This document shows, one piece after another, positions 1 through 64,000 of a stretch of 64,000 nucleotides of DNA. The notes beneath the pieces are model-generated. The model made no database searches. It saw nothing but the letters and a program-made list of their open reading frames with translations, and had not been told where the DNA came from. This stretch comes from Acidovorax defluvii (GTDB lineage: Bacteria; Pseudomonadota; Gammaproteobacteria; Burkholderiales; Burkholderiaceae_C). The stretch covers positions 124,001 to 188,000 of the forward strand of contig QLTU01000005.1 in the NCBI GenBank assembly GCA_003268905.1, read 5' to 3'. The position numbers and the translations under genes were made by a program. Position 1 is the first letter of the stretch. The number at the start of each line of letters is the position of its first letter.

Positions 1-1264
1 CGCGGTAGATGAACATGATGATGTCGGCATCCTGCTCGATGGCGCCCGATTCGCGCAGGTCACTCATCATGGGGCGCTTGTCGGTGCGCTGCTCTACCGA
101 GCGGTTGAGCTGCGACAGCGCAATCACCGGACACTGCAGCTCCTTGGCCAGCATCTTCAGGCCCCGCGATATTTCGCCCAGCTCGGTGGCCCGGTTTTCG
201 CCCTGAGAACCGCTAGAGCCACTCATCAGCTGCAAATAGTCCACCACGATCAGGCCCAGCTTGCCGCACTGGCGCGCCAGGCGCCGAGCATTGGCGCGCA
301 GCTCACTGGGCGTAAGACCCGGTGTTTCGTCGATGTGCAGCGACACCGTGCGCAACTTTTCGATGGCTTCGGTCAGGCGCGGCCATTCTTCATCACTGAG
401 CTTGCCGGTGCGCAGGTTGCCCTGGTTGATGCGGCCAATCGAGCCGACGATACGCACGGCCAACTGGGCAGCGCCCATTTCCATCGAGAAGATAGCCACG
501 GGCAGGCCTTCGTTCAGCGCCACATGCTCCGCAATGTTCACCGCAAACGCCGTTTTACCCATGGACGGGCGCGCAGCCAGCACCACCATGTCGCCGGCCT
601 GCAGGCCCGAGGTCATGCGGTCAAGATCGATGAACCCGGTGGGCACGCCGGTGATGTCGTTGGGGTTGTCGGCCATCTCCTGCACGCGGTCGAGAAGGTC
701 CACCACCAGGGTGTCCATGGCCTGAAAGCCCTGCTTCATGCGCGAGCCTTCTTCACCGATGTTGAAGATTTTTTGCTCGGCCTCGTCGAGGATCTTGTCC
801 ACCGGCTTGCCCTGCGGGTTGAAGGCGTTGGTGGCGATTTCGTCGCTGGCCGTGACCAGCTTGCGCAGAATGGCCCGCTCGCGCACGATCTCGGCGTAGC
901 GGCGGATGTTGCTGGCGCTGGGCACATACTGCGCCAGGTTGTTCAGATATCCCAGCCCCCCAATTTCCTCGGCCTTGCCCAGCCCCTGAAGCTGCTCATA
1001 CACCGTGATCACGTCGGCAGGCTTGCTGGCATTGATCAGGCCGCCGATGGCGGCGTAGATCAGCTTGTGCTCGTAGCGATAGAAATCGCCGTCTTTGAGC
1101 AGATCGCCCACGCGGTCCCAGGCGTTGTTGTCCAGCAGCAGCCCGCCGAGCACGCTCGACTCTGCCTCGATCGAGTGCGGAGGCACGCGCAGCTGGGCAA
1201 TCTCGCGGTCCGGCATGGGCGGTGCGAAACCGTGGTCATCGAGCGGGGGGAAAACAGCAGACAT
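1..1264 (-). CDS. dnaB: Replicative DNA helicase DnaB (3' end cut by window)
   Basis: Ring helicase that unwinds DNA ahead of the replication fork and recruits primase. Reading the minus strand from the ATG at 1264 gives 421 codons without a stop, so the C-terminus lies beyond base 1. The N-terminal domain contains RVPPHSIEAE near residue 25. The RecA-type core shows Walker A ARPSMGKT with the catalytic Lys at about residue 237, and later DYLQLMSG and LSQLNRSVEQR, all typical of DnaB. It lies downstream of the rpsF-priB-rpsR-rplI operon, separated by a strong terminator, so it probably has its own promoter. An exact DnaA box lies 64 bases upstream of the start. Identification is secure; only the missing end is unknown. 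Confidence 0.97.
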   Translation of the reverse strand, partial: MSAVFPPLDDHGFAPPMPDREIAQLRVPPHSIEAESSVLGGLLLDNNAWDRVGDLLKDGDFYRYEHKLIYAAIGGLINASKPADVITVYEQLQGLGKAEEIGGLGYLNNLAQYVPSASNIRRYAEIVRERAILRKLVTASDEIATNAFNPQGKPVDKILDEAEQKIFNIGEEGSRMKQGFQAMDTLVVDLLDRVQEMADNPNDITGVPTGFIDLDRMTSGLQAGDMVVLAARPSMGKTAFAVNIAEHVALNEGLPVAIFSMEMGAAQLAVRIVGSIGRINQGNLRTGKLSDEEWPRLTEAIEKLRTVSLHIDETPGLTPSELRANARRLARQCGKLGLIVVDYLQLMSGSSGSQGENRATELGEISRGLKMLAKELQCPVIALSQLNRSVEQRTDKRPMMSDLRESGAIEQDADIIMFIYR

Positions 1265-1327
1265 GGGGTTCCTTGGGGCAAGCCTTTAATGCTAGCGCAG
1301 AGCGGCCTGACGGGATGGGGACAAGCC

Positions 1328-1336
1328 TGTGGATAA
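1328..1336 (-). promoter_or_regulatory. DnaA box upstream of dnaB
   Basis: The minus strand reads TTATCCACA, an exact match to the strong DnaA box (TTATNCACA). It lies in the short dnaB leader, 64 bases before the start codon. This would allow the initiator protein to influence helicase transcription, but binding is inferred from sequence alone. Confidence 0.5.
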
Positions 1337-1381
1337 CCACGGGGAAGGCTGTGGGTTGCCCTGTATGGTTGCACCGCACCA

Positions 1382-1413
1382 AAAACAAAAGCCGCCCGAG
1401 GGCGGCTTTTGTG
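1382..1413 (-). terminator. Rho-independent terminator of the rpsF operon
   Basis: GCCGCCC-GAG-GGCGGC forms the hairpin at 1391-1407, flanked by A-rich sequence on the left and TTTTGTG on the right. Read on the minus strand, the stem is followed by TTTTGTTTTT. It lies 31 bases after the rplI stop and before dnaB, so it ends the ribosomal-protein operon. Confidence 0.88.
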
Positions 1414-1443
1414 CATCGTCACGAAATGACGATCAGGCGACGA

Positions 1444-1896
1444 TCAGGCGCTTTCGCCGTAGACCGACACGTTGACTTCAACAACCACGTCGGTGTGCAG
1501 AGCCACGCTCACCGATGTGTCGCTCACCACCTTGATGGGGCCGTTAGGCAGGCGAATCTGGGCCTTGGCGACCTTGTAGCCTTGCTTGTTCAGCTCTTCG
1601 GCGATGTCGTGGTTGGTCACGGAACCAAACAGACGGCCATCCACACCGGCCTTTTGCGTCAGCTTGACGGTGGTGCCAACCAGCTTTTCGCCTTGGGCCT
1701 GGGCTTCTGCCAGCTTGGCAGCAGCCGCCTTTTCGAGTTCGGCGCGCTTGGCTTCGAACTCGGCCTTGGCCGATTCGGTGGCGCGGCGTGCGCGGCCCGA
1801 AGGGATCAGGAAGTTGCGGGCATAGCCGTCTTTGACCTTGACGATTTCGCCGAGGTTGCCGAGGTTCACAACCTTGTCGAGCAGAATGATTTGCAT
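1444..1896 (-). CDS. rplI: 50S ribosomal protein L9
   Basis: Binds 23S rRNA near the L1 stalk and helps maintain reading frame. The 150-residue length is normal. The N-terminus [19 protein letters not shown] and the [13 protein letters not shown] segment are the L9 signature. A charged central helix (about 40-75) connects to the C-terminal domain. It is the last gene of rpsF-priB-rpsR-rplI, 12 bases after rpsR, and is followed by a terminator. Confidence 0.97.
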
Positions 1897-1908
1897 GGGT
1901 TGTGCTCC

Positions 1909-2190
1909 TTAGATCTTGTGCTGGTCGCTGTAAGGCACCAGGGCCAGGAAGCGGGCGCGCTTGATGGCGGTATTCAGCTGACGCTGGAAGATGGCGCGCG
2001 TGCCGGTCAGGCGTGCGGGGATGATCTTGCCGTTTTCGGCGATGAAATCGCGCAGCGTGTCGACATCTTTGTAGTCGATTTCTTCAACACCCGTCACCGT
2101 GAAGCGGCAAAAGCGCTTGCGCTTGAACAGCAGGGACTGGGTGTTGCGCTTTGGGCGCTTGTCTTTGTTGAACTTCTTGAACGTGGCCAT
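1909..2190 (-). CDS. rpsR: 30S ribosomal protein S18
   Basis: Small-subunit protein that forms a heterodimer with S6 on the platform. The 93 residues include the conserved region [13 protein letters not shown] and [19 protein letters not shown]. The N-terminus is slightly extended and Lys-rich. It sits between priB and rplI, the usual proteobacterial order, so S6 and S18 are made from one mRNA. Confidence 0.97.
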
Positions 2191-2207
2191 TGCGGACCCC
2201 TTGCAAA

Positions 2208-2498
2208 TTAATTTTGTTGAATATCCTGGATGTGGAGCACTGCATTCTTGCCATTGCGTGGCGTGGCCAGAAACCCACTGAAAGTCCAGAGACTTCCGAT
2301 GTTCTGCCTTGCCAGACGCTCAGCCATTGCACCAAAGGCAACGGCTTTCATGGCGGCCTTGACTTCGCGGGGGTGGCCTGCCTCGTCTTGCTGCGACTCG
2401 TGTTCGAGACGCAGCGCAATGGCAGGCAATCCGGCGGGCGTGTAGCGCAGGGCCTCAGCCTCTGCGATACAAGCGGTCAAGACAACGCGGTTCTCCAC
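2208..2498 (-). CDS. priB: Primosomal replication protein N (PriB)
   Basis: Single-stranded-DNA-binding OB-fold protein that stabilises PriA on stalled forks during replication restart. At 96 residues it has the normal size, and it has the OB-fold pattern of alternating beta strands, beginning [20 protein letters not shown]. It lies between rpsF and rpsR, the canonical location of priB, 17 bases from rpsR. Position and sequence agree; confusion with a short SSB is unlikely. Confidence 0.93.
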
Positions 2499-2518
2499 TC
2501 CTCAGGCTGAACTGTCAA

Positions 2519-2938
2519 TCAGCGATCGCCAGAACGCTCGCCACGGTCACCGCGGTCACCGCCACGGTCGCCAGCAGCTGCGTATTCAGCTTGGCTGACC
2601 TTGCGGGCTTCTTCGCGCTCGACAGTCTTCATCATCGAAGAGGGGCCGGTATCGGCCTTCTTCTTCTGCACCGTCAGGTGGCGCAGCACGGCGTCGTTGA
2701 ACTTGAAGGCGTGCTCCAGTTCAGCCATCACGGCCTGGTCGGCTTCAATGTTGACGCACAGGTAGTGGGCCTTGGCCAGCTTGTTGATCAGGTACGCCAG
2801 TTGACGGCGGCCCCAGTCTTCAACGCGGTGCACCTTGCCACCGCCAGCGGTGATCATGCCCTTGTAGCGCTCCAGCATGGCTGGAACTTGTTCGCTTTGA
2901 TCCGGATGGATCAACAAAATGATTTCGTAATGACGCAT
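2519..2938 (-). CDS. rpsF: 30S ribosomal protein S6
   Basis: Partner of S18 in the ribosomal platform. The start at 2938 ([19 protein letters not shown]) is preceded by AAGGAG, and longer upstream readings lack homology. The body ends around residue 100 ([13 protein letters not shown]). A tail follows that is made of imperfect Gly-Asp-Arg units ([17 protein letters not shown]), low in complexity and probably disordered. It is first in the operon; a promoter and a leader hairpin lie upstream. Confidence 0.97.
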
Positions 2939-2974
2939 GCATACTCCTTCTGGGTAAGACCACCCGTTGCGTCC

Positions 2975-3000
2975 CAATCTCGTCGATCTTGTCGAGATTG
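2975..3000 (-). promoter_or_regulatory. Hairpin in the rpsF leader, possible S6:S18 site
   Basis: CAATCTCG at 2975-2982 pairs exactly with CGAGATTG at 2993-3000 around a 10-base loop. It lies in the untranslated leader between the predicted rpsF start of transcription and the start codon. In many bacteria the S6:S18 complex represses its own operon by binding an rpsF leader stem-loop. The hairpin is seen; that it is this site is an inference. Confidence 0.4.
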
Positions 3001-3026
3001 CGCGGTGTGGCAAGGCAAAGCCGGTG

Positions 3027-3056
3027 ATTATAGCCCGCATCTTTGCGGCTTGTACA
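3027..3056 (-). promoter_or_regulatory. Sigma-70 promoter for rpsF-priB-rpsR-rplI
   Basis: On the minus strand a perfect -10 TATAAT (3027-3032) is preceded by TGTACA (3051-3056, 4 of 6 to TTGACA) with an 18-base spacer. Transcription would start near 3019, giving a leader of about 80 bases that includes the hairpin at 2975-3000. Confidence 0.65.
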
Positions 3057-3126
3057 CTCCCGGCCTGACCACTGCCGCGTGGCGTGCCATTTCGCGCGAC
3101 CAAAACGGCGCCTGGCTTCCACAGCC

Positions 3127-3152
3127 CTTGAAATACGGCCCGCCCGCCCCAT
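3127..3152 (+). promoter_or_regulatory. Sigma-32 heat-shock promoter of grpE-dnaK-dnaJ
   Basis: CTTGAAA (3127-3133), 13 bases, then CCCCAT (3147-3152). This is an essentially perfect match to the RpoH consensus (CTTGAAA, 11-16 bases, CCCCATnT). Start of transcription would fall near 3160, about 30 bases before the grpE start. No CIRCE element was seen, so control by RpoH rather than HrcA is the simplest reading. Confidence 0.85.
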
Positions 3153-3189
3153 TCTTTTCGCGTATCCGTTCGTTTCAAAAAATTCCGAT

Positions 3190-3741
3190 ATGTCCGATAA
3201 CAGCCAGCAATCCCCCAACCAAAGCACTCCCGCCCCCGAAGAAGTCGAAGCCGCCATGGCAGCCCACGCTTCTGACGAAATGGCCCGCCTGCAGGGCGAA
3301 CTGGCCGAAATCAAGGCAAAAAGCGCTGAACTGGCGGACCAGTTCCTGCGCGCCAAGGCCGAGGCGGAAAACGCCCGTCGCCGCGCAGAAGACGAGGTGT
3401 CCAAAGCCCGCAAATTCGGCATCGAAAGCTTTGCCGAAAGCCTGCTTCCCGTGGCAGACAGTCTGGACGCAGCACTGGCCATCCAGAACGCGACGGCCCA
3501 GCAACTGCGCGAGGGCTCCGACGCCACGCTGCGCCAGTTGACTGCTGCGCTGGAGCGCAACAAGGTGCTGGCCATCAACCCGGCCGCCGGCGACAAGTTC
3601 GACCCCCACCAGCACCAGGCCATCAGCGTGGTGCCTGCCGACCAAGAGGCGAACACGGTGGTGTCCGTGCTGCAAAAGGGCTACTTGATCTCGGAGCGCG
3701 TGCTGCGCCCCGCGCTGGTGACGGTCACCGCCCCCAAATAA
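3190..3741 (+). CDS. grpE: Nucleotide exchange factor GrpE
   Basis: Releases ADP from DnaK in the Hsp70 cycle. The 183-residue form starting [11 protein letters not shown] is chosen because the heat-shock promoter would start transcription at about 3160, which excludes the longer in-frame reading. An acidic, disordered N-terminus (1-35) leads into a long coiled coil (about 35-85) and then the beta-rich head, including [10 protein letters not shown] and [21 protein letters not shown]. First gene of grpE-dnaK-dnaJ. Confidence 0.96.
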
Positions 3742-3756
3742 ATTTCTGGAAAACAA

Positions 3757-3781
3757 CTTGAACCCGTTCAAGTTATCCACA
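3757..3781 (+). promoter_or_regulatory. Inverted repeat plus DnaA box before dnaK
   Basis: CTTGAAC-CC-GTTCAAG is a perfect 7-base inverted repeat at 3757-3772. It is followed directly by TTATCCACA (3773-3781), an exact DnaA box. The left arm also resembles a sigma-32 -35 element, but no convincing -10 follows at the right distance. It may be an operator, a processing hairpin or a second weak promoter; the sequence does not decide. Confidence 0.4.
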
Positions 3782-3823
3782 AGTTACTAGCTATCCAATC
3801 ATTCAAACATCGCGGAGAAGAAC

Positions 3824-5770
<1,947 letters not shown>

Positions 5771-5794
5771 AGCAGCCCCGTTGCTGACCCGAGC

Positions 5795-5832
5795 CGCCGC
5801 GCTGGGCCCCTTTTCAGGGTGCCTGCGCGGCG
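5795..5832 (+). promoter_or_regulatory. Hairpin in the dnaK-dnaJ spacer
   Basis: CGCCGCGC (5795-5802) pairs with GCGCGGCG (5825-5832), with an inner CCC/GGG pairing around a TTTTCA loop. No T-run follows, so it is not a classic terminator. It could lower dnaJ expression relative to dnaK or protect the upstream mRNA after cleavage. Confidence 0.5.
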
Positions 5833-5860
5833 TTCCTCTTCCAACCAGGCTGATTCATCC

Positions 5861-7006
5861 ATGTCCAAAAGAGACTATTACGAGGTCCTCGGCGTTCCCA
5901 AAAACGCTTCCGAGGACGAAATCAAGAAGGCTTATCGCAAGTTGGCGATGAAGCACCACCCTGACCGCAATCAGGGGGATACCGCCAAGGGCGCCGAAGA
6001 AAAGTTCAAAGAGGCCAAAGAGGCCTACGAGATGCTTTCGGACGCACAAAAGCGCGCCGCCTACGACCAGTATGGCCACGCCGGCGTGGACCCGAACATG
6101 CGCGGTCCTGGCGGGCCCGGTGCGGAAGGTTTTGGTGGCTTTGCCGAGGCCTTTGGCGACATCTTTGGCGACATGTTCGGCCAGCAGGGTGGGCGCGGGC
6201 GTGGCGCGGGGGGCCGTCAGGTGTACCGCGGCAGCGACCTCAGCTACGCCATGGAAATCACCCTCGAAGAGGCCGCGCGCGGCAAGGATGCGCAGATCCG
6301 CATTCCCTCGTGGGAAAGCTGCGACACCTGCCACGGCAGCGGCGCCAAACCCGGCACCAGTGCCAAGACCTGCACCACCTGCACAGGCAGCGGCACGGTG
6401 CAGATGCGCCAGGGCTTCTTCAGTGTGCAGCAGACCTGCCCGCACTGCCGGGGCACGGGCAAGATCATTCCCGAGCCCTGCACCACCTGCTCCGGCCAGG
6501 GCAAGCTCAAGAAGCAAAAGACGCTGGAAGTGAAGATTCCGGCGGGCATCGACGACGGCATGCGCATCCGCAGCACCGGCAACGGCGAACCGGGCACCAA
6601 CGGCGGGCCACCGGGCGACTTGTACATCGAGATCCGCCTGAAGAAACACGACATCTTCGAGCGCGACGGTGACGACCTGCATTGCCAGGTGCCCGTGAGC
6701 TTCATCACGGCGGCGCTGGGCGGCGAGATCGAAGTGCCCACGCTGGCCGGCAAGGCCGCCATCGACATCCCCGAAGGCACGCAGGCCGGCAAGCAGTTTC
6801 GCCTGCGCGGCAAGGGCATCAAGGGCGTGCGCGCCAGCTACCCCGGTGACCTGTATTGCCACATCGCGGTGGAGACGCCCGTCAAGCTCACCGAGCACCA
6901 GCGCAAGCTGCTGCGTGAGCTGGAAGACTCGCTGAAAAAAGGCGGCGGCCGCCACTCGCCCAGCGGCGAAAGCTGGACCGACCGGTTGAAAAACTTCTTC
7001 AGCTAA
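5861..7006 (+). CDS. dnaJ: Chaperone protein DnaJ (Hsp40)
   Basis: Delivers substrates to DnaK and stimulates its ATPase. The start [12 protein letters not shown] at 5861 is chosen because the J domain begins there. HPD lies at residues 33-35, a Gly/Phe-rich linker at about 75-125, then four CxxCxGxG zinc motifs ([32 protein letters not shown]) and the C-terminal substrate domain. The 381-residue length is normal. The ribosome site is weak (AGG, 13 bases upstream). A terminator follows. Confidence 0.98.
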
Positions 7007-7037
7007 ACACCGCACAGCAGCGCTGCCCGTTGCACCC

Positions 7038-7073
7038 AAGGCTGCCCCGCTTAGCGCCGGGCAGCCTTTTTTA
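7038..7073 (+). terminator. Rho-independent terminator after dnaJ
   Basis: AAGGCTGCCC (7038-7047) pairs perfectly with GGGCAGCCTT (7059-7068) and is followed by TTTTTTATT. This 10-base stem with a T-run closes the grpE-dnaK-dnaJ operon. Confidence 0.93.
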
Positions 7074-7254
7074 TTGCCCCGGCCCATGCGCCCACGGTGC
7101 CCTCGTGCGCCACATGCGCCACCTGCACACGCAGGTCTCAGCCCATTTTTACCAGCGCCCCCTGACCTGCATCACGCGGCCGCCCGCTCCCACCCACGGC
7201 AGCGGCCCCCCTGCGCGCTACGATGGCAGCCATTGGCACGCATGGAGAACTGCA

Positions 7255-8619
7255 ATGGAAGTCAACATCACCTTTCTGGGCGGCGCCAGCACCGTCACTG
7301 GCTCGAAATACCTGGTGCGCCACAACGGCCACAGCATGCTGGTCGATTGCGGCCTGTTCCAGGGCTACAAGCAACTGCGCCAGCGCAACTGGCAGCCGCT
7401 GCCCGTCACGCCGCACCAGATTGACGCGGTGGTATTGAGCCACGCGCACCTGGACCACAGCGGTTACCTGCCCCTGCTGGCTCGCGATGGCTACACCAAA
7501 TCCATCCACTGCACCCCGGGCACGCGTGACCTGTGCGCCATCCTGCTGCCCGACAGCGGCCATCTGCAGGAAGAAGACGCCGCCTTTTTGAACCGCCACC
7601 AGCTCTCGCAGCACGCACCGGCGCTGCCGCTCTACACGCGGCTCGATGCGCAGCACTGCATGAAGCAGTTCCGCACCCATGCGTTCCACAAGGCGTTTGA
7701 GCCGATTCCCGGCTGGCGCGTCACTTTTACGCCGGCCGGGCATATCCTGGGCGCGGCCAGCGTGCTGCTGGAAGTGGGCGGGCGGCGCATTCTGTTCTCG
7801 GGCGACCTGGGCCGTCCTGACGACCTGGTCATGAACCCGCCCGAGGCGCCGCCCCAGGCCGACACCGTGCTGGTCGAATCCACCTACGGCGACCGCCAGC
7901 ACGGGCAGGAGGACATCCTGCAAGAGCTGGGCCCCGCCCTGCAACGCCTGTCCCAGCGCGGCGGCGTCGCCGTGGTGCCGGTGTTTGCCGTGGGCCGGGC
8001 GCAGGCCGTGCTGCATGCCATCAACCTGCTCAAGAAACAGGGCACCATCGCCCGCTCGCTGCCAGTTTTTCTGGACAGCCCCATGGCCGTGAGCACCACC
8101 GGTCTGTTTGCGCACCACACAGGCGAGCACCGGCTCACCGCGCACGAGGCAGACGCCCTCTCGCACACGGCCACCATGGTGCAGACCACCGACGAATCGA
8201 AGGCCCTGGCACGGCGCCACGGCCCCATGGTGATCCTGTCGGCCAGCGGCATGGCCACGGGCGGGCGCGTGCTGCACCACCTTGCGCTGTATGCGGGCGA
8301 CCACCGCAACATGATCATCATCACCGGCTACCAGGCGCCGGGCACGCGCGGCGCGCGCATTGCCAGCGGCGAAAAGACCACCCGCATCCACGGGCAGGAT
8401 GTGGATGTGCGCGCCGAAGTGGTGCAGCTCACCTCTGCCTCGGCCCACGCCGACGCCAACCAGACCCTGGCCTGGCTGCGCAGCATGGGGCATGCGCCCG
8501 ACCGGGTGTATGTGGTGCACGGTGAGATGGGCGCGGCCGACATGCTGCGCCAGCGCATCGAACATGAACTGCGCTGGCGTGCCGCTGTGCCCGAGCACGG
8601 CAGCACCCTGACCGCCTGA
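7255..8619 (+). CDS. Beta-CASP metallo-beta-lactamase-fold hydrolase
   Basis: Likely a zinc-dependent RNA hydrolase of the CPSF73/YSH1-like bacterial group, acting in the cytoplasm. The zinc motif HAHLDH is at residues 63-68. Further metal or beta-CASP motifs are GDLGRPDD, VLVESTYGDRQH, SASGMATGGRVLHHL and VVHGE near the C-terminus. The start MEVNITFLGGASTVTGSKY at 7255 aligns with the fold; the upstream in-frame extension runs back through the dnaJ terminator. Length is 454 residues. It appears monocistronic. The natural substrate cannot be told from sequence. Confidence 0.85.
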   Translation: MEVNITFLGGASTVTGSKYLVRHNGHSMLVDCGLFQGYKQLRQRNWQPLPVTPHQIDAVVLSHAHLDHSGYLPLLARDGYTKSIHCTPGTRDLCAILLPDSGHLQEEDAAFLNRHQLSQHAPALPLYTRLDAQHCMKQFRTHAFHKAFEPIPGWRVTFTPAGHILGAASVLLEVGGRRILFSGDLGRPDDLVMNPPEAPPQADTVLVESTYGDRQHGQEDILQELGPALQRLSQRGGVAVVPVFAVGRAQAVLHAINLLKKQGTIARSLPVFLDSPMAVSTTGLFAHHTGEHRLTAHEADALSHTATMVQTTDESKALARRHGPMVILSASGMATGGRVLHHLALYAGDHRNMIIITGYQAPGTRGARIASGEKTTRIHGQDVDVRAEVVQLTSASAHADANQTLAWLRSMGHAPDRVYVVHGEMGAADMLRQRIEHELRWRAAVPEHGSTLTA

Positions 8620-8655
8620 GGGGGCACAAAGCCAGGCGCTTCAGGCAGCATGCTT

Positions 8656-8680
8656 CAAAAAAAAGAGCGCTTTGCGCTCG
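8656..8680 (-). terminator. Hairpin with T-run on the minus strand
   Basis: GAGCGC-TTT-GCGCTC (8665-8679) is preceded on the plus strand by eight As. Read on the minus strand it is a compact stem followed by TTTTTTTT, an ideal intrinsic terminator. On the plus strand the tail is only GTCTTTATT, so it may still weakly terminate the gene ending at 8619. No minus-strand gene that it would serve is visible nearby. Confidence 0.6.
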
Positions 8681-8863
8681 TCTTTATTGGCTTTCAATCA
8701 CAAAAGCAGCTGAAATGCTTTAAAAGCAAGCGCAAGCAGCTCACTTTTTTGACAAACTAAGCCCTTGCGCGATGAAAACCATCGCGTTTGGCGATGGCAA
8801 ACACCAAAAATTGGGACGAAAATCGCAAGTCTTCTCAAAACAAGAAGACTGCACACCGCCCCC
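8681..8863 (+). promoter_or_regulatory. Leader of the LysR gene with overlapping inverted repeats
   Basis: No coding region is supported here. It holds a degenerate copy of the AGCGCTT-type palindromic repeat (about 8690-8750). Two inverted repeats share an arm: GCGATG-AAAAC-CATCGC (8769-8785) and CCATCGC-GTTTG-GCGATGG (8779-8797). Both are perfect and mutually exclusive. As they lie 70-95 bases before a LysR-family gene, an autoregulatory operator is plausible, but an RNA switch-like structure is equally possible. Confidence 0.45.
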
Positions 8864-9802
8864 ATGAAAAGCTCCGAGCGCAGTTTTGCGCGCCGCATTG
8901 ATCTCACCTCGCTGCAATTGTTTGTGGCAGTGTGCGAGCTCGGCAGCATTGGCCGCGCGGCCGAGCGCGAGTTCATTGCGGCATCGGCCGTGAGCAAGCG
9001 GCTGTCCGACCTGGAAACCGCTGTGGACACCGCCCTGCTCTACCGCCATAGCCGGGGCGTCACGCTCACGCCGGCGGGCGAAAGCCTGCTGCACCATGCG
9101 CGCACGGTGCTGTTTGGCCTGGAGCGCATGCAGGGCGAGCTGAGCGAATACGCCGAAGGCGTGCGCGGCCATGTGCGCATGCACGCCAACATCTCGGCCA
9201 TCGTGCAGTTTCTGCCCGAAGACCTGGGCGCTTTTGCGCGCGCGCACAGCCAGGTGAAGATCGACCTGCAAGAACACCTCTCCAGCGATGTGCTGCACGC
9301 CGTGCAGGAAGGCGCGGCCGATCTGGGCATCTGCAACACCGGCGGGCCCGGCGCCGCCGACCTGCAAAGCCGCCCCTATCGGACCGATCATTTGGTGCTG
9401 GTTGTGCCTGCAGCGCACGCCCTGTCTGCGCAAGCAGCTATCAATTTTGAAGAGGTGCTGGACTGGGACATCGTCGGCCTGCACGCCAACAGCAGCATCA
9501 GCCTGGCCATGCGCGCTGCCGCCGCTGCCGCTGGACGCCCGCTGCGCCAGCGCATCCAGGTCACCGGGCTCGATGCCATGTGCCGCATGATCGACAACGG
9601 CTTGGGCGTGGGCCTGCTGCCCGACCGGGCCTTTGCCCTCATGCACGGCGTGGGCCGCCTGCAAGCCATTCCCCTGACCGACCCCTGGGCCCAGCGCGAG
9701 CTGCGTGTGGTGGCCCGCGACTTCGATGCCCTGCCCGTGACGGCACGGCTGCTGGTGGAGCACCTGATTCGCCCGGCTGCCGGCACTTTCACGCCCACCT
9801 AA
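8864..9802 (+). CDS. LysR-family transcriptional regulator
   Basis: DNA-binding regulator of 312 residues. The start MKSSERSFARRIDLTSLQLFVAV is used because the winged helix-turn-helix (about 13-72: GSIGRAAEREFIAASAVSKRL) follows directly. The periplasmic-binding-protein-like effector domain covers about 95-300. It lies only 36 bases before leuC on the same strand, so it may regulate, or be co-transcribed with, the leucine genes; the effector is unknown. A stretch near 9433-9452 resembles one arm of the dispersed palindromic repeat. Confidence 0.9.
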   Translation: MKSSERSFARRIDLTSLQLFVAVCELGSIGRAAEREFIAASAVSKRLSDLETAVDTALLYRHSRGVTLTPAGESLLHHARTVLFGLERMQGELSEYAEGVRGHVRMHANISAIVQFLPEDLGAFARAHSQVKIDLQEHLSSDVLHAVQEGAADLGICNTGGPGAADLQSRPYRTDHLVLVVPAAHALSAQAAINFEEVLDWDIVGLHANSSISLAMRAAAAAAGRPLRQRIQVTGLDAMCRMIDNGLGVGLLPDRAFALMHGVGRLQAIPLTDPWAQRELRVVARDFDALPVTARLLVEHLIRPAAGTFTPT

Positions 9803-9838
9803 AATCCAACTTATCCACCCCCACGAAAAGAGACCGCC

Positions 9839-11260
9839 ATGGGACGCACCCTGTACGACAAGATCTGGGACGAGCACGTCGTCCACACCGAAGAAGATGG
9901 CACGTCCATCCTCTACATCGACCGCCATCTGGTGCACGAAGTGACCAGCCCCCAGGCCTTCGAGGGCCTGCGCGAGGCGGGCCGCAAGGTCTGGCGCATG
10001 AGCTCCATCGTGGCCACGGCCGACCACAACACGCCCACCACCGGCTGGGAAAACGGCTACGACGGCATCACCGATCCGATCAGCAAAGAACAGATCACTA
10101 CGCTGAACGACAACATGGCGCAGATCACGCCGGCCGCGTTCTTCCCCTTCATGCACAAGCGCCAGGGCATCGTGCACGTGATCGGCCCGGAAAACGGCGC
10201 CACCCTGCCCGGCATGACGGTGGTGTGCGGCGACAGCCACACCAGCACCCACGGCGCGTTTGGCGCACTGGCCCACGGCATCGGCACGTCGGAAGTCGAG
10301 CATGTGATGGCCACGCAAACCCTGCTGGCCAAGAAGGCCAAGAACATGCTGGTGCAGGTGGACGGCACGCTGGCCAAAGGCGTGACGCCCAAGGACGTGG
10401 TGCTGGCCATCATCGGCAAGATCGGCACGGCCGGCGGCACGGGCTACACCATTGAATTTGCAGGCTCCGTCTTCCGTGCCATGAGCATGGAAGGCCGCAT
10501 GACCGTGTGCAACATGGCCATCGAAGGCGGCGCGCGCGCGGGCCTGGTGGCGGTGGACGAAAAGACCATTGAATACGTCAAGGGCCGCCCGCTGTCGCCC
10601 ACGGGTGTCGAATGGGACCAGGCCGTGGCGTACTGGAAGACGCTGCATTCCGACCCCGACGCGAAGTTCGACACCGTGGTCAAGCTTGACGCCGCAGACA
10701 TCGTGCCGCAGGTGACCTGGGGCACATCGCCCGAGATGGTGCTGGGCATTGACGCCCGCGTGCCCGACCCCGACAAGGAAAAAGACGCCAACAAGCGCGG
10801 CGCCATCGAGCGCGCGCTGACCTACATGGGCCTGCAGCCCGGCAAAGCCATCAACGACATCACCATCGACAAGGTGTTCATCGGCTCGTGCACCAACAGC
10901 CGCATCGAGGACATGCGCGAAGCCGCCGCCGTGGTCAAGAACCTGGGCCGCAAGGTGGCCAGCAACGTGAAGCTGGCCATGGTGGTGCCGGGCTCAGGCC
11001 TGGTCAAGGAACAGGCCGAGCGCGAAGGCCTGGACCAGATCTTCAAGGCCGCAGGCTTTGAATGGCGCGAACCTGGCTGCAGCATGTGCCTGGCCATGAA
11101 CGCCGACCGCCTGGAGCCCGGCGAACGCTGCGCATCCACCAGCAACCGCAACTTCGAAGGCCGCCAGGGCGCTGGCGGCCGCACCCACCTCGTGAGCCCC
11201 GCCATGGCCGCTGCTGCTGCAGTGCACGGCCATTTTGTTGACATTCGCCAATTTGCCTGA
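9839..11260 (+). CDS. leuC: 3-Isopropylmalate dehydratase large subunit
   Basis: With LeuD, isomerises 2- to 3-isopropylmalate in leucine synthesis. The 473 residues start [15 protein letters not shown]. The [4Fe-4S] ligands are in [14 protein letters not shown] and GCSMCLAMN, and the active-site segment [23 protein letters not shown] is intact. AAGAGA precedes the start. A near DnaA box (TTATCCACC) sits in the short gap after the LysR gene. It starts the leuC-entericidin-leuD-leuB series. Confidence 0.98.
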
Positions 11261-11271
11261 AGGAGACCGCC

Positions 11272-11397
11272 ATGAAGAAGATTGCCACCCTCATCGCCCT
11301 GTCCGCCGCTTTCGTGCTGGCGGGCTGCAACACCGTCAAGGGCGTGGGCCAGGACGTTCAACGGGCCGGAGGCGCACTCGAGCGCGCCGCCAAGTAA
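11272..11397 (+). CDS. Entericidin-type small lipoprotein
   Basis: A 41-residue gene. MKKIATLIALSAAFVLAGC is a lipoprotein signal with lipobox LAGC (Cys at 19); the mature part is NTVKGVGQDVQRAGGALERA, an amphipathic helix typical of entericidin A/B proteins. AAGGAGA gives a strong ribosome site 7 bases upstream, and it fits between leuC (stop 11260) and leuD (start 11407). Entericidins are membrane lipoproteins linked to stationary-phase lysis and its antidote in Escherichia coli. Why one sits within a leucine operon is unexplained. Confidence 0.88.
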   Translation: MKKIATLIALSAAFVLAGCNTVKGVGQDVQRAGGALERAAK

Positions 11398-11406
11398 AAG
11401 AACGCC

Positions 11407-12057
11407 ATGCAGAAATTCACCAAGCTCCAAGGCCTTGTGGCCCCGATGGACCGCGAGAACGTCGACACCGACGCCATCATCCCCAAACAGTTCCTCAAGT
11501 CGATCAAGAAGACCGGCTTTGGCGTGAACCTGTTTGACGAATGGCGCTACCTGGACCACGGCGAGCCCGGCATTCCGGAATCGCAACGCAAGCCCAACCC
11601 CGACTTCGTGCTGAACCAGCCGCGCTATGCAGGCGCCTCCACCCTGCTGGCACGCAAGAACTTCGGCTGCGGCTCGAGCCGCGAGCACGCGCCCTGGGCG
11701 CTGGACCAGTACGGCTTTCGCGCCATCATCGCGCCCAGCTTTGCCGACATCTTTTTCAACAACTGCTTCAAGAACGGCCTCTTGCCCATCGTGCTGCCCG
11801 CGGCCACGGTGGCCCAGCTGTTCGATGAAGTGCACGCCTTCCCCGGCTACCAGCTCACCATCGACCTGGAACGCCAGGTGATTGTTAGACCGCAGGGCGA
11901 GGAGATCCCGTTCGAGGTACAGGCCTTCCGCAAATACTGCCTGCTCAACGGTTTTGACGACATCGGCCTGACCCTGCGCCAGTCCGACAAGATCCGCGCC
12001 TTTGAAGCCCAGCGCCTGGCGACCAAGCCGTGGCTGGCGCACACCATGGTGTCGTAA
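11407..12057 (+). CDS. leuD: 3-Isopropylmalate dehydratase small subunit
   Basis: Swivelling domain that completes the LeuC active site. The 216-residue length is normal. [19 protein letters not shown] near the N-terminus and [14 protein letters not shown] near residue 80 are the family signatures. It starts 9 bases after the entericidin gene, implying co-transcription with leuC. Confidence 0.98.
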
Positions 12058-12085
12058 GGCACCGCAGGCGTCAAAATACCAGACA

Positions 12086-12136
12086 AATTGGCCTCTAGCT
12101 CTTACTGGATAAGCGCTAGCAGCTATCAAAATCAAA
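12086..12136. repeat. AGCGCTT-type palindromic repeat, copy between leuD and leuB
   Basis: CCTCTAGCTCTTA...TAAGCGCTAGCAGCTATCAAAA. Imperfect palindrome centred on TAGCKCTTA-N6-TAAGCGCTA, with GCC on the left and a TATCAAAA flank on the right. It matches the other copies in this window at the core and flank. It separates leuD from leuB within the operon and could form a hairpin in the mRNA. Confidence 0.85.
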
Positions 12137-12145
12137 GCAAACTTC

Positions 12146-13219
12146 ATGAAAATCGCAGTTCTGCCGGGTGACGGCATTGGCACCGAAATCGTCTCCGAAG
12201 CCGTCAAGGTTTTGGAAGCGCTGGAGCTCCCGTTCGAGATGGAATCCGCCCTCGTAGGCGGCGCCGCCTACGAGGCCCATGGCCACCCGCTGCCCGAATC
12301 CACCCTGAAGCTCGCCATGGATGCCGACGCCGTGCTGTTCGGCGCCGTGGGCGACTGGAAATACGACAAGCTCGACCGGCCCCTGCGCCCCGAGCAAGCC
12401 ATCCTGGGCCTGCGCAAGAACCTGGGCCTGTTCGCCAACTTCCGCCCCGCCATCTGCTATGAGCAACTGGTGGGCGCATCCAGCCTCAAGCCCGAGCTGA
12501 TTGCGGGCCTCGATATCCTCATCATCCGTGAGCTCACGGGCGACATCTATTTCGGCCAGCCCCGCGGCCGCCGCACGGCCACCGACGGCCACTTCCCCGG
12601 CGCCGAGGAAGCGTTTGACACGATGCGCTACAGCCGTCCCGAGATCGAGCGCATCGCCCATGTCGCCTTCCAGGCCGCCCGCAAGCGGAGCAAGAAAGTC
12701 ACCAGCGTGGACAAGGCCAACGTGCTCGAAACCTTCCAGTTCTGGAAGGATGTGATGACCGAAGTGGGTCAGCAGTACCCCGATGTGGAACTGCAGCACA
12801 TGTATGTGGACAACGCCGCCATGCAGCTGGTGAAGGCGCCCAAGGCGTTTGACGTGGTGGTCACCGGCAACATGTTCGGCGACATCCTCTCCGACGAAGC
12901 CTCCATGCTCACCGGCTCGATCGGCATGCTGCCCTCGGCCAGCCTGAACAGCAAAGGCCAGGGCCTGTACGAACCCAGCCACGGCAGCGCCCCCGACATC
13001 GCGGGCAAGGGCGTGGCCAACCCGCTGGCCACCATCCTCTCGGCTGCCATGATGCTGCGCTTCAGCCTGAACCAGGAAGCCGCCGCCCAGCGCATCGAAG
13101 CCGCCGTGCAAAAGGTGCTGGCGCAAGGGTTGCGCACGCCCGACATCTACAGCGAAGGCACCACCAAGGTGGGCACCGCGCAGATGGGCGATGCGGTCGT
13201 CCAAGCATTGAAAGGATAA
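12146..13219 (+). CDS. leuB: 3-Isopropylmalate dehydrogenase
   Basis: NAD-dependent oxidative decarboxylation giving the direct precursor of leucine. The 357 residues start [34 protein letters not shown] near 128 and [18 protein letters not shown] near 275 are the catalytic and cofactor-binding regions. It follows leuD after a palindromic repeat and is immediately followed by a hypothetical gene whose ATG touches the leuB stop. Confidence 0.98.
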
Positions 13220-13588
13220 ATGATGCACGCGCCCTACGGAAGCAACCCCAGATTTATCTCTCTTCTGCTGTTAGTCGCAAGCCTGCAAGGCGTAGCAGCG
13301 TATGGACAGTCCTCAGAGCAGTTGGACAAGCTTTTAGAACTGAAAAACTCGTTGTGTGGAGGTTTTGCCAAGGAGGCTGTAATAGTGGCCGAAGGTGCCA
13401 GTAAAGGTCTCTCATATGACGAGGCAGTCAGACAACCAGGGGTTATGTCTTGGATGCTACAAGACGCGAAACCCGTATTCCAAGCTGCGTATCACGGTCT
13501 TTCTGGCCTGCCTCCAGCGGACATCCGAGCGCAAAGCTACTTGCTTTGCAGCAAAAATGCCGAAAAAGAGATAAAACGACTCCGCTAA
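13220..13588 (+). CDS. Hypothetical exported protein
   Basis: The 122-residue product is not recognised. The N-terminus has a hydrophobic stretch (SLLLLVASLQGVAAYG) that looks like a cleavable signal peptide ending near residue 28. Two Cys in the mature part (LCGG near 46, LLCSK near 110) could form a disulfide in the periplasm. The start codon directly follows the leuB stop, and AAAGGA within the leuB end can serve as ribosome site. Base composition is clearly more A+T-rich than leuB or asd, suggesting recent acquisition. The reading frame is intact. Confidence 0.6.
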   Translation: MMHAPYGSNPRFISLLLLVASLQGVAAYGQSSEQLDKLLELKNSLCGGFAKEAVIVAEGASKGLSYDEAVRQPGVMSWMLQDAKPVFQAAYHGLSGLPPADIRAQSYLLCSKNAEKEIKRLR

Positions 13589-13601
13589 AGGCACCTGGCC
13601 T

Positions 13602-13607
13602 TATAAT
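13602..13607 (+). promoter_or_regulatory. Candidate -10 element for asd
   Basis: TATAAT, exact, 9 bases before a short ORF and about 213 bases before asd. No good -35 lies 16-18 bases upstream. Transcription would begin near 13614-13616, producing a roughly 205-base leader. Confidence 0.5.
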
Positions 13608-13615
13608 TCATCCCC

Positions 13616-13717
13616 ATGTTTGCCGCCCGCCCGTTCGCCCTGAACACCGCTTCTGCCGCCCTGGCAGGCGTGGCTGTGCGCGCAATCACCACCAAAACCA
13701 CGACCATTAAGGACTGA
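13616..13717 (+). CDS. Candidate leader peptide of asd (Thr/Ile/Lys-rich)
   Basis: A 33-codon ORF that ends AITTKTTTIKD. After the Ala the last ten residues are five Thr, two Ile, two Lys and one Asp, all members of the aspartate family whose synthesis needs Asd. This resembles the E. coli thr leader, where such codons let the ribosome sense charged tRNA. No Shine-Dalgarno is seen before the ATG, and the -10 element suggests a leaderless start. In-frame GTG codons at 13670 and 13676 are alternatives. Translation is not proven. Confidence 0.45.
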   Translation: MFAARPFALNTASAALAGVAVRAITTKTTTIKD

Positions 13718-13783
13718 CCCAGCTCCGGTATCGTCGTGCGCCCTCCCTGGCCCAGACGAGCCGGGGCAGAAGTCAGTCCCGGT
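13711..13783 (+). promoter_or_regulatory. Structured asd leader RNA
   Basis: GGACTGAC (13711-13718, covering the leader-peptide stop) pairs with GTCAGTCC (13772-13779). Inside it CTCCGG (13723-13728) pairs with CCGGGG (13761-13766) and TCGTC (13731-13735) with GACGA (13755-13759). An alternative, GCCGGG (13760-13765) with CCCGGT (13778-13783), excludes the long stem. The switchable pairs next to Thr codons suggest attenuation, but the T-run after the alternative stem is weak (TGTTTCTT, starting 7 bases on), so the output could instead be translational. Confidence 0.5.
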
Positions 13784-13819
13784 CGGGCACTGTTTCTTAC
13801 ACTGAAAAGGGGCGTTGAA

Positions 13820-14950
13820 ATGAGCAAGTTGGTAGGGTTGGTCGGCTGGCGCGGCATGGTCGGCTCGGTCCTGATAGACCGCATGGAACAAGAGAAGGAC
13901 TTCGATCTGATCGAGCCCATGTTCTTCTCCACCTCGAACGCAGGCGGCAAGGCCCCTGCCCAGGCCAAGAACGAAACGGCCCTGCAGGACGCGTTCAACA
14001 TCGAGGCCTTGAAGCGCTGCGAGATCATCATCACCGCCCAGGGCGGCGACTACACCAACGAGGTGTACCCCAAGCTGCGCGCTGCGGGCTGGAACGGCCA
14101 CTGGATCGACGCGGCTTCCTCCCTGCGCATGGAAAAGAACGCCGTCATCGTGCTCGACCCGGTGAACATGCCCGTCATCAAGAACGCGCTCGCCAACGGC
14201 GGCAAGGACTGGATCGGCGGCAACTGCACCGTGAGCTGCATGCTGATGGGTGTGGGCGCGCTGTACAAGGCGGGCCTCGTGGAGTGGATGAGCACCCAGA
14301 CCTACCAGGCCGCTTCGGGCGGCGGTGCCCAGCACATGCGCGAGTTGCTCACCCAGTACGGCACGCTGAACGCCGAAGTGCGTTCGCTGCTCGACGATCC
14401 CAAGAGCGCCATCCTGGAAATCGACCGCAAGGTCATCGCCAAGCAGCGCAGCCTGTCAGCCGCTGAAACTGCCAACTTCGGCGTACCGCTGGGCGGCTCG
14501 CTGATCCCCTGGATCGACAAGGACCTGGGCAACGGCGTGTCCAAGGAAGAGTGGAAGGGCATGGCCGAGACCAACAAGATTCTGGGCATGGGTGAAGGCT
14601 TTGACTCTGCCGCCATACCGGTCGATGGCTTCTGCGTGCGCGTGGGCGCCATGCGCTGCCACAGCCAGGCCCTGACCTTCAAGCTCAAGAAGGACGTGCC
14701 CGTGGCCGACATCGAGGCCATGATCGCTGCCGACAACCAGTGGGTGAAAGTGGTGCCCAACACGCGCGAGGCCACCATCAAGGACCTGACCCCCGTCGCC
14801 GTGACCGGCACCATGACCATTCCCGTGGGCCGCATCCGCAAGCTGGCCATGGGCCCTGAGTACGTGGGTGCCTTCACCATCGGCGACCAGCTGCTGTGGG
14901 GCGCCGCTGAACCCCTGCGCCGCATGCTGCGGATTCTGCTGGACGCCTGA
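13820..14950 (+). CDS. asd: Aspartate-semialdehyde dehydrogenase
   Basis: Makes aspartate semialdehyde, the branch point to lysine/diaminopimelate, threonine, isoleucine and methionine. The start [18 protein letters not shown] at 13820 follows AAGGGG; the longer frame runs into the leader. The dinucleotide site (GWRGMVGS, 9-16) and the catalytic Cys in [12 protein letters not shown] near 136 are intact. At 376 residues it is the longer proteobacterial form. A strong terminator follows. Confidence 0.97.
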
Positions 14951-14965
14951 TCTGCCCAGCCCCCA

Positions 14966-15000
14966 GGCGCGCGCAGCACACGCTGTAGCGCGCTTTTTTA
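14966..15000 (+). terminator. Rho-independent terminator after asd
   Basis: GCGCGCAGC-ACAC-GCTG, a short bulge, then CGCGC followed by TTTTTTAT. A strong GC stem plus T-run, 16 bases after the asd stop. Confidence 0.88.
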
Positions 15001-15109
15001 TGCCTGGTCGACGGAAACACCCGGTTACGCGGCGTTGGCATTTGGCAACATCTTAATCCCCAAACACAAGGCGACGACACCTCGCTCAAAGCTTCCACAC
15101 CACGTCAGC

Positions 15110-15138
15110 TTGTCAGTGCAAAACATTGCTGCTATGGT
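15110..15138 (+). promoter_or_regulatory. Sigma-70 promoter for fimV
   Basis: TTGTCA (15110-15115, 5 of 6), a 17-base spacer, TATGGT (15133-15138, 4 of 6). Transcription would start near 15145, which rules out the longer fimV reading from 15035 and supports a start at 15179 or later. Confidence 0.6.
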
Positions 15139-15178
15139 GCTTTTTACACATTTTCACGCGCCGGGGCGGGACCAGACC

Positions 15179-17803
15179 ATGAGAAGAACAACACCGCTCG
15201 ACCGAGCAGCACAAACACACTTGATGGCACACATGCATCGTTGGAAATTTTCTGTCCTGGCGGCTGCGGCCGTCGCATTGACCGGTTTCCATGCCGACGA
15301 TGCTTACGCCCTGGCTCTGGGTCGCATTACGGTGCAGTCCGCTCTCGGCGAGCCATTGCGCGCCGAAATCGACCTGCCCCAGATCACACCGGCAGAGGCC
15401 GACACCCTGCGCGCCACAACAGCGTCACCCGAAGTCTTTCGGGCCCAGGGCATGGAGTTCAACCCGGCTGTGAACGACCTGCGGGTGCAACTGCAGCGGC
15501 GGCCTGATGGCACTGCCGTATTGCGCCTGTCCAGCGACCGCCCCGTCAACGACCCGTTCGTGGACTTGGTGCTCGACGCCACATGGGGCAGCGGTCATAT
15601 CGTGCGCAGCTACACCATGCTGTTTGACCCACCGGCATTGCGCCGCGCGGCGCCCACGGTTACCGCAGCACCACAAATTTCAGTCCCTTCGGCAAAAGCC
15701 CAGGCTGGCGCTGCCCCGCGCGTGTCGGCGGCACCGGCTAGCACGCCTCCCCGCAATACCCCTGCCGCCAGCCCGCGCACCGCTCCTGCCGATGGCGTCA
15801 CCGTACAGCCGGGCGATACGGCTGGCCGCCTGGCCAACGCCTACCGCCCTGCCAGCGTGTCGCTGGACCAGATGCTGGTGGCACTGATGCGCGCCAACCC
15901 TGACGCCTTCATCCAGGGCAACGTCAACCGGGTCAAGGCCGGCGCCGTGCTGCAAATGCCTGACGAGGCCACTGCATTGGCCACGCCAGTGGGCGAAGCA
16001 CGCCAGGTTATGGCGGCACAAAGCCGCGATTTCAACGCTTTCCGCCGCAAGCTCGCGGCAGCAGCCCCCACCGCCGAAGTGGCGGCTGCAGAGCGCTCTG
16101 CCAGCGGCACAGTGCGAGCGCGCGTCGAAGACAAGAAACCCGCTACGGCTGCACCCGACAAACTCACCCTGTCCAAGGGCGCCATCACGGGCCAGAAGGC
16201 GGCAGAAGACCAACTGGCCAAGGACAAGCAAGCCAGCGAAGCATCCGCCCGCATGGCCGAACTGTCCAAGAACATTGATGAGCTGAACAAGATCAGCGCT
16301 GCGTCTGCGCCCGTCGGCGCGCCTGCAGCCCCGGCCTCCGCGCCAGGCGCTGTGGCAGTGGCAACACCAGCAGGGATGCCTGCCCAGCCTGCCGCTTCCG
16401 AGCCAGTTGCCGTGGCGGCATCGCCCACGGCGAGCGCCCCCGCAGTACCGGAAGCAGCGGCCTCCGATCCAGTCGTTCCTGCTGAAGCAGCGGCACCAGC
16501 CTCTGCCCCTGTCACGGCACCAGCTCCCACGCCTGCCCCGCCGCCAGCGCCAGCCCCTGAGCCAAGCTTCCTGTCGGACCTGATGGAAGACCCCCTGGTG
16601 CCGGCCGGAGGGCTTCTCGCCTTGATCGCACTGGGCGGTTACGGCGCTTACCGTGTCGTACAACGGCGCCGTGCCAATGCCGGTGTTGACAGCTCCTTCA
16701 TGGACAGCCGCGCTCAGCCCGACTCTTTCTTTGGCGCCAGCGGCGGCCAGAAAGTGGACACCGCCAAGAGCGAGATGACCACAGGCTCATCCATGGCCTA
16801 CTCCCCCAGCCAGCTCGACGCTGGCGGTGACGTGGACCCTGTGGCCGAAGCCGACGTGTACCTGGCGTATGGACGCGATCTGCAGGCCGAGGAGATCCTC
16901 AAGGATGCCATTCGCCACAACCCGGCCCGCGTATCGGTACATGTCAAGCTGGCCGAGATCTATGCCAAGCGGCAGGACCGCAAGGCACTGGAGGTCGTGG
17001 CCGGTGACGTTTTCAAGCTCACCCAGGGCGAAGGCCCGGACTGGACCCGCGTAGCTGAACTGGGCCGCGACCTGGCTCAGGAAAACCCGCTGTACCAGCC
17101 TGGCGGACGTCCTGGTGCGCTCCTGAGCGATGCCACCGCCGCATCCACTGCCGGTTTGGCGGGCAGCGCCATGGCAGCAGCAACCACGCTGCCCCCGGAC
17201 CTGGATCTCGACCTGGATCTGGATTTGCCTGAAGACGCACTGAGCGAGGCGCCAGCCGCCCCCGGTGGTTTTGCCGCAGCAGCGGCCACTGCCACCGCAG
17301 CAAATGCAGCGGATGCCGGCTACAACACCGGCAACGTCGAATCGGAAGCGCTTCCGCAACTGGATCTGCCCCCATCGCTGCCCACCGAGCAGTCTGCCCT
17401 GGCAGCAGCCCCTGACATCGGGTTGCCTGCAGTGGCAGACCTGGATTTTCCGAGCGCCGATGACCTCACAATGCTCCCGTCTGGTGCCATGCCCCTGACA
17501 GCCAGCACCAGTTCAGCGCCCCTGGAAACCGCTCCCATGGAGTTTGACCTGGGTGACTTGACGCTGGATTTGGGCGCTCCAGCCAAGCCTGCGGCGCTGC
17601 CTCCTGCAGCGGCGCTGACCTCCACAGACATCGGCGTCGAGGCCGCCGCGGATGACCCATTGGCCACCAAACTGGCACTGGCGCAAGAGTTCAATGCCAT
17701 TGGCGACACCGATGGGGCCCGCACCCTGGTCGAAGAAGTGGTCGCCGAGTCGTCGGGAGCGCTCAAGGCCCGCGCCCAGCGAATGCTGGCCGACCTGGGC
17801 TGA
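15179..17803 (+). CDS. fimV: FimV-family polar peptidoglycan-binding protein
   Basis: Inner-membrane hub needed for type IV pili and polar organisation in relatives. From 15179 it has 874 residues; starts at 15224 or 15233 are also possible, and the last sits right before the signal MHRWKFSVLAAAAVALTG. The mature N-terminus LALGRITVQSALGEPLRAEIDLP is the FimV signature. A LysM domain follows (TVQPGDTAGRLANAY, about 205-260), then a long Ala/Pro-rich region, a transmembrane helix (PAGGLLALIALGGYGAY, about 480), TPR-like repeats and the C-terminal FimV domain (DPLATKLALAQEFNAIGD). The start is uncertain, the family secure. Confidence 0.9.
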   Translation: MRRTTPLDRAAQTHLMAHMHRWKFSVLAAAAVALTGFHADDAYALALGRITVQSALGEPLRAEIDLPQITPAEADTLRATTASPEVFRAQGMEFNPAVNDLRVQLQRRPDGTAVLRLSSDRPVNDPFVDLVLDATWGSGHIVRSYTMLFDPPALRRAAPTVTAAPQISVPSAKAQAGAAPRVSAAPASTPPRNTPAASPRTAPADGVTVQPGDTAGRLANAYRPASVSLDQMLVALMRANPDAFIQGNVNRVKAGAVLQMPDEATALATPVGEARQVMAAQSRDFNAFRRKLAAAAPTAEVAAAERSASGTVRARVEDKKPATAAPDKLTLSKGAITGQKAAEDQLAKDKQASEASARMAELSKNIDELNKISAASAPVGAPAAPASAPGAVAVATPAGMPAQPAASEPVAVAASPTASAPAVPEAAASDPVVPAEAAAPASAPVTAPAPTPAPPPAPAPEPSFLSDLMEDPLVPAGGLLALIALGGYGAYRVVQRRRANAGVDSSFMDSRAQPDSFFGASGGQKVDTAKSEMTTGSSMAYSPSQLDAGGDVDPVAEADVYLAYGRDLQAEEILKDAIRHNPARVSVHVKLAEIYAKRQDRKALEVVAGDVFKLTQGEGPDWTRVAELGRDLAQENPLYQPGGRPGALLSDATAASTAGLAGSAMAAATTLPPDLDLDLDLDLPEDALSEAPAAPGGFAAAAATATAANAADAGYNTGNVESEALPQLDLPPSLPTEQSALAAAPDIGLPAVADLDFPSADDLTMLPSGAMPLTASTSSAPLETAPMEFDLGDLTLDLGAPAKPAALPPAAALTSTDIGVEAAADDPLATKLALAQEFNAIGDTDGARTLVEEVVAESSGALKARAQRMLADLG

Positions 17804-18672
17804 TGCAGCCGGACAACCCGCCCGCACCGCAAGACACTGCCCCTGCCCACCTCTCCAGGGTGGCCATGGGGGTCAGCTACAACGGCCAGCGCTACAGCGG
17901 CTGGCAAAGCCAGCTGTCTGGCAATACGATCCAGGATCATCTTGAAGCGGCCTTGGGCCGCTTTGCTGCGCACCGGGTCAGCACCTTGTGCGCGGGCCGC
18001 ACCGACGCGGGGGTGCACGGTCTCATGCAGGTTGTGCACTTCGACACGCCACTCCAACGCCCAGCGTCGTCCTGGGTGCGAGGCACCAACACCTTTTTGC
18101 CAGCGGATATTGCGGTGCAATGGGCGCAGCCGGTGCCCGATGGCTTTCACGCACGCGCAAGCGCCATTGCGCGGCGCTATGCCTATGTGCTGCTGCAGTC
18201 GCCCGTGCGGCCCAGCGTGGATGCGGGCCGTGTGGGCTGGGTTTTCTACCCACTCGACCATGCTGCGATGCTGCAGGCAGCGCAACAGCTGTTGGGCGAA
18301 CACGATTTCACCTCGTTCCGGGCTTCGGCTTGCCAGGCCAAGTCACCCGTCAAGACGCTGCAGCGCATCGAGATCACCCGCACGCCATCCAGCATGGCCG
18401 CGCCGCCAGAAGGCTTCGCGCCCTGTTACTGGCGCTTCGAATTTGAAGCCAACGCTTTTTTGCACCACATGATTCGCAACATCATGGGGTGCCTGATTGC
18501 CGTGGGGCAGGGAAAAAAACCACCGCAATGGATCGGCGAAGTGCTGGCTGCGCGCTCACGCGACGCTGCGGCACCCACCTTTTCGCCCGACGGCCTGTAT
18601 TTTCAGGGCCCGGTCTACGAACCCCATTGGGGCCTGCCCAACCGCACGGCTGCGTATGATTGGCTGCCCTGA
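17803..18672 (+). CDS. truA: tRNA pseudouridine synthase A
   Basis: Converts U38-U40 of tRNA anticodon stems to pseudouridine. The 289 residues include the catalytic Asp in AGRTDAGVHGLMQVVHF (near 68) and the C-terminal NAFLHHMIRNIMGCL motif. Its ATG overlaps the fimV stop by one base (TGATG), implying translational coupling. An N-terminal tail of about 18 residues precedes the domain. Confidence 0.97.
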   Translation: MQPDNPPAPQDTAPAHLSRVAMGVSYNGQRYSGWQSQLSGNTIQDHLEAALGRFAAHRVSTLCAGRTDAGVHGLMQVVHFDTPLQRPASSWVRGTNTFLPADIAVQWAQPVPDGFHARASAIARRYAYVLLQSPVRPSVDAGRVGWVFYPLDHAAMLQAAQQLLGEHDFTSFRASACQAKSPVKTLQRIEITRTPSSMAAPPEGFAPCYWRFEFEANAFLHHMIRNIMGCLIAVGQGKKPPQWIGEVLAARSRDAAAPTFSPDGLYFQGPVYEPHWGLPNRTAAYDWLP

Positions 18673-18686
18673 GCACCATCATCACC

Positions 18687-19448
18687 ATGAGCAGCCCGTC
18701 GTCCGAAAAGCCACTTCCCCTCCCCTGCATTCGCACCCGCATCAAGATTTGCGGCCTGACACGCGAACAGGATGTTGACGCTGCCGTTGCCGCAGGCGCG
18801 GATGCCATCGGTTTCGTGCTGTATGCGCCCAGCCCTCGTGCCGTTACGCCGCAAAGGGCTGCCGAACTGGCCGCGCGCCTGCCGCCGTTTGTCACCCCGG
18901 TGTTGTTGTTTGTCAACGAGTCCGCTTCAAATATCATAGCTGCTAGCGCTTTGCTGGCGGGCGCTACCATTCAATTTCACGGTGACGAAACGCCGGCGGA
19001 ATGTCTGGCCGCCACCTTGGATGGCGCCCGGCCGTTCCTTCGCGCCGCGCGCATTCCCCTTGGCGACGGTGCGGCACGGTTCGACCTCGTAAAATACGCC
19101 CATGATTACTCGAAAGCCCAAGCCATTCTGCTCGACGCCCATGTCGACGGTTACGGCGGCGGCGGCAAGGCATTCAATTGGTCACTCCTTCCACCAAGCG
19201 TAGCCTCTCATCTCGTTTTGTCTGGTGGACTCACGCCTGCAAACGTGACCGATGGCATTCTGCAAGTACGCCCGCGTTGCACCACGCTGGCCGTTGATGT
19301 CAGCTCCGGCGTCGAGGCCGATGGCCCCGATGGCCACCCCCAGCGGGGCATCAAGGACGCCGACAAGATCCATCGCTTCGTAGCCGCCGTGCGTGCGGCC
19401 GATGCACAACTTGCAAAGAATCCCCATGAATTCCTACCAGCACCCTGA
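18687..19448 (+). CDS. trpF: Phosphoribosylanthranilate isomerase
   Basis: Amadori isomerisation step of tryptophan synthesis. The start at 18687 ([13 protein letters not shown]) gives 253 residues; [20 protein letters not shown] follows at about 15-34. QFHGDE near 96, the [16 protein letters not shown] loop and the phosphate site [10 protein letters not shown] are typical. Codons 80-94 or so are written in a sequence matching the genome's palindromic repeat (18928-18968), yet the protein length is normal there. The 3' end overlaps trpB by 23 bases. Confidence 0.95.
18928..18968. repeat. Repeat-like sequence inside trpF
   Basis: ATAGCTGCTAGCGCTT, 16 bases identical to the repeat copy at 12086-12136 read on the other strand, followed by a diverged second arm (GGGCGCTAC). 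It encodes [12 protein letters not shown] in TrpF. Confidence 0.6.
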
Positions 19449-20709
19449 TCCCTCGGGCCACTTCGGCCCCTACGGCGGCAGCTTTGTCAGCGAAACCCTG
19501 ACCCACGCCATCCAGGAACTGCGCGAGACCTACGCCCGCTACCAGAACGACCCCGCGTTTCTGGCCGAGTTTCACTACGAACTCAAACACTTCGTTGGCC
19601 GCCCTTCGCCGGTCTACCACGCTGCCCGCACCAGTCGCGAAATGGGCGGCGCGCAGATTTATCTCAAGCGCGAAGACCTCAACCACACCGGCGCCCACAA
19701 GATCAACAACGTGATCGGCCAGGCCATGCTGGCCAAGCGCATGGGCAAGCCGCGCATCATTGCCGAAACCGGTGCCGGCCAGCACGGTGTGGCCACGGCC
19801 ACCATCTGTGCGCGCTATGGACTGGAATGCGTGGTGTACATGGGCGCCGAGGATGTGAAGCGCCAAAGCCCCAACGTGTACCGCATGAAACTGCTGGGCG
19901 CCACCGTGGTGCCCGTGGAATCGGGCAGCAAAACCCTGAAAGACGCGTTGAATGAAGCCATGCGCGACTGGGTGGCCAATGTGGACAACACTTTTTACAT
20001 CATCGGCACGGTGGCGGGCCCTCACCCCTACCCCATGATGGTGCGCGACTTCCAGAGCGTGATCGGCAAGGAATGCATCGAGCAAATGCCCGAAATGCTG
20101 GCCGCCCAGAAGGCCGCCACCGAGCAACCCGATGTGGTGGTGGCCTGCGTGGGTGGCGGCAGCAACGCCATGGGAATTTTTCATCCCTACATTCCGTTTG
20201 AAAAGACCCGCCTGATCGGCGTGGAGGCGGCCGGCGAAGGACTGGAATCGGGCAAGCACTCGGCATCACTGCAAAAGGGCAGCGCGGGCGTGCTGCATGG
20301 CAACCGCACCTTCATCCTGCAGGACGCCAATGGCCAGATCACTGAAACCCACAGCGTCAGCGCGGGCCTCGACTACCCTGGCGTGGGCCCCGAGCACGCA
20401 TGGCTGCAGGAAATCGGTCGTGCCGAGTATGTGGGCATCACCGACAAGGAAGCGCTCGACGCCTTCCACTACCTGTGCCGCACCGAAGGCATCATCCCTG
20501 CGCTCGAATCGAGCCACGCCGTGGCCTACGCCATGAAACTGGCCAAAACCATGCGCGCAGACCAGTCTATCCTGGTCAACCTCTCGGGCCGTGGCGACAA
20601 GGACATTGGCACCGTGGCCGACCTCAGTGGCGCCGATTTTTATTGCCGCCCCAGCTGCCAGGGGCAGTCCGTCAAGGGCGGCGAGCAACCCGTCAAGGTG
20701 GTCAAATGA
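19426..20709 (+). CDS. trpB: Tryptophan synthase beta chain
   Basis: PLP enzyme joining indole and serine. The start [18 protein letters not shown] at 19426 lies inside the trpF end. The PLP lysine is in [16 protein letters not shown] near residue 92, with [13 protein letters not shown] near 112 and the phosphate-binding GGGSNAMG near 240. At 427 residues it is slightly longer than the E. coli enzyme. It couples to trpA through a 4-base ATGA overlap. Confidence 0.98.
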
Positions 20710-21515
20710 GCCGCATCGAATCCACATTTTCCGCACTCAAGGCGCAGGGCCGCACGGCGCTGATTCCCTATGTGACCGCGGGCTTCCCGTTTGCCGATAT
20801 CACCCCCGCGCTCATGCACGGCATGGTGGATGCCGGGGCCGACGTGATCGAGCTGGGTGTGCCGTTTTCCGACCCCATGGCCGACGGCCCTGTCATCCAG
20901 AAAGCGGGTGAAAAAGCTTTGGGTCTGGGTATCGGCATGGTTCAGGTGCTGGACCATGTGCGCGAGTTCCGCAAACGCAACAGCACCACGCCCGTGGTGC
21001 TGATGGGCTATGCCAACCCCGTGGAGCGCTACGACCAGATTCACAGCCAGGGCGCCTTTGTGCGCGATGCGGCCGCGGCAGGCGTTGATGGCGTGCTCAT
21101 CGTGGACTACCCACCCGAAGAATGCGAAGCCTTTGCCGCCAGCCTGCGCGCGCATGGCATGGACCTGATCTTTTTGCTCGCCCCCACCAGCACCGACGAA
21201 CGCATGGCGCAGGTGGCGCGGGTGGCCAGCGGCTACGTGTATTACGTGTCGCTCAAGGGCGTTACGGGTTCGGGCGCGCTGGACACCACTGCAGTCGAAC
21301 AGATGCTGCCCCGCATCCGCCAGCATGTGCACATCCCCGTGGGCGTGGGCTTCGGCATCCGTGATGCGGCCACCGCCCAGGCGATTGGCAAGGTGGCCGA
21401 TGCGGTGGTGATCGGCAGCCGCATCATCCAGCTGATTGAAGACCAAGAACACGCCAAAGTGGTGCCCATTACCATCGACTTCCTGCGTGGCGTGCGCAAA
21501 GCGCTCGACGCATAA
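20706..21515 (+). CDS. trpA: Tryptophan synthase alpha chain
   Basis: Cleaves indole-3-glycerol phosphate and channels indole to TrpB. The 269 residues show the TIM-barrel catalytic regions: [17 protein letters not shown] with Glu near 49 and Asp near 60, and [12 protein letters not shown] near 180. Its ATG overlaps the trpB stop (ATGA). Confidence 0.98.
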
Positions 21516-21524
21516 TGCAGCCCG

Positions 21525-21553
21525 GCGCGCGCCTCCTCCAGGAGGCAGCGCGC
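21525..21553 (+). promoter_or_regulatory. Strong hairpin in the trpA-accD spacer
   Basis: GCGCGC-GCCTCC (21525-21536), loop TCCA, then GGAGGC-A-GCGCGC (21541-21553): a 12-base stem with one bulged A. There is no T-run, so it is not an intrinsic terminator. It could stabilise the trp mRNA 3' end or act in the accD leader, whose start is 77 bases on. Confidence 0.7.
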
Positions 21554-21629
21554 TACAGATTCACTCCGGCCTGCCCACGAATGCCCACCGACTCCGGGCC
21601 GAGGCCGTGCCACCGAAGAGGAGAACACC

Positions 21630-22502
21630 ATGTCCTGGCTCGAAAAACTTCTGCCCTCCAAAATCCAGCAAACCGACCCCACCGAGCGCCGCCAGGTGCC
21701 CGAAGGTCTGTGGATCAAGTGCCCGAGCTGCGAAACCGTGCTCTACAAGGCCGACCTGGAGCTAAACCAGAACGTCTGCCCACACTGCAGCCATCACCAC
21801 CGCATCGGCGCGCGGGCGCGGCTGAACGCCTTCCTCGACCCGGAAGGCCGCTACGAAATCGGCCAGGAAGTGCTGCCCGTGGATGCGCTCAAGTTCAAGG
21901 ACAGCCGCAAGTACCCCGAGCGCCTGAAGGAAGCCCTGGAAAACACGGGCGAGACCGACGCCCTCATCGTCATGGGCGGTGCGGTCAAAAGCATCAACCT
22001 GGTGGCAGCCTGCTTCGAATTTGACTTCATGGGCGGCAGCATGGGCAGCGTGGTGGGCGAGCGCTTTGTGCGCGGCGTCGAAACCGCTATCGATCAGAAG
22101 GTACCCTTCCTGTGCTTTACCGCCACCGGCGGCGCGCGCATGCAAGAGGGGCTGCTGTCGCTCATGCAGATGGCCAAGACCAATGCCGCACTCACCCGCC
22201 TGGCCAAAAAAGGCCTGCCCTTCATCAGCGTGCTGACCGACCCCACCATGGGCGGTGTAAGCGCTGGTTTTGCCTTTGTGGGCGACATCGTCATCGCCGA
22301 ACCCAAGGCCCTGATCGGCTTTGCCGGCCCGCGCGTGATCGAATCGACCGTGCGCGTGACGCTGCCAGAGGGCTTTCAGCGCGCCGAATTTCTGCAGACC
22401 AAGGGCGCCGTGGATTTCATCTGCGACCGCCGCGAACTGCGCAACACCGTGGCCAGCAGCCTGGCCATGCTGCAGCGTCTGCCTGCCGACGCCGTCATGT
22501 AA
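21630..22502 (+). CDS. accD: Acetyl-CoA carboxylase carboxyltransferase subunit beta
   Basis: With AccA transfers CO2 from biotin to acetyl-CoA, the committed step of fatty-acid synthesis. The 290 residues contain the N-terminal zinc ribbon (CPSC near 28 and CPHC near 50) and the crotonase-like core ([36 protein letters not shown]). GAGGAG precedes the start. It follows trpA, a common arrangement. Confidence 0.98.
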
Positions 22503-22533
22503 CGCCGTGCGACCGGTGGTCGGTGGTCGATGC

Positions 22534-22578
22534 ATTGCTATTAAATAAATAGCATATAGCGCTTACTATATAAGGGCA
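22534..22578. repeat. AGCGCTT-type palindromic repeat between accD and yggT
   Basis: TGCTATTAAATAAATAGCATATAGCGCTTACTATATAAG. It keeps the ATAGCGCTTA core and the left TGCTATT...AATAGCA arm pair, but the right arm is diverged. It lies between convergent genes, where it may also help termination. Confidence 0.75.
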
Positions 22579-22605
22579 AAGTGCCGATTTGGCACATAAT
22601 CGACC

Positions 22606-23157
22606 TCATCCTTGCAGCACGCCTGCTTGCAGGTGCCCCAGGATGATCATGGCAACCTGCAGCAACACCAGCACGGCCAGCGGCGATAAATCCACCCCAC
22701 CGACCAGCGGAATAATGCGCTGAAACGGCCGCAGAACCGGTGCACACAAACGTGCCACCACGTCGGCAATCGGCGAGCGGGTCGACATCCATGACATGAC
22801 CGCATGGACTATCAGCAAACCAATTAGCCCCGAGATGGCCACCCGCACCAGACCAAAAAGCGCCAGCCAGGGCAGCCACGCCCAGGCGGCACCGGCACCT
22901 AGAATCAGCCACAGCAAAAAATACTGAACCAATTGCAACAACGCAGCTGCAACCAGACTGGAAAGGTCCCAGCGGCCCACCGGCACAATCACACGCCGCA
23001 GCGGCAACACCAGCCAATCCGTGAGCGCAAACACCAGCCCGCCAATCGGATTGGAGAACAGCACCCGCTGCCACTGCATGTATAGACGCAGCAGACACGC
23101 CCCGGTCAACAGGCCACCAACGACATCGAGCAGGAAAGAGGCGATCTGGTAGAGCAT
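22606..23157 (-). CDS. YggT-family integral membrane protein
   Basis: A 183-residue protein made of two YggT repeats, each with two membrane helices: about 1-75 (LLYRLYMQW-like region, SNPIGGLVFALTDWLVLPLRRVIP-type motif) and about 100-175 (ADVVARLCAPVLRPFQRIIPLVGGVDLSPLA). The start MLYQIASFLLDVVGG at 23157 is the natural one. The family is linked to osmotic or membrane homeostasis and division in other bacteria, but no biochemical role is established. Divergent from the Lon-domain gene. Confidence 0.88.
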   Translation of the reverse strand: MLYQIASFLLDVVGGLLTGACLLRLYMQWQRVLFSNPIGGLVFALTDWLVLPLRRVIVPVGRWDLSSLVAAALLQLVQYFLLWLILGAGAAWAWLPWLALFGLVRVAISGLIGLLIVHAVMSWMSTRSPIADVVARLCAPVLRPFQRIIPLVGGVDLSPLAVLVLLQVAMIILGHLQAGVLQG

Positions 23158-23234
23158 GGATGAGACAAATTGGAGTGGACCGGGTACGAAAGCAGACTGC
23201 GCCATGGGATGATAGCGACCGAAGAGCTTCGCCC

Positions 23235-23873
23235 ATGACACAACCCCTCACCCTGTCATCCCTTCCGCTGTTTCCGCTCAATTCCGTGCTGTTTCCAGAC
23301 GGAGTGCTGGCGTTGCGCGTGTTCGAGGTGCGCTACCTCGACATGGTGCGCAAATGCCACCATGCTGGCGCTCCGTTTGGTGTGGTGGCACTCACACAGG
23401 GCCACGAGGTGCGACAGGCCGGCGCGCCCGATGAGCAATTTCACGATATTGGAACCCTGGCAGTCATCGAAAAACTCGACAACCCCCAACCCGGGCTGAT
23501 CACCCTGCTGTGCCGCGGCAGCCAGCGTTTTCGCATCACAGAGCGCAGGCATCTGCCGCACGGCCTGTGGATTGCCGATGTGGAGCAACTGATCGCAGAC
23601 CTTCCCGTGTCCATTCCTGAGGACCTTCTGACCACCGCGACCACCCTGGCCCAGGTGCTGGCATCCTTGCGCGAACGCGACACCAACCCAGGTACGACTC
23701 TGCCCCCCTCCCCCACTCAACTGAACGACTGCGGCTGGGTCGCCAACCGCTGGTGCGAACTGCTGCCCATTCCCCTGGAACTCAAGCAGCGGCTGATGGA
23801 ACTCGACAACCCCTTGGTTCGACTGGAACTGGTGGGGGATGTGCTGGAACGCACAGGAATTTCGCCTTCCTAG
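23235..23873 (+). CDS. Lon N-terminal (substrate-binding) domain protein
   Basis: A 212-residue stand-alone LON/PUA-like domain: LPLFPLNSVLFPDGVLALRVFEVRYLDMV near the N-terminus, then a helical bundle. No AAA or protease domain is present, so it is not Lon itself. Such proteins are widespread and of unknown function; roles in binding damaged proteins have been suggested for the domain. It diverges from yggT and ends 4 bases before the polysaccharide cluster. Confidence 0.85.
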   Translation: MTQPLTLSSLPLFPLNSVLFPDGVLALRVFEVRYLDMVRKCHHAGAPFGVVALTQGHEVRQAGAPDEQFHDIGTLAVIEKLDNPQPGLITLLCRGSQRFRITERRHLPHGLWIADVEQLIADLPVSIPEDLLTTATTLAQVLASLRERDTNPGTTLPPSPTQLNDCGWVANRWCELLPIPLELKQRLMELDNPLVRLELVGDVLERTGISPS

Positions 23874-23877
23874 CCGA

Positions 23878-25995
23878 ATGCCCCACAACCGCTATTTATT
23901 GCACCGCGTTCTGGAATGGCCGCGCTCCGTCAAGCGGCTGTTTGTCGTGGTTATGGACGTCTGCATGGGCATTCTGGCCATGTGGCTCGCTTTCAGTTTG
24001 CGGCTGGACACTTTGCATTGGCCCGAAGGCCTGCAATGGCCGGTTTATGCCATGGCACCTCTGCTGGCCTTCCCAATTCTGATGAAACAGGGGCTGTACC
24101 GCGCCATATTTCGCTATACGGGTATCACGGCACTACTAACGACAGGCAAAGCGGTGGCAATCTACGGGGCCATTCTTTTGGCCATATTGCTCAGTGTGCA
24201 ATGGGAGGGCGTGCCCCGAAGCGTGGGGATTTTGCAACCGCTGATTCTGTTGCTGATGATTGGCACCAGTCGTGCTCTGGGTTGGCTATGGCTCAGGGGG
24301 CGACCTGACTCGGCACCAAATCGTTTGCTGATTTACGGCGCCGGAAGCGCAGGCGCGCAGACGGCCGCCGGCCTTGGAGGAACCCACCAGTACCAACTGC
24401 AAGGGTTTGTCGACGACGACGCTGCCAAAGTTGGGCGCAGCATCAACGGCACCCGCGTCCATGCGCCCCACGAGTTGCCCCAACTCATTGATCGCCTTGG
24501 CATCACCGATGTATTGCTGGCCCTGCCCAGCGCAACACGCCAGCGCCGGCGCGAGATTATTGAAAGCCTGCGCGAGTTACCGGTGCGCATTCGCACCTTG
24601 CCCGGGCTAACCGACTTGGCCAGTGGCCGGGTCACCATCACCGAGTTTCAGGACCTGGACATTGAAGACCTGCTGGGCCGCGAACCCGTAGTGGCCAACC
24701 CCGAACTGCTGCGCCGCAACCTGGCAGGCAAGGTGATCTTGGTCACTGGCGCAGGTGGCAGCATAGGCAGCGAGTTGTGTCGCCAAATTGCGACAGAAAA
24801 CCCCGACCGGCTGCTGCTGGTGGACCACAGCGAGTTCGCGCTCTACAACATCCACCAAGAACTGCAAGCTCTCGTTCAACAGGGCATCACCCAATGCACT
24901 CTGGTGCCGCTGCTGGCCAGCGTAACCAATGCCAACCGCATCGCAGAGATTTGCAGCATTTATCGCCCTGCATCCATCTACCACGCAGCCGCTTACAAAC
25001 ATGTGCCCATGGTAGAGGCCAACATGGGCGAAGGCATTTGCAATAACGTCTTTGGCACGCTGAACATGGTGCGTGCAGCCTTGGAGCACCAGGTGGATCA
25101 CTTCGTACTCATATCTACCGACAAGGCCGTGCGCCCCACCAATGTGATGGGCGCGAGCAAGCGCGTGGCAGAAATGATCCTACAAGCCATCACGGCGGCA
25201 AGCCATACCCCCTTTCCCCATCGGCAACCCATAGCGCAAGATTCATGGAGTTGTCCAACGCGGTTTTCGATGGTGCGATTCGGCAATGTGCTGGGTTCGA
25301 GCGGCAGCGTGATCCCGCTGTTCCGGCGCCAGATTGCCGCTGGCGGCCCGGTAACGGTCACGCATCCTGAAGTGACCCGCTACTTCATGACCATCCCTGA
25401 AGCCGCGCAACTGGTGCTACAAGCCGGCGCCATGGCCGAAGGCGGCGACCTGTTCTTGCTCGATATGGGCGAGCCCATCCGCATCGTGGACCTGGCACGG
25501 CGCATGGTGACGCTGTCTGGCCTGACAGTGCGTGACGTGCAGCACCCGGGCGCTGACATCGCCATCGAGTTCACCGGCCTGCGCCCTGGCGAAAAACTCT
25601 ACGAAGAATTGCTTATTGGTGACAATCCGTTGCCCACCGCGCATCCGCGTATCCTGCGAGCACGCGAGGAGTATCTGCCGTGGCATGAGTTACACGCCTT
25701 GCTGAAATCGCTGCACACCGCCGCTAACAACGGCAATGAAGCGGCCATAGAGCATTGGCTCACCCAACTTGTACAAGGCTACAGGCGCGAAGCGCCCGCG
25801 AAAATGGCGCAGGCGCTCGGCCTGAACGAAGGCGACGAATTCGACCACCACCTTGCGGGCACCAAGGCATTCGAGGCCAGCAAGAAGCTTGACATTCAAG
25901 CGCTGGGTGCTCGCTCACACCAGTTTCGTGGGCACAGACCCGATGATTTTCATTCCGGCCACCTTCAAACAAACGAACGGGACGATGCACAGTGA
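23878..25995 (+). CDS. Nucleoside-diphosphate sugar 4,6-dehydratase, WbpM/CapD type
   Basis: Membrane-bound enzyme that makes UDP-4-keto-6-deoxy-HexNAc, precursor of amino-deoxy sugars. The N-terminal 130 residues hold four membrane helices. A CoA-binding-like Rossmann fold (LIYGAGSAGAQTA, near 145) and the SDR domain (VTGAGGSIGSELCRQI, near 290) follow. STDKAVRPTNVMGASKR carries the Met-x-x-x-Lys in place of Tyr-x-x-x-Lys, as expected for this subfamily. At 705 residues it has an extra hydrophilic tail of about 40 residues. First gene of the cluster; no clear ribosome site. Confidence 0.9.
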   Translation: MPHNRYLLHRVLEWPRSVKRLFVVVMDVCMGILAMWLAFSLRLDTLHWPEGLQWPVYAMAPLLAFPILMKQGLYRAIFRYTGITALLTTGKAVAIYGAILLAILLSVQWEGVPRSVGILQPLILLLMIGTSRALGWLWLRGRPDSAPNRLLIYGAGSAGAQTAAGLGGTHQYQLQGFVDDDAAKVGRSINGTRVHAPHELPQLIDRLGITDVLLALPSATRQRRREIIESLRELPVRIRTLPGLTDLASGRVTITEFQDLDIEDLLGREPVVANPELLRRNLAGKVILVTGAGGSIGSELCRQIATENPDRLLLVDHSEFALYNIHQELQALVQQGITQCTLVPLLASVTNANRIAEICSIYRPASIYHAAAYKHVPMVEANMGEGICNNVFGTLNMVRAALEHQVDHFVLISTDKAVRPTNVMGASKRVAEMILQAITAASHTPFPHRQPIAQDSWSCPTRFSMVRFGNVLGSSGSVIPLFRRQIAAGGPVTVTHPEVTRYFMTIPEAAQLVLQAGAMAEGGDLFLLDMGEPIRIVDLARRMVTLSGLTVRDVQHPGADIAIEFTGLRPGEKLYEELLIGDNPLPTAHPRILRAREEYLPWHELHALLKSLHTAANNGNEAAIEHWLTQLVQGYRREAPAKMAQALGLNEGDEFDHHLAGTKAFEASKKLDIQALGARSHQFRGHRPDDFHSGHLQTNERDDAQ

Positions 25996-26222
25996 GCAAG
26001 CTCAAGATGCAGTGGGAAGAAGTTGACGCCGTTGTGAATACAGTGAAGGCCACTTGCGATGGGCGGCTCTTAACGCTGGTGTCGCATAAAAAAACTATTG
26101 ATACAAGAGCAACATTCAATGAGGTGTCAATAAAGTGGTTGCAAGGCCCGCAGACATCCCCTATGGGGTACCGCCCCAACACCAGCTCACCGACTGCACC
26201 GTGGATGAGCGCTTGCTGCTAG
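25992..26222 (+). CDS. Hypothetical small protein (doubtful)
   Basis: A 76-codon frame starting with GTG that overlaps the upstream stop (GTGA) and ends 14 bases before the flippase start, whose ribosome site follows directly. This packing is gene-like, but the product (SKLKMQWEEVDAVVNTV...) is not recognised and the last third looks non-coding. It fills a 241-base gap that otherwise holds nothing. It may be a decayed gene at the edge of the A+T-rich segment. Confidence 0.25.
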   Translation: MSKLKMQWEEVDAVVNTVKATCDGRLLTLVSHKKTIDTRATFNEVSIKWLQGPQTSPMGYRPNTSSPTAPWMSACC

Positions 26223-26236
26223 GCAAGAAGGGACGA

Positions 26237-27676
26237 ATGCGCCGCGACACACTCACCTATGCCGGGGCCATCGCTGTTGATCGCCTTCTCGGACTGATTC
26301 TTCTGCCAATACTCACCCAGCTGCTCAGCCGGGACGACTACGGCGCTTGGTCGCAGACTGGCGTAACCGCCGGTCTGCTGATCACCGTGGTTCTCTATGC
26401 CTTTCCAACGGTCATCGTTCGCCACCACGCAGCCGACACAGGCCCCAACGCCCGTCGACGCGCCTTCGATCGCATCGGATTGCTGTGCGTATGCTTCAGT
26501 TTGCTGTGGACTCTTGCGGTTTTGAGCGCCCCATCCGCGGTGGCTCATTTAATTTATGGTGATAAAAGTTACTTAGCCCTTGTACCAGCCTTGCTAGTCT
26601 GGATGTTCGCTGAGGCAGCCATTGAATTCGCGATCGCTTGGTGGCGTGTGCTCGGTCGCATAGACGTTATTGCCGGTGTACTGGTTCTCCGTAGCACCTG
26701 TCGCGTGAGCCTTGCCATCCTGATGGCAAACTTCAGTGGCCTGCCGTTGTCTGGCTGGCTGTTGTTCTACAGCCTTGCGCTGGCAGTATTGGCCACCTGT
26801 GTGCTGCTAGCCAGTCGCCGTGCCGTACGCTATGGCATCAATCGCGAGTGCCTGCATGTGCCACCACCACTTCGTTCTCAGATACTGGAGGCTACACCGC
26901 TGGTAGCGCTGTCGATTCTGAGCGCGCTCAGTGGCAACATCGATCGTTATCTGCTAGTCGCATGGCTCAGCCTCGACACCGTGGCCGTTTATGCTGCTGC
27001 GGCGTCACTAGCAGCTGTGCCCTTCATGATCCACAGCGTTCTCGGCTTCACTCTGTTTCCAGCCATGTCGCGGCAATGGGCTCTCGGGCAGCGAGCAAAG
27101 GCCACGCAATTGATGAACCAATCACTACTTGTATATTGCTTCCTCTCAGTACCGATAGCCTTGGCGGTGGCCGGGTTCGGCCCTTGGGTACTGCCTTGGA
27201 TTGCAACGATCGACTACCAAGTTGAGCCGGTCGTTTTCATTGGCCTGTCAGTCTCGGTGCTTGCACTTGGAGTGCAACAAATCCTCGTTTACGGCCTGCT
27301 GCTCGATGGTCGCGGGCGCCAGATGCTTCTACTCGCAACCTTAGCGGTTGGTCTCAATCTCGCTTTGGCACTACTGCTAGTGCCTGAGTTAGGCATGCGT
27401 GGCGCAGCCCTCGCAGCAGCTCTGGCTAATCTCGGCTTGGTGACAATGACGACCCGAGCCGTGAGCGCCATACTCGATTGGCGCTTTCCCTGGCGTCAAA
27501 CAACACGCATTGCTACTCACACGTTTCTCTGCGCCTTACCAGTTCTGGGTTTGGCCGCACTCGATCTCTGGGCTTTTTCTAGCGTACTAACCATGCTGCT
27601 CATGGTCGGGCCAACATACCTCGCCCTAGACTGGTGGGCCAAAGATTCATTGCTGCGCCGCCTCATATCAACTTGA
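26237..27676 (+). CDS. Wzx-like polysaccharide flippase
   Basis: A 479-residue protein with about 12-14 predicted membrane helices. The N-terminus YAGAIAVDRLLGLILLPILTQLLSRDDYGAW matches the oligosaccharide flippase family, which moves lipid-linked repeat units across the inner membrane. AAGGGA sits before the ATG at 26237; an in-frame ATG at 26135 would add a hydrophilic lead with no homology. Composition is lower in GC than flanking housekeeping genes. Confidence 0.87.
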   Translation: MRRDTLTYAGAIAVDRLLGLILLPILTQLLSRDDYGAWSQTGVTAGLLITVVLYAFPTVIVRHHAADTGPNARRRAFDRIGLLCVCFSLLWTLAVLSAPSAVAHLIYGDKSYLALVPALLVWMFAEAAIEFAIAWWRVLGRIDVIAGVLVLRSTCRVSLAILMANFSGLPLSGWLLFYSLALAVLATCVLLASRRAVRYGINRECLHVPPPLRSQILEATPLVALSILSALSGNIDRYLLVAWLSLDTVAVYAAAASLAAVPFMIHSVLGFTLFPAMSRQWALGQRAKATQLMNQSLLVYCFLSVPIALAVAGFGPWVLPWIATIDYQVEPVVFIGLSVSVLALGVQQILVYGLLLDGRGRQMLLLATLAVGLNLALALLLVPELGMRGAALAAALANLGLVTMTTRAVSAILDWRFPWRQTTRIATHTFLCALPVLGLAALDLWAFSSVLTMLLMVGPTYLALDWWAKDSLLRRLIST

Positions 27677-27683
27677 GATTTTT

Positions 27684-28352
27684 ATGCCTCCAGCGCACGA
27701 TTTCAATCAACAGTTCACGCTAAGTCAGCGCAGCTACTTGGCGGGCCTGGATTTTTACACTTGGGCCCGACACTTCTTCGTGCTGAGAGATCTCGTCGCC
27801 CGCGTACAAGGCGACGTCTTTGAGGTCGGCACAGGAGACGGCGTGATTCGCCGCTGCATTGAGCCCTTCGTTGCCAGCTACACCGTGCTCGATCTCAATC
27901 CGGCACTCCAGCCGGAAGTGCATGGCGACCTTCGTCAGCACCAACCAAGCCTGAAAGGCCGTTTCGATGCCGCGACCGCTACCGAAGTCCTGGAGCATCT
28001 ACCAATAGCCGAATTGCCGGGTTGCTTGCGCAACCTACAGGACTACCTGCGACCCGAAGGACTTCTCTTCCTCACACTGCCGCACCGCAAGGGCCACATG
28101 CTGATTGTCACGCCGCGACAGCGCCTGCTCAAGCTGCGCTTTCCGGTAGGCCTAACCAGTCTCAGCGAAGCCTACAACCGCTTCATACGCCGCCGAATCT
28201 GGATCGATCCAAATCACTGCTGGGAAATTGGCGACGGGCAAATTTACCGCTCGCAAATCAAAGCACTTCTGCATGAGCAGGGTTGGAGAACCGAGCACTT
28301 CGAACCGCTGCCCTATTGCGATTATTGGCTGCTTCGCAAGCCATCCGCTTGA
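27684..28352 (+). CDS. Class I SAM-dependent methyltransferase
   Basis: A 222-residue protein. The SAM-binding motif is VFEVGTGDGVIRR near 45-57, then LDLNP near 70 and ATEVLEHLPIAELPGCLRNLQDYLRPEGLLFLTLPH near 100-130. Probably a small-molecule or glycan methyltransferase, since it lies between a flippase and a glycosyltransferase. It starts 7 bases after the flippase stop. The acceptor is unknown. Confidence 0.82.
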   Translation: MPPAHDFNQQFTLSQRSYLAGLDFYTWARHFFVLRDLVARVQGDVFEVGTGDGVIRRCIEPFVASYTVLDLNPALQPEVHGDLRQHQPSLKGRFDAATATEVLEHLPIAELPGCLRNLQDYLRPEGLLFLTLPHRKGHMLIVTPRQRLLKLRFPVGLTSLSEAYNRFIRRRIWIDPNHCWEIGDGQIYRSQIKALLHEQGWRTEHFEPLPYCDYWLLRKPSA

Positions 28353-28362
28353 GCAGAAAACC

Positions 28363-29748
28363 ATGAAAATCCTTCAGATTACCTACTATTACCCCCCCAT
28401 GGGCGGTGCAGGTGTGCAACGCGCGCTAAAGTTCAGCAAATACCTTCCCCGGCATGGCGTAACTCCAATTGTTCTTGCCTGCGATGACCCGCACTATGTG
28501 CGTGACGAAACACTTTTGGGCGAAGTACCTGAGGGGCTAGAAGTACACCGCATAAAGTTTTCTCCGTGGCTTGCGCGAATCGCAGCACGGCGCCGGATAG
28601 GCAACCCAGGTAGCTCGACCCGAAATTCGATAAAACCTCTCGGCATTGCGACACAGGTTCGCACGGCATTACGCAATGCTGTGCTGCGCAACGCGCGAAC
28701 TTTGCAGATTCCTGACGATGCCGCACCATGGGCACGTCAGGCCCTGCGAAAAGCACGACAGGTAATACACGACCATGCTGCGCGTGGTGAACCCATCCAA
28801 CTGATCATGAGCAGTTCTCCCCCTACTTCAACCCACGTTGTGGGCGAACGTTTGGCACGTGAATTTGGTTTGCCATGGGTGATCGATTTTCGTGATTTGT
28901 GGACAGAAAATCCGACCTACGATTTACCATCATGGCGACGCGCCTGGGATCAGCGTACTGAGCAACGTTGGCTCACGCGAGCCACTGGCGTGGTCACGGT
29001 CACCCCAAGTTGGCGAGAAATGCTGGCATCACGTCTTCCTCCCGAAGCGGCTGTGGCATTCATCCCAAATGGGTACGACGAGGCTGACTTTACCGAGTTG
29101 CCGCAACCCGTGCATGACCCTGAATTTTTTACAATTGTGCATACGGGTACATTCTATGGACCGCGCGATCCCGATGTGCTTCTTGAAGGCATTGCGCGTT
29201 ACCTGACAAATTTACCATCGGAATTTAAGGCTAATACCCGGTCTTTGCGTTTTCGTTTAATAGGTAATATGGGCTCCCGTTTTTTGCACGCGCTCCAAAA
29301 ATTTGAAAACCGCTTTCCCGGTGTAGTACAGACTGTCCCTTATGTGCCGCATGCACAGGCTTTGACAGAGCTTGCTTCCGCAGACGCTCTACTCCTCGTT
29401 GTAGGTGGACAAGGCAACGCTGCACGCGGCTGGTTACCGGGAAAAATATTCGAGTATTTACGAATCGGCAAGCCCGTATTGACTTTAGGCGACCCAGAGG
29501 GTGACGCCGCTGCATTAATACGTCGTCACGCCAATGGTGTGGTTATAAAAAGTGATGATGCTGAGGGTTTAGCGCATGCGCTCGGCGCACTCGTGTCGGG
29601 CCAGTTAGACAATTTTTTAATGAATGACGAACAACGTCAGTCAGCGGATATTTTTGAACGCTTTGAACTCGCACGCCAGTTGGCTGCATTCATTCGTGAA
29701 TGCCAATCTCGTCATTTGCATACCAGTCAGAATAAAAATAATGAGTGA
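28363..29748 (+). CDS. Glycosyltransferase, GT4-like
   Basis: A 461-residue protein starting MKILQITYYYPPMGGAGVQRALKFSKYL, the donor/acceptor loop seen in GT4 enzymes. WVIDFRDLWTENPTYDLP near 170 and FIPNGYDEADF near 230 mark the domain boundary. GKIFEYLRIGKPVLTLGDPEGDAA near 360 is the nucleotide-sugar part, with the E-x-x-x-x-x-G pattern loosened. Codon choice (many TTA, TTT, ATA) is unlike the flanking chromosome. It overlaps the next gene by 8 bases. Sugar donor unknown. Confidence 0.87.
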   Translation: MKILQITYYYPPMGGAGVQRALKFSKYLPRHGVTPIVLACDDPHYVRDETLLGEVPEGLEVHRIKFSPWLARIAARRRIGNPGSSTRNSIKPLGIATQVRTALRNAVLRNARTLQIPDDAAPWARQALRKARQVIHDHAARGEPIQLIMSSSPPTSTHVVGERLAREFGLPWVIDFRDLWTENPTYDLPSWRRAWDQRTEQRWLTRATGVVTVTPSWREMLASRLPPEAAVAFIPNGYDEADFTELPQPVHDPEFFTIVHTGTFYGPRDPDVLLEGIARYLTNLPSEFKANTRSLRFRLIGNMGSRFLHALQKFENRFPGVVQTVPYVPHAQALTELASADALLLVVGGQGNAARGWLPGKIFEYLRIGKPVLTLGDPEGDAAALIRRHANGVVIKSDDAEGLAHALGALVSGQLDNFLMNDEQRQSADIFERFELARQLAAFIRECQSRHLHTSQNKNNE

Positions 29749-30430
29749 AATTGAGCGCATTCAGCGCCGCTACCGTGAACGCGATGCTGACCAAAGACTA
29801 AGTGGCTTTTGGAAGCTATCCAATCCAGTTGCCGTTCATCTGATGCAAGAGCGTGAACGAGCTATTTTGCTTGGCTTGAAGCGAACAGGCCTGCAACTGG
29901 AAGACGCGAGTCTTCTTGATGTCGGCTGTGGTCGAGGCCAGGAATTTGCAAGCTTCATACGCTGGGGTGCACGATCCCAACATATGTTCGGGGTAGATGT
30001 AAGCGAGCACCGAATTAAAGAGGCACGCGCTCTAGGCCTTGCCCAAGTAGAGCTAATTACCGGCACCGCTTTACCCTTCTCTAGCGCAAGCTTCGATCTC
30101 GTCGTTCAGAACGTGGTTTTCAGCTCCATCATTGAGGACGAAACTCGGCGCGCACTTGCATCAGAAATGCTACGCGTGCTGCGACCTGGAGGCTGGCTTT
30201 TATGGTATGACGCCGCGTCTTCTGGCGCGCGCGATAAGCACTTCCGCGACGTGCCTCTGATCGAGGTGGAGGCGTTGTTCCCGGGCCTGCGATGGGACTG
30301 GTGCCGCCTTACCACCCATTTAGGCCTTCTACGCCGGATTCATGCCACATTCGGTGAACGGGGCATGCGCGCCTTTGATCTACTCGGCCTATGCAAAACT
30401 CACCGGCTTGGTTGGGGGCAGATGCGTTGA
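29741..30430 (+). CDS. SAM-dependent methyltransferase (paralogue A)
   Basis: A 229-residue protein starting MSEIERIQRRYRERDADQRL. SAM motif LLDVGCGRGQEFASF near 55; VVQNVVFSSIIEDE and MLRVLRPGGWLLWYD follow. The C-terminus ends CKTHRLGWG. It resembles the methyltransferase at 32498-33193 in layout, in the VFSS(I/L)(I/L)(E/D) motif and in the terminal THRL(G/T)W. The first half is A+T-rich while the next gene is very GC-rich, so the composition boundary falls near its 3' end. It overlaps genes on both sides. Confidence 0.82.
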   Translation: MSEIERIQRRYRERDADQRLSGFWKLSNPVAVHLMQERERAILLGLKRTGLQLEDASLLDVGCGRGQEFASFIRWGARSQHMFGVDVSEHRIKEARALGLAQVELITGTALPFSSASFDLVVQNVVFSSIIEDETRRALASEMLRVLRPGGWLLWYDAASSGARDKHFRDVPLIEVEALFPGLRWDWCRLTTHLGLLRRIHATFGERGMRAFDLLGLCKTHRLGWGQMR

Positions 30431-31479
30431 ACTCTTGGCACATCTGCCTTTTCGGCGACGCCAACAGCCCCCACACCCGTCGCTGGGCGCTGGAGATGCG
30501 CGCACGCGGCTGGCGCGTTTCGCTCGTCACCGCGCGGCCGGAGCCGCTCGACGGCGTGGAGCAGCGCATCCTGCCGCCCATGCGGCGCCAGGCCGACTGG
30601 CTGCTGCGCGTGGCCGACGCCCAGCACCATGTGCGCGAGCTGGCGCCCGACATCGTGCACGCGCACTACCTCACCTCCTACGGCTACCTGGCCGCACGCT
30701 GCAACCGCCACCCGCTGGTGATGACGGCCTGGGGCAGCGACCTGCTCGTCACGCCCCACACCCGCCCCTGGATGCGCTGGCTCACAGGCTGGATCCTGCG
30801 CCGTGCCGACCTCATCACCGGCGACTCGGCCAGCCTGGTCGAAGCCGCACGGCAATATCGGCCGCGCGCCCCGGTGCACGAGATCCACTGGGGCGTGGAC
30901 CGCGCACGCTTCGCCCCCGCGCCCTGGGAGCACAAAGACGGCCTGCACATCGTGAGCCTGCGCGCCTGGGAACCCAACTACCAGATCGCCACGCTGATCG
31001 AGGCCTTCGCGCTGGCACGCCAGCAGCTGCCCGGCGTGCCGCTGCAGCTGCACCTGCTGGGCGGCGGCTCGCTCGAACCCGCGCTGCGCGCCCAAGTGCA
31101 GGCGCTGGGACTGGCGCCCAGCGTGGCATTTCATGGCCGCCTGGACGATGCGGGCATGGCCGCCGTGCTGGCACGCTGCAAGATCTCGGTGACCGTGCCC
31201 GCGAGCGATGCCACCTCGGTGGCCATGCTGGAGAGTATGGCCTGCGGCCTGGCCGTGGTGGCCAGCGATCTACCCGCCAACCGGCAGTGGATCACCCCCG
31301 AACTGCTGGTGCCTGTGCGCGATGCGCAGGCACTGGCCCAGGTGCTGCAACGGCTTGCCAGCGACGACGCACAGGCACGCCAGGCGGGCGAACGCAATGC
31401 CGAACGCATCGCACTGGACGGTGACCGCAAAGCGCAGATGGACCGTATGGACTGGCTGTACCAGGAGCTTCTGCCATGA
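30391..31479 (+). CDS. Glycosyltransferase, GT4 family
   Basis: A 362-residue protein. The N-terminal domain contains FGDANSPHTRRWALEMRARGWRVSL near 20-45 and DIVHAHYLTSYGYLAA near 87. The C-terminal domain has VSLRAWEPNYQI and the E-x7-E type motif ATSVAMLESMACGLAVVASDLPANRQWI near 270-297, typical of GT4. It starts within the previous gene (40-base overlap) and couples to the next by ATGA. The GC-rich codon use is like the rest of the chromosome. Confidence 0.9.
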   Translation: MQNSPAWLGADALNSWHICLFGDANSPHTRRWALEMRARGWRVSLVTARPEPLDGVEQRILPPMRRQADWLLRVADAQHHVRELAPDIVHAHYLTSYGYLAARCNRHPLVMTAWGSDLLVTPHTRPWMRWLTGWILRRADLITGDSASLVEAARQYRPRAPVHEIHWGVDRARFAPAPWEHKDGLHIVSLRAWEPNYQIATLIEAFALARQQLPGVPLQLHLLGGGSLEPALRAQVQALGLAPSVAFHGRLDDAGMAAVLARCKISVTVPASDATSVAMLESMACGLAVVASDLPANRQWITPELLVPVRDAQALAQVLQRLASDDAQARQAGERNAERIALDGDRKAQMDRMDWLYQELLP

Positions 31480-32501
31480 CCGACCCCACCCTCCGCCTGC
31501 TCAGCGTCATCGCCCCTTGCCGCAACGAGGCCGCCTTCATCGACGCCTTCTGCGACTCGGTGCTGCGCCAGCAGTTGCCCGAGGGCTGGCGCACGGAAGT
31601 GCTGATCGCCGATGGTCTAAGCGACGACGGCACGCGCGAGCGCCTGCAGGAGCGCTGCACGCAGGACGCGCGGCTGGTGCTGGTGGACAACCCGGGCCGC
31701 ATCGTCTCCACCGGGCTCAATGCCTGTATCGCGCGCGCCCAGGGCGAAGTGATTGCCCGGCTCGACATCCACACCCAGTTCGCGCCGGACTACCTGGCGC
31801 GCTGCATCGACACGCTCGAACGCAGCGGCGCCGACAACGTGGGTGGCCCCTGGGTCGCGCAGGGCACCGGCCCCATGGGCGCTGCCATCGCGGCGGCCTT
31901 CCAGTGCCGCTGGGTGGTGGGCGGTGCGCGCTCACGCGACCAGGGCTACGAGGGCGCGGTCGACACCGTGTACCTGGGCTGCTGGCGGCGCGAGGCGTTC
32001 GCGCGCTTCGGTCTGTTCGACGAGGCGCTGGTGCGCAACCAGGACGACGAGCACAACCTGCGCCTGCGCTTGGGCGGCGGCCGCATCTGGCAGAGCGGCA
32101 CGATCCGCTCGGTCTACCACCCGCGCGGATCGCTGCGCCACCTCTTCGCCCAGCAACAGCAGTACGGCTACTGGCGGCCCTTCGTGGTGCGCAAGCACGG
32201 GCAGCCGGGCTCGCTGCGCCAGCTGGTGCCCGCGCTGTTCGTTGCCGCGCTTGCGCTCTGCGCACTGCTGCTGCCCTGGACGCCTTGGCCAGCCGCAGCG
32301 CTGCTGGCGCTGTATGGCGCCTATCTGGCGGTGGCGAGCGTGGCGGCAGCACGCGCCGCCGGGTCCTGGAGCCTGCTGCCACGCCTGCCCACCGTGATTG
32401 CGGCCTTCCAGCTGGGCTACGGCTGGGGCACCTGGCAAGGCTTGTGGGACGTGCTGCGCAAGCGACAGCCTGCGCAGCGCTTTGCGAGGATCACGCGATG
32501 A
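31476..32501 (+). CDS. Glycosyltransferase, GT2 family (succinoglycan ExoA-like)
   Basis: A 341-residue protein. The GT-A fold starts LSVIAPCRNEAAFIDAF; the metal or sugar motif is RLDIHTQFAPDYL near 93, and RNQDDEHNLRLRLGGG near 190 is the acceptor/ED region. Two membrane helices (about 255-290) anchor the C-terminus, as in ExoA-type enzymes. It overlaps neighbours at both ends by 4 bases. Confidence 0.88.
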   Translation: MTDPTLRLLSVIAPCRNEAAFIDAFCDSVLRQQLPEGWRTEVLIADGLSDDGTRERLQERCTQDARLVLVDNPGRIVSTGLNACIARAQGEVIARLDIHTQFAPDYLARCIDTLERSGADNVGGPWVAQGTGPMGAAIAAAFQCRWVVGGARSRDQGYEGAVDTVYLGCWRREAFARFGLFDEALVRNQDDEHNLRLRLGGGRIWQSGTIRSVYHPRGSLRHLFAQQQQYGYWRPFVVRKHGQPGSLRQLVPALFVAALALCALLLPWTPWPAAALLALYGAYLAVASVAAARAAGSWSLLPRLPTVIAAFQLGYGWGTWQGLWDVLRKRQPAQRFARITR

Positions 32502-33193
32502 ACACGCCCGAGACCCGCGCCGTGCAGGCACGTTACGCACGGCGCAACAGCGGTGCCGACGCGCAGCGCTACAGCCTGTACGCCAACGCTGCCGCCCTGC
32601 AGGCGCAGCAGGAGCGCCTGCGCGCCATGGCATGCCTGTGGCGCCTGCATGGCTGGGCCAGCCTGGCCGATCGCCCGCTGCTCGAAGTGGGCTGCGGCAG
32701 CGGCGGCAACCTGCTGGATCTGCTGCGCCTGGGCGCCACGCCTACGCAGTTGACCGGCATCGAGTTGCTGCCCGAGCGCGCCGCCGCCGCGCGCGCCCTG
32801 CTGCCAAATGGTGTGCAGCTCATCGAAGGCGACGCCTGCGCGGCACCGGTCGCAGACGCTAGCCAGCAGGCCGTGCTGGCCTTCACTGTCTTCAGCTCGC
32901 TGCTCGACCCCGCCTACCGCCAGCAGTTCGCGCGCACGCTGTGGCGATGGGTGGCGCCGGGTGGCGGTGTGCTGGTCTATGACTTTGTGGTGAACAACCC
33001 GCACAATCCCGATGTGCGCAAAGTCCCGCCCGCCGAGCTGCGCACCTTGTTTCCCGACGCTAGGCTGCACGCGCTGCGGCTCACCCTGGCGCCGCCCCTC
33101 GCACGGCGCCTGCCAGCGGTACTGATCGCCCCCGCCGCGCGGCTGGCGCCCTTTTTACGCACGCACCGCCTGACCTGGGCGGTCAAACCCTAG
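32498..33193 (+). CDS. SAM-dependent methyltransferase (paralogue B)
   Basis: A 231-residue protein starting [24 protein letters not shown] motif [16 protein letters not shown] near 62; [12 protein letters not shown] near 86; [35 protein letters not shown] near 128-162; the tail is [11 protein letters not shown]. It has the same architecture as the protein at 29741-30430 but GC-rich codons, so the two are older paralogues or came from different sources. Longer readings from 31208 are a different frame of the upstream genes. Confidence 0.83.
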
Positions 33194-33206
33194 TGAACGC
33201 TGTCCC

Positions 33207-34538
33207 ATGAAAATCACCGTCGTCGGAACCGGATACGTGGGCCTGGTGACGGGCGCCTGCCTCGCGGAGATGGGCAACCACGTGGTCTGCCTGGACCTCG
33301 ACCCAGGGCGCATTGCCACCCTGCTGCGCGGCGAGCTGCCCATCCACGAGCCCGGCCTGCTCGATATCGTGCTGCACAACACCCGCAGCGGGCGGCTGGC
33401 CTTCACCAGGGATGTGGACCATGCCGTCGCCCACGGCCGCGTGCAGTTCATCGCTGTGGGCACGCCTGCGGACGAAGATGGCTCGGCCGACCTGCAGCAT
33501 GTGCTTGCCGCAGCGCGCGCCATTGCCGAACGCATGCAGGAGCCCCGGCTCATCGTCAATAAGAGCACCGTGCCCGTAGGCACGGCGGACCGCGTGCGCG
33601 AGCTTGTTGCGCAGGTGCTGCGGGCGCGCGGCCTGCCGACGCTGGCGTTCTCGGTGGCGTCTAACCCCGAGTTCCTCAAGGAAGGCTCGGCCGTGCAGGA
33701 TTTCATGCGCCCGGACCGCGTGGTCGTGGGCGCAGACGACCCCCAGACAGCACAGACGCTGCACCAGCTCTACGCGCCCTTTATGCGCAACGTCGACCGC
33801 CTGATCGTGATGAACGTGCGCAGCGCCGAATTCACCAAATACGCGGCCAACGCCATGCTGGCCACGCGTATCAGCTTCATGAACGAGCTGGCGCTGCTGG
33901 CCGAAAAACTGGGGGCCGACATCGAGCAGGTGCGCACCGGCATCGGCACCGACCCGCGCATCGGCACGCATTTCCTCTATGCCGGCACGGGCTACGGCGG
34001 CTCGTGTTTTCCCAAGGATGTGCAGGCCCTTGTGCACACGGCCCGCGAGGCAGGGCAAGAGCTGAGCATTCTGCAGGCCGTGCAGGCCGTAAACGAGCGG
34101 CAGAAGCAGGTGCTGGTGGACAAAATCGTGGCGCGCTTCGGGGCTGACCTGCGCGGTCGGCGGTTCGCCCTGTGGGGCCTGGCCTTCAAGCCGGGCACGG
34201 ATGACATGCGCGAGGCACCCAGCCGGACCATCATCGAGCGCTTGCTGGCCCTGGGCGCCGAGGTCGCCACCTATGACCCGGTGGCACTGGCACAAGCACG
34301 CATCGCACTGGGCGAACGTACGGGCCTGCGCCTACTGGACCAAGCCCATGCCGTGCTCGAAGGCGCGGACGCGCTCGTCATCGTGACCGAGTGGAAGGAA
34401 TTCCGAAGCCCCGACTTCGCCTACCTGGCTGCCACACTGCGCCAGCCGGTCATCTTCGATGGCCGCAACCTCTTTGAACCGGCTGATATGCACGCCCTGG
34501 GCTTTGAATACCACGCCATCGGCCGTAGCGCCCCCTGA
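33207..34538 (+). CDS. ugd: UDP-glucose 6-dehydrogenase
   Basis: Oxidises UDP-glucose to UDP-glucuronate, a building block for acidic polysaccharide. The 443 residues include the NAD fold [40 protein letters not shown] near 155, and the catalytic Cys in [16 protein letters not shown] near 262. The C-terminal domain has [18 protein letters not shown]. It supplies the cluster with a sugar donor. Confidence 0.96.
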
Positions 34539-34547
34539 ACCACCACA

Positions 34548-35714
34548 ATGTCCGACACTGCAATTCCTTTCCTCCCCTTTGCCCGCCCCGACATCACCGA
34601 CGCCGAGATTGCCGCCGTCACCGAGGCACTGCGCTCAGGTTGGGTCACCACCGGCCCACAGGCCCGCGAATTCGAGCAGGCCTTCACCGACTACCTTGGC
34701 AGCAATGGCCTGCAGTCCATCGCAGTCAACTCCGCCACGGCCGGCCTGCACCTGGCGCTGGAGGCGCTGGGCATTGGCCCGGGCGACGAGGTGATCGCGC
34801 CCACGCTGACCTTTACCGCCACGGTGGAGGTGGTGCGCTACCTGGGCGCCGACCCCGTGCTGGTAGACGTGGACCCGGTGACGCTGAACATCGACCCCCA
34901 GGCCGTGCGCGCCGCTATCACGCCGCGTACCAAAGCCATCATGCCGGTGCACTACGGCGGGCGGGCCTGCGATATGGGCGCCATCCTGTCCATCGCCCGC
35001 GGCCATGGCCTCAAGGTGGTGGAAGACGCCGCGCACGCCCTGCCCACCACCTGGCAGGGCACGCTGGTCGGGCAGTTAGCGTCCGACGTGACGGTGTTCA
35101 GCTTCTACGCCAACAAGACCATCACCACCGGCGAAGGCGGCATGGCCGTGACGCGCCACCCCGAGTTGGCCGAGCGCATGCGCGTGATGCGCCTGCACGG
35201 CATGAGCCGCGACGCTTTCGACCGCTTCACTTCAAAGACCCCGGCGTGGTACTACGAGGTGGTGGCGCCGGGCTTCAAGTACAACCTGACCGACGTTGCT
35301 GCCGCCATGGGCGTGGTCCAGCTGCAGCGCCTGCCGCAATTCGTGCGGCGCCGTCAGCACCTGGCAGCGCGCTACCAGGCGCAGCTGGCCCCCTTGCCCC
35401 TGGTGCTGCCTGCAGACGCGCCGGCGGGCGATGTGCATGCCTGGCATTTGTACGTTGTGCGGTTGGCGCCGGTCGCGCGCATAGGCAGAGACGAACTCAT
35501 TCAGGCCCTGTCGGAACGTGGCATTGGCACCAGCGTGCACTATGTGCCGCTGCACCGCCACCCTTACTGGCGCGACCGCTACGGACTCACGCCAGAGCAG
35601 TTTCCGCAGGCCGATGCCGCCTACCAGGCCATGCTCAGCCTGCCGCTATTCACCGCCATGAGCGATGCCGACCAGGATCGGGTGATTGCCGCGCTGCACG
35701 AGTTGCTGGGCTGA
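34548..35714 (+). CDS. PLP-dependent sugar-nucleotide aminotransferase (DegT/DnrJ/EryC1)
   Basis: Likely aminates a 4-keto sugar nucleotide. The 388 residues begin [19 protein letters not shown]; the PLP lysine is in [18 protein letters not shown] near 190, and [15 protein letters not shown] gives the PLP-contacting Asp. Together with the WbpM-type dehydratase and the initiating transferase next to it, it fits a UDP-4-amino-4,6-dideoxy-HexNAc (bacillosamine-like) route; no acetyltransferase for the last step is visible. Confidence 0.9.
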
Positions 35715-35721
35715 ACCTTCC

Positions 35722-36354
35722 ATGTCCAAGCGCCTATTCGACATCGCCTTTGCCGGGTTGGCACTGCTGCTGCTGTGCCCGGTGCTGCTGGCGGTGGCGC
35801 TGTGGGTGAGACTCGATTCGCCAGGCCCGGTGTTCTTCCGGCAGCAGCGTGTGGGGCAAGGTGGACGGCCGTTTAGCATCTACAAATTCCGCACCATGCA
35901 CACCGGTGCCGAGGCGGTGGGCCCGCAAATTACGGTGGGCCAAGACGCCCGCATCACCCGCGCGGGCACTTGGCTGCGCCGCAGCAAGCTGGACGAGCTG
36001 CCGCAGTTCCTCAACGTGCTGCGCGGCGACATGAGCGTGGTCGGCCCGCGCCCCGAGGTGCCACGCTATGTGGCACAGTACCCCGCAGAGATGCGCCAGT
36101 CAGTGCTGTCCGTGCGCCCCGGCATCACCGACCTGGCATCTATTGCGTTCCGCAACGAAAGCGAGCTACTGGCCTGCAGCCCCGACCCCGAACGCACCTA
36201 TGTAGAGCAGATCTTGCCCACAAAGCTGCGCTATGCAACCCAGTACGTGCACACGCATAGCCTTTGGCTGGATCTGCAGATCATTGCGTGGACGGTGCTG
36301 GCCGTGCTGGGCCTGCATTCCGCGCGGCACCAAAACCCTGCCGATAACCCATAA
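35722..36354 (+). CDS. Initiating sugar (phosphoglycosyl) transferase
   Basis: Transfers the first sugar-phosphate to undecaprenyl phosphate on the cytoplasmic face. At 210 residues it is the short PglC/WcaJ-C-terminal type. One re-entrant hydrophobic segment (IAFAGLALLLLCPVLLAVALWV) is followed by SPGPVFFRQQRVGQGGRPFSIYKFRTM and the conserved RRSKLDELPQFLNVLRGDMSVVGPRPE. It closes the polysaccharide cluster. Confidence 0.92.
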   Translation: MSKRLFDIAFAGLALLLLCPVLLAVALWVRLDSPGPVFFRQQRVGQGGRPFSIYKFRTMHTGAEAVGPQITVGQDARITRAGTWLRRSKLDELPQFLNVLRGDMSVVGPRPEVPRYVAQYPAEMRQSVLSVRPGITDLASIAFRNESELLACSPDPERTYVEQILPTKLRYATQYVHTHSLWLDLQIIAWTVLAVLGLHSARHQNPADNP

Positions 36355-36411
36355 AATCCACGGTTTGGCTGCCACCAGCCCCACATTCCACGTCCCGTAG
36401 CCACGGCACCT

Positions 36412-37956
36412 ATGTCAGAACAAAACCACGCCCCCGCCCCTCACGACGAAAACCAGCTCATGGCCGAGCGCCGCGACAAGCTGCGCGCACTGCGCGAGGC
36501 ACATGCCCAGGGCGCGGGCGTCACGTTCCCCAACGATTTCAAACCGGCGCACCACGCTGCCACGTTGCAGGACCAGCACGCCAGCAAGGACGCACAGTCG
36601 CTTGAAACCCACGCTGTTCATGTGAGCGTGGCGGGGCGCATGATGCTCAAGCGGGTGATGGGCAAGGCCAGTTTTGCCACCGTGCAGGATGGTTCGCTGG
36701 GCGAAACCGGGGGGCGCATCCAGCTCTACATCACGCGTGACGCGCTGGGTGAAGACCTTTATGCGGCCTTCAAGCACTGGGATCTGGGCGACATCATCGG
36801 TGCCGAGGGCACGTTGATGAAGACCAAGACCGGCGAGCTGTCGGTCAAGGTGACCACCCTGCGGCTGCTGACCAAAAGTCTGCGCCCCATGCCCGACAAG
36901 TTTCATGGCGTGGCCGACCAGGAGGTCAAGTACCGCCAGCGGTACATCGACCTGATGACCGATGAGGCTGCACGAAAGCGCTTCGTGGCGCGTAGCCGGG
37001 CTGTCAGTGGCATCCGCGATTTCATGGTGCAGCACGGCTTTCTGGAGGTCGAGACGCCCATGCTGCACCCCATTCCGGGCGGCGCCAACGCGAAGCCGTT
37101 TGTCACGCACCACAACGCGCTCGAACAAGAGATGTACCTGCGCATCGCGCCGGAGCTGTTCCTCAAGCGCCTGCTGGTGGGTGGTTTCGAGCGGGTGTTC
37201 GAGATCAACCGCAACTTCCGCAACGAAGGCATCTCGGTGCGCCACAACCCCGAGTTCACGATGATGGAGTTCTATGCGGCCTACTGGAACTACCAGGACC
37301 TCATGGGCTTTACCGAGCAACTCGTGCGCGATGCTGCGCTCAAGGCCGCCGGCACGCTGCAACTGTCGTACCAGGGCCGCGAGGTGGACCTGAGCCAGCC
37401 ATTTGCCCGCCTGACCATTCGCGAAGCCATCTTTCAGCATACCGAAGCCGGTGCGCATGTGGACGATGCGGCATGGCTCACCAGCGCCCTCAAGAAGCTG
37501 GGCATGTCGGAACAAAAGAACCAGCTTTCGGGGCGCACCCTGGCCAGCCTGCAGGTGCTGTATTTCGAAGAGACGGTGGAAGACAAGCTGTGGCAACCCA
37601 CCTTCATCATGGAGCACCCCACCGAGATCTCGCCGCTGGCCCGCGCCAACGACGCGCGCCCCGAAGTCACCGAGCGCTTTGAGCTCTACATCACCGGCCG
37701 CGAATTCGGCAACGGTTTCAGTGAGCTGAACGACGCCGAAGACCAGGCCGCGCGCTTTCATGCCCAGGTGGCCGCCAAGGACAGTGGCGACGACGAGGCC
37801 ATGTATTACGACCACGACTTTGTGCGCGCACTCGAATATGGCATGCCTCCCGCCGGCGGCTGCGGCATCGGCATTGACCGCCTGATGATGCTGCTGACCG
37901 ACAGCCCCAGCATCCGCGACGTGATCCTGTTCCCGGCCCTGCGGCGCGAGTCTTGA
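36412..37956 (+). CDS. lysS: Lysyl-tRNA synthetase (class II)
   Basis: Charges tRNA-Lys. The 514 residues have the OB-fold anticodon domain (about 65-170) and class II motifs: motif 1 [21 protein letters not shown] near 217, motif 2 [26 protein letters not shown] near 265-290, motif 3 [16 protein letters not shown] near 485. Slightly extended N-terminus. Separate from the polysaccharide genes by 57 bases without visible signals. Confidence 0.98.
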
Positions 37957-38067
37957 CCGCCTGGTGCCGTTCAGGCGTGGGCGCCCGCCCGCATCCCGGC
38001 AGATGAAGGCAGGCGACCCCGCGGTGCAAAAAAGCCCACCAGACAATGTGGGCCACAAGGAAACACC
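37957..38067. other. Intergenic, no feature seen
   Basis: 111 bases between lysS and the GGDEF remnant. No terminator, promoter or repeat is convincing here. Confidence 0.5.
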
Positions 38068-38367
38068 GTGACAGCCCCCACGCCCCTGCCGCACCCTTCG
38101 CCCGCGGCCCCACCCATCGGGGCCGCATTGGCGGACCACCCGTTTTCCGTGCTGATCGTGGGAGACGTGGGCTCGGTGCGTGCTGCGCTGTGCGTCGCAC
38201 CCACGCTGCACGGCGGCATCAGGACCTGCGTGCCCGATGACAGCACCAACGCAGAGAGCGTGGTCATGCGGGCCGACCAAGTGCTTCATGCCGCCAAGGT
38301 GCAAGGCCGCAACCGCTGCTTCAGTTTTAAGATGCCGATGGACACGGTGGAGCAGTTGAACGGCTGA
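38068..38367 (+). pseudogene. Truncated GGDEF-domain remnant
   Basis: A 99-residue frame with GTG start and ribosome-like AAGGAA upstream. Its last 45 residues, ending ADQVLHAAKVQGRNRCFSF, match the end of diguanylate cyclase domains (RADQALYxAKxxGRN). The GGDEF signature and all the N-terminal part are absent, so it cannot make cyclic-di-GMP. The N-terminal half is Pro/Ala-rich and unrelated. It may be a decayed cyclase gene or, less likely, a small protein reusing the fragment. Confidence 0.65.
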
Positions 38368-38404
38368 CTGCCGCTGTGCCGCCTTTTTTGACACCATAGT
38401 CCCC

Positions 38405-39088
38405 ATGGCCATTTCCCGAATGCAACTCTTGAAAGCCCGCCTGCCCGAATGGGTGCAGAACTGGCTTGAAGTCATCATCCCCGGCTCGCAAATCCTGCTG
38501 ATCCTGGTTGTGGCATGGCTGTTGCAGCGCACGCTGCGCCGCCTGGTGCGCCGCGCCAGTGCGCACTACCAGCTACCCGATGAATTGCTGGTGCCCATCA
38601 ACGGCCTGATCCGTTGGCTCATCATTGCCAGCGCGCTGTTGCTGGTGCTTGAACGCATGGGCGTCTCGGCCACGGTGCTATGGACGGCTTTCACGGGCTT
38701 CGCCACCGTGGGCGCGGTGGCATTTTTTGCCGCCTGGAGCGTGCTGTCCAACCTGTTTTGTGCGCTGCTCATCTTCACGGTGCGGCCTTTTCGCATTGGG
38801 GACTACATCGAGGTGCTGGACACCGCAGACAAGCCCGGCGCCAAGGGCCGCGTGGTGGATATCAATCTGCTTTACACCACGCTGGAGGACCATGGCGCAG
38901 CGGTGGGCCACACGGCGTGGCTGCAGATTCCAAACGCACTGATCTTTCAGCGCGTGGTGCGCCGCTTTCAGCATTACCCGCCACCCGCAGAGGCTGCGCC
39001 ACCAACGGAGCCGACCGCGCCGGTGCAAGCCGTGGCCGCACCCCTGCAGCCGAGTGCCCTACCCGTCAGCACCGCACCGGGGCCATAG
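38405..39088 (+). CDS. MscS-type mechanosensitive ion channel protein
   Basis: A 227-residue membrane protein with about three helices (30-45, 75-95, 100-130). VGAVAFFAAWSVLSNLFCALLIFTVRPFRIGDYIEV is the MscS pore helix and start of the beta domain. The domain is shorter than in E. coli MscS (286 residues), and a Pro/Ala-rich tail (about 195-227) replaces the usual C-terminus. Probably an osmotic-release channel or regulator. Confidence 0.87.
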   Translation: MAISRMQLLKARLPEWVQNWLEVIIPGSQILLILVVAWLLQRTLRRLVRRASAHYQLPDELLVPINGLIRWLIIASALLLVLERMGVSATVLWTAFTGFATVGAVAFFAAWSVLSNLFCALLIFTVRPFRIGDYIEVLDTADKPGAKGRVVDINLLYTTLEDHGAAVGHTAWLQIPNALIFQRVVRRFQHYPPPAEAAPPTEPTAPVQAVAAPLQPSALPVSTAPGP

Positions 39089-39107
39089 AGCAGACCTGCG
39101 ACAAAAG

Positions 39108-40277
39108 TCAGGGCAGCAGATCCAGCGCCTGCAGATAGGCGGGCTGGTACATCAGCTCATCCCACGCCTGCGGCAGGGTTTCGGGCAGCAGCGCCAGGCG
39201 ACGCGATTCGCTGTCCACGCTGGGCTGCCAGCGGCCCTGTGAAAGGGCAGCGTCGAGGCCGTCGATGAGTTCGTCCACAGCCTCGCCGTTGCCCACGCTC
39301 TGGTTGCACAGCAGCACCAGGTCGCAGCCTGCAGCGAGCGCCGCGATGGCGGCGTCGGTGTAGCTGACCACCTGGCCGTCAAGGCGGCGCGCGCCTTCCA
39401 TGCTGAGGTCGTCACTGAAGATGGCGCCATCAAAACGCATCTGGCGGCGCAGGATGTCCTGCAGCCACCGCTGCGAAAAGCCCGCCGGGCGGCTATCGAC
39501 CTTGGGGTAGATCACATGCGCCGGCATCACGCTGGTGAGCGTGCTGCTGAGCCAGGGATACGGCGCGGCGTCGTCGGCCAAAATGGCCTTGAGGCTGCGG
39601 TTATCGACCGGCACTTCGGTGTGCGAGTCGGCCTTCACAAAGCCATGCCCCGGAAAATGCTTGCCGCAGTTGGCCATGCCCGCCTGCAGCAGGCCGTGCA
39701 TGAGGCTCTTGGCCAGCAGGGCCACCACGCGCGGGTCGCGGTGGAAGGATCGGTCGCCGATGACGCCGCTTCGGGAAGTGCCGGGCCGCCCCAAGCTGCC
39801 CGAGCCCCCGTGGGGGGCAGCCAGCGCTTGCGCTGGCGTGGGGGCCTCATCCGTCCAGTCGAGGTCCAGCACGGGCGTGAAGCTGAAGTCCACGCCACAG
39901 GCGCGCAGCTCGGTGCCCAGCACGTAGCCCGCCGCCGTGGCGGCGTTGGTGGCGCGCAGCGCGCCACTGCCGGGCACGGCCTTGGCACCCTTGCCGTCAT
40001 CCATCCACATGTCACCCAGCGCCCGCATGGGCGGCAGGTGGGTGAAGCCATCGGTGCGAAAACGCTGCACGCGGCCGCCTTCATGGTCCACACAGATCAG
40101 CAGGTCATCGCGCACGGCCTTGATGGCGGCTGTGAGCTGCAGCAGCTGTGCGCGGTTGCTCCAGTTGCGGGCGAACAGGATCACGCCGCCCGTCAGCGGG
40201 TGGGCCAGACGGCGGCGATCGGCGGCGGTCAGCTCTGTGCCTGCCACGTCGAGGATGAGGGGTGCGTGTTCGGTCAT
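39108..40277 (-). CDS. nagZ: Beta-N-acetylhexosaminidase NagZ with repeat-derived insert
   Basis: Removes GlcNAc from anhydro-muropeptides in peptidoglycan recycling. The 389 residues contain CVDHEGGRVQRFR near 63, CGKHFPGHGFVKADSHTEVP near 205 and the catalytic Asp in FSDDLSMEGA near 285. Between LDLDW (about 141) and RSGVIGDRSFHRDP lie 27 extra residues rich in Ala/Gly/Pro that usual NagZ proteins lack; the DNA (39774-39854) is a GC-rich palindromic element inserted in frame. The catalytic His/Asp motifs lie outside it, so activity is plausible. Confidence 0.93.
   Translation of the reverse strand: MTEHAPLILDVAGTELTAADRRRLAHPLTGGVILFARNWSNRAQLLQLTAAIKAVRDDLLICVDHEGGRVQRFRTDGFTHLPPMRALGDMWMDDGKGAKAVPGSGALRATNAATAAGYVLGTELRACGVDFSFTPVLDLDWTDEAPTPAQALAAPHGGSGSLGRPGTSRSGVIGDRSFHRDPRVVALLAKSLMHGLLQAGMANCGKHFPGHGFVKADSHTEVPVDNRSLKAILADDAAPYPWLSSTLTSVMPAHVIYPKVDSRPAGFSQRWLQDILRRQMRFDGAIFSDDLSMEGARRLDGQVVSYTDAAIAALAAGCDLVLLCNQSVGNGEAVDELIDGLDAALSQGRWQPSVDSESRRLALLPETLPQAWDELMYQPAYLQALDLLP
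39774..39854. repeat. GC-rich palindromic element inserted in nagZ
   Basis: 81 bases, a multiple of three, containing the palindromes CCAGCGC-TT-GCGCTGG and CCCCCGTGGGGGG. Such sequences resemble dispersed REP-like elements of Comamonadaceae. It adds 27 codons without stop to nagZ. Confidence 0.7.
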
Positions 40278-40293
40278 CGGGCTTCCAATCGTG

Positions 40294-40352
40294 AAATTGC
40301 TATTTAAACAATAGCTGGTTGCGCTTATTCAACAAGCGCTAAATGGCTATTT
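40294..40352. repeat. AGCGCTT-type repeat at the acpS 3' end
   Basis: TTGCTATTTAAACAATAGC...GCGCTTATTCAACAAGCGCTAAATGGCTATTT. A complete copy. Read on the minus strand its AAATAGCCATTT provides the TAG stop of acpS (40347-40349). It lies between acpS and nagZ. Confidence 0.85.
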
Positions 40353-40748
40353 GGCTTGAATTTTCTCCACCACGCAAAAGCTGGCGGCGTAGTCGGTTTC
40401 GTCGGTCACACTCAGATGCGCCGTGAGGCCTTTGGCCTCGAACCATTCCTTGAGCGCACCGTGCAGCACGATCACCGGCTGGCCGCTGGGCAGAGACCCC
40501 ACCTCACACGCGCGCCAGGTCATGGGCATGTGCATGCCCAGCCCGATGGCCTTGCTGAAGGCTTCCTTGGCGGAAAAGCGCGTAGCCAGGTAGCGCACGC
40601 CGCGCTCGGGCCACCGCGCGCTGCGCGCACGCCAGGTGGCCAGCTCGCCATCGGCCAGCACCTTTTCGGCAAACCGCTCGCCGTGGCGCTCCAGACTGGC
40701 CGCGATGCGGCGCACGTCGCAGATGTCGGTGCCAATGCCATAGATCAT
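40347..40748 (-). CDS. acpS: Holo-[acyl-carrier-protein] synthase
   Basis: Attaches 4'-phosphopantetheine to Ser37 of AcpP. The 133 residues start [19 protein letters not shown] (Asp8 metal ligand) and have [13 protein letters not shown] near 58, the second metal/CoA motif. The ATG overlaps the pdxJ stop (ATGA). The stop codon lies in a palindromic repeat. The conserved pdxJ-acpS-nagZ order supports the call. Confidence 0.97.
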
Positions 40749-41602
40749 GGTTTTGAATGAAATATGCCTCTAGCGCTTGATAAATAAGCGCTAGAAGCTA
40801 TCAAATCAGGAGTTTTCTCTGCTGCAAAGCCGGCATCGATACACGCTTGGTAGGCCTGCACGGTGGCTGCATAGCCCAGCTCCAGTGCATCGGCAATCAA
40901 GGCGTGACCGATGGAGACTTCGAGCACGCCGGGCACCTCGCGCACAAAGGCGGCGAGGTTGTCGCGGTTGAGATCATGCCCGGCATTCACGCCCAGGCCG
41001 GCATCCAGCGCCGCCTGGGCGGCGGCGGCGTAGCGCTTCAGCTCCTCGGCTTGCTGCGGCGTGCCCCAGGCTGCGGCGTAGGGCTCGGTGTACAGCTCCA
41101 CCCGGTCGGCGCCCACGTCCCGGGCAGCGGCCATCTGCTCAGGCACCGGGTCCATGAACAGGCTCACACGCACGCCCAGCTGCTTGCACTCGGCAATCAG
41201 CGGCGCCAAGCGCTCGGCATCCTGCGGAAAGCTCCAGCCGTGGTCGCTGGTGAACTGATCTTCGCTGTCGGGCACAAAGGTGACCTGCTGCGGCCCCATG
41301 CCCTGGCCCGCAAGCTCACGGATGAAGTCCATCAGGTTCTGCGACGGGTTGCCTTCGATGTTGTATTCGCGGTCGGTCCAGGCGCGCATCAGCGCCGCCA
41401 GTTCGAACACGTCCTGGCGGCGAATATGCCGCTCATCGGGCCGGGGGTGCACCGTGATGCCCTGGGCACCCGCCTGCAGGCACTGCTGGGCCGCGCGCGT
41501 GACGCTGGGAATGCCCAGGTGGCGCGTGTTGCGCACCAGGGCCACCTTGTTGACATTGACCGACAAGGCGGTGCGGTGCGGGGTGTGTTCAGACATGTTC
41601 AT
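40745..41602 (-). CDS. pdxJ: Pyridoxine 5'-phosphate synthase, with repeat-derived C-terminus
   Basis: Condenses aminoacetone phosphate and deoxyxylulose phosphate to pyridoxine phosphate. The 285 residues start [22 protein letters not shown] at 41602, overlapping the recO stop by ATGA; MSEH at 41596 is an alternative. Catalytic regions HPRPDERHI near 52, EYNIEGNP near 80 and [11 protein letters not shown] near 205 are intact. The last 20-odd residues (from about [11 protein letters not shown]) are encoded by a copy of the AGCGCTT repeat, so the natural C-terminus was probably replaced. Confidence 0.95.
40763..40808. repeat. AGCGCTT-type repeat within the pdxJ 3' end
   Basis: ATGCCTCTAGCGCTTGATA...AATAAGCGCTAGAAGCTATCAAA. 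A complete, well-conserved copy. The whole element is translated as the pdxJ tail, just before the acpS start. Confidence 0.85.
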
Positions 41603-42360
41603 AAGGACTGCAGGTCGATCATGAGCTGGCGGGTGCGCAGCGTGGGGCTCCCGCAATGGTATTGCAGCAGGGCGCGCAACTGGGGCTTGAGTTCGGCGGC
41701 CACCGGGGCACAGGCGCGCAAGGTGGCGGTGTAGCTGGCCACGTCATCGAGCGCGCGCTGCAAAGCCTGCCACTGGCTGCCGAGCAGGCCGGCGCGGTCT
41801 GACGTGGACGCGGCGCGCAAGCCGCCCTCGGGCACCAGCGTGTAGCGCGTGTCAGCCTGCAACGGCGCAAGAGTCATGGTCTGCGCATCCAGGCTGGGCA
41901 GCAGGCCGATCTCACGCAGCAGCAGCAACTCGAAACTGCGCAGCACGGGCTCCAGGGCATCGCCATGCTCGCTGGCCAGCACCCGCACGACCCCCGCATA
42001 GGCATCGAACAGCGCAGGGTGCGGATCGGCGCGCGCCAGCAGGCGCAGCAACAGCTCGTTGAGGTACATGCCCGACAGCAGTGCGTCACCCGTGGGCATC
42101 ACATGGCCGCCCACCCACTCGGCACCCTTGAGCGTGTGAATGTCGGCCGTGCCATCACCGGCGAGCGTGTAGGTCACGAGCAAGGGCTGCAGCGGCAGCA
42201 GCACCGGGCGAAAGTTGGAGCTGGGCTTCTTGGCGCCCTTGGCCACCAGGGCCACGCGCCCCTGGCGTCGGCAAAACACTTCCAGAATCAGGCTGGACTC
42301 GCTCCAGTCGTAGCTGTGCAGCACATAGGCAGGCTCATCGGAAACGCGGCGCGCGGGCAT
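41599..42360 (-). CDS. recO: DNA repair protein RecO
   Basis: Loads RecA on SSB-coated gaps in the RecFOR pathway. The 253 residues have the N-terminal OB fold ([36 protein letters not shown]) and a helical C-terminal domain. No zinc Cys cluster is seen. It lies in the usual era-recO-pdxJ-acpS order and couples to pdxJ by ATGA. Confidence 0.94.
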
Positions 42361-42363
42361 GGA

Positions 42364-42416
42364 TTGCTATGTTATCAATAGCTGAGAGCGCTTATCCATC
42401 AAGCGCTGGAGGCCAA
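42364..42416. repeat. AGCGCTT-type repeat between recO and era
   Basis: TTGCTATGTTATCAATAGC...GAGAGCGCTTATCC...AAGCGCTGGAGGCCAATT. A complete copy immediately upstream of the recO start (42360). It may carry or replace the recO ribosome site on the mRNA. Confidence 0.82.
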
Positions 42417-42599
42417 TTCTCTTCAGATCAAAGATCCACCGCACTCGAACGCCCGGCGCACTGCCCAAAGGCGTCACGGCGCTCGTTGATCAGAAGGCCG
42501 CGGAGCAGGCCATGCCAGCGGATGTCGCGGAAAGGGCTTTGCCCGGCCGCTGACGTCGTCCCCTTGAGGGGAAGGCGCCGCAGGCGACTCAGGGGGAAC
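42417..42599. repeat. recO-era spacer with a GC-rich REP-like hairpin
   Basis: No gene is supported in this gap. CCCCTTGAG (42560-42568) pairs with CTCAGGGGG (42588-42596, one wobble), enclosing GGCGCC. The hairpin lies 4 bases after the era stop on the minus strand, with no T-run. It looks like a dispersed GC-rich repeat and may protect the era mRNA end or block read-through. Confidence 0.6.
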
Positions 42600-43604
42600 T
42601 CACTCATAGCCGAACGAGCGCACGCGCGCTTCATCGTCTGCCCAGCCAGAGCGCACCTTGACCCACAGCTCCAGGAACACTTTGGCATCCATGAGCTTTT
42701 CCAGCTCCTGGCGGGCTTCGGTGCCGATGCGCTTCAAACGCTCGCCCTTGTCGCCAATCACCATCATCTTGTGGTTGTCGCGCTCGACCACGATGGTGGC
42801 GGCAATCTTGACCATGCGTTTGTGCGCCTTGCTGGCTTCTTCATCGAACTTGTCGATGACCACCGTAGAGGTGTAAGGCAGCTCATCGCCCGTGAAGCGA
42901 AACAGCTTTTCGCGCACAGTCTCGGAAGCGAGAAACTTCTCGCTGCGGTCGGTCAGCTCGTCTTCGGCATACCACCAGGCTTGCTCGGGCAAGTATTTGG
43001 CGCAGATGCCAAACAGCCGCTCGATGTCGCCCTTGTTCTTGGCCGACATGGGCACGAATTCAGCAAACGGGTGGCGCTCCTGCATGCTCTTGAGCCAGGG
43101 CGCCAGTTCGGCGCGGCGGTGCACCATGTCGAGCTTGTTGGCCACCAGCAGCGTGGGAATGCCAGGCTTGAACAGCGAGAGCACCTTGGCATCGGCCAGC
43201 GTGAAGTTGCCGGCCTCGACGACAAACAGGATCAGGTCCACATCGCCGATCGCACCCATCACTGTCTTGTTCAGCGACTTGTTGAGCGCCGTGGCGTGGC
43301 GGGTCTGGAATCCGGGGGTGTCGACAAAAATGAACTGCGTCTGCTCGCGCGTGCGGATGCCCGTGATGCGGTGCCGCGTGGTCTGCGCCTTGCGCGAGGT
43401 GATGCTGATCTTCTGGCCCACCAGCGCATTGAGCAGCGTGGACTTGCCCACATTGGGCTTGCCCACGATGGCGATCACGCCACAGCGCTGGCCCGGCACG
43501 GCCGCCGGTGCGCCCGCGGCGGCCAGCATGGCTTCGAGGTCATTTTGCACCGGAGCGCTTTCAGTGCCTGCGTCATCAGCTACATCTTTAGTAGCATCGT
43601 TCAT
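42600..43604 (-). CDS. era: GTPase Era
   Basis: Binds 16S rRNA near its 3' end during 30S assembly. From ATG 43604 (overlapping the rnc stop by ATGA) it has 334 residues: an extra 40-residue acidic N-terminus, G1 [14 protein letters not shown]2/G3 [10 protein letters not shown]4 NKLDMV, then the KH domain with [22 protein letters not shown] near 280. Longer readings are in rnc. Confidence 0.97.
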
Positions 43605-44284
43605 ATGTTTTTCGCTTTCAGTGTGGCCAGCATGGCGGCGGCGGCGGCCTGTTCGCCGGCACGGCGCGAACCGCCAATGCCACGTTCGGCCAGGCCCAGT
43701 TCGGTGATCACGCATTCCACGTCAAAGGTCTGGCGGTGCGCCGCCCCTACCGTGGCCACCACGCTGTATTGCGGCAGCTTCATTTTGCGACCCTGGAGCC
43801 ACTCCTGCAACGCGGTCTTGGGGTCTTTGGCAGCGGCCTGCATCTGAGGGTTGATCTCCACCCCCTGAAACAGACGGTGCACCAGCGCTTCGGCACTGGT
43901 GTAACCGGCATCGAGGTAAACGGCGCCAATCAGGGCTTCAAGGGCATCGGCAAGAATGGAGGGCCGTTGCTGGCCGCCAGATTTGGACTCGCCCTCGCCC
44001 AGGCGCAACACGTCAGACACTTGCAGACGCAGTGCCAGCTGGTGCAACGTATCCTGCTTGACCAGGTTGGCACGCACACGCGAGAGATCGCCCTCGGGCA
44101 AATCGCTCAGCCGCTGGTAAAGCAAGCTGGCCACAGCCAGATTGAGCACCGAATCGCCCAGAAACTCCAGGCGTTCATTGTGGTCTGCCGAAAAACTGCG
44201 GTGCGTGATGGCACGCTGCAGCAATGACGCGTTGGAAAAGGTGTGCTGCAGACGGGTCTGCAGCGCTAGTAGAGCCGGCTGCAC
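43601..44284 (-). CDS. rnc: Ribonuclease III
   Basis: Cleaves double-stranded RNA in rRNA precursors and mRNA leaders. The 227 residues contain the catalytic signature [20 protein letters not shown] near 37-56, the second acidic site [13 protein letters not shown] near 115, and a C-terminal dsRNA-binding domain ([20 protein letters not shown]). It couples to era. Confidence 0.98.
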
Positions 44285-44647
44285 CTAGTTGGTCTGCGCT
44301 TCAAAGCGATACACCAGATAGGCAGGGCCTGCCAGTGCAATCTCGCGTGCGTACTTGAAAGACACCACCACCTTGTCGCCACTCTTGGTCACTTCAAGGT
44401 CGGAGCCCTTGATGGACGTGATGTCATCAATCGCCGCAGCGCGGTCGAAGGCCGCACGCACACCAGGCACCGTGCTTTCAAACTTGGCTTTTTCGATGGC
44501 TTTCTTGGCAGAGGTGTATTCCAGAAAGATCGGAATGGACTGCCCGCCAATGGCAAAGGCCGCCACGGCAAACAAACCAACAAAGATCAACCCAAAGAAC
44601 GACAGGCCGCGCTGGCGCGACCGGCTGGCTGTGCGATGCATGCTCAT
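44285..44647 (-). CDS. DUF4845 membrane-anchored protein
   Basis: A 120-residue protein starting at 44647 after GAGGGG. A Lys/Arg-rich N-terminus and one membrane helix (LSFFGLIFVGLFAVAAFAIGG) are followed by a soluble domain (about 45-120) with KKAIEKAKFESTVPGVRAAFDRAA. The family is regularly found between lepB and rnc in betaproteobacteria; function unknown, perhaps linked to secretion. It resembles a pilin-like small anchored protein in topology. Confidence 0.85.
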   Translation of the reverse strand: MSMHRTASRSRQRGLSFFGLIFVGLFAVAAFAIGGQSIPIFLEYTSAKKAIEKAKFESTVPGVRAAFDRAAAIDDITSIKGSDLEVTKSGDKVVVSFKYAREIALAGPAYLVYRFEAQTN

Positions 44648-44681
44648 ACTTTTACCCCTCGTTGTTGTGTGTCTGCGCTCT

Positions 44682-45656
44682 TCAATGAAAAGCACCAATC
44701 CGCTTGAGATTGCCAAAATTCATCCAGACAAAGAACGCCTTGCCCACGATGTTGGCCTCGGGAACAAACCCCCAATAGCGCGAATCCAGCGAATTATCGC
44801 GGTTGTCGCCCATCATGAAATAGTGTCCCTCTGGCACCTTGCAAACGACGCCTTCGACACTGTAGCGGCAGTTATCGCGGTAGGCAAAGTTGGTGGCACC
44901 CTGCACAAAAGCAGGCGCCTCGGGGGTGTTCAGCAGCCGGTGCGGCTGGGTACCCAGCTGCTCTTCGTACTGCTTGAAATACCGCATGCTGTCTTTGTCA
45001 AAAAAATCTGGTTCAGCCGTGGTGTCAACCGGCTTTCCGTTCACGGTGAGGCGCTTGTTGAGGTAGGCCACTTCGTCGCCAGGCACGCCCACCACGCGCT
45101 TGATGTAGTCAAGGCTGGGCTGCGGTGGATAGCGAAACACCATCACATCACCCCGAGCAGGTTGGTTGCCCTCAATGATTTTGGTGTTGATGACCGGCAG
45201 CCGCACACCGTAGGTGAACTTGTTGACCAAAATGAGGTCGCCCACCAGCAAGGTGGGGATCATGGAGCCCGAAGGAATCTTGAAAGGTTCAAACAAAAAC
45301 GAGCGCAGGAAAAACACCGCAGCGATCACGGGGAACAACCCCGCGGTCCAATCCAGCCACCAGGGCTGCATCAGGATGCGGCCCTTGGCCTCCTGCACGT
45401 CCACATCCACCTTCTGGATGCCCATGCGGTCGAGTTCGGCGCGGCGTTGTACGGCCGCATCCTCGATGGCCTGCGCCGCCCGGCGCCTGCGCGGCAGAAA
45501 AACCATGCGCTCTGCCAGCCAGTAGGCCCCGGTAACCACGGTGGCCAAAAACAGCAGCAACGCAAAGTTGCCCTCGATGGCGCCCATGTACCAGGCGCCG
45601 ACGTAGCCCGCAAAGGCAGCGAGCACCAGAGAAGTCAGGATCTGCATGAACTGCAT
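44682..45656 (-). CDS. lepB: Signal peptidase I
   Basis: Cleaves signal peptides at the outer face of the inner membrane. The 324 residues have two N-terminal membrane segments (about 5-25 and 30-50), a third at about 105-125, then the catalytic Ser in IPSGSMIPTLLVGDLILVNKF near 133, the Lys in LDYIKRVVGVPGD near 188, and GDNRDNSLDSRYWG near 285. The ATG overlaps the lepA stop by one base (TGATG). Confidence 0.97.
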   Translation of the reverse strand: MQFMQILTSLVLAAFAGYVGAWYMGAIEGNFALLLFLATVVTGAYWLAERMVFLPRRRRAAQAIEDAAVQRRAELDRMGIQKVDVDVQEAKGRILMQPWWLDWTAGLFPVIAAVFFLRSFLFEPFKIPSGSMIPTLLVGDLILVNKFTYGVRLPVINTKIIEGNQPARGDVMVFRYPPQPSLDYIKRVVGVPGDEVAYLNKRLTVNGKPVDTTAEPDFFDKDSMRYFKQYEEQLGTQPHRLLNTPEAPAFVQGATNFAYRDNCRYSVEGVVCKVPEGHYFMMGDNRDNSLDSRYWGFVPEANIVGKAFFVWMNFGNLKRIGAFH

Positions 45657-47464
45657 CAATCTTCCACCTGCAAAATGGCCAGAAATGCCTCTTGGGGCAC
45701 CTCGACCGAGCCAATCTGTTTCATGCGTTTTTTGCCTGCCTTCTGCTTTTCGAGAAGCTTGCGCTTGCGGCTGACGTCACCGCCGTAGCATTTTGCCAGC
45801 ACGTTCTTGCGCAGTGCCTTGATGGTTTCGCGCGCAATGATGTTGGCGCCGATGGCCGCCTGAATGGCCACGTCATACATCTGGCGGCTGATGATTTCGC
45901 GCATTTTGGCCACCACGGCACGGCCGCGGTACTGCGACTGCGAGCGGTGCACGATGATGGACAGCGCGTCCACCTTTTCGCCATTGAGAAGAATGTCGAC
46001 CTTCACCACATCGGAAGCACGGTACTCCTTGAACTCATAGTCCATGGAGGCATAGCCGCGCGACACCGACTTGAGCTTGTCGAAGAAGTCGAGCACGATC
46101 TCGCCCAGCGGCATTTCATAGGTGAGCATGACCTGGCGCCCGTGGTACGCCATGTTCATCTGCACACCGCGCTTCTGGTTGGCCAGCGTCATCACCGGGC
46201 CCACGTAGTCCTGGGGCATGTAGAGGTGCACCGTGACGATGGGCTCGCGGATTTCCTCCAGCCGCCCCTGGTCCGGCATCTTGGACGGGTTCTCGACCAT
46301 GATCACCTCGCCATCGGCCCGGACCACCTGGTACACCACGCTGGGCGCGGTGGTGATGAGGTCCTGGTCGAACTCGCGCTCCAGTCGCTCCTGCACGATT
46401 TCCATGTGCAGCAAACCGAGGAAGCCGCAACGGAAACCAAAGCCCAGCGCCTGGCTGACTTCGGGCTCGTAATGCAACGATGCGTCATTGAGCTTGAGCT
46501 TTTCGAGGGCGTCGCGCAGCGAGTCGTATTCGCTGGCCTCGGTGGGGTAAAGCCCGGCAAACACCTGGGGCTGGATTTCCTTGAAACCGGGCAGCGCTTC
46601 GGTGGCGGGGCCCGCGTTGTTGGGCAGCTTCTTTTCGAGCGTGATGGTGTCGCCCACCTTGGCCGCCTGCAGCTCCTTGATGCCCGCAATGATGTAGCCC
46701 ACCTGACCGGCATCGAGCGAATTGCGTGGCTCGTTGGCCGGTGTGAACACACCCAGGTTGTCGGCGTTGTAAACAGCGCCCGAGGCCATCATCTTGATGC
46801 GCTCGCCCTTGAGCAGGCGGCCATCGACCACGCGCACCAGCATCACCACGCCCACATAGCTGTCGAACCAGCTGTCGATGATCATCGCGCGCAGGGGGCC
46901 CGTGGCGTTGCCCCTGGGCGCTGGCACCTTCGCGACAATGGCTTCGAGAATTTCGTCAATGCCCATGCCGGTCTTGGCCGAACAGGGAATGGCGTCGGTC
47001 GCGTCGATACCGATCACATCTTCGATTTCCGCCTTGGCATTGTCGGGATCAGCGTTCGGAAGATCCATCTTGTTGAGCACGGGAACCACTTCCACACCGA
47101 GGTCCAGCGCGGTGTAGCAATTGGCCACCGTCTGCGCCTCAACACCTTGCGATGCGTCCACCACCAGCAGCGCACCCTCGCAGGCCGACAACGAGCGGCT
47201 CACTTCATAAGAGAAGTCCACGTGGCCCGGTGTGTCGATCAGATTGAGGTTATAGACCTGCCCGTCCTGGGCCTTGTATTGCAGGGCAGCAGTCTGTGCC
47301 TTGATGGTTATCCCACGCTCTTTCTCGATGTCCATCGAGTCAAGCACCTGCGCCTCCATGTCGCGGTCCGCAAGTCCGCCACACCGCTGGATCAAGCGAT
47401 CGGCCAACGTCGATTTGCCATGGTCGATGTGCGCAATGATGGAAAAATTTCTGATGTGTTTCAT
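45656..47464 (-). CDS. lepA: Elongation factor 4 (LepA)
   Basis: Ribosome-binding GTPase that back-translocates or aids initiation. The 602 residues have G1 [17 protein letters not shown]3 DTPGHVDF, G4 [10 protein letters not shown], and the LepA-specific C-terminal domain ([22 protein letters not shown]). The ATG at 47464 is preferred over TTG at 47467. First gene of lepA-lepB-DUF4845-rnc-era. A terminator-like hairpin sits only 50 bases upstream. Confidence 0.97.
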
Positions 47465-47505
47465 CAACGGGAAGCGTCAAGTAATTGAATTGAAACGGCG
47501 CGGAC

Positions 47506-47540
47506 AAGAAAAAAGGGCGCGTCGAATGGCGACGCGCCCT
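47506..47540 (-). terminator. Terminator or attenuator in the lepA leader
   Basis: AGGGCGCGTCG (47514-47524) pairs perfectly with CGACGCGCCCT (47530-47540) around a 5-base loop. On the minus strand TTTTTTCTTG follows. It lies 435 bases after the mucD stop but only about 50 before lepA, so it either ends an unannotated transcript or regulates lepA by attenuation. Confidence 0.85.
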
Positions 47541-47905
47541 GAACCAACAATCATTGGCAACTGCGAAGGTTGGAGCCTCATTGTAGGCAAAAAGCCTGAA
47601 CCCATGAGCCATCAACCCCACATGTGAAGCGCGTTGCTGCAGTGCAACAAGCATTTTATACACAACTTATTCACAAGCAGCATCCGAGCAACATGGGACA
47701 ACTTGTGGGCTAGCTGCGGATCTGTGGTGCAGGGGCCATGCCCATTTCACAATATGATCCCAGCGCCGACTCATATGTCGATATGTGTTGAACGCAGGGC
47801 CGCATTCTATCCAATCTGATCGATGCGCAGTTTTCCGGGTGAGCGAAAACCAACCCTCATCTTCCGAAATTAATTTGGCCGCAATTGCTCTCGGAGGCGA
47901 TCCAG
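47541..47905 (-). other. Gene-free interval upstream of lepA
   Basis: No coding region is convincing in either strand. It is more A+T-rich than its surroundings. It holds a -10-like TACAAT on the minus strand (47580-47585), whose transcript would be about 65 bases and end at the terminator at 47506-47540. A small hairpin GTTGC-TGCAGT-GCAAC lies at 47632-47647, and the tandem DnaA boxes are next to it. A small RNA or the lepA promoter/leader is likely here. Confidence 0.4.
47656..47675 (+). promoter_or_regulatory. Two tandem DnaA boxes
   Basis: TTATACACA (47656-47664) and TTATTCACA (47667-47675), both exact matches to TTATNCACA, in the same orientation with starts 11 bases apart (one helix turn). 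This spacing allows cooperative DnaA binding. They lie about 190 bases before lepA. Confidence 0.55.
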
Positions 47906-47907
47906 AC

Positions 47908-47934
47908 GAAAGAAACCCCGGATATACACCCGGG
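47908..47934 (-). terminator. Terminator after mucD
   Basis: CCCGG-ATATACAC-CCGGG (47917-47934) followed on the minus strand by GTTTCTTTCG. A second GC hairpin (GCGCCC-TGA-GGGCGC as read on minus, about 47944-47958) precedes it. They lie just after the mucD stop at 47975. Confidence 0.65.
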
Positions 47935-47974
47935 ATTTCCCTGCGCGCCCTCAGGGCGCCCCCTCAGTGCCAGC

Positions 47975-49444
47975 TTATTTGGAAGGGCGAATCAAGGCAT
48001 ATTGGGCCCACTCACCCCGACGGTACAAAACATTGATCGGCTTGTTCTTGTCCACCTTGGCCAGCGCCGCCTCGAAATCCTTGACCCCGCCAATTTCGGT
48101 GTTGGCGATGGAAAGGATGACGTCACCCTCGCGCAGGCCGGCACGTGCAGCGGCATCGGTGGCCGAATTCACCACCACCCCACCCCGGATGTTCAGCTCT
48201 TTCTTTTGCGCATCGGTCAGCGCGCTCACCGATAACCCGATCAACTGTGCAGCAGCCGAGGCTTTTGGTTTTTCTTCCCGCTCCGCAGCCTTGCGCACCG
48301 GCTTGTCGCCCTCGATCTCCGCGATGGTGAGGCTCAGGTCCTTGGCGGTGCCGCGGCGGAACACCGTGACCGTGCTTTTCGTTCCGGGCTTGGTGTTGCC
48401 CACGAGGCGCGGAAGATCTGCCAGCTTGTCGATCGCCTTGCCATCAAAACGGGTGATGATGTCGCCCGCCTCGATGCCTGCCTTTTCAGCGGGCGACCCG
48501 GACTCCACGCTCGTGACCAGTGCGCCCGATGCCTTGCCAAGGCCAATGGATTCGGCGACATCTTTGGAGACCTGACCAATCTGGACACCGATGCGCCCGC
48601 GGGTCACGCGGCCAGACGCACGCAGTTGCTCACTGACCCGAATGGCCTCGTCCATGGGAATCGCAAACGAGATGCCCATGAAGCCGCCAGACCGCGAATA
48701 GATCTGGCTGTTGATCCCCACCACCTCGCCGCGCATATTGATCAATGGCCCGCCAGAGTTGCCGGGATTGATGGCCACGTCGGTCTGGATGAATGGCAGA
48801 TAGTCCCCCGTATCGCGTTGCTTGGCGCTCACGATACCGGCGGTGACCGTGCTCTCCAGGCCAAACGGCGAACCGATGGCCATCACCCATTCACCCACCT
48901 TCAGGCGGCTGACGTCTCCCACCTTCACAGCGGGGAGTCCTGTCGCTTCAATTTTGACCACAGCCACGTCGGTGCGCTTGTCGGTCCCCACGATCTTGGC
49001 CTTGAACTCCCGCTTGTCCGTCAGGGTGACGATGACCTCGTCAGCGCCGTCCACGACGTGCGCATTGGTCATCACGTAACCGTCGGCCGTCAGGATGAAT
49101 CCCGATCCCACGCCCCGAGGCTGCTCCTCGTCGGGCTGGGGCCGCTGAGGCCTTTGTTGCCGTGGCATGTTGGGCATGGGCACACCAAAACGCCGAAGAA
49201 ACTCAAGCATGTCTTCATCCATGCCGTTGGTGTTGGTACGGGCCGACACCTTCTCGGAGGTGCGAATGTTCACCACCGATGGCCCCACCTGCTCCACCAG
49301 TTCGGTGAAGTCCGGCAAGCCACGCGACACGGCAGTTTGCGCATGGGCTGCACCATGGGGGACAACCACCAGACTCGCTGCTCCCATCAGCACGCCTGCG
49401 AGTGCATACGAGTGCAGTTTTTTCCAATCGATCCTGAGCATCAT
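47975..49444 (-). CDS. mucD: DegP/MucD-type periplasmic serine protease
   Basis: Degrades misfolded envelope proteins and dampens the sigma-E response. From 49444 (after AAAGG) it has 489 residues: signal peptide ending AAHA near 35, a His-Asp-Ser triad in TNAHVVDGADE (near 135), RTDVAVVKI (near 165) and NPGNSGGPLIN (near 240), then two PDZ domains (about 290-385 and 400-485). The longer in-frame upstream sequence has no homology. Order rpoE-rseA-mucD supports the name; no mucB lies between. Confidence 0.95.
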   Translation of the reverse strand: MMLRIDWKKLHSYALAGVLMGAASLVVVPHGAAHAQTAVSRGLPDFTELVEQVGPSVVNIRTSEKVSARTNTNGMDEDMLEFLRRFGVPMPNMPRQQRPQRPQPDEEQPRGVGSGFILTADGYVMTNAHVVDGADEVIVTLTDKREFKAKIVGTDKRTDVAVVKIEATGLPAVKVGDVSRLKVGEWVMAIGSPFGLESTVTAGIVSAKQRDTGDYLPFIQTDVAINPGNSGGPLINMRGEVVGINSQIYSRSGGFMGISFAIPMDEAIRVSEQLRASGRVTRGRIGVQIGQVSKDVAESIGLGKASGALVTSVESGSPAEKAGIEAGDIITRFDGKAIDKLADLPRLVGNTKPGTKSTVTVFRRGTAKDLSLTIAEIEGDKPVRKAAEREEKPKASAAAQLIGLSVSALTDAQKKELNIRGGVVVNSATDAAARAGLREGDVILSIANTEIGGVKDFEAALAKVDKNKPINVLYRRGEWAQYALIRPSK

Positions 49445-49492
49445 CGACCTTTCTTGAATTGTGGCAATGGTTACGAACAGATGTTGTATGCC

Positions 49493-49521
49493 TGTGAAGG
49501 CAACAGGAGTCACTTGGTTCC
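49493..49521 (-). promoter_or_regulatory. Candidate sigma-E promoter for mucD
   Basis: On the minus strand GGAACCA (49515-49521), 17 bases, TCACA (49493-49497). This approximates the RpoE consensus GGAACTT, about 16 bases, TCnnA. Transcription would start near 49486, 42 bases before mucD. It would make mucD a target of the RpoE encoded next door, as is known for degP. Confidence 0.55.
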
Positions 49522-50004
49522 CCGAAGCACACACTCCGTTGTACCGCACGCAACAGATGGCGCGATCCAGCACACCGTGCGTGCACGTGGGCGCCCTGCC
49601 CAAGTGGCTCGCATCAGACGCAGGGATTGCAGTGGCACCGCGCTGTGAGCAACAGGTCAGGCGCCAGTCAGGCGTCCGGCGGCGATAAAGCTTTGACACG
49701 GCGTCCAGGATTGCTGGCAGCTACCGGACCAGTCTGGACGCATCCCGTGTCTTCACGGCGAGCAGCTTTAGATCCAGCAGGAAGGCGCGCGTTACCTCAT
49801 TGCGCCGGAAGATGGCACAAGGCGCGCCATGTGTCGCCTCTACGCGCTTGATTTGCGGGGATCCGCTGCCAGCATGCACGGCTTTGGCACACGCCATTAC
49901 CTCACAGAACCGGCGGCACGACAAACTTGTCCAGGCAACTGCGTTGGCCGGAGCACTTTGCTCGCGTTCGCTTCATTCGGCGAACTGAATCGCCCCTCAA
50001 CGCA
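49522..50004 (-). other. Gap where mucB/rseB would be expected
   Basis: 483 bases between the candidate mucD promoter and rseA with no convincing gene. The minus strand contains a 67-codon frame (49721-49924) with weak coding character (CAIFRRNEVTRAFLLDLKLL) that I do not recognise. In many relatives mucB lies here and is about 1 kb. The stretch may be a degraded remnant or simply a leader. Confidence 0.4.
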
Positions 50005-50622
50005 TCAGCGGGCAGGGGCCTCAAAAGTGGCATTGCGCAGAAAACCTGCGGGCATCTGCAATGCGGACGTGCTTCCAAACTGTTTGTGGGCGGCTAAAAG
50101 CTCATCGAGGCGCGGGTCGCGAATCATGACCTGTTGGCCATCGTTGACCGAAACGCTTGCCACGGCAGCTGCCGACTGGGAAGGCGCAGGCGCGGCAGCC
50201 AATTGGGCACCAGAAGTCGCCCCGCCCTGCAACCCCGCCAAAGAACTCCAGCCAATGGCGGCTACGGCGGCCAATGACGCAAATCCGGCAGCCATCTTCC
50301 ATAGGAAAACCGATAAATTTGCGGCAACCGCCGTCTCGGGCATAGCAACCTGTTGCACCTCCGGCATGGCTTCGGACAGACGCCCGTACAGGGGCTCTTG
50401 CGCCAGTTGCTCGCGAAGCCGCATCACCATGGACTGATTGCCCGGCTGGTGTCGGGCCAGTTCGGGAGCACGCAAGACATCACCCACCAGATGATAAATC
50501 TGCCAGGTGGATTGACCCTCGTCCTGAGTCGCGAATTGCAGGGCCTGCGCCAGTTCCTCGCCCTGCAGTTCCCCGTCGGCCAAGGCCGACAATTGTTCGC
50601 GTTTCATCAAGTCTGTGTTCAT
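50005..50622 (-). CDS. rseA: Anti-sigma-E factor RseA-like
   Basis: Inner-membrane protein that holds RpoE inactive until cleaved under envelope stress. The 205 residues start MNTDLMKREQLSALADGEL; the N-terminal cytoplasmic domain has REQLSALADGELQGEELAQAL and TWQIYHLVGDVLR, the RseA/MucA signature. One membrane helix (LWKMAAGFASLAAVAAIGW, about 105-125) and an Ala-rich periplasmic part follow. It lies directly after rpoE. Confidence 0.92.
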   Translation of the reverse strand: MNTDLMKREQLSALADGELQGEELAQALQFATQDEGQSTWQIYHLVGDVLRAPELARHQPGNQSMVMRLREQLAQEPLYGRLSEAMPEVQQVAMPETAVAANLSVFLWKMAAGFASLAAVAAIGWSSLAGLQGGATSGAQLAAAPAPSQSAAAVASVSVNDGQQVMIRDPRLDELLAAHKQFGSTSALQMPAGFLRNATFEAPAR

Positions 50623-50692
50623 TGCGTCACCTGCCAAACGTCATCCCGGCCCCAATGGCCGCATCCATGTTCCGCCTCCGAAGAAACGTCCA

Positions 50693-51319
50693 TCACCAGC
50701 GCTTGCCCGACTGGTTTTCCAGCAGCGGGCGCACACGCGCAGAAATCGCCTCTCGGGCACGGAAAATCCGCGACCGTACCGTTCCGATGGGGCATTCCAT
50801 CGCCGCGGCAATTTCTTCGTAGGTCAATCCTTCTATCTCACGCAAGGTCACCGCTTGGCGTAAATCCTCCGGCAATGCCTCCATGGCCGCATTCACGGCC
50901 TCGGCAATTTCACGTGCGGCAAGAATGGTTTCGGGTGTTTCTTCGGAAGTTAGTTCATGTCCAAGGCGGGAAGTTTCATCTTCGTCATCACCGCCACGCA
51001 GAGCGTTTTCCGAAATGACGGGATTGCGCTTCATGTCCATGAGCGCCTTTTTCGCCGTGTTGACGGCGATCCGGTACAGCCAGGTATAAAACTGTGCCTC
51101 GCCACGAAACTGGTGCAGCGCCCGGTAAGCACGGATAAAAGTTTCCTGCGCAATATCCGGTACGAGGTCCGTGTCCCGCACCATGCGCCCAATCAGACGT
51201 TCGATGCGCCGCTGGTATTTGATGACCAGCAATTCGTAAGCGCGCTGGTCGCCCGCAACCGTGCGCTCCACCAGTTGGAGGTCGCTGTCTGTGGGAGCTG
51301 CAGGGGAAGTTACGGTCAT
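50693..51319 (-). CDS. rpoE: RNA polymerase sigma factor RpoE (ECF)
   Basis: Directs transcription of envelope-stress genes. The start MTVTSPAAPTDSDLQLVERTV at 51319 gives 208 residues. Region 2 includes YELLVIKYQRRIERLIGRMVRD and DIAQETFIRAYRALHQFRGEAQFYTWLYRIAVN; region 4 has LREIEGLTYEEIAAAMECPIGTVRSRIFRARE. The ECF02-type RpoE of proteobacteria. Followed by rseA and mucD, which regulate it. Confidence 0.97.
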   Translation of the reverse strand: MTVTSPAAPTDSDLQLVERTVAGDQRAYELLVIKYQRRIERLIGRMVRDTDLVPDIAQETFIRAYRALHQFRGEAQFYTWLYRIAVNTAKKALMDMKRNPVISENALRGGDDEDETSRLGHELTSEETPETILAAREIAEAVNAAMEALPEDLRQAVTLREIEGLTYEEIAAAMECPIGTVRSRIFRAREAISARVRPLLENQSGKRW

Positions 51320-51332
51320 TATCACTTTGAAT

Positions 51333-51839
51333 TCACGCTGGCGGGCGTCTGGCCGCAGCGGGTTCGTCGGCCGGGGTGGCCTCGGGCTTGGGGCGCGAAT
51401 ATACCGCACGCCGCAGATCGCCCCATCGTTCAGGAGCGCCCTGGCGCTCCAGCCATAACCAGGTGCGGCGCCCACCTGGTTCATCCAGACAAACCCACAG
51501 GTGACTTTGCAGATCCAACCTTACCCACAGGGCGCCCTTCAGGGGATGCGCCGGGTCGCCAGTTGGGCCGGCCTCCAGGTGCCAGCGAACACCATCCCAC
51601 TGCAGCACCCCATCCAGCCGCTGGCGCCAGAAATGCACAACCGCACCCGCAGCACACAGCCAGACGCCCAGGGCTACGGACAATCGCGCCGCCGAATCGC
51701 CGGCCCCTTGCAAAAGCCAGAACCACAATCCGGCACCACCCGCACCCCACAGGAAAAGCATTCCCCACAGCAACACGAAACCCTGTCCGACGGGATATCG
51801 GACAGGTGGAGCAGAAAAATAATGGGAGCCGCGGCGCAT
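51333..51839 (-). CDS. Small two-helix membrane protein, YgfX/CptA-like
   Basis: A 168-residue protein starting MRRGSHYFSAPPVRYPVG at 51839. Two membrane helices (about 18-38 and 45-65) are followed by a beta-rich soluble part (VLQWDGVRWHLEAG, ALWVRLDLQSHLWVCL, TWLWLERQGAPERWGDLRRAVYSR), a layout like the YgfX/CptA family that partners SdhE. No SdhE-like gene is adjacent, so the family match is tentative. It lies between fabF and rpoE, 13 bases from the rpoE start. Confidence 0.7.
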   Translation of the reverse strand: MRRGSHYFSAPPVRYPVGQGFVLLWGMLFLWGAGGAGLWFWLLQGAGDSAARLSVALGVWLCAAGAVVHFWRQRLDGVLQWDGVRWHLEAGPTGDPAHPLKGALWVRLDLQSHLWVCLDEPGGRRTWLWLERQGAPERWGDLRRAVYSRPKPEATPADEPAAARRPPA

Positions 51840-51954
51840 GATCAGCGTCGCCAAGGTAATTGCCGACAGCTGGACGATCCAAGCGCGCGGAGCGAAGCAG
51901 GGCAAAAAACCGTTTCAGGCTTGTCACCAACAAGGGCTGGCGACAGCAACCGCA
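51840..51954 (-). other. Spacer between fabF and the YgfX-like gene
   Basis: 115 bases without a supported gene. No complete sigma-E or sigma-70 promoter is convincing, though GAAACGGTTTTTTGCC on the minus strand is a weak sigma-E-like candidate. The rpoE promoter must lie here or within the neighbouring genes. Confidence 0.4.
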
Positions 51955-53199
51955 TCAAATCCGCTTGAAGACCAGCGTGCCGTTGGTGCCGCCAAAGCCA
52001 AAGTTGTTCTTGACGGCGATGTCGATCGGTATGTCCCGCGCCGTATTGGCACAAAAATCCAGATCGCACTCGGGATCCTGGTTGAAGATATTGATCGTCG
52101 GCGGTACCTTTTGGTGGTGCAACGCCAGTACGGTGAACACGCTTTCAATTCCACCGGCACCACCGAGCAGATGGCCTGTCATGGACTTGGTGGAGCTGAT
52201 CACGGTCTTGTAGGCATGATCGCCCAAGGCCGCCTTGATGGCGTTGGTTTCGTTGAGGTCGCCCAGCGGAGTGGACGTGCCATGGGCGTTGAGGTAATCC
52301 ACCTGATCGGCGTTGATGCCGGCATTGTGCATGGCGTGCAGCATGGCGCGGCGTGGGCCATCCATGCTCGGAGCCGTCATGTGGCCGGCATCGGCACTCA
52401 TGCCAAAACCGCTCAGTTCGGCATAGATCTTTGCACCGCGCGCCTTGGCGTGTTCGTACTCTTCGAGCACCATCACGCCCGCACCCTCGCCCAGCACAAA
52501 ACCGTCGCGGTCTTTGTCCCAGGGGCGGGAAGCGGTTTTGGGGTCGTCGTTGCGTGTGGAAAGTGCACGCATGGCGGCAAAGCCACCCACGCCCAGGGGC
52601 GACACGGTGGACTCGGTGCCGCCCGCCACAGCCACATCGGCATCGCCGTATTCAATCATGCGACCTGCCTGCCCAATGCAGTGCAGCCCGGTGGTGCACG
52701 CAGTCACCACCGAGAGGTTGGGCCCCTTGAAGCCAAACCGCATCGAAACGTGCCCAGCCACCATGTTGATGATGGAAGCGGGCACGAAAAAAGGAGTGAT
52801 GCGCCGAGGACCCCGTGCGGTCAACTCGGCGTGGGTGTTCTCGATCAGCGGCAAGCCGCCGATACCAGAACCGATCACGCAGGCAATGCGCGTTGCCAGT
52901 TCGTCGTGCAGGGCCTCACCCGTGGGCAAGCCTGCATCCTGCACAGCCTGGGCCGCCGCAGCGATGCCGAAATGGATGAAGGCGTCCATCGCGCGCGCAT
53001 CCTTGGCGCTGATGTAGGACTCCAGATCGAATCCCTTGACCTCGCCTGCAATCCTGCAGGAAAAGTTCGACGTGTCGAACTTGGTGATGAGATCAATGCC
53101 GGACTTACCGGCCAGGACATTGGCCCAGGAATCCGCCACCGTGTTACCCACGGGACTGACACATCCCAGGCCGGTCACGACAACGCGACGACGGCTCAT
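51955..53199 (-). CDS. fabF: 3-Oxoacyl-[acyl-carrier-protein] synthase II
   Basis: Elongating condensing enzyme of fatty-acid synthesis. The 414 residues have the Cys-His-His triad in [15 protein letters not shown] near 165, [13 protein letters not shown] near 305 and [15 protein letters not shown] near 340. It starts [18 protein letters not shown]. It follows acpP. Confidence 0.98.
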
Positions 53200-53247
53200 G
53201 CGTAAAAACCTTCTGCTGATCGCTCAAGACAGGCGCTGGACGCCCGC

Positions 53248-53548
<301 letters not shown>

Positions 53549-53590
53549 CACGACCCGTCGCACGGATGAACCGACGTTAACTCTCAACAA

Positions 53591-54337
53591 TTACATGTAC
53601 ATGCCGCCATTGACGTGCAATTCCTGCCCCGTCACATAGCCCGCCTCACGCGATGCCAGGTAGGCCACCGCATGGGCAATGTCGGCAGGCTTGCCCAGAT
53701 GGCCCAGGGCGATCTGGGATTGCAGCGCCTTTTGCTGCTCTTCGGGCAGATTTGCCGTCATGTCGGTTTCAATGAATCCCGGCGCCACGCAATTGACCGT
53801 GATGCTGCGGCTGCCCAGTTCGCGGGCCAGCGCGCGCGTCATGCCAGCCACGCCAGCCTTGGCGGCTGCATAGTTGGCCTGCCCGGCATTGCCCGATGCG
53901 CCCACCACGCTGGTGATGCTGATGATGCGCCCAAAGCGCTGCTTCATCATGGGACGAATGGCGGCACGGCTCACCCGGAAAACAGCCTTGAGATTGGTGT
54001 CCAGCACGGCATCCCAGTCTTCGTCTTTCATGCGCATGGCCAACGTGTCGCGCGTGATGCCGGCATTGTTCACCAGCACATGCAGGCCGCCTTGCTGCTT
54101 GACAATGGAATCCATCAGCGCCTCGATGGCCGCGCCATCGTTGACATTCAGGTTGGCGCCCCGGCAGCCCGGGTAGGCTGACAGGGCCTTGCTGATGCGC
54201 TCTGCGCCCTCGTCCGTGGTGGCGGTGCCGACCACCTGGTAACCACGCACTGCGAGCTCCAGGGCAATCGCGGCACCGATGCCGCGCGATGCGCCGGTGA
54301 CCAGCGCCACCTGGGCTGGGGATACAGAATGCGTCAT
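53591..54337 (-). CDS. fabG: 3-Oxoacyl-[acyl-carrier-protein] reductase
   Basis: NADPH-dependent first reduction of each elongation cycle. The 248 residues have the SDR cofactor motif VTGASRGIGAAIA (13-25), NNAG near 90, and the Ser-Tyr-Lys triad in SITSVVGASGNAGQANYAAAKAG near 140-160. It overlaps the fabD stop by ATGA. Confidence 0.98.
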   Translation of the reverse strand: MTHSVSPAQVALVTGASRGIGAAIALELAVRGYQVVGTATTDEGAERISKALSAYPGCRGANLNVNDGAAIEALMDSIVKQQGGLHVLVNNAGITRDTLAMRMKDEDWDAVLDTNLKAVFRVSRAAIRPMMKQRFGRIISITSVVGASGNAGQANYAAAKAGVAGMTRALARELGSRSITVNCVAPGFIETDMTANLPEEQQKALQSQIALGHLGKPADIAHAVAYLASREAGYVTGQELHVNGGMYM

Positions 54338-55284
54338 GCCAACAACTCCCGGGTTTCGGCCAGCGTGGCCGGATCAAACAGTGCTGCGCCGACCAGTTCA
54401 GGGTCGATGCGTTTGGTCAGGCCCGCAAGCACCTTGCCGGGGCCACATTCAATGATATGGGTGATGCCACGGCCTTTCAGCGCCTGCACACACTCAACCC
54501 AGCGCACAGCACCAAAGGCCTGCCGGTACAGCGCGTCGCGAATAGCGTCGACATCCTGCTGCACGGCCACATCCACGTTGTTGAGCACCGGAATCTGGGG
54601 CACAGCCAGCACCACATCGGACAGCGCCATGCGCAGCTTTTCGGCGGCAGGCTTCATCAGGCTGGAATGAAATGGTGCCGACACGGGCAGCGGCAGCGCG
54701 CGCTTGGCACCCGCCGCCTTGAGCAGCTCGCAGGCCTTGTCCACACCCGCCTTGGTGCCAGCGATCACGGTCTGGATCGGGTCGTTGAAATTCACGGCCT
54801 CGACCACTTCGGTCGATCCCGTACCAAAGGATGCAGCCGCCTCGGCGCAACCAGCAATCACCCGGGACGCCTCCATGCCCAGAATGGCTGCCATGGCCCC
54901 CGTACCCACCGGCACGGCCTCTTGCATGGCTGCGGCGCGCAAGCGCACCAGCGGCGCTGCCTGTGCCAGTGTCAGCACGCCGGCGGCCACCAGCGCTGAA
55001 TACTCGCCCAGCGAATGCCCGGCCACGGCCAGCGGCATGGCCCCTCCTTCGGACAGCCACACGCGCCACGCAGCGACCCCAGCCACCAACATGACGGGCT
55101 GGGTGTTGGTCGTCAGGGCCAGCGCCTCCTTGGGCCCTTCCTTGATCAGCAGGGCGAGGTTCTCACCCAGGGCATCGGATGCCTCCTGAAGCGTCTGGGC
55201 CACGACCGGGTGATCGCCCCATGCGTCCAGCATGCCAACAGATTGCGAGCCCTGTCCGGGAAAGACAAATGCAAAGGATTTCAT
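54334..55284 (-). CDS. fabD: Malonyl-CoA:ACP transacylase
   Basis: Loads malonyl groups onto AcpP. The 316 residues start MKSFAFVFPGQGSQSVGML; the catalytic Ser is in VAGHSLGEYSALVAAG near 92 and the His in VSAPFHSSLMKP near 200. It lies between fabH and fabG. Confidence 0.98.
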   Translation of the reverse strand: MKSFAFVFPGQGSQSVGMLDAWGDHPVVAQTLQEASDALGENLALLIKEGPKEALALTTNTQPVMLVAGVAAWRVWLSEGGAMPLAVAGHSLGEYSALVAAGVLTLAQAAPLVRLRAAAMQEAVPVGTGAMAAILGMEASRVIAGCAEAAASFGTGSTEVVEAVNFNDPIQTVIAGTKAGVDKACELLKAAGAKRALPLPVSAPFHSSLMKPAAEKLRMALSDVVLAVPQIPVLNNVDVAVQQDVDAIRDALYRQAFGAVRWVECVQALKGRGITHIIECGPGKVLAGLTKRIDPELVGAALFDPATLAETRELLA

Positions 55285-55302
55285 AAAACTACAGTATTTA
55301 TA

Positions 55303-55352
55303 AGAAATATGCCTTTAGCCCTTATACAGCAAGCGCTAAAAGCTATAATTTC
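55303..55352. repeat. AGCGCTT-type repeat at the fabH 3' end
   Basis: AAATATGCCTTTAGCCCTTATACAGCAAGCGCTAAAAGCTATAATTT. A complete copy between fabH and fabD. Read on the minus strand its ATTATAGCTTTT provides the fabH stop TAG (55343-55345). Confidence 0.85.
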
Positions 55353-56320
55353 AGGAGCACCGCACCCCAGGTAAAGCCCCCGCCCACCCCTTCCAGCAGC
55401 AGGGTTTCACCCTTCTTGACCTGCCCGGTGCGCACGGCATGGTCCAGCGCCAACGGAATCGAGGCTGCCGACGTGTTGCCGTGCTGGTCCACTGTGACCA
55501 CCACCTTGTCCATGGACAGCTTCAACTTCTTGGCCGTGCTCTGCATGATGCGGATGTTGGCCTGATGCGGAATCAGCCAGTCGATGTCGGCATCGGTCAG
55601 GTTGGCTTTTGCCAGCGTGGCGCGTGCCGCTTTTTCGAGCACACCCACCGCCAGCTTGAATACAGCCTGGCCATCCATCTTGAGCAGGGGATCGCCCAGC
55701 ACCTCGCCACCCGATACATTACCCGGCACACACAGGATGCCCACATACTGGCCGTCGGCGTGCAGGTCGCTGGCCAGGATACCGGGCGTGTCAGACGCCT
55801 CCAGCACCACCGCGCCTGCTCCGTCACCAAACAGCACGCAGGTCGTGCGGTCCTTGAAATCCAGGATGCGGCTGAAAACCTCGGCCCCCACCACCAGCGC
55901 ACGCTTGGCGGCGCCGGTCTGGATCATGGCGTCTGCCACCGTGAGGGCGTAGACAAAGCCACTGCACACCGCCTGCACGTCAAAAGCAGGACAACCATTG
56001 GCGCCCAGCTTGTTTTGCAATATGCAGGCCACCGAGGGAAACACCATGTCGGGCGTGGAGGTGGCCACGATGATCAGATCGATGTCTTGCGGCTCGCAGC
56101 CGGCGGCCTCCAGCGCCTTCCTGGCCGCCTCCAGACCCAGATCGCCGCTGGTCACATCGGGCGCAGCGAAGTGGCGCGCCCGTATACCGGTGCGCTCCAC
56201 GATCCATTCGTCAGAGGTCTGGATTCCGCTCTGCGCCAGCTCGGCCACCAGATCGGCGTTGGTCACCCGGCGGGGAGGCAGATAACTGCCGGTGCCGGTA
56301 ATGCGGGAATAGCGTCTCAT
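55343..56320 (-). CDS. fabH: 3-Oxoacyl-[acyl-carrier-protein] synthase III
   Basis: Starts fatty-acid synthesis from acetyl-CoA and malonyl-ACP. The 325 residues have Cys in [16 protein letters not shown] near 115, His in [12 protein letters not shown] near 250 and Asn in [14 protein letters not shown] near 280. The ATG at 56320 overlaps the plsX stop by one base (TGATG). The stop codon comes from a palindromic repeat. Confidence 0.98.
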
Positions 56321-57372
56321 CAATGTGTTGTCGCCACAGCGCCGGGCGTTGGCTGGGCATTGCCAGGCGCCAGCAGGGGCGCCGCATGCGCAATCCGGGT
56401 CCGGACACGATCGAGCAGGTTGTTGCGGGCTGCATCATACGCCCGGTTCAATGCCTGCTCGAAAGCCATGGTGTCGGCCGAACCGTGGCTCTTGAACACC
56501 AGCCCCCGCAGGCCCAACAGCGCCGCGCCGTTGTATCGACGGTAATCTATGCGCTTCATGAGCGCTTTTAGCACCGGATAGGCAAAGATGGCGGCAATTT
56601 TTGTCAGGATATTGCGCGAGAACTCTTGCTTGAGTCCACCCACCACCATGGTCGCCACGCCCTCACTGGCTTTCAGCGCCACATTGCCCACGAAACCGTC
56701 ACACACCACGATGTCCACGGTTCCCTTGAAAATGTCATTGCCTTCCACATTGCCATAAAAATTCAGATCGCCCGAATTGGCAGCAGATCGAAGCAGTTCG
56801 CCAGCTTTTTTGATCACTTCACTGCCCTTGATGATTTCTTCGCCAATGTTGAGCAAACCCACCGTGGGCTCCTCGACACCCTTGAGCACCGACACCAGCG
56901 CAGAACCCATGACGGCAAACTGCAAAAGGTGCTCGGCAGAGCAGTCCACATTGGCCCCCAGGTCGAGCACCGTGGTGGCACCACCCTGGGCATTGGGCAT
57001 CTGGGTGGCAATGGCCGGGCGGTCAATGCCATCGAGCGTCTTGAGGATATAGCGGGCAATGGCCATCAAGGCACCCGTGTTGCCGGCGGAAACCGCAGCA
57101 GCAGCCGTGCCATCCTTTACCTGCTGAATGGCAACGCGCATGGACGAATCCTTCTTGCGGCGCAGGGCAATCTCCACGGGGTCATCCATGGCAACCACCT
57201 CGGTGGCCAACACCACGGTAGCGCGCTCGTGCGAGAACGATTCAAAACTGTCCTTCAGACCGACCAGCAGCAGATGGGCATCGGGATGATTGTCGAGGAA
57301 CTGGCGGCACGCCGCGAGCGTGACGCGGGGGCCGTGGTCGCCCCCCATGCAGTCAACAGCCAGTGTGATCAT
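56320..57372 (-). CDS. plsX: Phosphate acyltransferase PlsX
   Basis: Makes acyl-phosphate from acyl-ACP for phospholipid synthesis. The 350 residues start [33 protein letters not shown] near 95, [20 protein letters not shown] near 130 and [20 protein letters not shown] near 225 are family motifs. It lies between rpmF and fabH, the usual order. A terminator-like hairpin precedes it. Confidence 0.97.
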
Positions 57373-57420
57373 GGGCGACTTGTCCGGCCGGCAGTGCGGG
57401 CCGAAAGATAAATGCAACGG

Positions 57421-57464
57421 TCAAAACAAAGGCCCGAGCTACAGATGCAGTAGCAGCGGGCCTT
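57421..57464 (-). terminator. Hairpin with T-run between rpmF and plsX
   Basis: AAGGCCCG (57429-57436) pairs with CGGGCCTT (57457-57464); inside, GCTAC/GTAGC forms a second stem. On the minus strand TGTTTTGACC follows. It probably attenuates read-through from rpmF into plsX so that L32 is made in excess. Confidence 0.8.
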
Positions 57465-57480
57465 GTGGAGAGGGCTAAAG

Positions 57481-57663
57481 TCAGGCTTCAGACTTGTTCT
57501 TCAGCACCTGGCGGCCACGGTAGAAGCCGTTGGGGCTGATGTGGTGGCGCAGATGCGTTTCACCGGTGGTGGGTTCCACAGCAATGCCCGGCACGTTCAG
57601 GGCATTGTGCGAGCGGTGCATGCCGCGCTTGGAAGGGGACTTTTTGTTTTGCTGAACGGCCAT
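57481..57663 (-). CDS. rpmF: 50S ribosomal protein L32
   Basis: A 60-residue basic protein starting [19 protein letters not shown], with [15 protein letters not shown] and [10 protein letters not shown]. No zinc-binding Cys is present, so it is the Cys-free form. It sits between yceD and plsX as in most proteobacteria. Confidence 0.98.
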
Positions 57664-57763
57664 GATGGCTCCTGGTCTTGAATAGGGTTGGTAAAAACGC
57701 GATCAGCCCAAAAAAGACCCGAGGGGATTCGCGTGAAGCCCACGATTATATCCCAAACACCAA

Positions 57764-58315
57764 TTACTGTCCCTTTTCTTCTTTGCGCAGGCCAGCCAAC
57801 GCGGCAAAGGGGTTGGGTTTTTCTGCACTCGCCGCCTCAAAATCGTCGTCGCTGGAGGCCAGCGGCACGGCCGTGGGGCACTCATCGTGGCGCGGAACCA
57901 CAGGAAGGGCCATCAGCAACTCATCCTCGATCAACTCGCGCAAATCGAATTCACGGCTCAGGGCCAGCAGATCTTCCTCACTCTCGTCGTCCAGCGCCTC
58001 GGCCGTGGCTTCGTCGGCCACGAAACGAAACGAGCGCTCCACGGCCAATGGCACATCCACCGGCGTCAGGCAGCGCTGGCATTCCATGGGAAACGTGGCC
58101 TGCACCTTCATGTGCAGCCACACCTGACCGCTGTCACCGAGTTCCGTGCGCAGCTCGCCCGTGGCCGTCCAGTCCACCCGCAAATCGGGATGCAGGCCCT
58201 TGGCCTCCTGGGACAACCGCTCGTATTTCAGCAGCGAGTCGTGCCCGGACAGGTGTCCGCTTACCTGAGCGAAGGCCTTGACATCGAGCCGGTCGGGAGA
58301 GAATTCCTTGGTCAT
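57764..58315 (-). CDS. YceD/DUF177 family protein
   Basis: A 183-residue protein starting MTKEFSPDRLDVKAFAQVSG. The conserved core is VQATFPMECQRCLTPVDVPLAVERSFRFV with the CxxC pair, then an acidic stretch. In plants and some bacteria the family is needed for 23S rRNA accumulation. It always neighbours rpmF. It diverges from maf with only 25 bases between start codons. Confidence 0.93.
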   Translation of the reverse strand: MTKEFSPDRLDVKAFAQVSGHLSGHDSLLKYERLSQEAKGLHPDLRVDWTATGELRTELGDSGQVWLHMKVQATFPMECQRCLTPVDVPLAVERSFRFVADEATAEALDDESEEDLLALSREFDLRELIEDELLMALPVVPRHDECPTAVPLASSDDDFEAASAEKPNPFAALAGLRKEEKGQ

Positions 58316-58340
58316 GGCGGCAGTGTAAGAGAATCGCCCG

Positions 58341-58940
58341 ATGCAACAATCCCCCACCCCGCAACGCCCATTGGTATTGGGCTCTACTTCGCGTTACCGC
58401 CACGAACTCCTGGCCCGTCTGAACCTGCCTTTCGTCGTAGCAGCTCCCGAGGTTGACGAAACCCCGCTGGCCGAAGAAACACCGCGCGACCTGGCTTTGC
58501 GCCTGGCCGTGGCCAAGGCCCGCGCAGTGGCCCGCCAGCACCCACAGGCGGTGGTGATCGGCTCGGACCAGGTGGCCGACCTGGGTGGTCACCCGCTGGG
58601 CAAACCGGGCACGCACGAGCGTGCGACGGCCCAGTTGCGCCAGATGCGCGGCCAGACCGTGATTTTCCAGACGGCGGTGGCCGTGGTCTGTGAGGCCACG
58701 GGGTTCGAACAGGTGGATCTGGCGCCCGTGGAGGTGCGCTTTCGCGCACTGTCCGACGATGAGATCGAGCGCTATCTGCGTGCCGAAGAGCCCTACGATT
58801 GCGCGGGCAGCGCCAAAAGTGAAGGCCTGGGCATTGCGTTGCTCGACGCCATCCTGAGCGACGACCCCACTGCCCTGATTGGCCTGCCGCTGATCCGCAC
58901 CTGCCGCATGCTGCGCGCCGCCGGGATGGTCTTGCCATGA
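58341..58940 (+). CDS. maf: Maf-like nucleoside triphosphate pyrophosphatase
   Basis: Hydrolyses non-canonical nucleotides; the YceF group prefers m7GTP. The 199 residues have LVLGSTSRYRHELLARL near 10, the catalytic Asp in VIGSDQVADLGGHPLGKPG near 73 and YDCAGSAKSEGLGIALL near 150. Divergent from yceD and overlapping the next gene by ATGA. Confidence 0.94.
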   Translation: MQQSPTPQRPLVLGSTSRYRHELLARLNLPFVVAAPEVDETPLAEETPRDLALRLAVAKARAVARQHPQAVVIGSDQVADLGGHPLGKPGTHERATAQLRQMRGQTVIFQTAVAVVCEATGFEQVDLAPVEVRFRALSDDEIERYLRAEEPYDCAGSAKSEGLGIALLDAILSDDPTALIGLPLIRTCRMLRAAGMVLP

Positions 58941-59752
58941 GCACGCGCCCCACCACCCCGTCCGACGCGCCCAGCTTCACCGCCACCAACGGCACGCTGT
59001 ACCTGGTGCCCGCACCGCTCGACTTCGGCTGCGACACCCAGGCGCCGCTGCAAGACGCCTTACCCGATGGCACGTTGAAAACGGCGGCCCGCCTTACGCA
59101 CTGGATTTGCGAGAACGCCAAGAGCACACGCGCCTACCTCAAGCGCATCGAGCCCCTGCATCCGCTGGCCGCTTCGCTGCAGCAGCAAACCATCACCGAG
59201 CTGCCGCGCGAGGTCCACAAGAAAGGCGACCATGGTGAAAAGGGGTCGGCGCCGTTTGATGCCCGCCCGCTGCTGGCCGCCGCACTGGTGGGGCACGACA
59301 TGGGACTGATCAGCGAAGCGGGCATGCCTGCCGTGGCAGACCCCGGCTCATCGGTGGTGCGCGCAGCACACGATCTGGGCATTCCGGTGGTGCCACTGGT
59401 GGGCCCCGTCTCACTGCTGCTGGCGCTGGCGGCCAGCGGCCTCAACGGCCAGAATTTCGCCTTTACCGGCTACCTGCCAGTGGATGCGCAAGACCGCAGC
59501 CAGCGCATCCGCGAGCTGGAATCGCTGGCGCTCAAGACCGGGCAAACCCAGCTCTTCATCGAAACCCCCTATCGCAACGCAGCGCTGTGGCAGGCGCTGG
59601 TGCAGACCCTGCAGCCCCACACGCGGCTGGCCATGGCAGGAGGGCTGACATTGCCCCAGGCCCAGATCCACAGCCAGCTGGTGCGCCAGTGGCGCCAAGT
59701 GCCATGCCCCACCGACAACCGCACACCGGTGGTATTCGCCCTGGGGCGTTAG
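58937..59752 (+). CDS. Tetrapyrrole-methylase-type SAM methyltransferase (RsmI-like)
   Basis: A 271-residue protein of the fold used by rRNA 2'-O-methyltransferase RsmI. GTLYLVPAPLDFG near 20 and MGLISEAGMPAVADPGSSVVRAAHDLGIPVVPLVGPVSLLLALAASGL near 115-160 are diagnostic. It differs from RsmI in the N-terminus and in a segment with HKKGDHGEKGSAPF. Possibly targets rRNA, but the substrate is unproven. ATGA overlap with maf. Confidence 0.85.
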   Translation: MSTRPTTPSDAPSFTATNGTLYLVPAPLDFGCDTQAPLQDALPDGTLKTAARLTHWICENAKSTRAYLKRIEPLHPLAASLQQQTITELPREVHKKGDHGEKGSAPFDARPLLAAALVGHDMGLISEAGMPAVADPGSSVVRAAHDLGIPVVPLVGPVSLLLALAASGLNGQNFAFTGYLPVDAQDRSQRIRELESLALKTGQTQLFIETPYRNAALWQALVQTLQPHTRLAMAGGLTLPQAQIHSQLVRQWRQVPCPTDNRTPVVFALGR

Positions 59753-59769
59753 GCACGTTAGGCATTGCG

Positions 59770-59842
59770 ATTGAAAATTTGCTATCTATTTAATAGCTAT
59801 TAGCGCTTACTGGATAAGCGTTAAGGGCATATTTCTTCAAAA
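59770..59842. repeat. AGCGCTT-type repeat between methyltransferase and sppA
   Basis: TTTGCTATCTATTTAATAGC, then TAGCGCTTACTGGATAAGCG and TTAAGGGCATATTTCTTCAAAAT. A full copy between converging genes. Confidence 0.83.
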
Positions 59843-59884
59843 TATTGCCCCTTCGCTGCCCCAACCAAGCCGGGGCCAATGCGT

Positions 59885-60943
59885 TCAACGCAATTGCACC
59901 GTGGCGGGGGTTGCCAGGGCCTTGGCGGCGCCCACGCCCATCGCTGCGCCAAAACGCTTGACCAGGCGTTCGGCCACGTTTTCACGGCGCGTGTAGTCAA
60001 TGATGTCTTCGGCCTTGACCACTTCGCGTGCCACAAAGTCAAGACTGCCCAGCTTGTCGGCCAGGCCCATTTCAATGGCCTGCTGGCCCGTCCAGAACAG
60101 GCCGCTGAAGGTTTCCGGCGTGGGTTTGAGGCGATCACCCCGCCCGGCCTTCACCACGCCAATGAACTGCTGGTGGATCTGGTCCAGCATGGTCTGGGCG
60201 TATTCACGCTGCGTTTGCGTCTGTGGACTGAAAGGATCGAGAAATCCCTTGTTCTCGCCCGCAGTGAGCAGGCGGCGTTCCACACCCAGCTTTTCCATGG
60301 TGCCCGTGAAGCCGAAGCCGTCCATCAGGACGCCAATGCTGCCCACGATGCTGGCCTTGTCCACAAAAATCTCGTCGGCTGCCGCCGCAATGTAATAGGC
60401 GGCCGAAGCGCAGGTTTCTTCCACCACCGCATACACAGGCTTGCCGTGTTTGGCCTTCAGGCGCAGGATTTCATCGTTGATCATGCCGGCCTGCACCGGG
60501 CTGCCGCCGGGTGAGTTGATCAGCAGCACCAGTGCCTGCGAGCCTTCGTCTTCGAGGGCGCTGCGCATGGCGGCCACCACCAGCTCGGCGCTGGCTTCGG
60601 CGCCTGCGGCGATTTCACCCTTGATATCCACCACCGCGGTGTGGGGCGCCAACTTGCTGGCGCCACTGGTGCTCTGGTCCAGGGCCGCCCAGGCCACCAG
60701 CACGGCCACCAGCAACCAGGTCAGGCGAAAGAATATCTTCCAGCGCCGTGCACTGCGCTGCTCGTGGAGGGCGGCAAACGCCAGCTTTTCCAGCGTAGCC
60801 CGCTCCCAGGCGGGCTCCAGCGCCGCCTTGGGGCGAGCTGCCGAGGCCGCTCCTGATTCAGTAGCTGCTTGCGCCCACAGGTCGGGCGGTACAGACGGTT
60901 TTGTGCCAGAACCAGAACCGCCGGGTTGTTGCGAATCACTCAT
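59885..60943 (-). CDS. sppA: Signal peptide peptidase SppA (S49 family)
   Basis: Degrades signal peptides left in the inner membrane. The 352 residues start MSDSQQPGGSGSG at 60943, after GGAGGTG. A cytoplasmic N-terminus of about 70 residues and one membrane helix (IFFRLTWLLVAVLVAWAAL) precede the protease. VLLINSPGGSPVQAG near 145, the nucleophile Ser in EETCASAAYYIAAAADEIF near 185 and the Lys in DKASIVGSIGVL near 200 are present. The short single-domain form. Confidence 0.95.
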   Translation of the reverse strand: MSDSQQPGGSGSGTKPSVPPDLWAQAATESGAASAARPKAALEPAWERATLEKLAFAALHEQRSARRWKIFFRLTWLLVAVLVAWAALDQSTSGASKLAPHTAVVDIKGEIAAGAEASAELVVAAMRSALEDEGSQALVLLINSPGGSPVQAGMINDEILRLKAKHGKPVYAVVEETCASAAYYIAAAADEIFVDKASIVGSIGVLMDGFGFTGTMEKLGVERRLLTAGENKGFLDPFSPQTQTQREYAQTMLDQIHQQFIGVVKAGRGDRLKPTPETFSGLFWTGQQAIEMGLADKLGSLDFVAREVVKAEDIIDYTRRENVAERLVKRFGAAMGVGAAKALATPATVQLR

Positions 60944-61034
60944 CTCACACCTCCCACCGGGACATGCCAACGCGGGCCGGTGCACCCACAGCGGGGGTGC
61001 AGCGCATGAACAAAAGAGCGAGGGTGTAATGCAT

Positions 61035-61412
61035 CTAGAACTCGACGGGTTGCAGGTTGTGGGCAGTATGCCAGTGCACCACCCCGTCCACTTCGGACAG
61101 GGCAATTTTCACCAGCCCGCCGCGGCATGGGCCGCCCACGCAGGCGCCGGTGTCTGGCCGATAGGTCGCACCGTGCGTGGCGCAAAGCAGCCACTGGCCG
61201 GTGTCGTCAAAAAAGCGGTCGGGCTGGTAGTCCATCTCCATGGCCACATGGGAGCACCGGTTCAGGAAGGCGTGGGGCCGCCCCTCGAAGCGGATGGCAA
61301 AGGCCCGGCAGGTCTGCCCGGCATACACCACGTCAAAAGGCACGGCCAGGTGGCGCTCCTGCAGGTCGGCACTGTTGCACAGCGCGATGGCGATGGAATC
61401 GGCGATAGTCAT
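61035..61412 (-). CDS. Rieske [2Fe-2S] domain protein
   Basis: A 125-residue stand-alone Rieske ferredoxin-like protein. The cluster ligands are CSHVAM (near 53) and CATHGATY (near 78), i.e. C-x-H and C-x-x-H. No membrane anchor or oxygenase domain. It is close to a Gph-like phosphatase and sppA, an arrangement common in Burkholderiales, but its redox partner is unknown. ATG at 61412 is chosen over TTG at 61418. Confidence 0.9.
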   Translation of the reverse strand: MTIADSIAIALCNSADLQERHLAVPFDVVYAGQTCRAFAIRFEGRPHAFLNRCSHVAMEMDYQPDRFFDDTGQWLLCATHGATYRPDTGACVGGPCRGGLVKIALSEVDGVVHWHTAHNLQPVEF

Positions 61413-61448
61413 GGGCAAGCGGGCACGGGTGATGCGATGGCGCGCAAG

Positions 61449-62120
61449 TCAGGCATGGGACAGCAGCCAGTCGTGCAATTCGCGCACCGAATGGGCCACA
61501 TGCAGCGGGTTCAGCACGTCAAAGGCAGCAGGCTCGTGGGCGCCGTAGCTCACGCCCACGCTGGCACACCCCGCCGACAGCGCCATTTGCAGATCGTGGG
61601 TGGTGTCGCCAATCATGAGCAGGCGCTCGGGCGGCACATCAAATTCGGCCATCAACTCCTGCAGCATCAGGGGATGGGGTTTGCCGGCCGTCTCGTCGGC
61701 GGTGCGCGAGCCGTCGAAAACGCCCTTGAGCTGCACCGAATGCAGCGCCTCGTCCAGCCCCCGCCGGCTTTTGCCGGTGGCCACGGCCAGCAGATGGCCT
61801 TGCGCCCGCAGGTCACCCAGCAGGGGCAGCACGCCGTCGAACAGGCTCAGGTCGTCCTGGTGCTGCAGGTAGTGGAAACGGTAGCGGTTGCCCAGCTCGG
61901 GGTATTTTTCGGGCGGCACATCGGGCGCAGCATGGGCCAGGGCCTGGGTGAGTGCCATGCCGATCACGTAGTAAGCGGCTTCGTCGGTGGGCACGGCGCC
62001 GCCCACGTCGCGCACGGCCTCCTGGATGCAGCGCACGATGATGGCCGTGGAGTCGAACAGCGTGCCGTCCCAGTCAAAGGCGATCAGGTCAAAGCGGCGT
62101 GGGCGGGATGTCGCAGGCAT
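61449..62120 (-). CDS. HAD-family phosphatase, Gph-like
   Basis: A 223-residue protein with the nucleophile DWDGTLFDST near 15-24, VATGKSRRGLD near 112 (motif II) and LMIGDTTHDLQMA near 175 (motif III). Similar to phosphoglycolate phosphatase and related hydrolases; substrate unproven. It starts 8 bases after the rluC stop, so it is probably co-transcribed with rluC and translationally linked. Confidence 0.88.
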   Translation of the reverse strand: MPATSRPRRFDLIAFDWDGTLFDSTAIIVRCIQEAVRDVGGAVPTDEAAYYVIGMALTQALAHAAPDVPPEKYPELGNRYRFHYLQHQDDLSLFDGVLPLLGDLRAQGHLLAVATGKSRRGLDEALHSVQLKGVFDGSRTADETAGKPHPLMLQELMAEFDVPPERLLMIGDTTHDLQMALSAGCASVGVSYGAHEPAAFDVLNPLHVAHSVRELHDWLLSHA

Positions 62121-62127
62121 GGGGCAA

Positions 62128-63138
62128 TCAGGCGGTTGGAACGAAGTCGGCAAGCTCCGGCGGCAGTTCGGCGTTCAGCAGCACGCGTTCGCCGGTGGCC
62201 GGGTGCGTGAACTGTAACCGCCACGCATGAAGAAACATGCGCCGCATCCCCAGCTTGTGCAGGCGTTTGTTGAGGTCGAAATCACCGTATTTGTCGTCCC
62301 CCACGATCGCGTGCCCCTGGCTGGCCAGGTGCACACGGATCTGGTGGGTGCGGCCGGTCTTGATGGTCACCTCCAACAGGCTCATGGCGGGCAGGCCTTG
62401 CGCCGGTCGGGCCGGCAGCACCTGTCGCACCTTGACCAGTGTGACCGAACGCATGCCGTCGGGGTCGTCGGCGGTGGTCACCCGCACGCGGCGTTCGCCG
62501 TCGGCCTGCAGGTATTTGTGCAGCGGCAGGTCGATCACCTTCTTGTTGGAGGCCCAGGCCCCGGTCACCAGCGCGAGATAGGTTTTGCCGGTTTCGCGTT
62601 CACGGAACTGGTCTTGCAGGTGAGTGAGTGCTGACCTTTTTTTTGCCACCAGCAGGATGCCCGATGTTTCGCGGTCCAGCCGGTGCACCAGCTCCAGAAA
62701 CCGGGCCTGGGGCCGCGCCTGGCGCAGTTGCTCGATCACGCCAAAGCTCACGCCGCTGCCACCATGCACCGCCACGCCAGCGGGCTTGTCCAGGGCAATC
62801 AGGTGTTCGTCTTCGAGCAGGATGGGGAACTCGCGCGCCGGAGCAGGCCGCTCGGCCTTTTCAGCCACCTTGTCGGAGATGCGCACGGGCGGCAGGCGCA
62901 CCACGTCGCCCGCCTCCACGCGGGTGTCGGCGTTGACCCGGCCCTTGTTGATGCGCACCTCGCCACTGCGGATGATGCGATAGACATGGGTTTTGGGCAC
63001 GCCTTTGAGCTGGCGTATCAGAAAGTTGTCGAGGCGCTGGCCCGAAGAGTCTTCGTCGACCTCCACCAGGCGCGCTGCGGGAGCGGGAGCGGCGGGGGTG
63101 CGGTCGGATGACGGTTTGCCCCCTATAATGTGTTTCAC
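62128..63138 (-). CDS. rluC: 23S rRNA pseudouridine synthase RluC
   Basis: Modifies U955, U2504 and U2580 (E. coli numbering) of 23S rRNA. From GTG 63138 it has 336 residues: S4-like domain (RLDNFLIRQLKGVPKTHVYRIIRSGEVRINKGRV), catalytic Asp in LVHRLDRETSGILLVAKK near 160, and TGRTHQIRVH near 250. The longer frame to 63390 runs through the rne leader and lacks homology. Divergent from rne, as in E. coli. Whether GTG or another start is used is not certain. Confidence 0.92.
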   Translation of the reverse strand: MKHIIGGKPSSDRTPAAPAPAARLVEVDEDSSGQRLDNFLIRQLKGVPKTHVYRIIRSGEVRINKGRVNADTRVEAGDVVRLPPVRISDKVAEKAERPAPAREFPILLEDEHLIALDKPAGVAVHGGSGVSFGVIEQLRQARPQARFLELVHRLDRETSGILLVAKKRSALTHLQDQFRERETGKTYLALVTGAWASNKKVIDLPLHKYLQADGERRVRVTTADDPDGMRSVTLVKVRQVLPARPAQGLPAMSLLEVTIKTGRTHQIRVHLASQGHAIVGDDKYGDFDLNKRLHKLGMRRMFLHAWRLQFTHPATGERVLLNAELPPELADFVPTA

Positions 63139-63320
63139 CTGCGCGTCAATGTGTAAGTGGTTGATTTGTCTGGAGTTTAGTCCACACAGCCCTTGCATTT
63201 GCGCAGGCAGGTCGATGCCAGCGGGCGTCGTACCGGCAGATTGCAGGCCAGATGCCTGCAGTGGCCTGTACGCCGTGCGGCGGGCTGACAAATTGAAACA
63301 CTGATACGGAATCCCCCAAG

Positions 63321-63356
63321 CTGGCAGATTCGCCCCACCAGGGCGCAATCTGCCAG
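63321..63356 (+). promoter_or_regulatory. 15-bp hairpin in the rne leader
   Basis: CTGGCAGATT-CGCCC (63321-63335), loop CACCA, GGGCG-C-AATCTGCCAG (63341-63356): 15 base pairs with one bulged C and no T-run. A candidate analogue of the E. coli rne leader stem that RNase E recognises for feedback. Function inferred. Confidence 0.65.
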
Positions 63357-63650
63357 CGGATCGAAGCGAGCATGTGGTTGCTGATGGCATTGATATTGAC
63401 TCTCTGGCGGTGGCGCTTGCCCCCGCTTTTGGGCGTCATATTGCCTATAGCGCGCACCCTGCCTGCGCATACAGCTATTATTTCAATAGCAAAACTGCGC
63501 ACACTCCCACTCGCCCCCATCCACCCGCCCTTGCCGCCCCCGTTGAGCTAGCGCTCGACGGCACTGCGTCATCCCCGGCAATTCCCTTCGTTTCAATGCG
63601 TCAGTCCAGGCATTCACAGCTCCGGTAGAGCTTGTTTTTGGTTTGGAACT

Positions 63651-63698
63651 GCGGGTGGCAGCCCGCGCAGCCCTGTTGGCTGCGCCGCTGCCCTCCGC
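63651..63698 (+). promoter_or_regulatory. Bipartite hairpin next to the rne ribosome site
   Basis: GCGG, GGCAGC and GCGCAGCC (63651-63672), loop CTGTT, then GGCTGCGC, GCTGCC and CCGC (63678-63698). Eighteen base pairs in three blocks. It ends about 10 bases before AAAGGAA, the ribosome site of rne, so it could affect initiation. Confidence 0.65.
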
Positions 63699-63721
63699 AA
63701 AACACGCAAAGGAATCGCATC

Positions 63722-64000
63722 ATGAAGCGGATGCTCATCAACGCCACGCAGCCCGAAGAACGGCGCCTGGCCATCGTCGACGGACAAAAGCTCCTCGACT
63801 ACGAAATCGAAATCGAGGGGCGCGAGCAACGCAAGGGCAATATCTACAAGGCCGTCGTCACGCGCGTCGAGCCTTCGCTGGAAGCCTGCTTTGTGGATTA
63901 CGGCGAAGACCGCCATGGCTTTCTGCCGTTCAAGGAAATTTCGCGCAGCTACTTCGCCCCGGGTGTCTCGCCCAACCAGGCACGCATCAATGACGTGATC
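63722..64000 (+). CDS. rne: Ribonuclease E, N-terminal part (cut by window end)
   Basis: Main endoribonuclease of mRNA decay and rRNA/tRNA processing. 93 codons from ATG 63722 (after AAAGGAA) are visible: [21 protein letters not shown], then [21 protein letters not shown] and the S1-domain start [30 protein letters not shown]. These match the RNase E/G N-terminus; the short-linker form and gene context next to rluC favour RNase E. The rest is outside the window. Confidence 0.95.

Follow-up and report, generated by a model that had tools for sequence, protein, structure and literature searches.

The threonine operon of Escherichia coli has a leader that encodes a Thr- and Ile-rich peptide before its stop codon, and the position of the ribosome on this leader selects between hairpins and controls threonine synthesis; we take the thrLABC attenuator to be the Thr operon leader of Rfam (Thr_leader, RF00506). 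In the translational attenuation of erm, a drug-stalled ribosome on the leader open reading frame (ORF) frees the Shine-Dalgarno (SD) sequence of the next gene. Upstream of actinobacterial leuA, the LEU element has a leader ORF with a leucine codon run, and those codons themselves pair with the SD (PMC1262725). The attenuator trpL of Sinorhizobium meliloti is leaderless, with an RNA that begins at the ATG and no SD, and acts by transcription attenuation in response to tryptophan (PMC7298713).

Here, we analyzed a 64,000-nucleotide stretch of Acidovorax defluvii DNA (contig QLTU01000005.1; hereafter, the window), in which asd, the gene for aspartate-semialdehyde dehydrogenase (Asd), is likely preceded by a ribosome-mediated attenuator that reads threonine supply, together with that of isoleucine and lysine, and acts mainly by sequestration of the asd SD. 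Like the E. coli thr attenuator, this element has Thr and Ile codons before a stop and alternative hairpins that would be selected by ribosome position; unlike it, the element serves asd and not thrABC, adds Lys codons, has a leader that is apparently leaderless or is borne by LeuB, and shows no clear intrinsic terminator. As proposed, the mechanism resembles that of erm in that a stalled leader ribosome would free the downstream SD, and differs in that stalling would occur at amino-acid codons, as opposed to being induced by a drug. With the LEU element it shares a codon run in a leader ORF and a pairing that involves the SD of a biosynthesis gene, but it uses a separate anti-SD in the loop of a hairpin (P2) and not the codons themselves (PMC1262725). 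It shares with S. meliloti trpL the RNA start at the ATG, predicted in our case, and the lack of an SD, whereas tryptophan, transcription attenuation and an alphaproteobacterial host are features of trpL (PMC7298713). Rfam models had no match at the gathering score in the window and none at E up to 10 in positions 13560-13860, and the element differs from the Rfam Thr operon leader in its position upstream of asd, not thrA(BC). A search of the open-access literature by title and start of abstract found no description of a leader or attenuator of betaproteobacterial asd.

The putative asd leader in the window

The window carries leuC, leuD and leuB, a 122-residue frame, the leader and asd, all on the plus strand, and the four closest named Asd proteins (95-97%) came from Acidovorax and Simplicispira. 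The features discussed below are, in window positions:

12146..13219, plus strand: leuB, 3-isopropylmalate dehydrogenase (TIGR00169, E 5e-149)
13602..13607, plus strand: -10 promoter hexamer TATAAT, ending 8 nt 5' of the leader ATG (probable leaderless start); no clear -35 box
13616..13717, plus strand: leader ORF of 33 codons, MFAARPFALNTASAALAGVAVRAITTKTTTIKD and stop, with ATG at 13616 and TGA at 13715-13717
13685..13714, plus strand: putative regulatory codon run, the last ten codons of the leader (5 Thr, 2 Ile, 2 Lys, 1 Asp)
13711..13725, plus strand: place of P1, in relatives a GGGCU..AGCUC hairpin round the stop; not clearly formed in the window, where the last codon is GAC
13722..13767, plus strand: P2, the predicted 'stall' hairpin (anti-sequestor), GCUCCGGU.UCGUC paired with GACGAGCCGGGGC, with the anti-SD inside its loop
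13738..13744, plus strand: anti-SD segment GCGCCCU, complementary to the asd SD
13745..13766, plus strand: P3, alternative hairpin CCCUGGC..GCCGGGG that takes the 3' arm of P2 in predicted folds
13768..13797, plus strand: third hairpin, then a weak T run; a junction helix, or a remnant or weak terminator
13804..13815, plus strand: asd SD, GAAAAGGGGCGU, of which 13809-13815 pairs with 13738-13744 as P4 in predicted folds
13820..14950, plus strand: asd, aspartate-semialdehyde dehydrogenase, the putative regulated gene (TIGR01745, E 3.7e-180; PF02774/PF01118)

A sequence-only reading of this DNA had noted the TATAAT and, after it, a 33-codon ORF ending in five Thr, two Ile, two Lys and one Asp, and both positions and composition were confirmed (C-terminus of the ORF at 13616-13717, ITTKTTTIKD). 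Among the 1,431 open stretches of at least 20 codons in all six frames of the window, the leader alone had at least eight Thr, Ile or Lys in its last ten residues, and no such stretch was present among 34,557 in 20 windows simulated with a first-order Markov model.

The 122-residue frame between leuB and the leader (13220-13588) had a GC content of about 0.50, versus 0.59-0.69 around it, and no match in Pfam or NCBIfam. Its start presumably resembles a signal peptide, and the frame is probably an insertion.

Distribution among relatives

Of the 150 genomes of the family, 147 had an Asd match, and the DNA upstream of asd was taken for 130 of these. The other 17 comprised 13 genomes that later served as a held-out set and four in which Asd was cut (G041, G043, G104 and G107). 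We searched for leaders with at least five Thr, Ile or Lys, including at least one Thr, among the 12 residues that precede a stop located 60-200 nt 5' of the Asd match; 108 of the 130 genomes had one. A covariance model (R1) was built from 98 of the 107 sequences that we retained as carriers, the remaining one (L114) having reached the peptide count but being attributed to chance because it had no match to R1. Upstream of asd, R1 matched all 107 carriers, 98 of them its own training rows, and three of the 23 non-carriers (L007, L096 and L108), while the scan of whole genomes recovered 121 matches in 120 of the 150. In all 13 held-out genomes, which had a usable Asd start and were found by R1, the match ended 43-103 nt 5' of the Asd match and a Thr/Ile/Lys run preceded the stop there, confirming that codon run and RNA occur together. 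The Thr-rich C-terminus whose conservation the earlier reading had named as support, counted here as a Thr/Ile/Lys run, was present in 107 genomes of the 130 and in each of the 13 held out.

The carriers with names include Acidovorax, Limnohabitans, Hydrogenophaga, Rhodoferax, Simplicispira, Roseateles and Methylibium. Among 80 named loci the run was present in 78 and absent from L158, with 40 nt of upstream DNA, and L204. A degenerate KTTTIKG-stop pattern occurred in 23 of the 150 genomes, versus none for the reversed control; the window leader, with Asp as its last residue, falls outside this pattern.

Outside the family, R1 had one match among 200 genomes sampled from the order (threshold 0.01) and one among 143 sampled from the class (threshold 0.001), in scans with filters that lose weak matches and with a listing of only some of the genomes that had none. 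The first (L223) lay inside a frame that we take to be PAPS-reductase-like and the second (L224) beside one that we take to be alaS-like; neither site was leader-like, and both were attributed to chance. Because these were the only two, the element looks confined to the family of the window. Weaker R1 matches in the window and its own genome were also taken as chance, as was one (L339, on contig C220 of genome G074) with no leader stop at the expected place.

Several loci depart from the common arrangement. In L096 (genome G035), the run and the RNA element lie about 600-640 nt upstream of asd, with another gene, presumably an acetyltransferase from its sequence, in between, such that the element may now lie at the head of a two-gene unit. 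P2 persists in L007 and L108, neither of which has a Thr/Ile/Lys run; in the former (genome G125), LeuB ends at TAG, and the element is possibly decaying or changed. Genome G131 has the KTTTIKG-stop pattern twice (contigs C80 and C146), once at a contig edge, possibly through duplication in the assembly. Finally, 12 of the 130 rows (L119 and L121-L131, with their Asd proteins in L312 and L314-L324) formed a divergent Asd clade with 69-72% identity to the window Asd, and 11 of these 12 share this type of leader and stem, as though the leader had stayed and the asd behind it had been exchanged.

A separate leader or the tail of LeuB

The carriers fell into two architectures. In 47 of the 107, as in the window, the run ends a separate ORF (hereafter, solo); in the other 60, out of the 130 relatives with upstream DNA, the leader is the in-frame C-terminal tail of LeuB. 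With named loci added and identical copies removed, these sets grew to 112 solo and 69 LeuB-tail loci, which are not independent observations because many near relatives are included. LeuB of the tail class extended on average 13.4 residues beyond the MGDAV motif, with at least two Thr in 69 of 69, partly by definition. Where LeuB was readable at solo loci, its tail averaged 5.2 residues, with at least two Thr in none of 79, and at loci without the element it averaged 7.4 residues, with at least two Thr in two of 20.

Residue order was handled differently by the two classes. Over their last 11 codons the 112 solo leaders were 41% Thr, 17% Ile and 17% Lys, and positions -7 to -1 were nearly fixed (K 87, T 108, T 108, T 103, I 105, K 99 and G 111), whereas the LeuB tails kept the composition with a shuffled order, e.g., ITKTITKS, ITTTTKTIKS, ITKKTTKG and ITTITTGS. 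Named Hydrogenophaga cover both architectures, H. pseudoflava being solo and Hydrogenophaga sp. 2FB having the LeuB tail. On the Asd tree, whose resolution is poor (14 starred branches among 127 inner ones), well-supported branches forced six changes of the LeuB-tail label and five of the solo label, and plain parsimony gave 19 changes between the two. We consider it fairly probable that the last ten or so codons of leuB are the Thr/Ile/Lys sensor for asd in about half of the carriers, and that tail and leaderless leader have been interchanged several times with the RNA switch staying in place.

An apparently leaderless start

An in-frame ATG was present 15-45 codons 5' of the stop in 110 of the 112 solo loci, and in 106 of these 110 a hexamer of the form TA..T, matching TATAAT in at least five of six positions, ended 6-9 nt 5' of that ATG; no such hexamer stood before any of the 953 remaining ATGs of this DNA. 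No good -35 box was found beside this hexamer, with only 2-3 of six matches in 97 of the 106. The usual spacing from a -10 box would put the transcript start at or next to the leader ATG. With 8 nt from the end of the box to the ATG, the leader mRNA of the window is probably leaderless, as are those of the other solo loci. The missing SD, which the earlier reading had taken as a sign that the ORF might be untranslated, is indeed absent, but would be explained by this start.

The leader was exactly 33 codons long in 76 of the 97 solo leaders in which an ATG with the -10 box lay 29-36 codons before the stop. Amino-acid selection on the leader was not visible by pN/pS: the value of 0.77 for codons 2-22 indicates that such selection is weak there, and that for the last 11 codons was 1.42, with synonymous sites that hardly vary, as would follow from constraint on the RNA or on the codons as such.

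RNA structure and covariation

The stem-loop that had been drawn at 13711-13779 was recovered in the minimum free energy structure of 13700-13819 (-54.1 kcal/mol; z -3.4, an energy that none of 200 shuffles reached), and its inner part, P2 (13722-13767), is kept in relatives. Its outer block, GGACTGAC:GTCAGTCC, was, at full length, absent from the other 27 rows of alignment A1 (28 of the 47 solo rows), most of which have GGGCTG there. The alternative stem proposed at 13760-13783 did not hold up: its arms are present, but the folds predicted for the window did not contain it, and it was not seen to be kept in A1.

For P1, the best helix between the two segments in any register reached 4 bp or more in 104 of the 107 carriers. 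Arms from the same sequence paired better than swapped arms, a result reached by 0 of 300 permutations overall and in the LeuB-tail class and by 68 of 300 in the solo class. Three core pairs held in 85.7% of alignment cells, with no two-sided change. As RNA, the final leader codon forms part of P1. L091, whose stop is shifted by one codon, still has GGGCT..AGCTC, and the unusual last codons of L112 and L334 have matching P1 partners, those of L110 and L116 being without a match. The window's own P1 is weak.

P2 was paired in 92.4% of cells across 98 sequences (alignment A3, 98 of the 107 carriers), versus 25-48% when slid. Thirteen cells had two-sided changes, more than in any of 500 shuffles (mean 4.0), but these fell in only three of the ten pairs, a number reached by 150 of 500 shuffles, and P2 had fewer pair types than the shuffles, 498 of 500 of which were as high. 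When P1 and P2a were added, P2a was paired in only 57% of cells as aligned, and the covariation score was reached by 51 of 500 shuffles. The covarying stems looked for in relatives amount to a conserved stem with some compensatory changes, the covariation being thin because the stem is so conserved. In the window, the P2 region was more stable than shuffles (z -2.7, 1 of 200 as low), and the region of the stop state (13730-13825) was not unusually stable (z -1.3, 16 of 200 as low).

The P2 loop carries GCGCCC or UCGCCC, complementary to the asd SD (GGGCG, GGCGC or GGGCGA). Anti-SD and SD of the same locus paired better than swapped ones, with 0 of 300 permutations as good in each of the complete, solo and LeuB-tail sets. 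The margin was modest (mean score 14.3 versus 13.3 when swapped, all rows), the helices have only 2-4 bp in some members, and the segment scanned was set too early in at least five rows that were kept (L011, L054, L062, L070 and L116). We further classed the anti-SD type in 102 of the 107 rows (all but L030, L058, L069, L073 and L110). UCGCC goes with GGCGA across P2 (the P2a type) in 38 of 39 rows, compared with 10 of the 63 other rows, and GGYGA stands at the SD in 18 of the 39 compared with 9 of the 63 (p 0.001, uncorrected for ancestry). A tree-based test of the anti-SD and SD found three independent pairs on well-supported branches, too few to separate from ancestry. Five LeuB-tail loci (L034, L038, L049, L057 and L086) have GGACCCC in the P2 loop and GGGGTCC before the asd SD, a possible additional pairing that would compete with P3.

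Predicted folds by ribosome position

We folded the RNA downstream of the ribosome at 30 C, with 13 nt from the A site covered and pseudoknots left out. In transcripts cut after P2 (46 of the 47 solo and 60 LeuB-tail rows), the P2 probability depended on where the ribosome stood. With the ribosome at -15, it was 0.93 in the solo class (above 0.5 in 46 of 46) and 0.91 in the LeuB-tail class (60 of 60), and at -9, nine nt short of the stop, it was 0.93 (46 of 46) and 0.92 (60 of 60). With the ribosome at the stop, these values were 0.32 (13 of 46) and 0.19 (11 of 60), and P3 rose to 0.68 and 0.94, respectively. The window alternates, in these predictions, between P2 (-31.7 kcal/mol, cut transcript) and P3 with P4 (13738-13744 with 13809-13815).

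In full solo leaders, P4 rose in 41 of 47 and fell in none as the ribosome was moved from -15 to the stop (from -9, up in 37 and down in one), and accessibility of the SD fell in 31 and rose in four of the 47. In full LeuB-tail leaders, P2 was weaker at equilibrium (0.31 at -15); between stall and stop, P4 rose in 24 and fell in eight of 60, SD accessibility was hardly altered (up in 17, down in 14), and access to the start region rose in 33 and fell in 12. The folds thus predict that P2 and P3 are mutually exclusive and chosen by ribosome position in both architectures. Stalling had been expected to switch the structure, and the predicted folds do depend on ribosome position, although the partner of the stem is P3 (13745-13766) and not the 13760-13783 stem.

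Proposed mode of control

Computation established the codon run, the two architectures, the promoter spacing of a leaderless leader, the conserved P2, and a P2/P3 switch in the predicted folds. From these we infer that the leader is translated, in which direction asd responds, and that SD sequestration is the output. The sensor would consist of the ten or so codons before the stop, mostly Thr, Ile and Lys, in a leaderless ORF, as in the window, or in the tail of LeuB. With ample charged tRNA, the ribosome would reach the stop and cover the 5' arm of P2, such that the 3' arm would fold locally as P3; the anti-SD released in this way (GCGCCC or UCGCCC) would pair with the asd SD as P4, giving low asd translation. 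A ribosome stalled on the Thr/Ile/Lys codons would allow P2 to form and hold the anti-SD in its loop, leaving the asd SD free, and Asd would be made. Translational control is favored because no terminator was called in the window and the third hairpin does not respond as expected, and the earlier suggestion that the output might be translational agrees with our rating of SD sequestration as the likeliest output, over a terminator. Taken together, sequence comparisons support the reading of an amino-acid-responsive asd leader.

The chief rival concerns the output: the same codon sensor and P2/P3 switch would end the transcript when the ribosome is at the stop, through the third hairpin and T run or a Rho-dependent site, which we regard as unlikely. 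A hairpin with a T-rich tract was found in 33 of the 47 solo sequences, compared with 9-18 in five block shuffles, and in 17 of the 60 LeuB-tail sequences, compared with 4-10; some relatives have T runs of 5-7 after an AACAGT..ACTGTT hairpin, and GGACTGAC of the window could pair with the 5' side of the third hairpin. However, no terminator was called in the 64-kb window, 43 of the 60 LeuB-tail sequences had no terminator-like site by the same measure, and the third hairpin is compatible with both P2 and P3; under a loose definition of that hairpin, its probability exceeded 0.5 in nine of 27 sequences at the stop versus 16 of 27 at -9. Outputs perhaps differ between lineages.

A sensor that only counts codons would not need the nearly fixed order of the last seven solo residues, an order that gives scope for a contribution of the nascent chain, and arrest could be imagined in which K-T-T-T-I-K-G in the exit tunnel stalls the ribosome on a small molecule (threonine or aspartyl-phosphate), in place of codons that sense uncharged tRNA. 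This is very unlikely as the explanation, given that the LeuB tails shuffle the order with constant composition and that the last codon also takes part in P1 as RNA. Least credible, at barely above negligible odds, is a functional small protein (and a likewise functional LeuB tail) beside an RNA stem that is an unrelated stability element, for although the leader is often exactly 33 codons long (76 of 97), pN/pS is 0.77 in codons 2-22, there is no Pfam family, and the run alternates between LeuB and a separate ORF beside the same RNA.

Implications

Asd stands at the branch point toward Lys (and a cell wall precursor), Thr, Met and Ile, and the attenuator that we propose, a threonine sensor on asd across a betaproteobacterial family, would be a regulatory circuit that the open-access papers found by our search do not appear to describe. 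It would also account for the Thr/Ile/Lys tail of LeuB, which annotation from sequence alone would assign to the enzyme. If the tail is the sensor, each ribosome finishing LeuB would report threonine supply to asd, and the interchange of tail and leader would show how an upstream gene can give rise to an attenuator or take one up.
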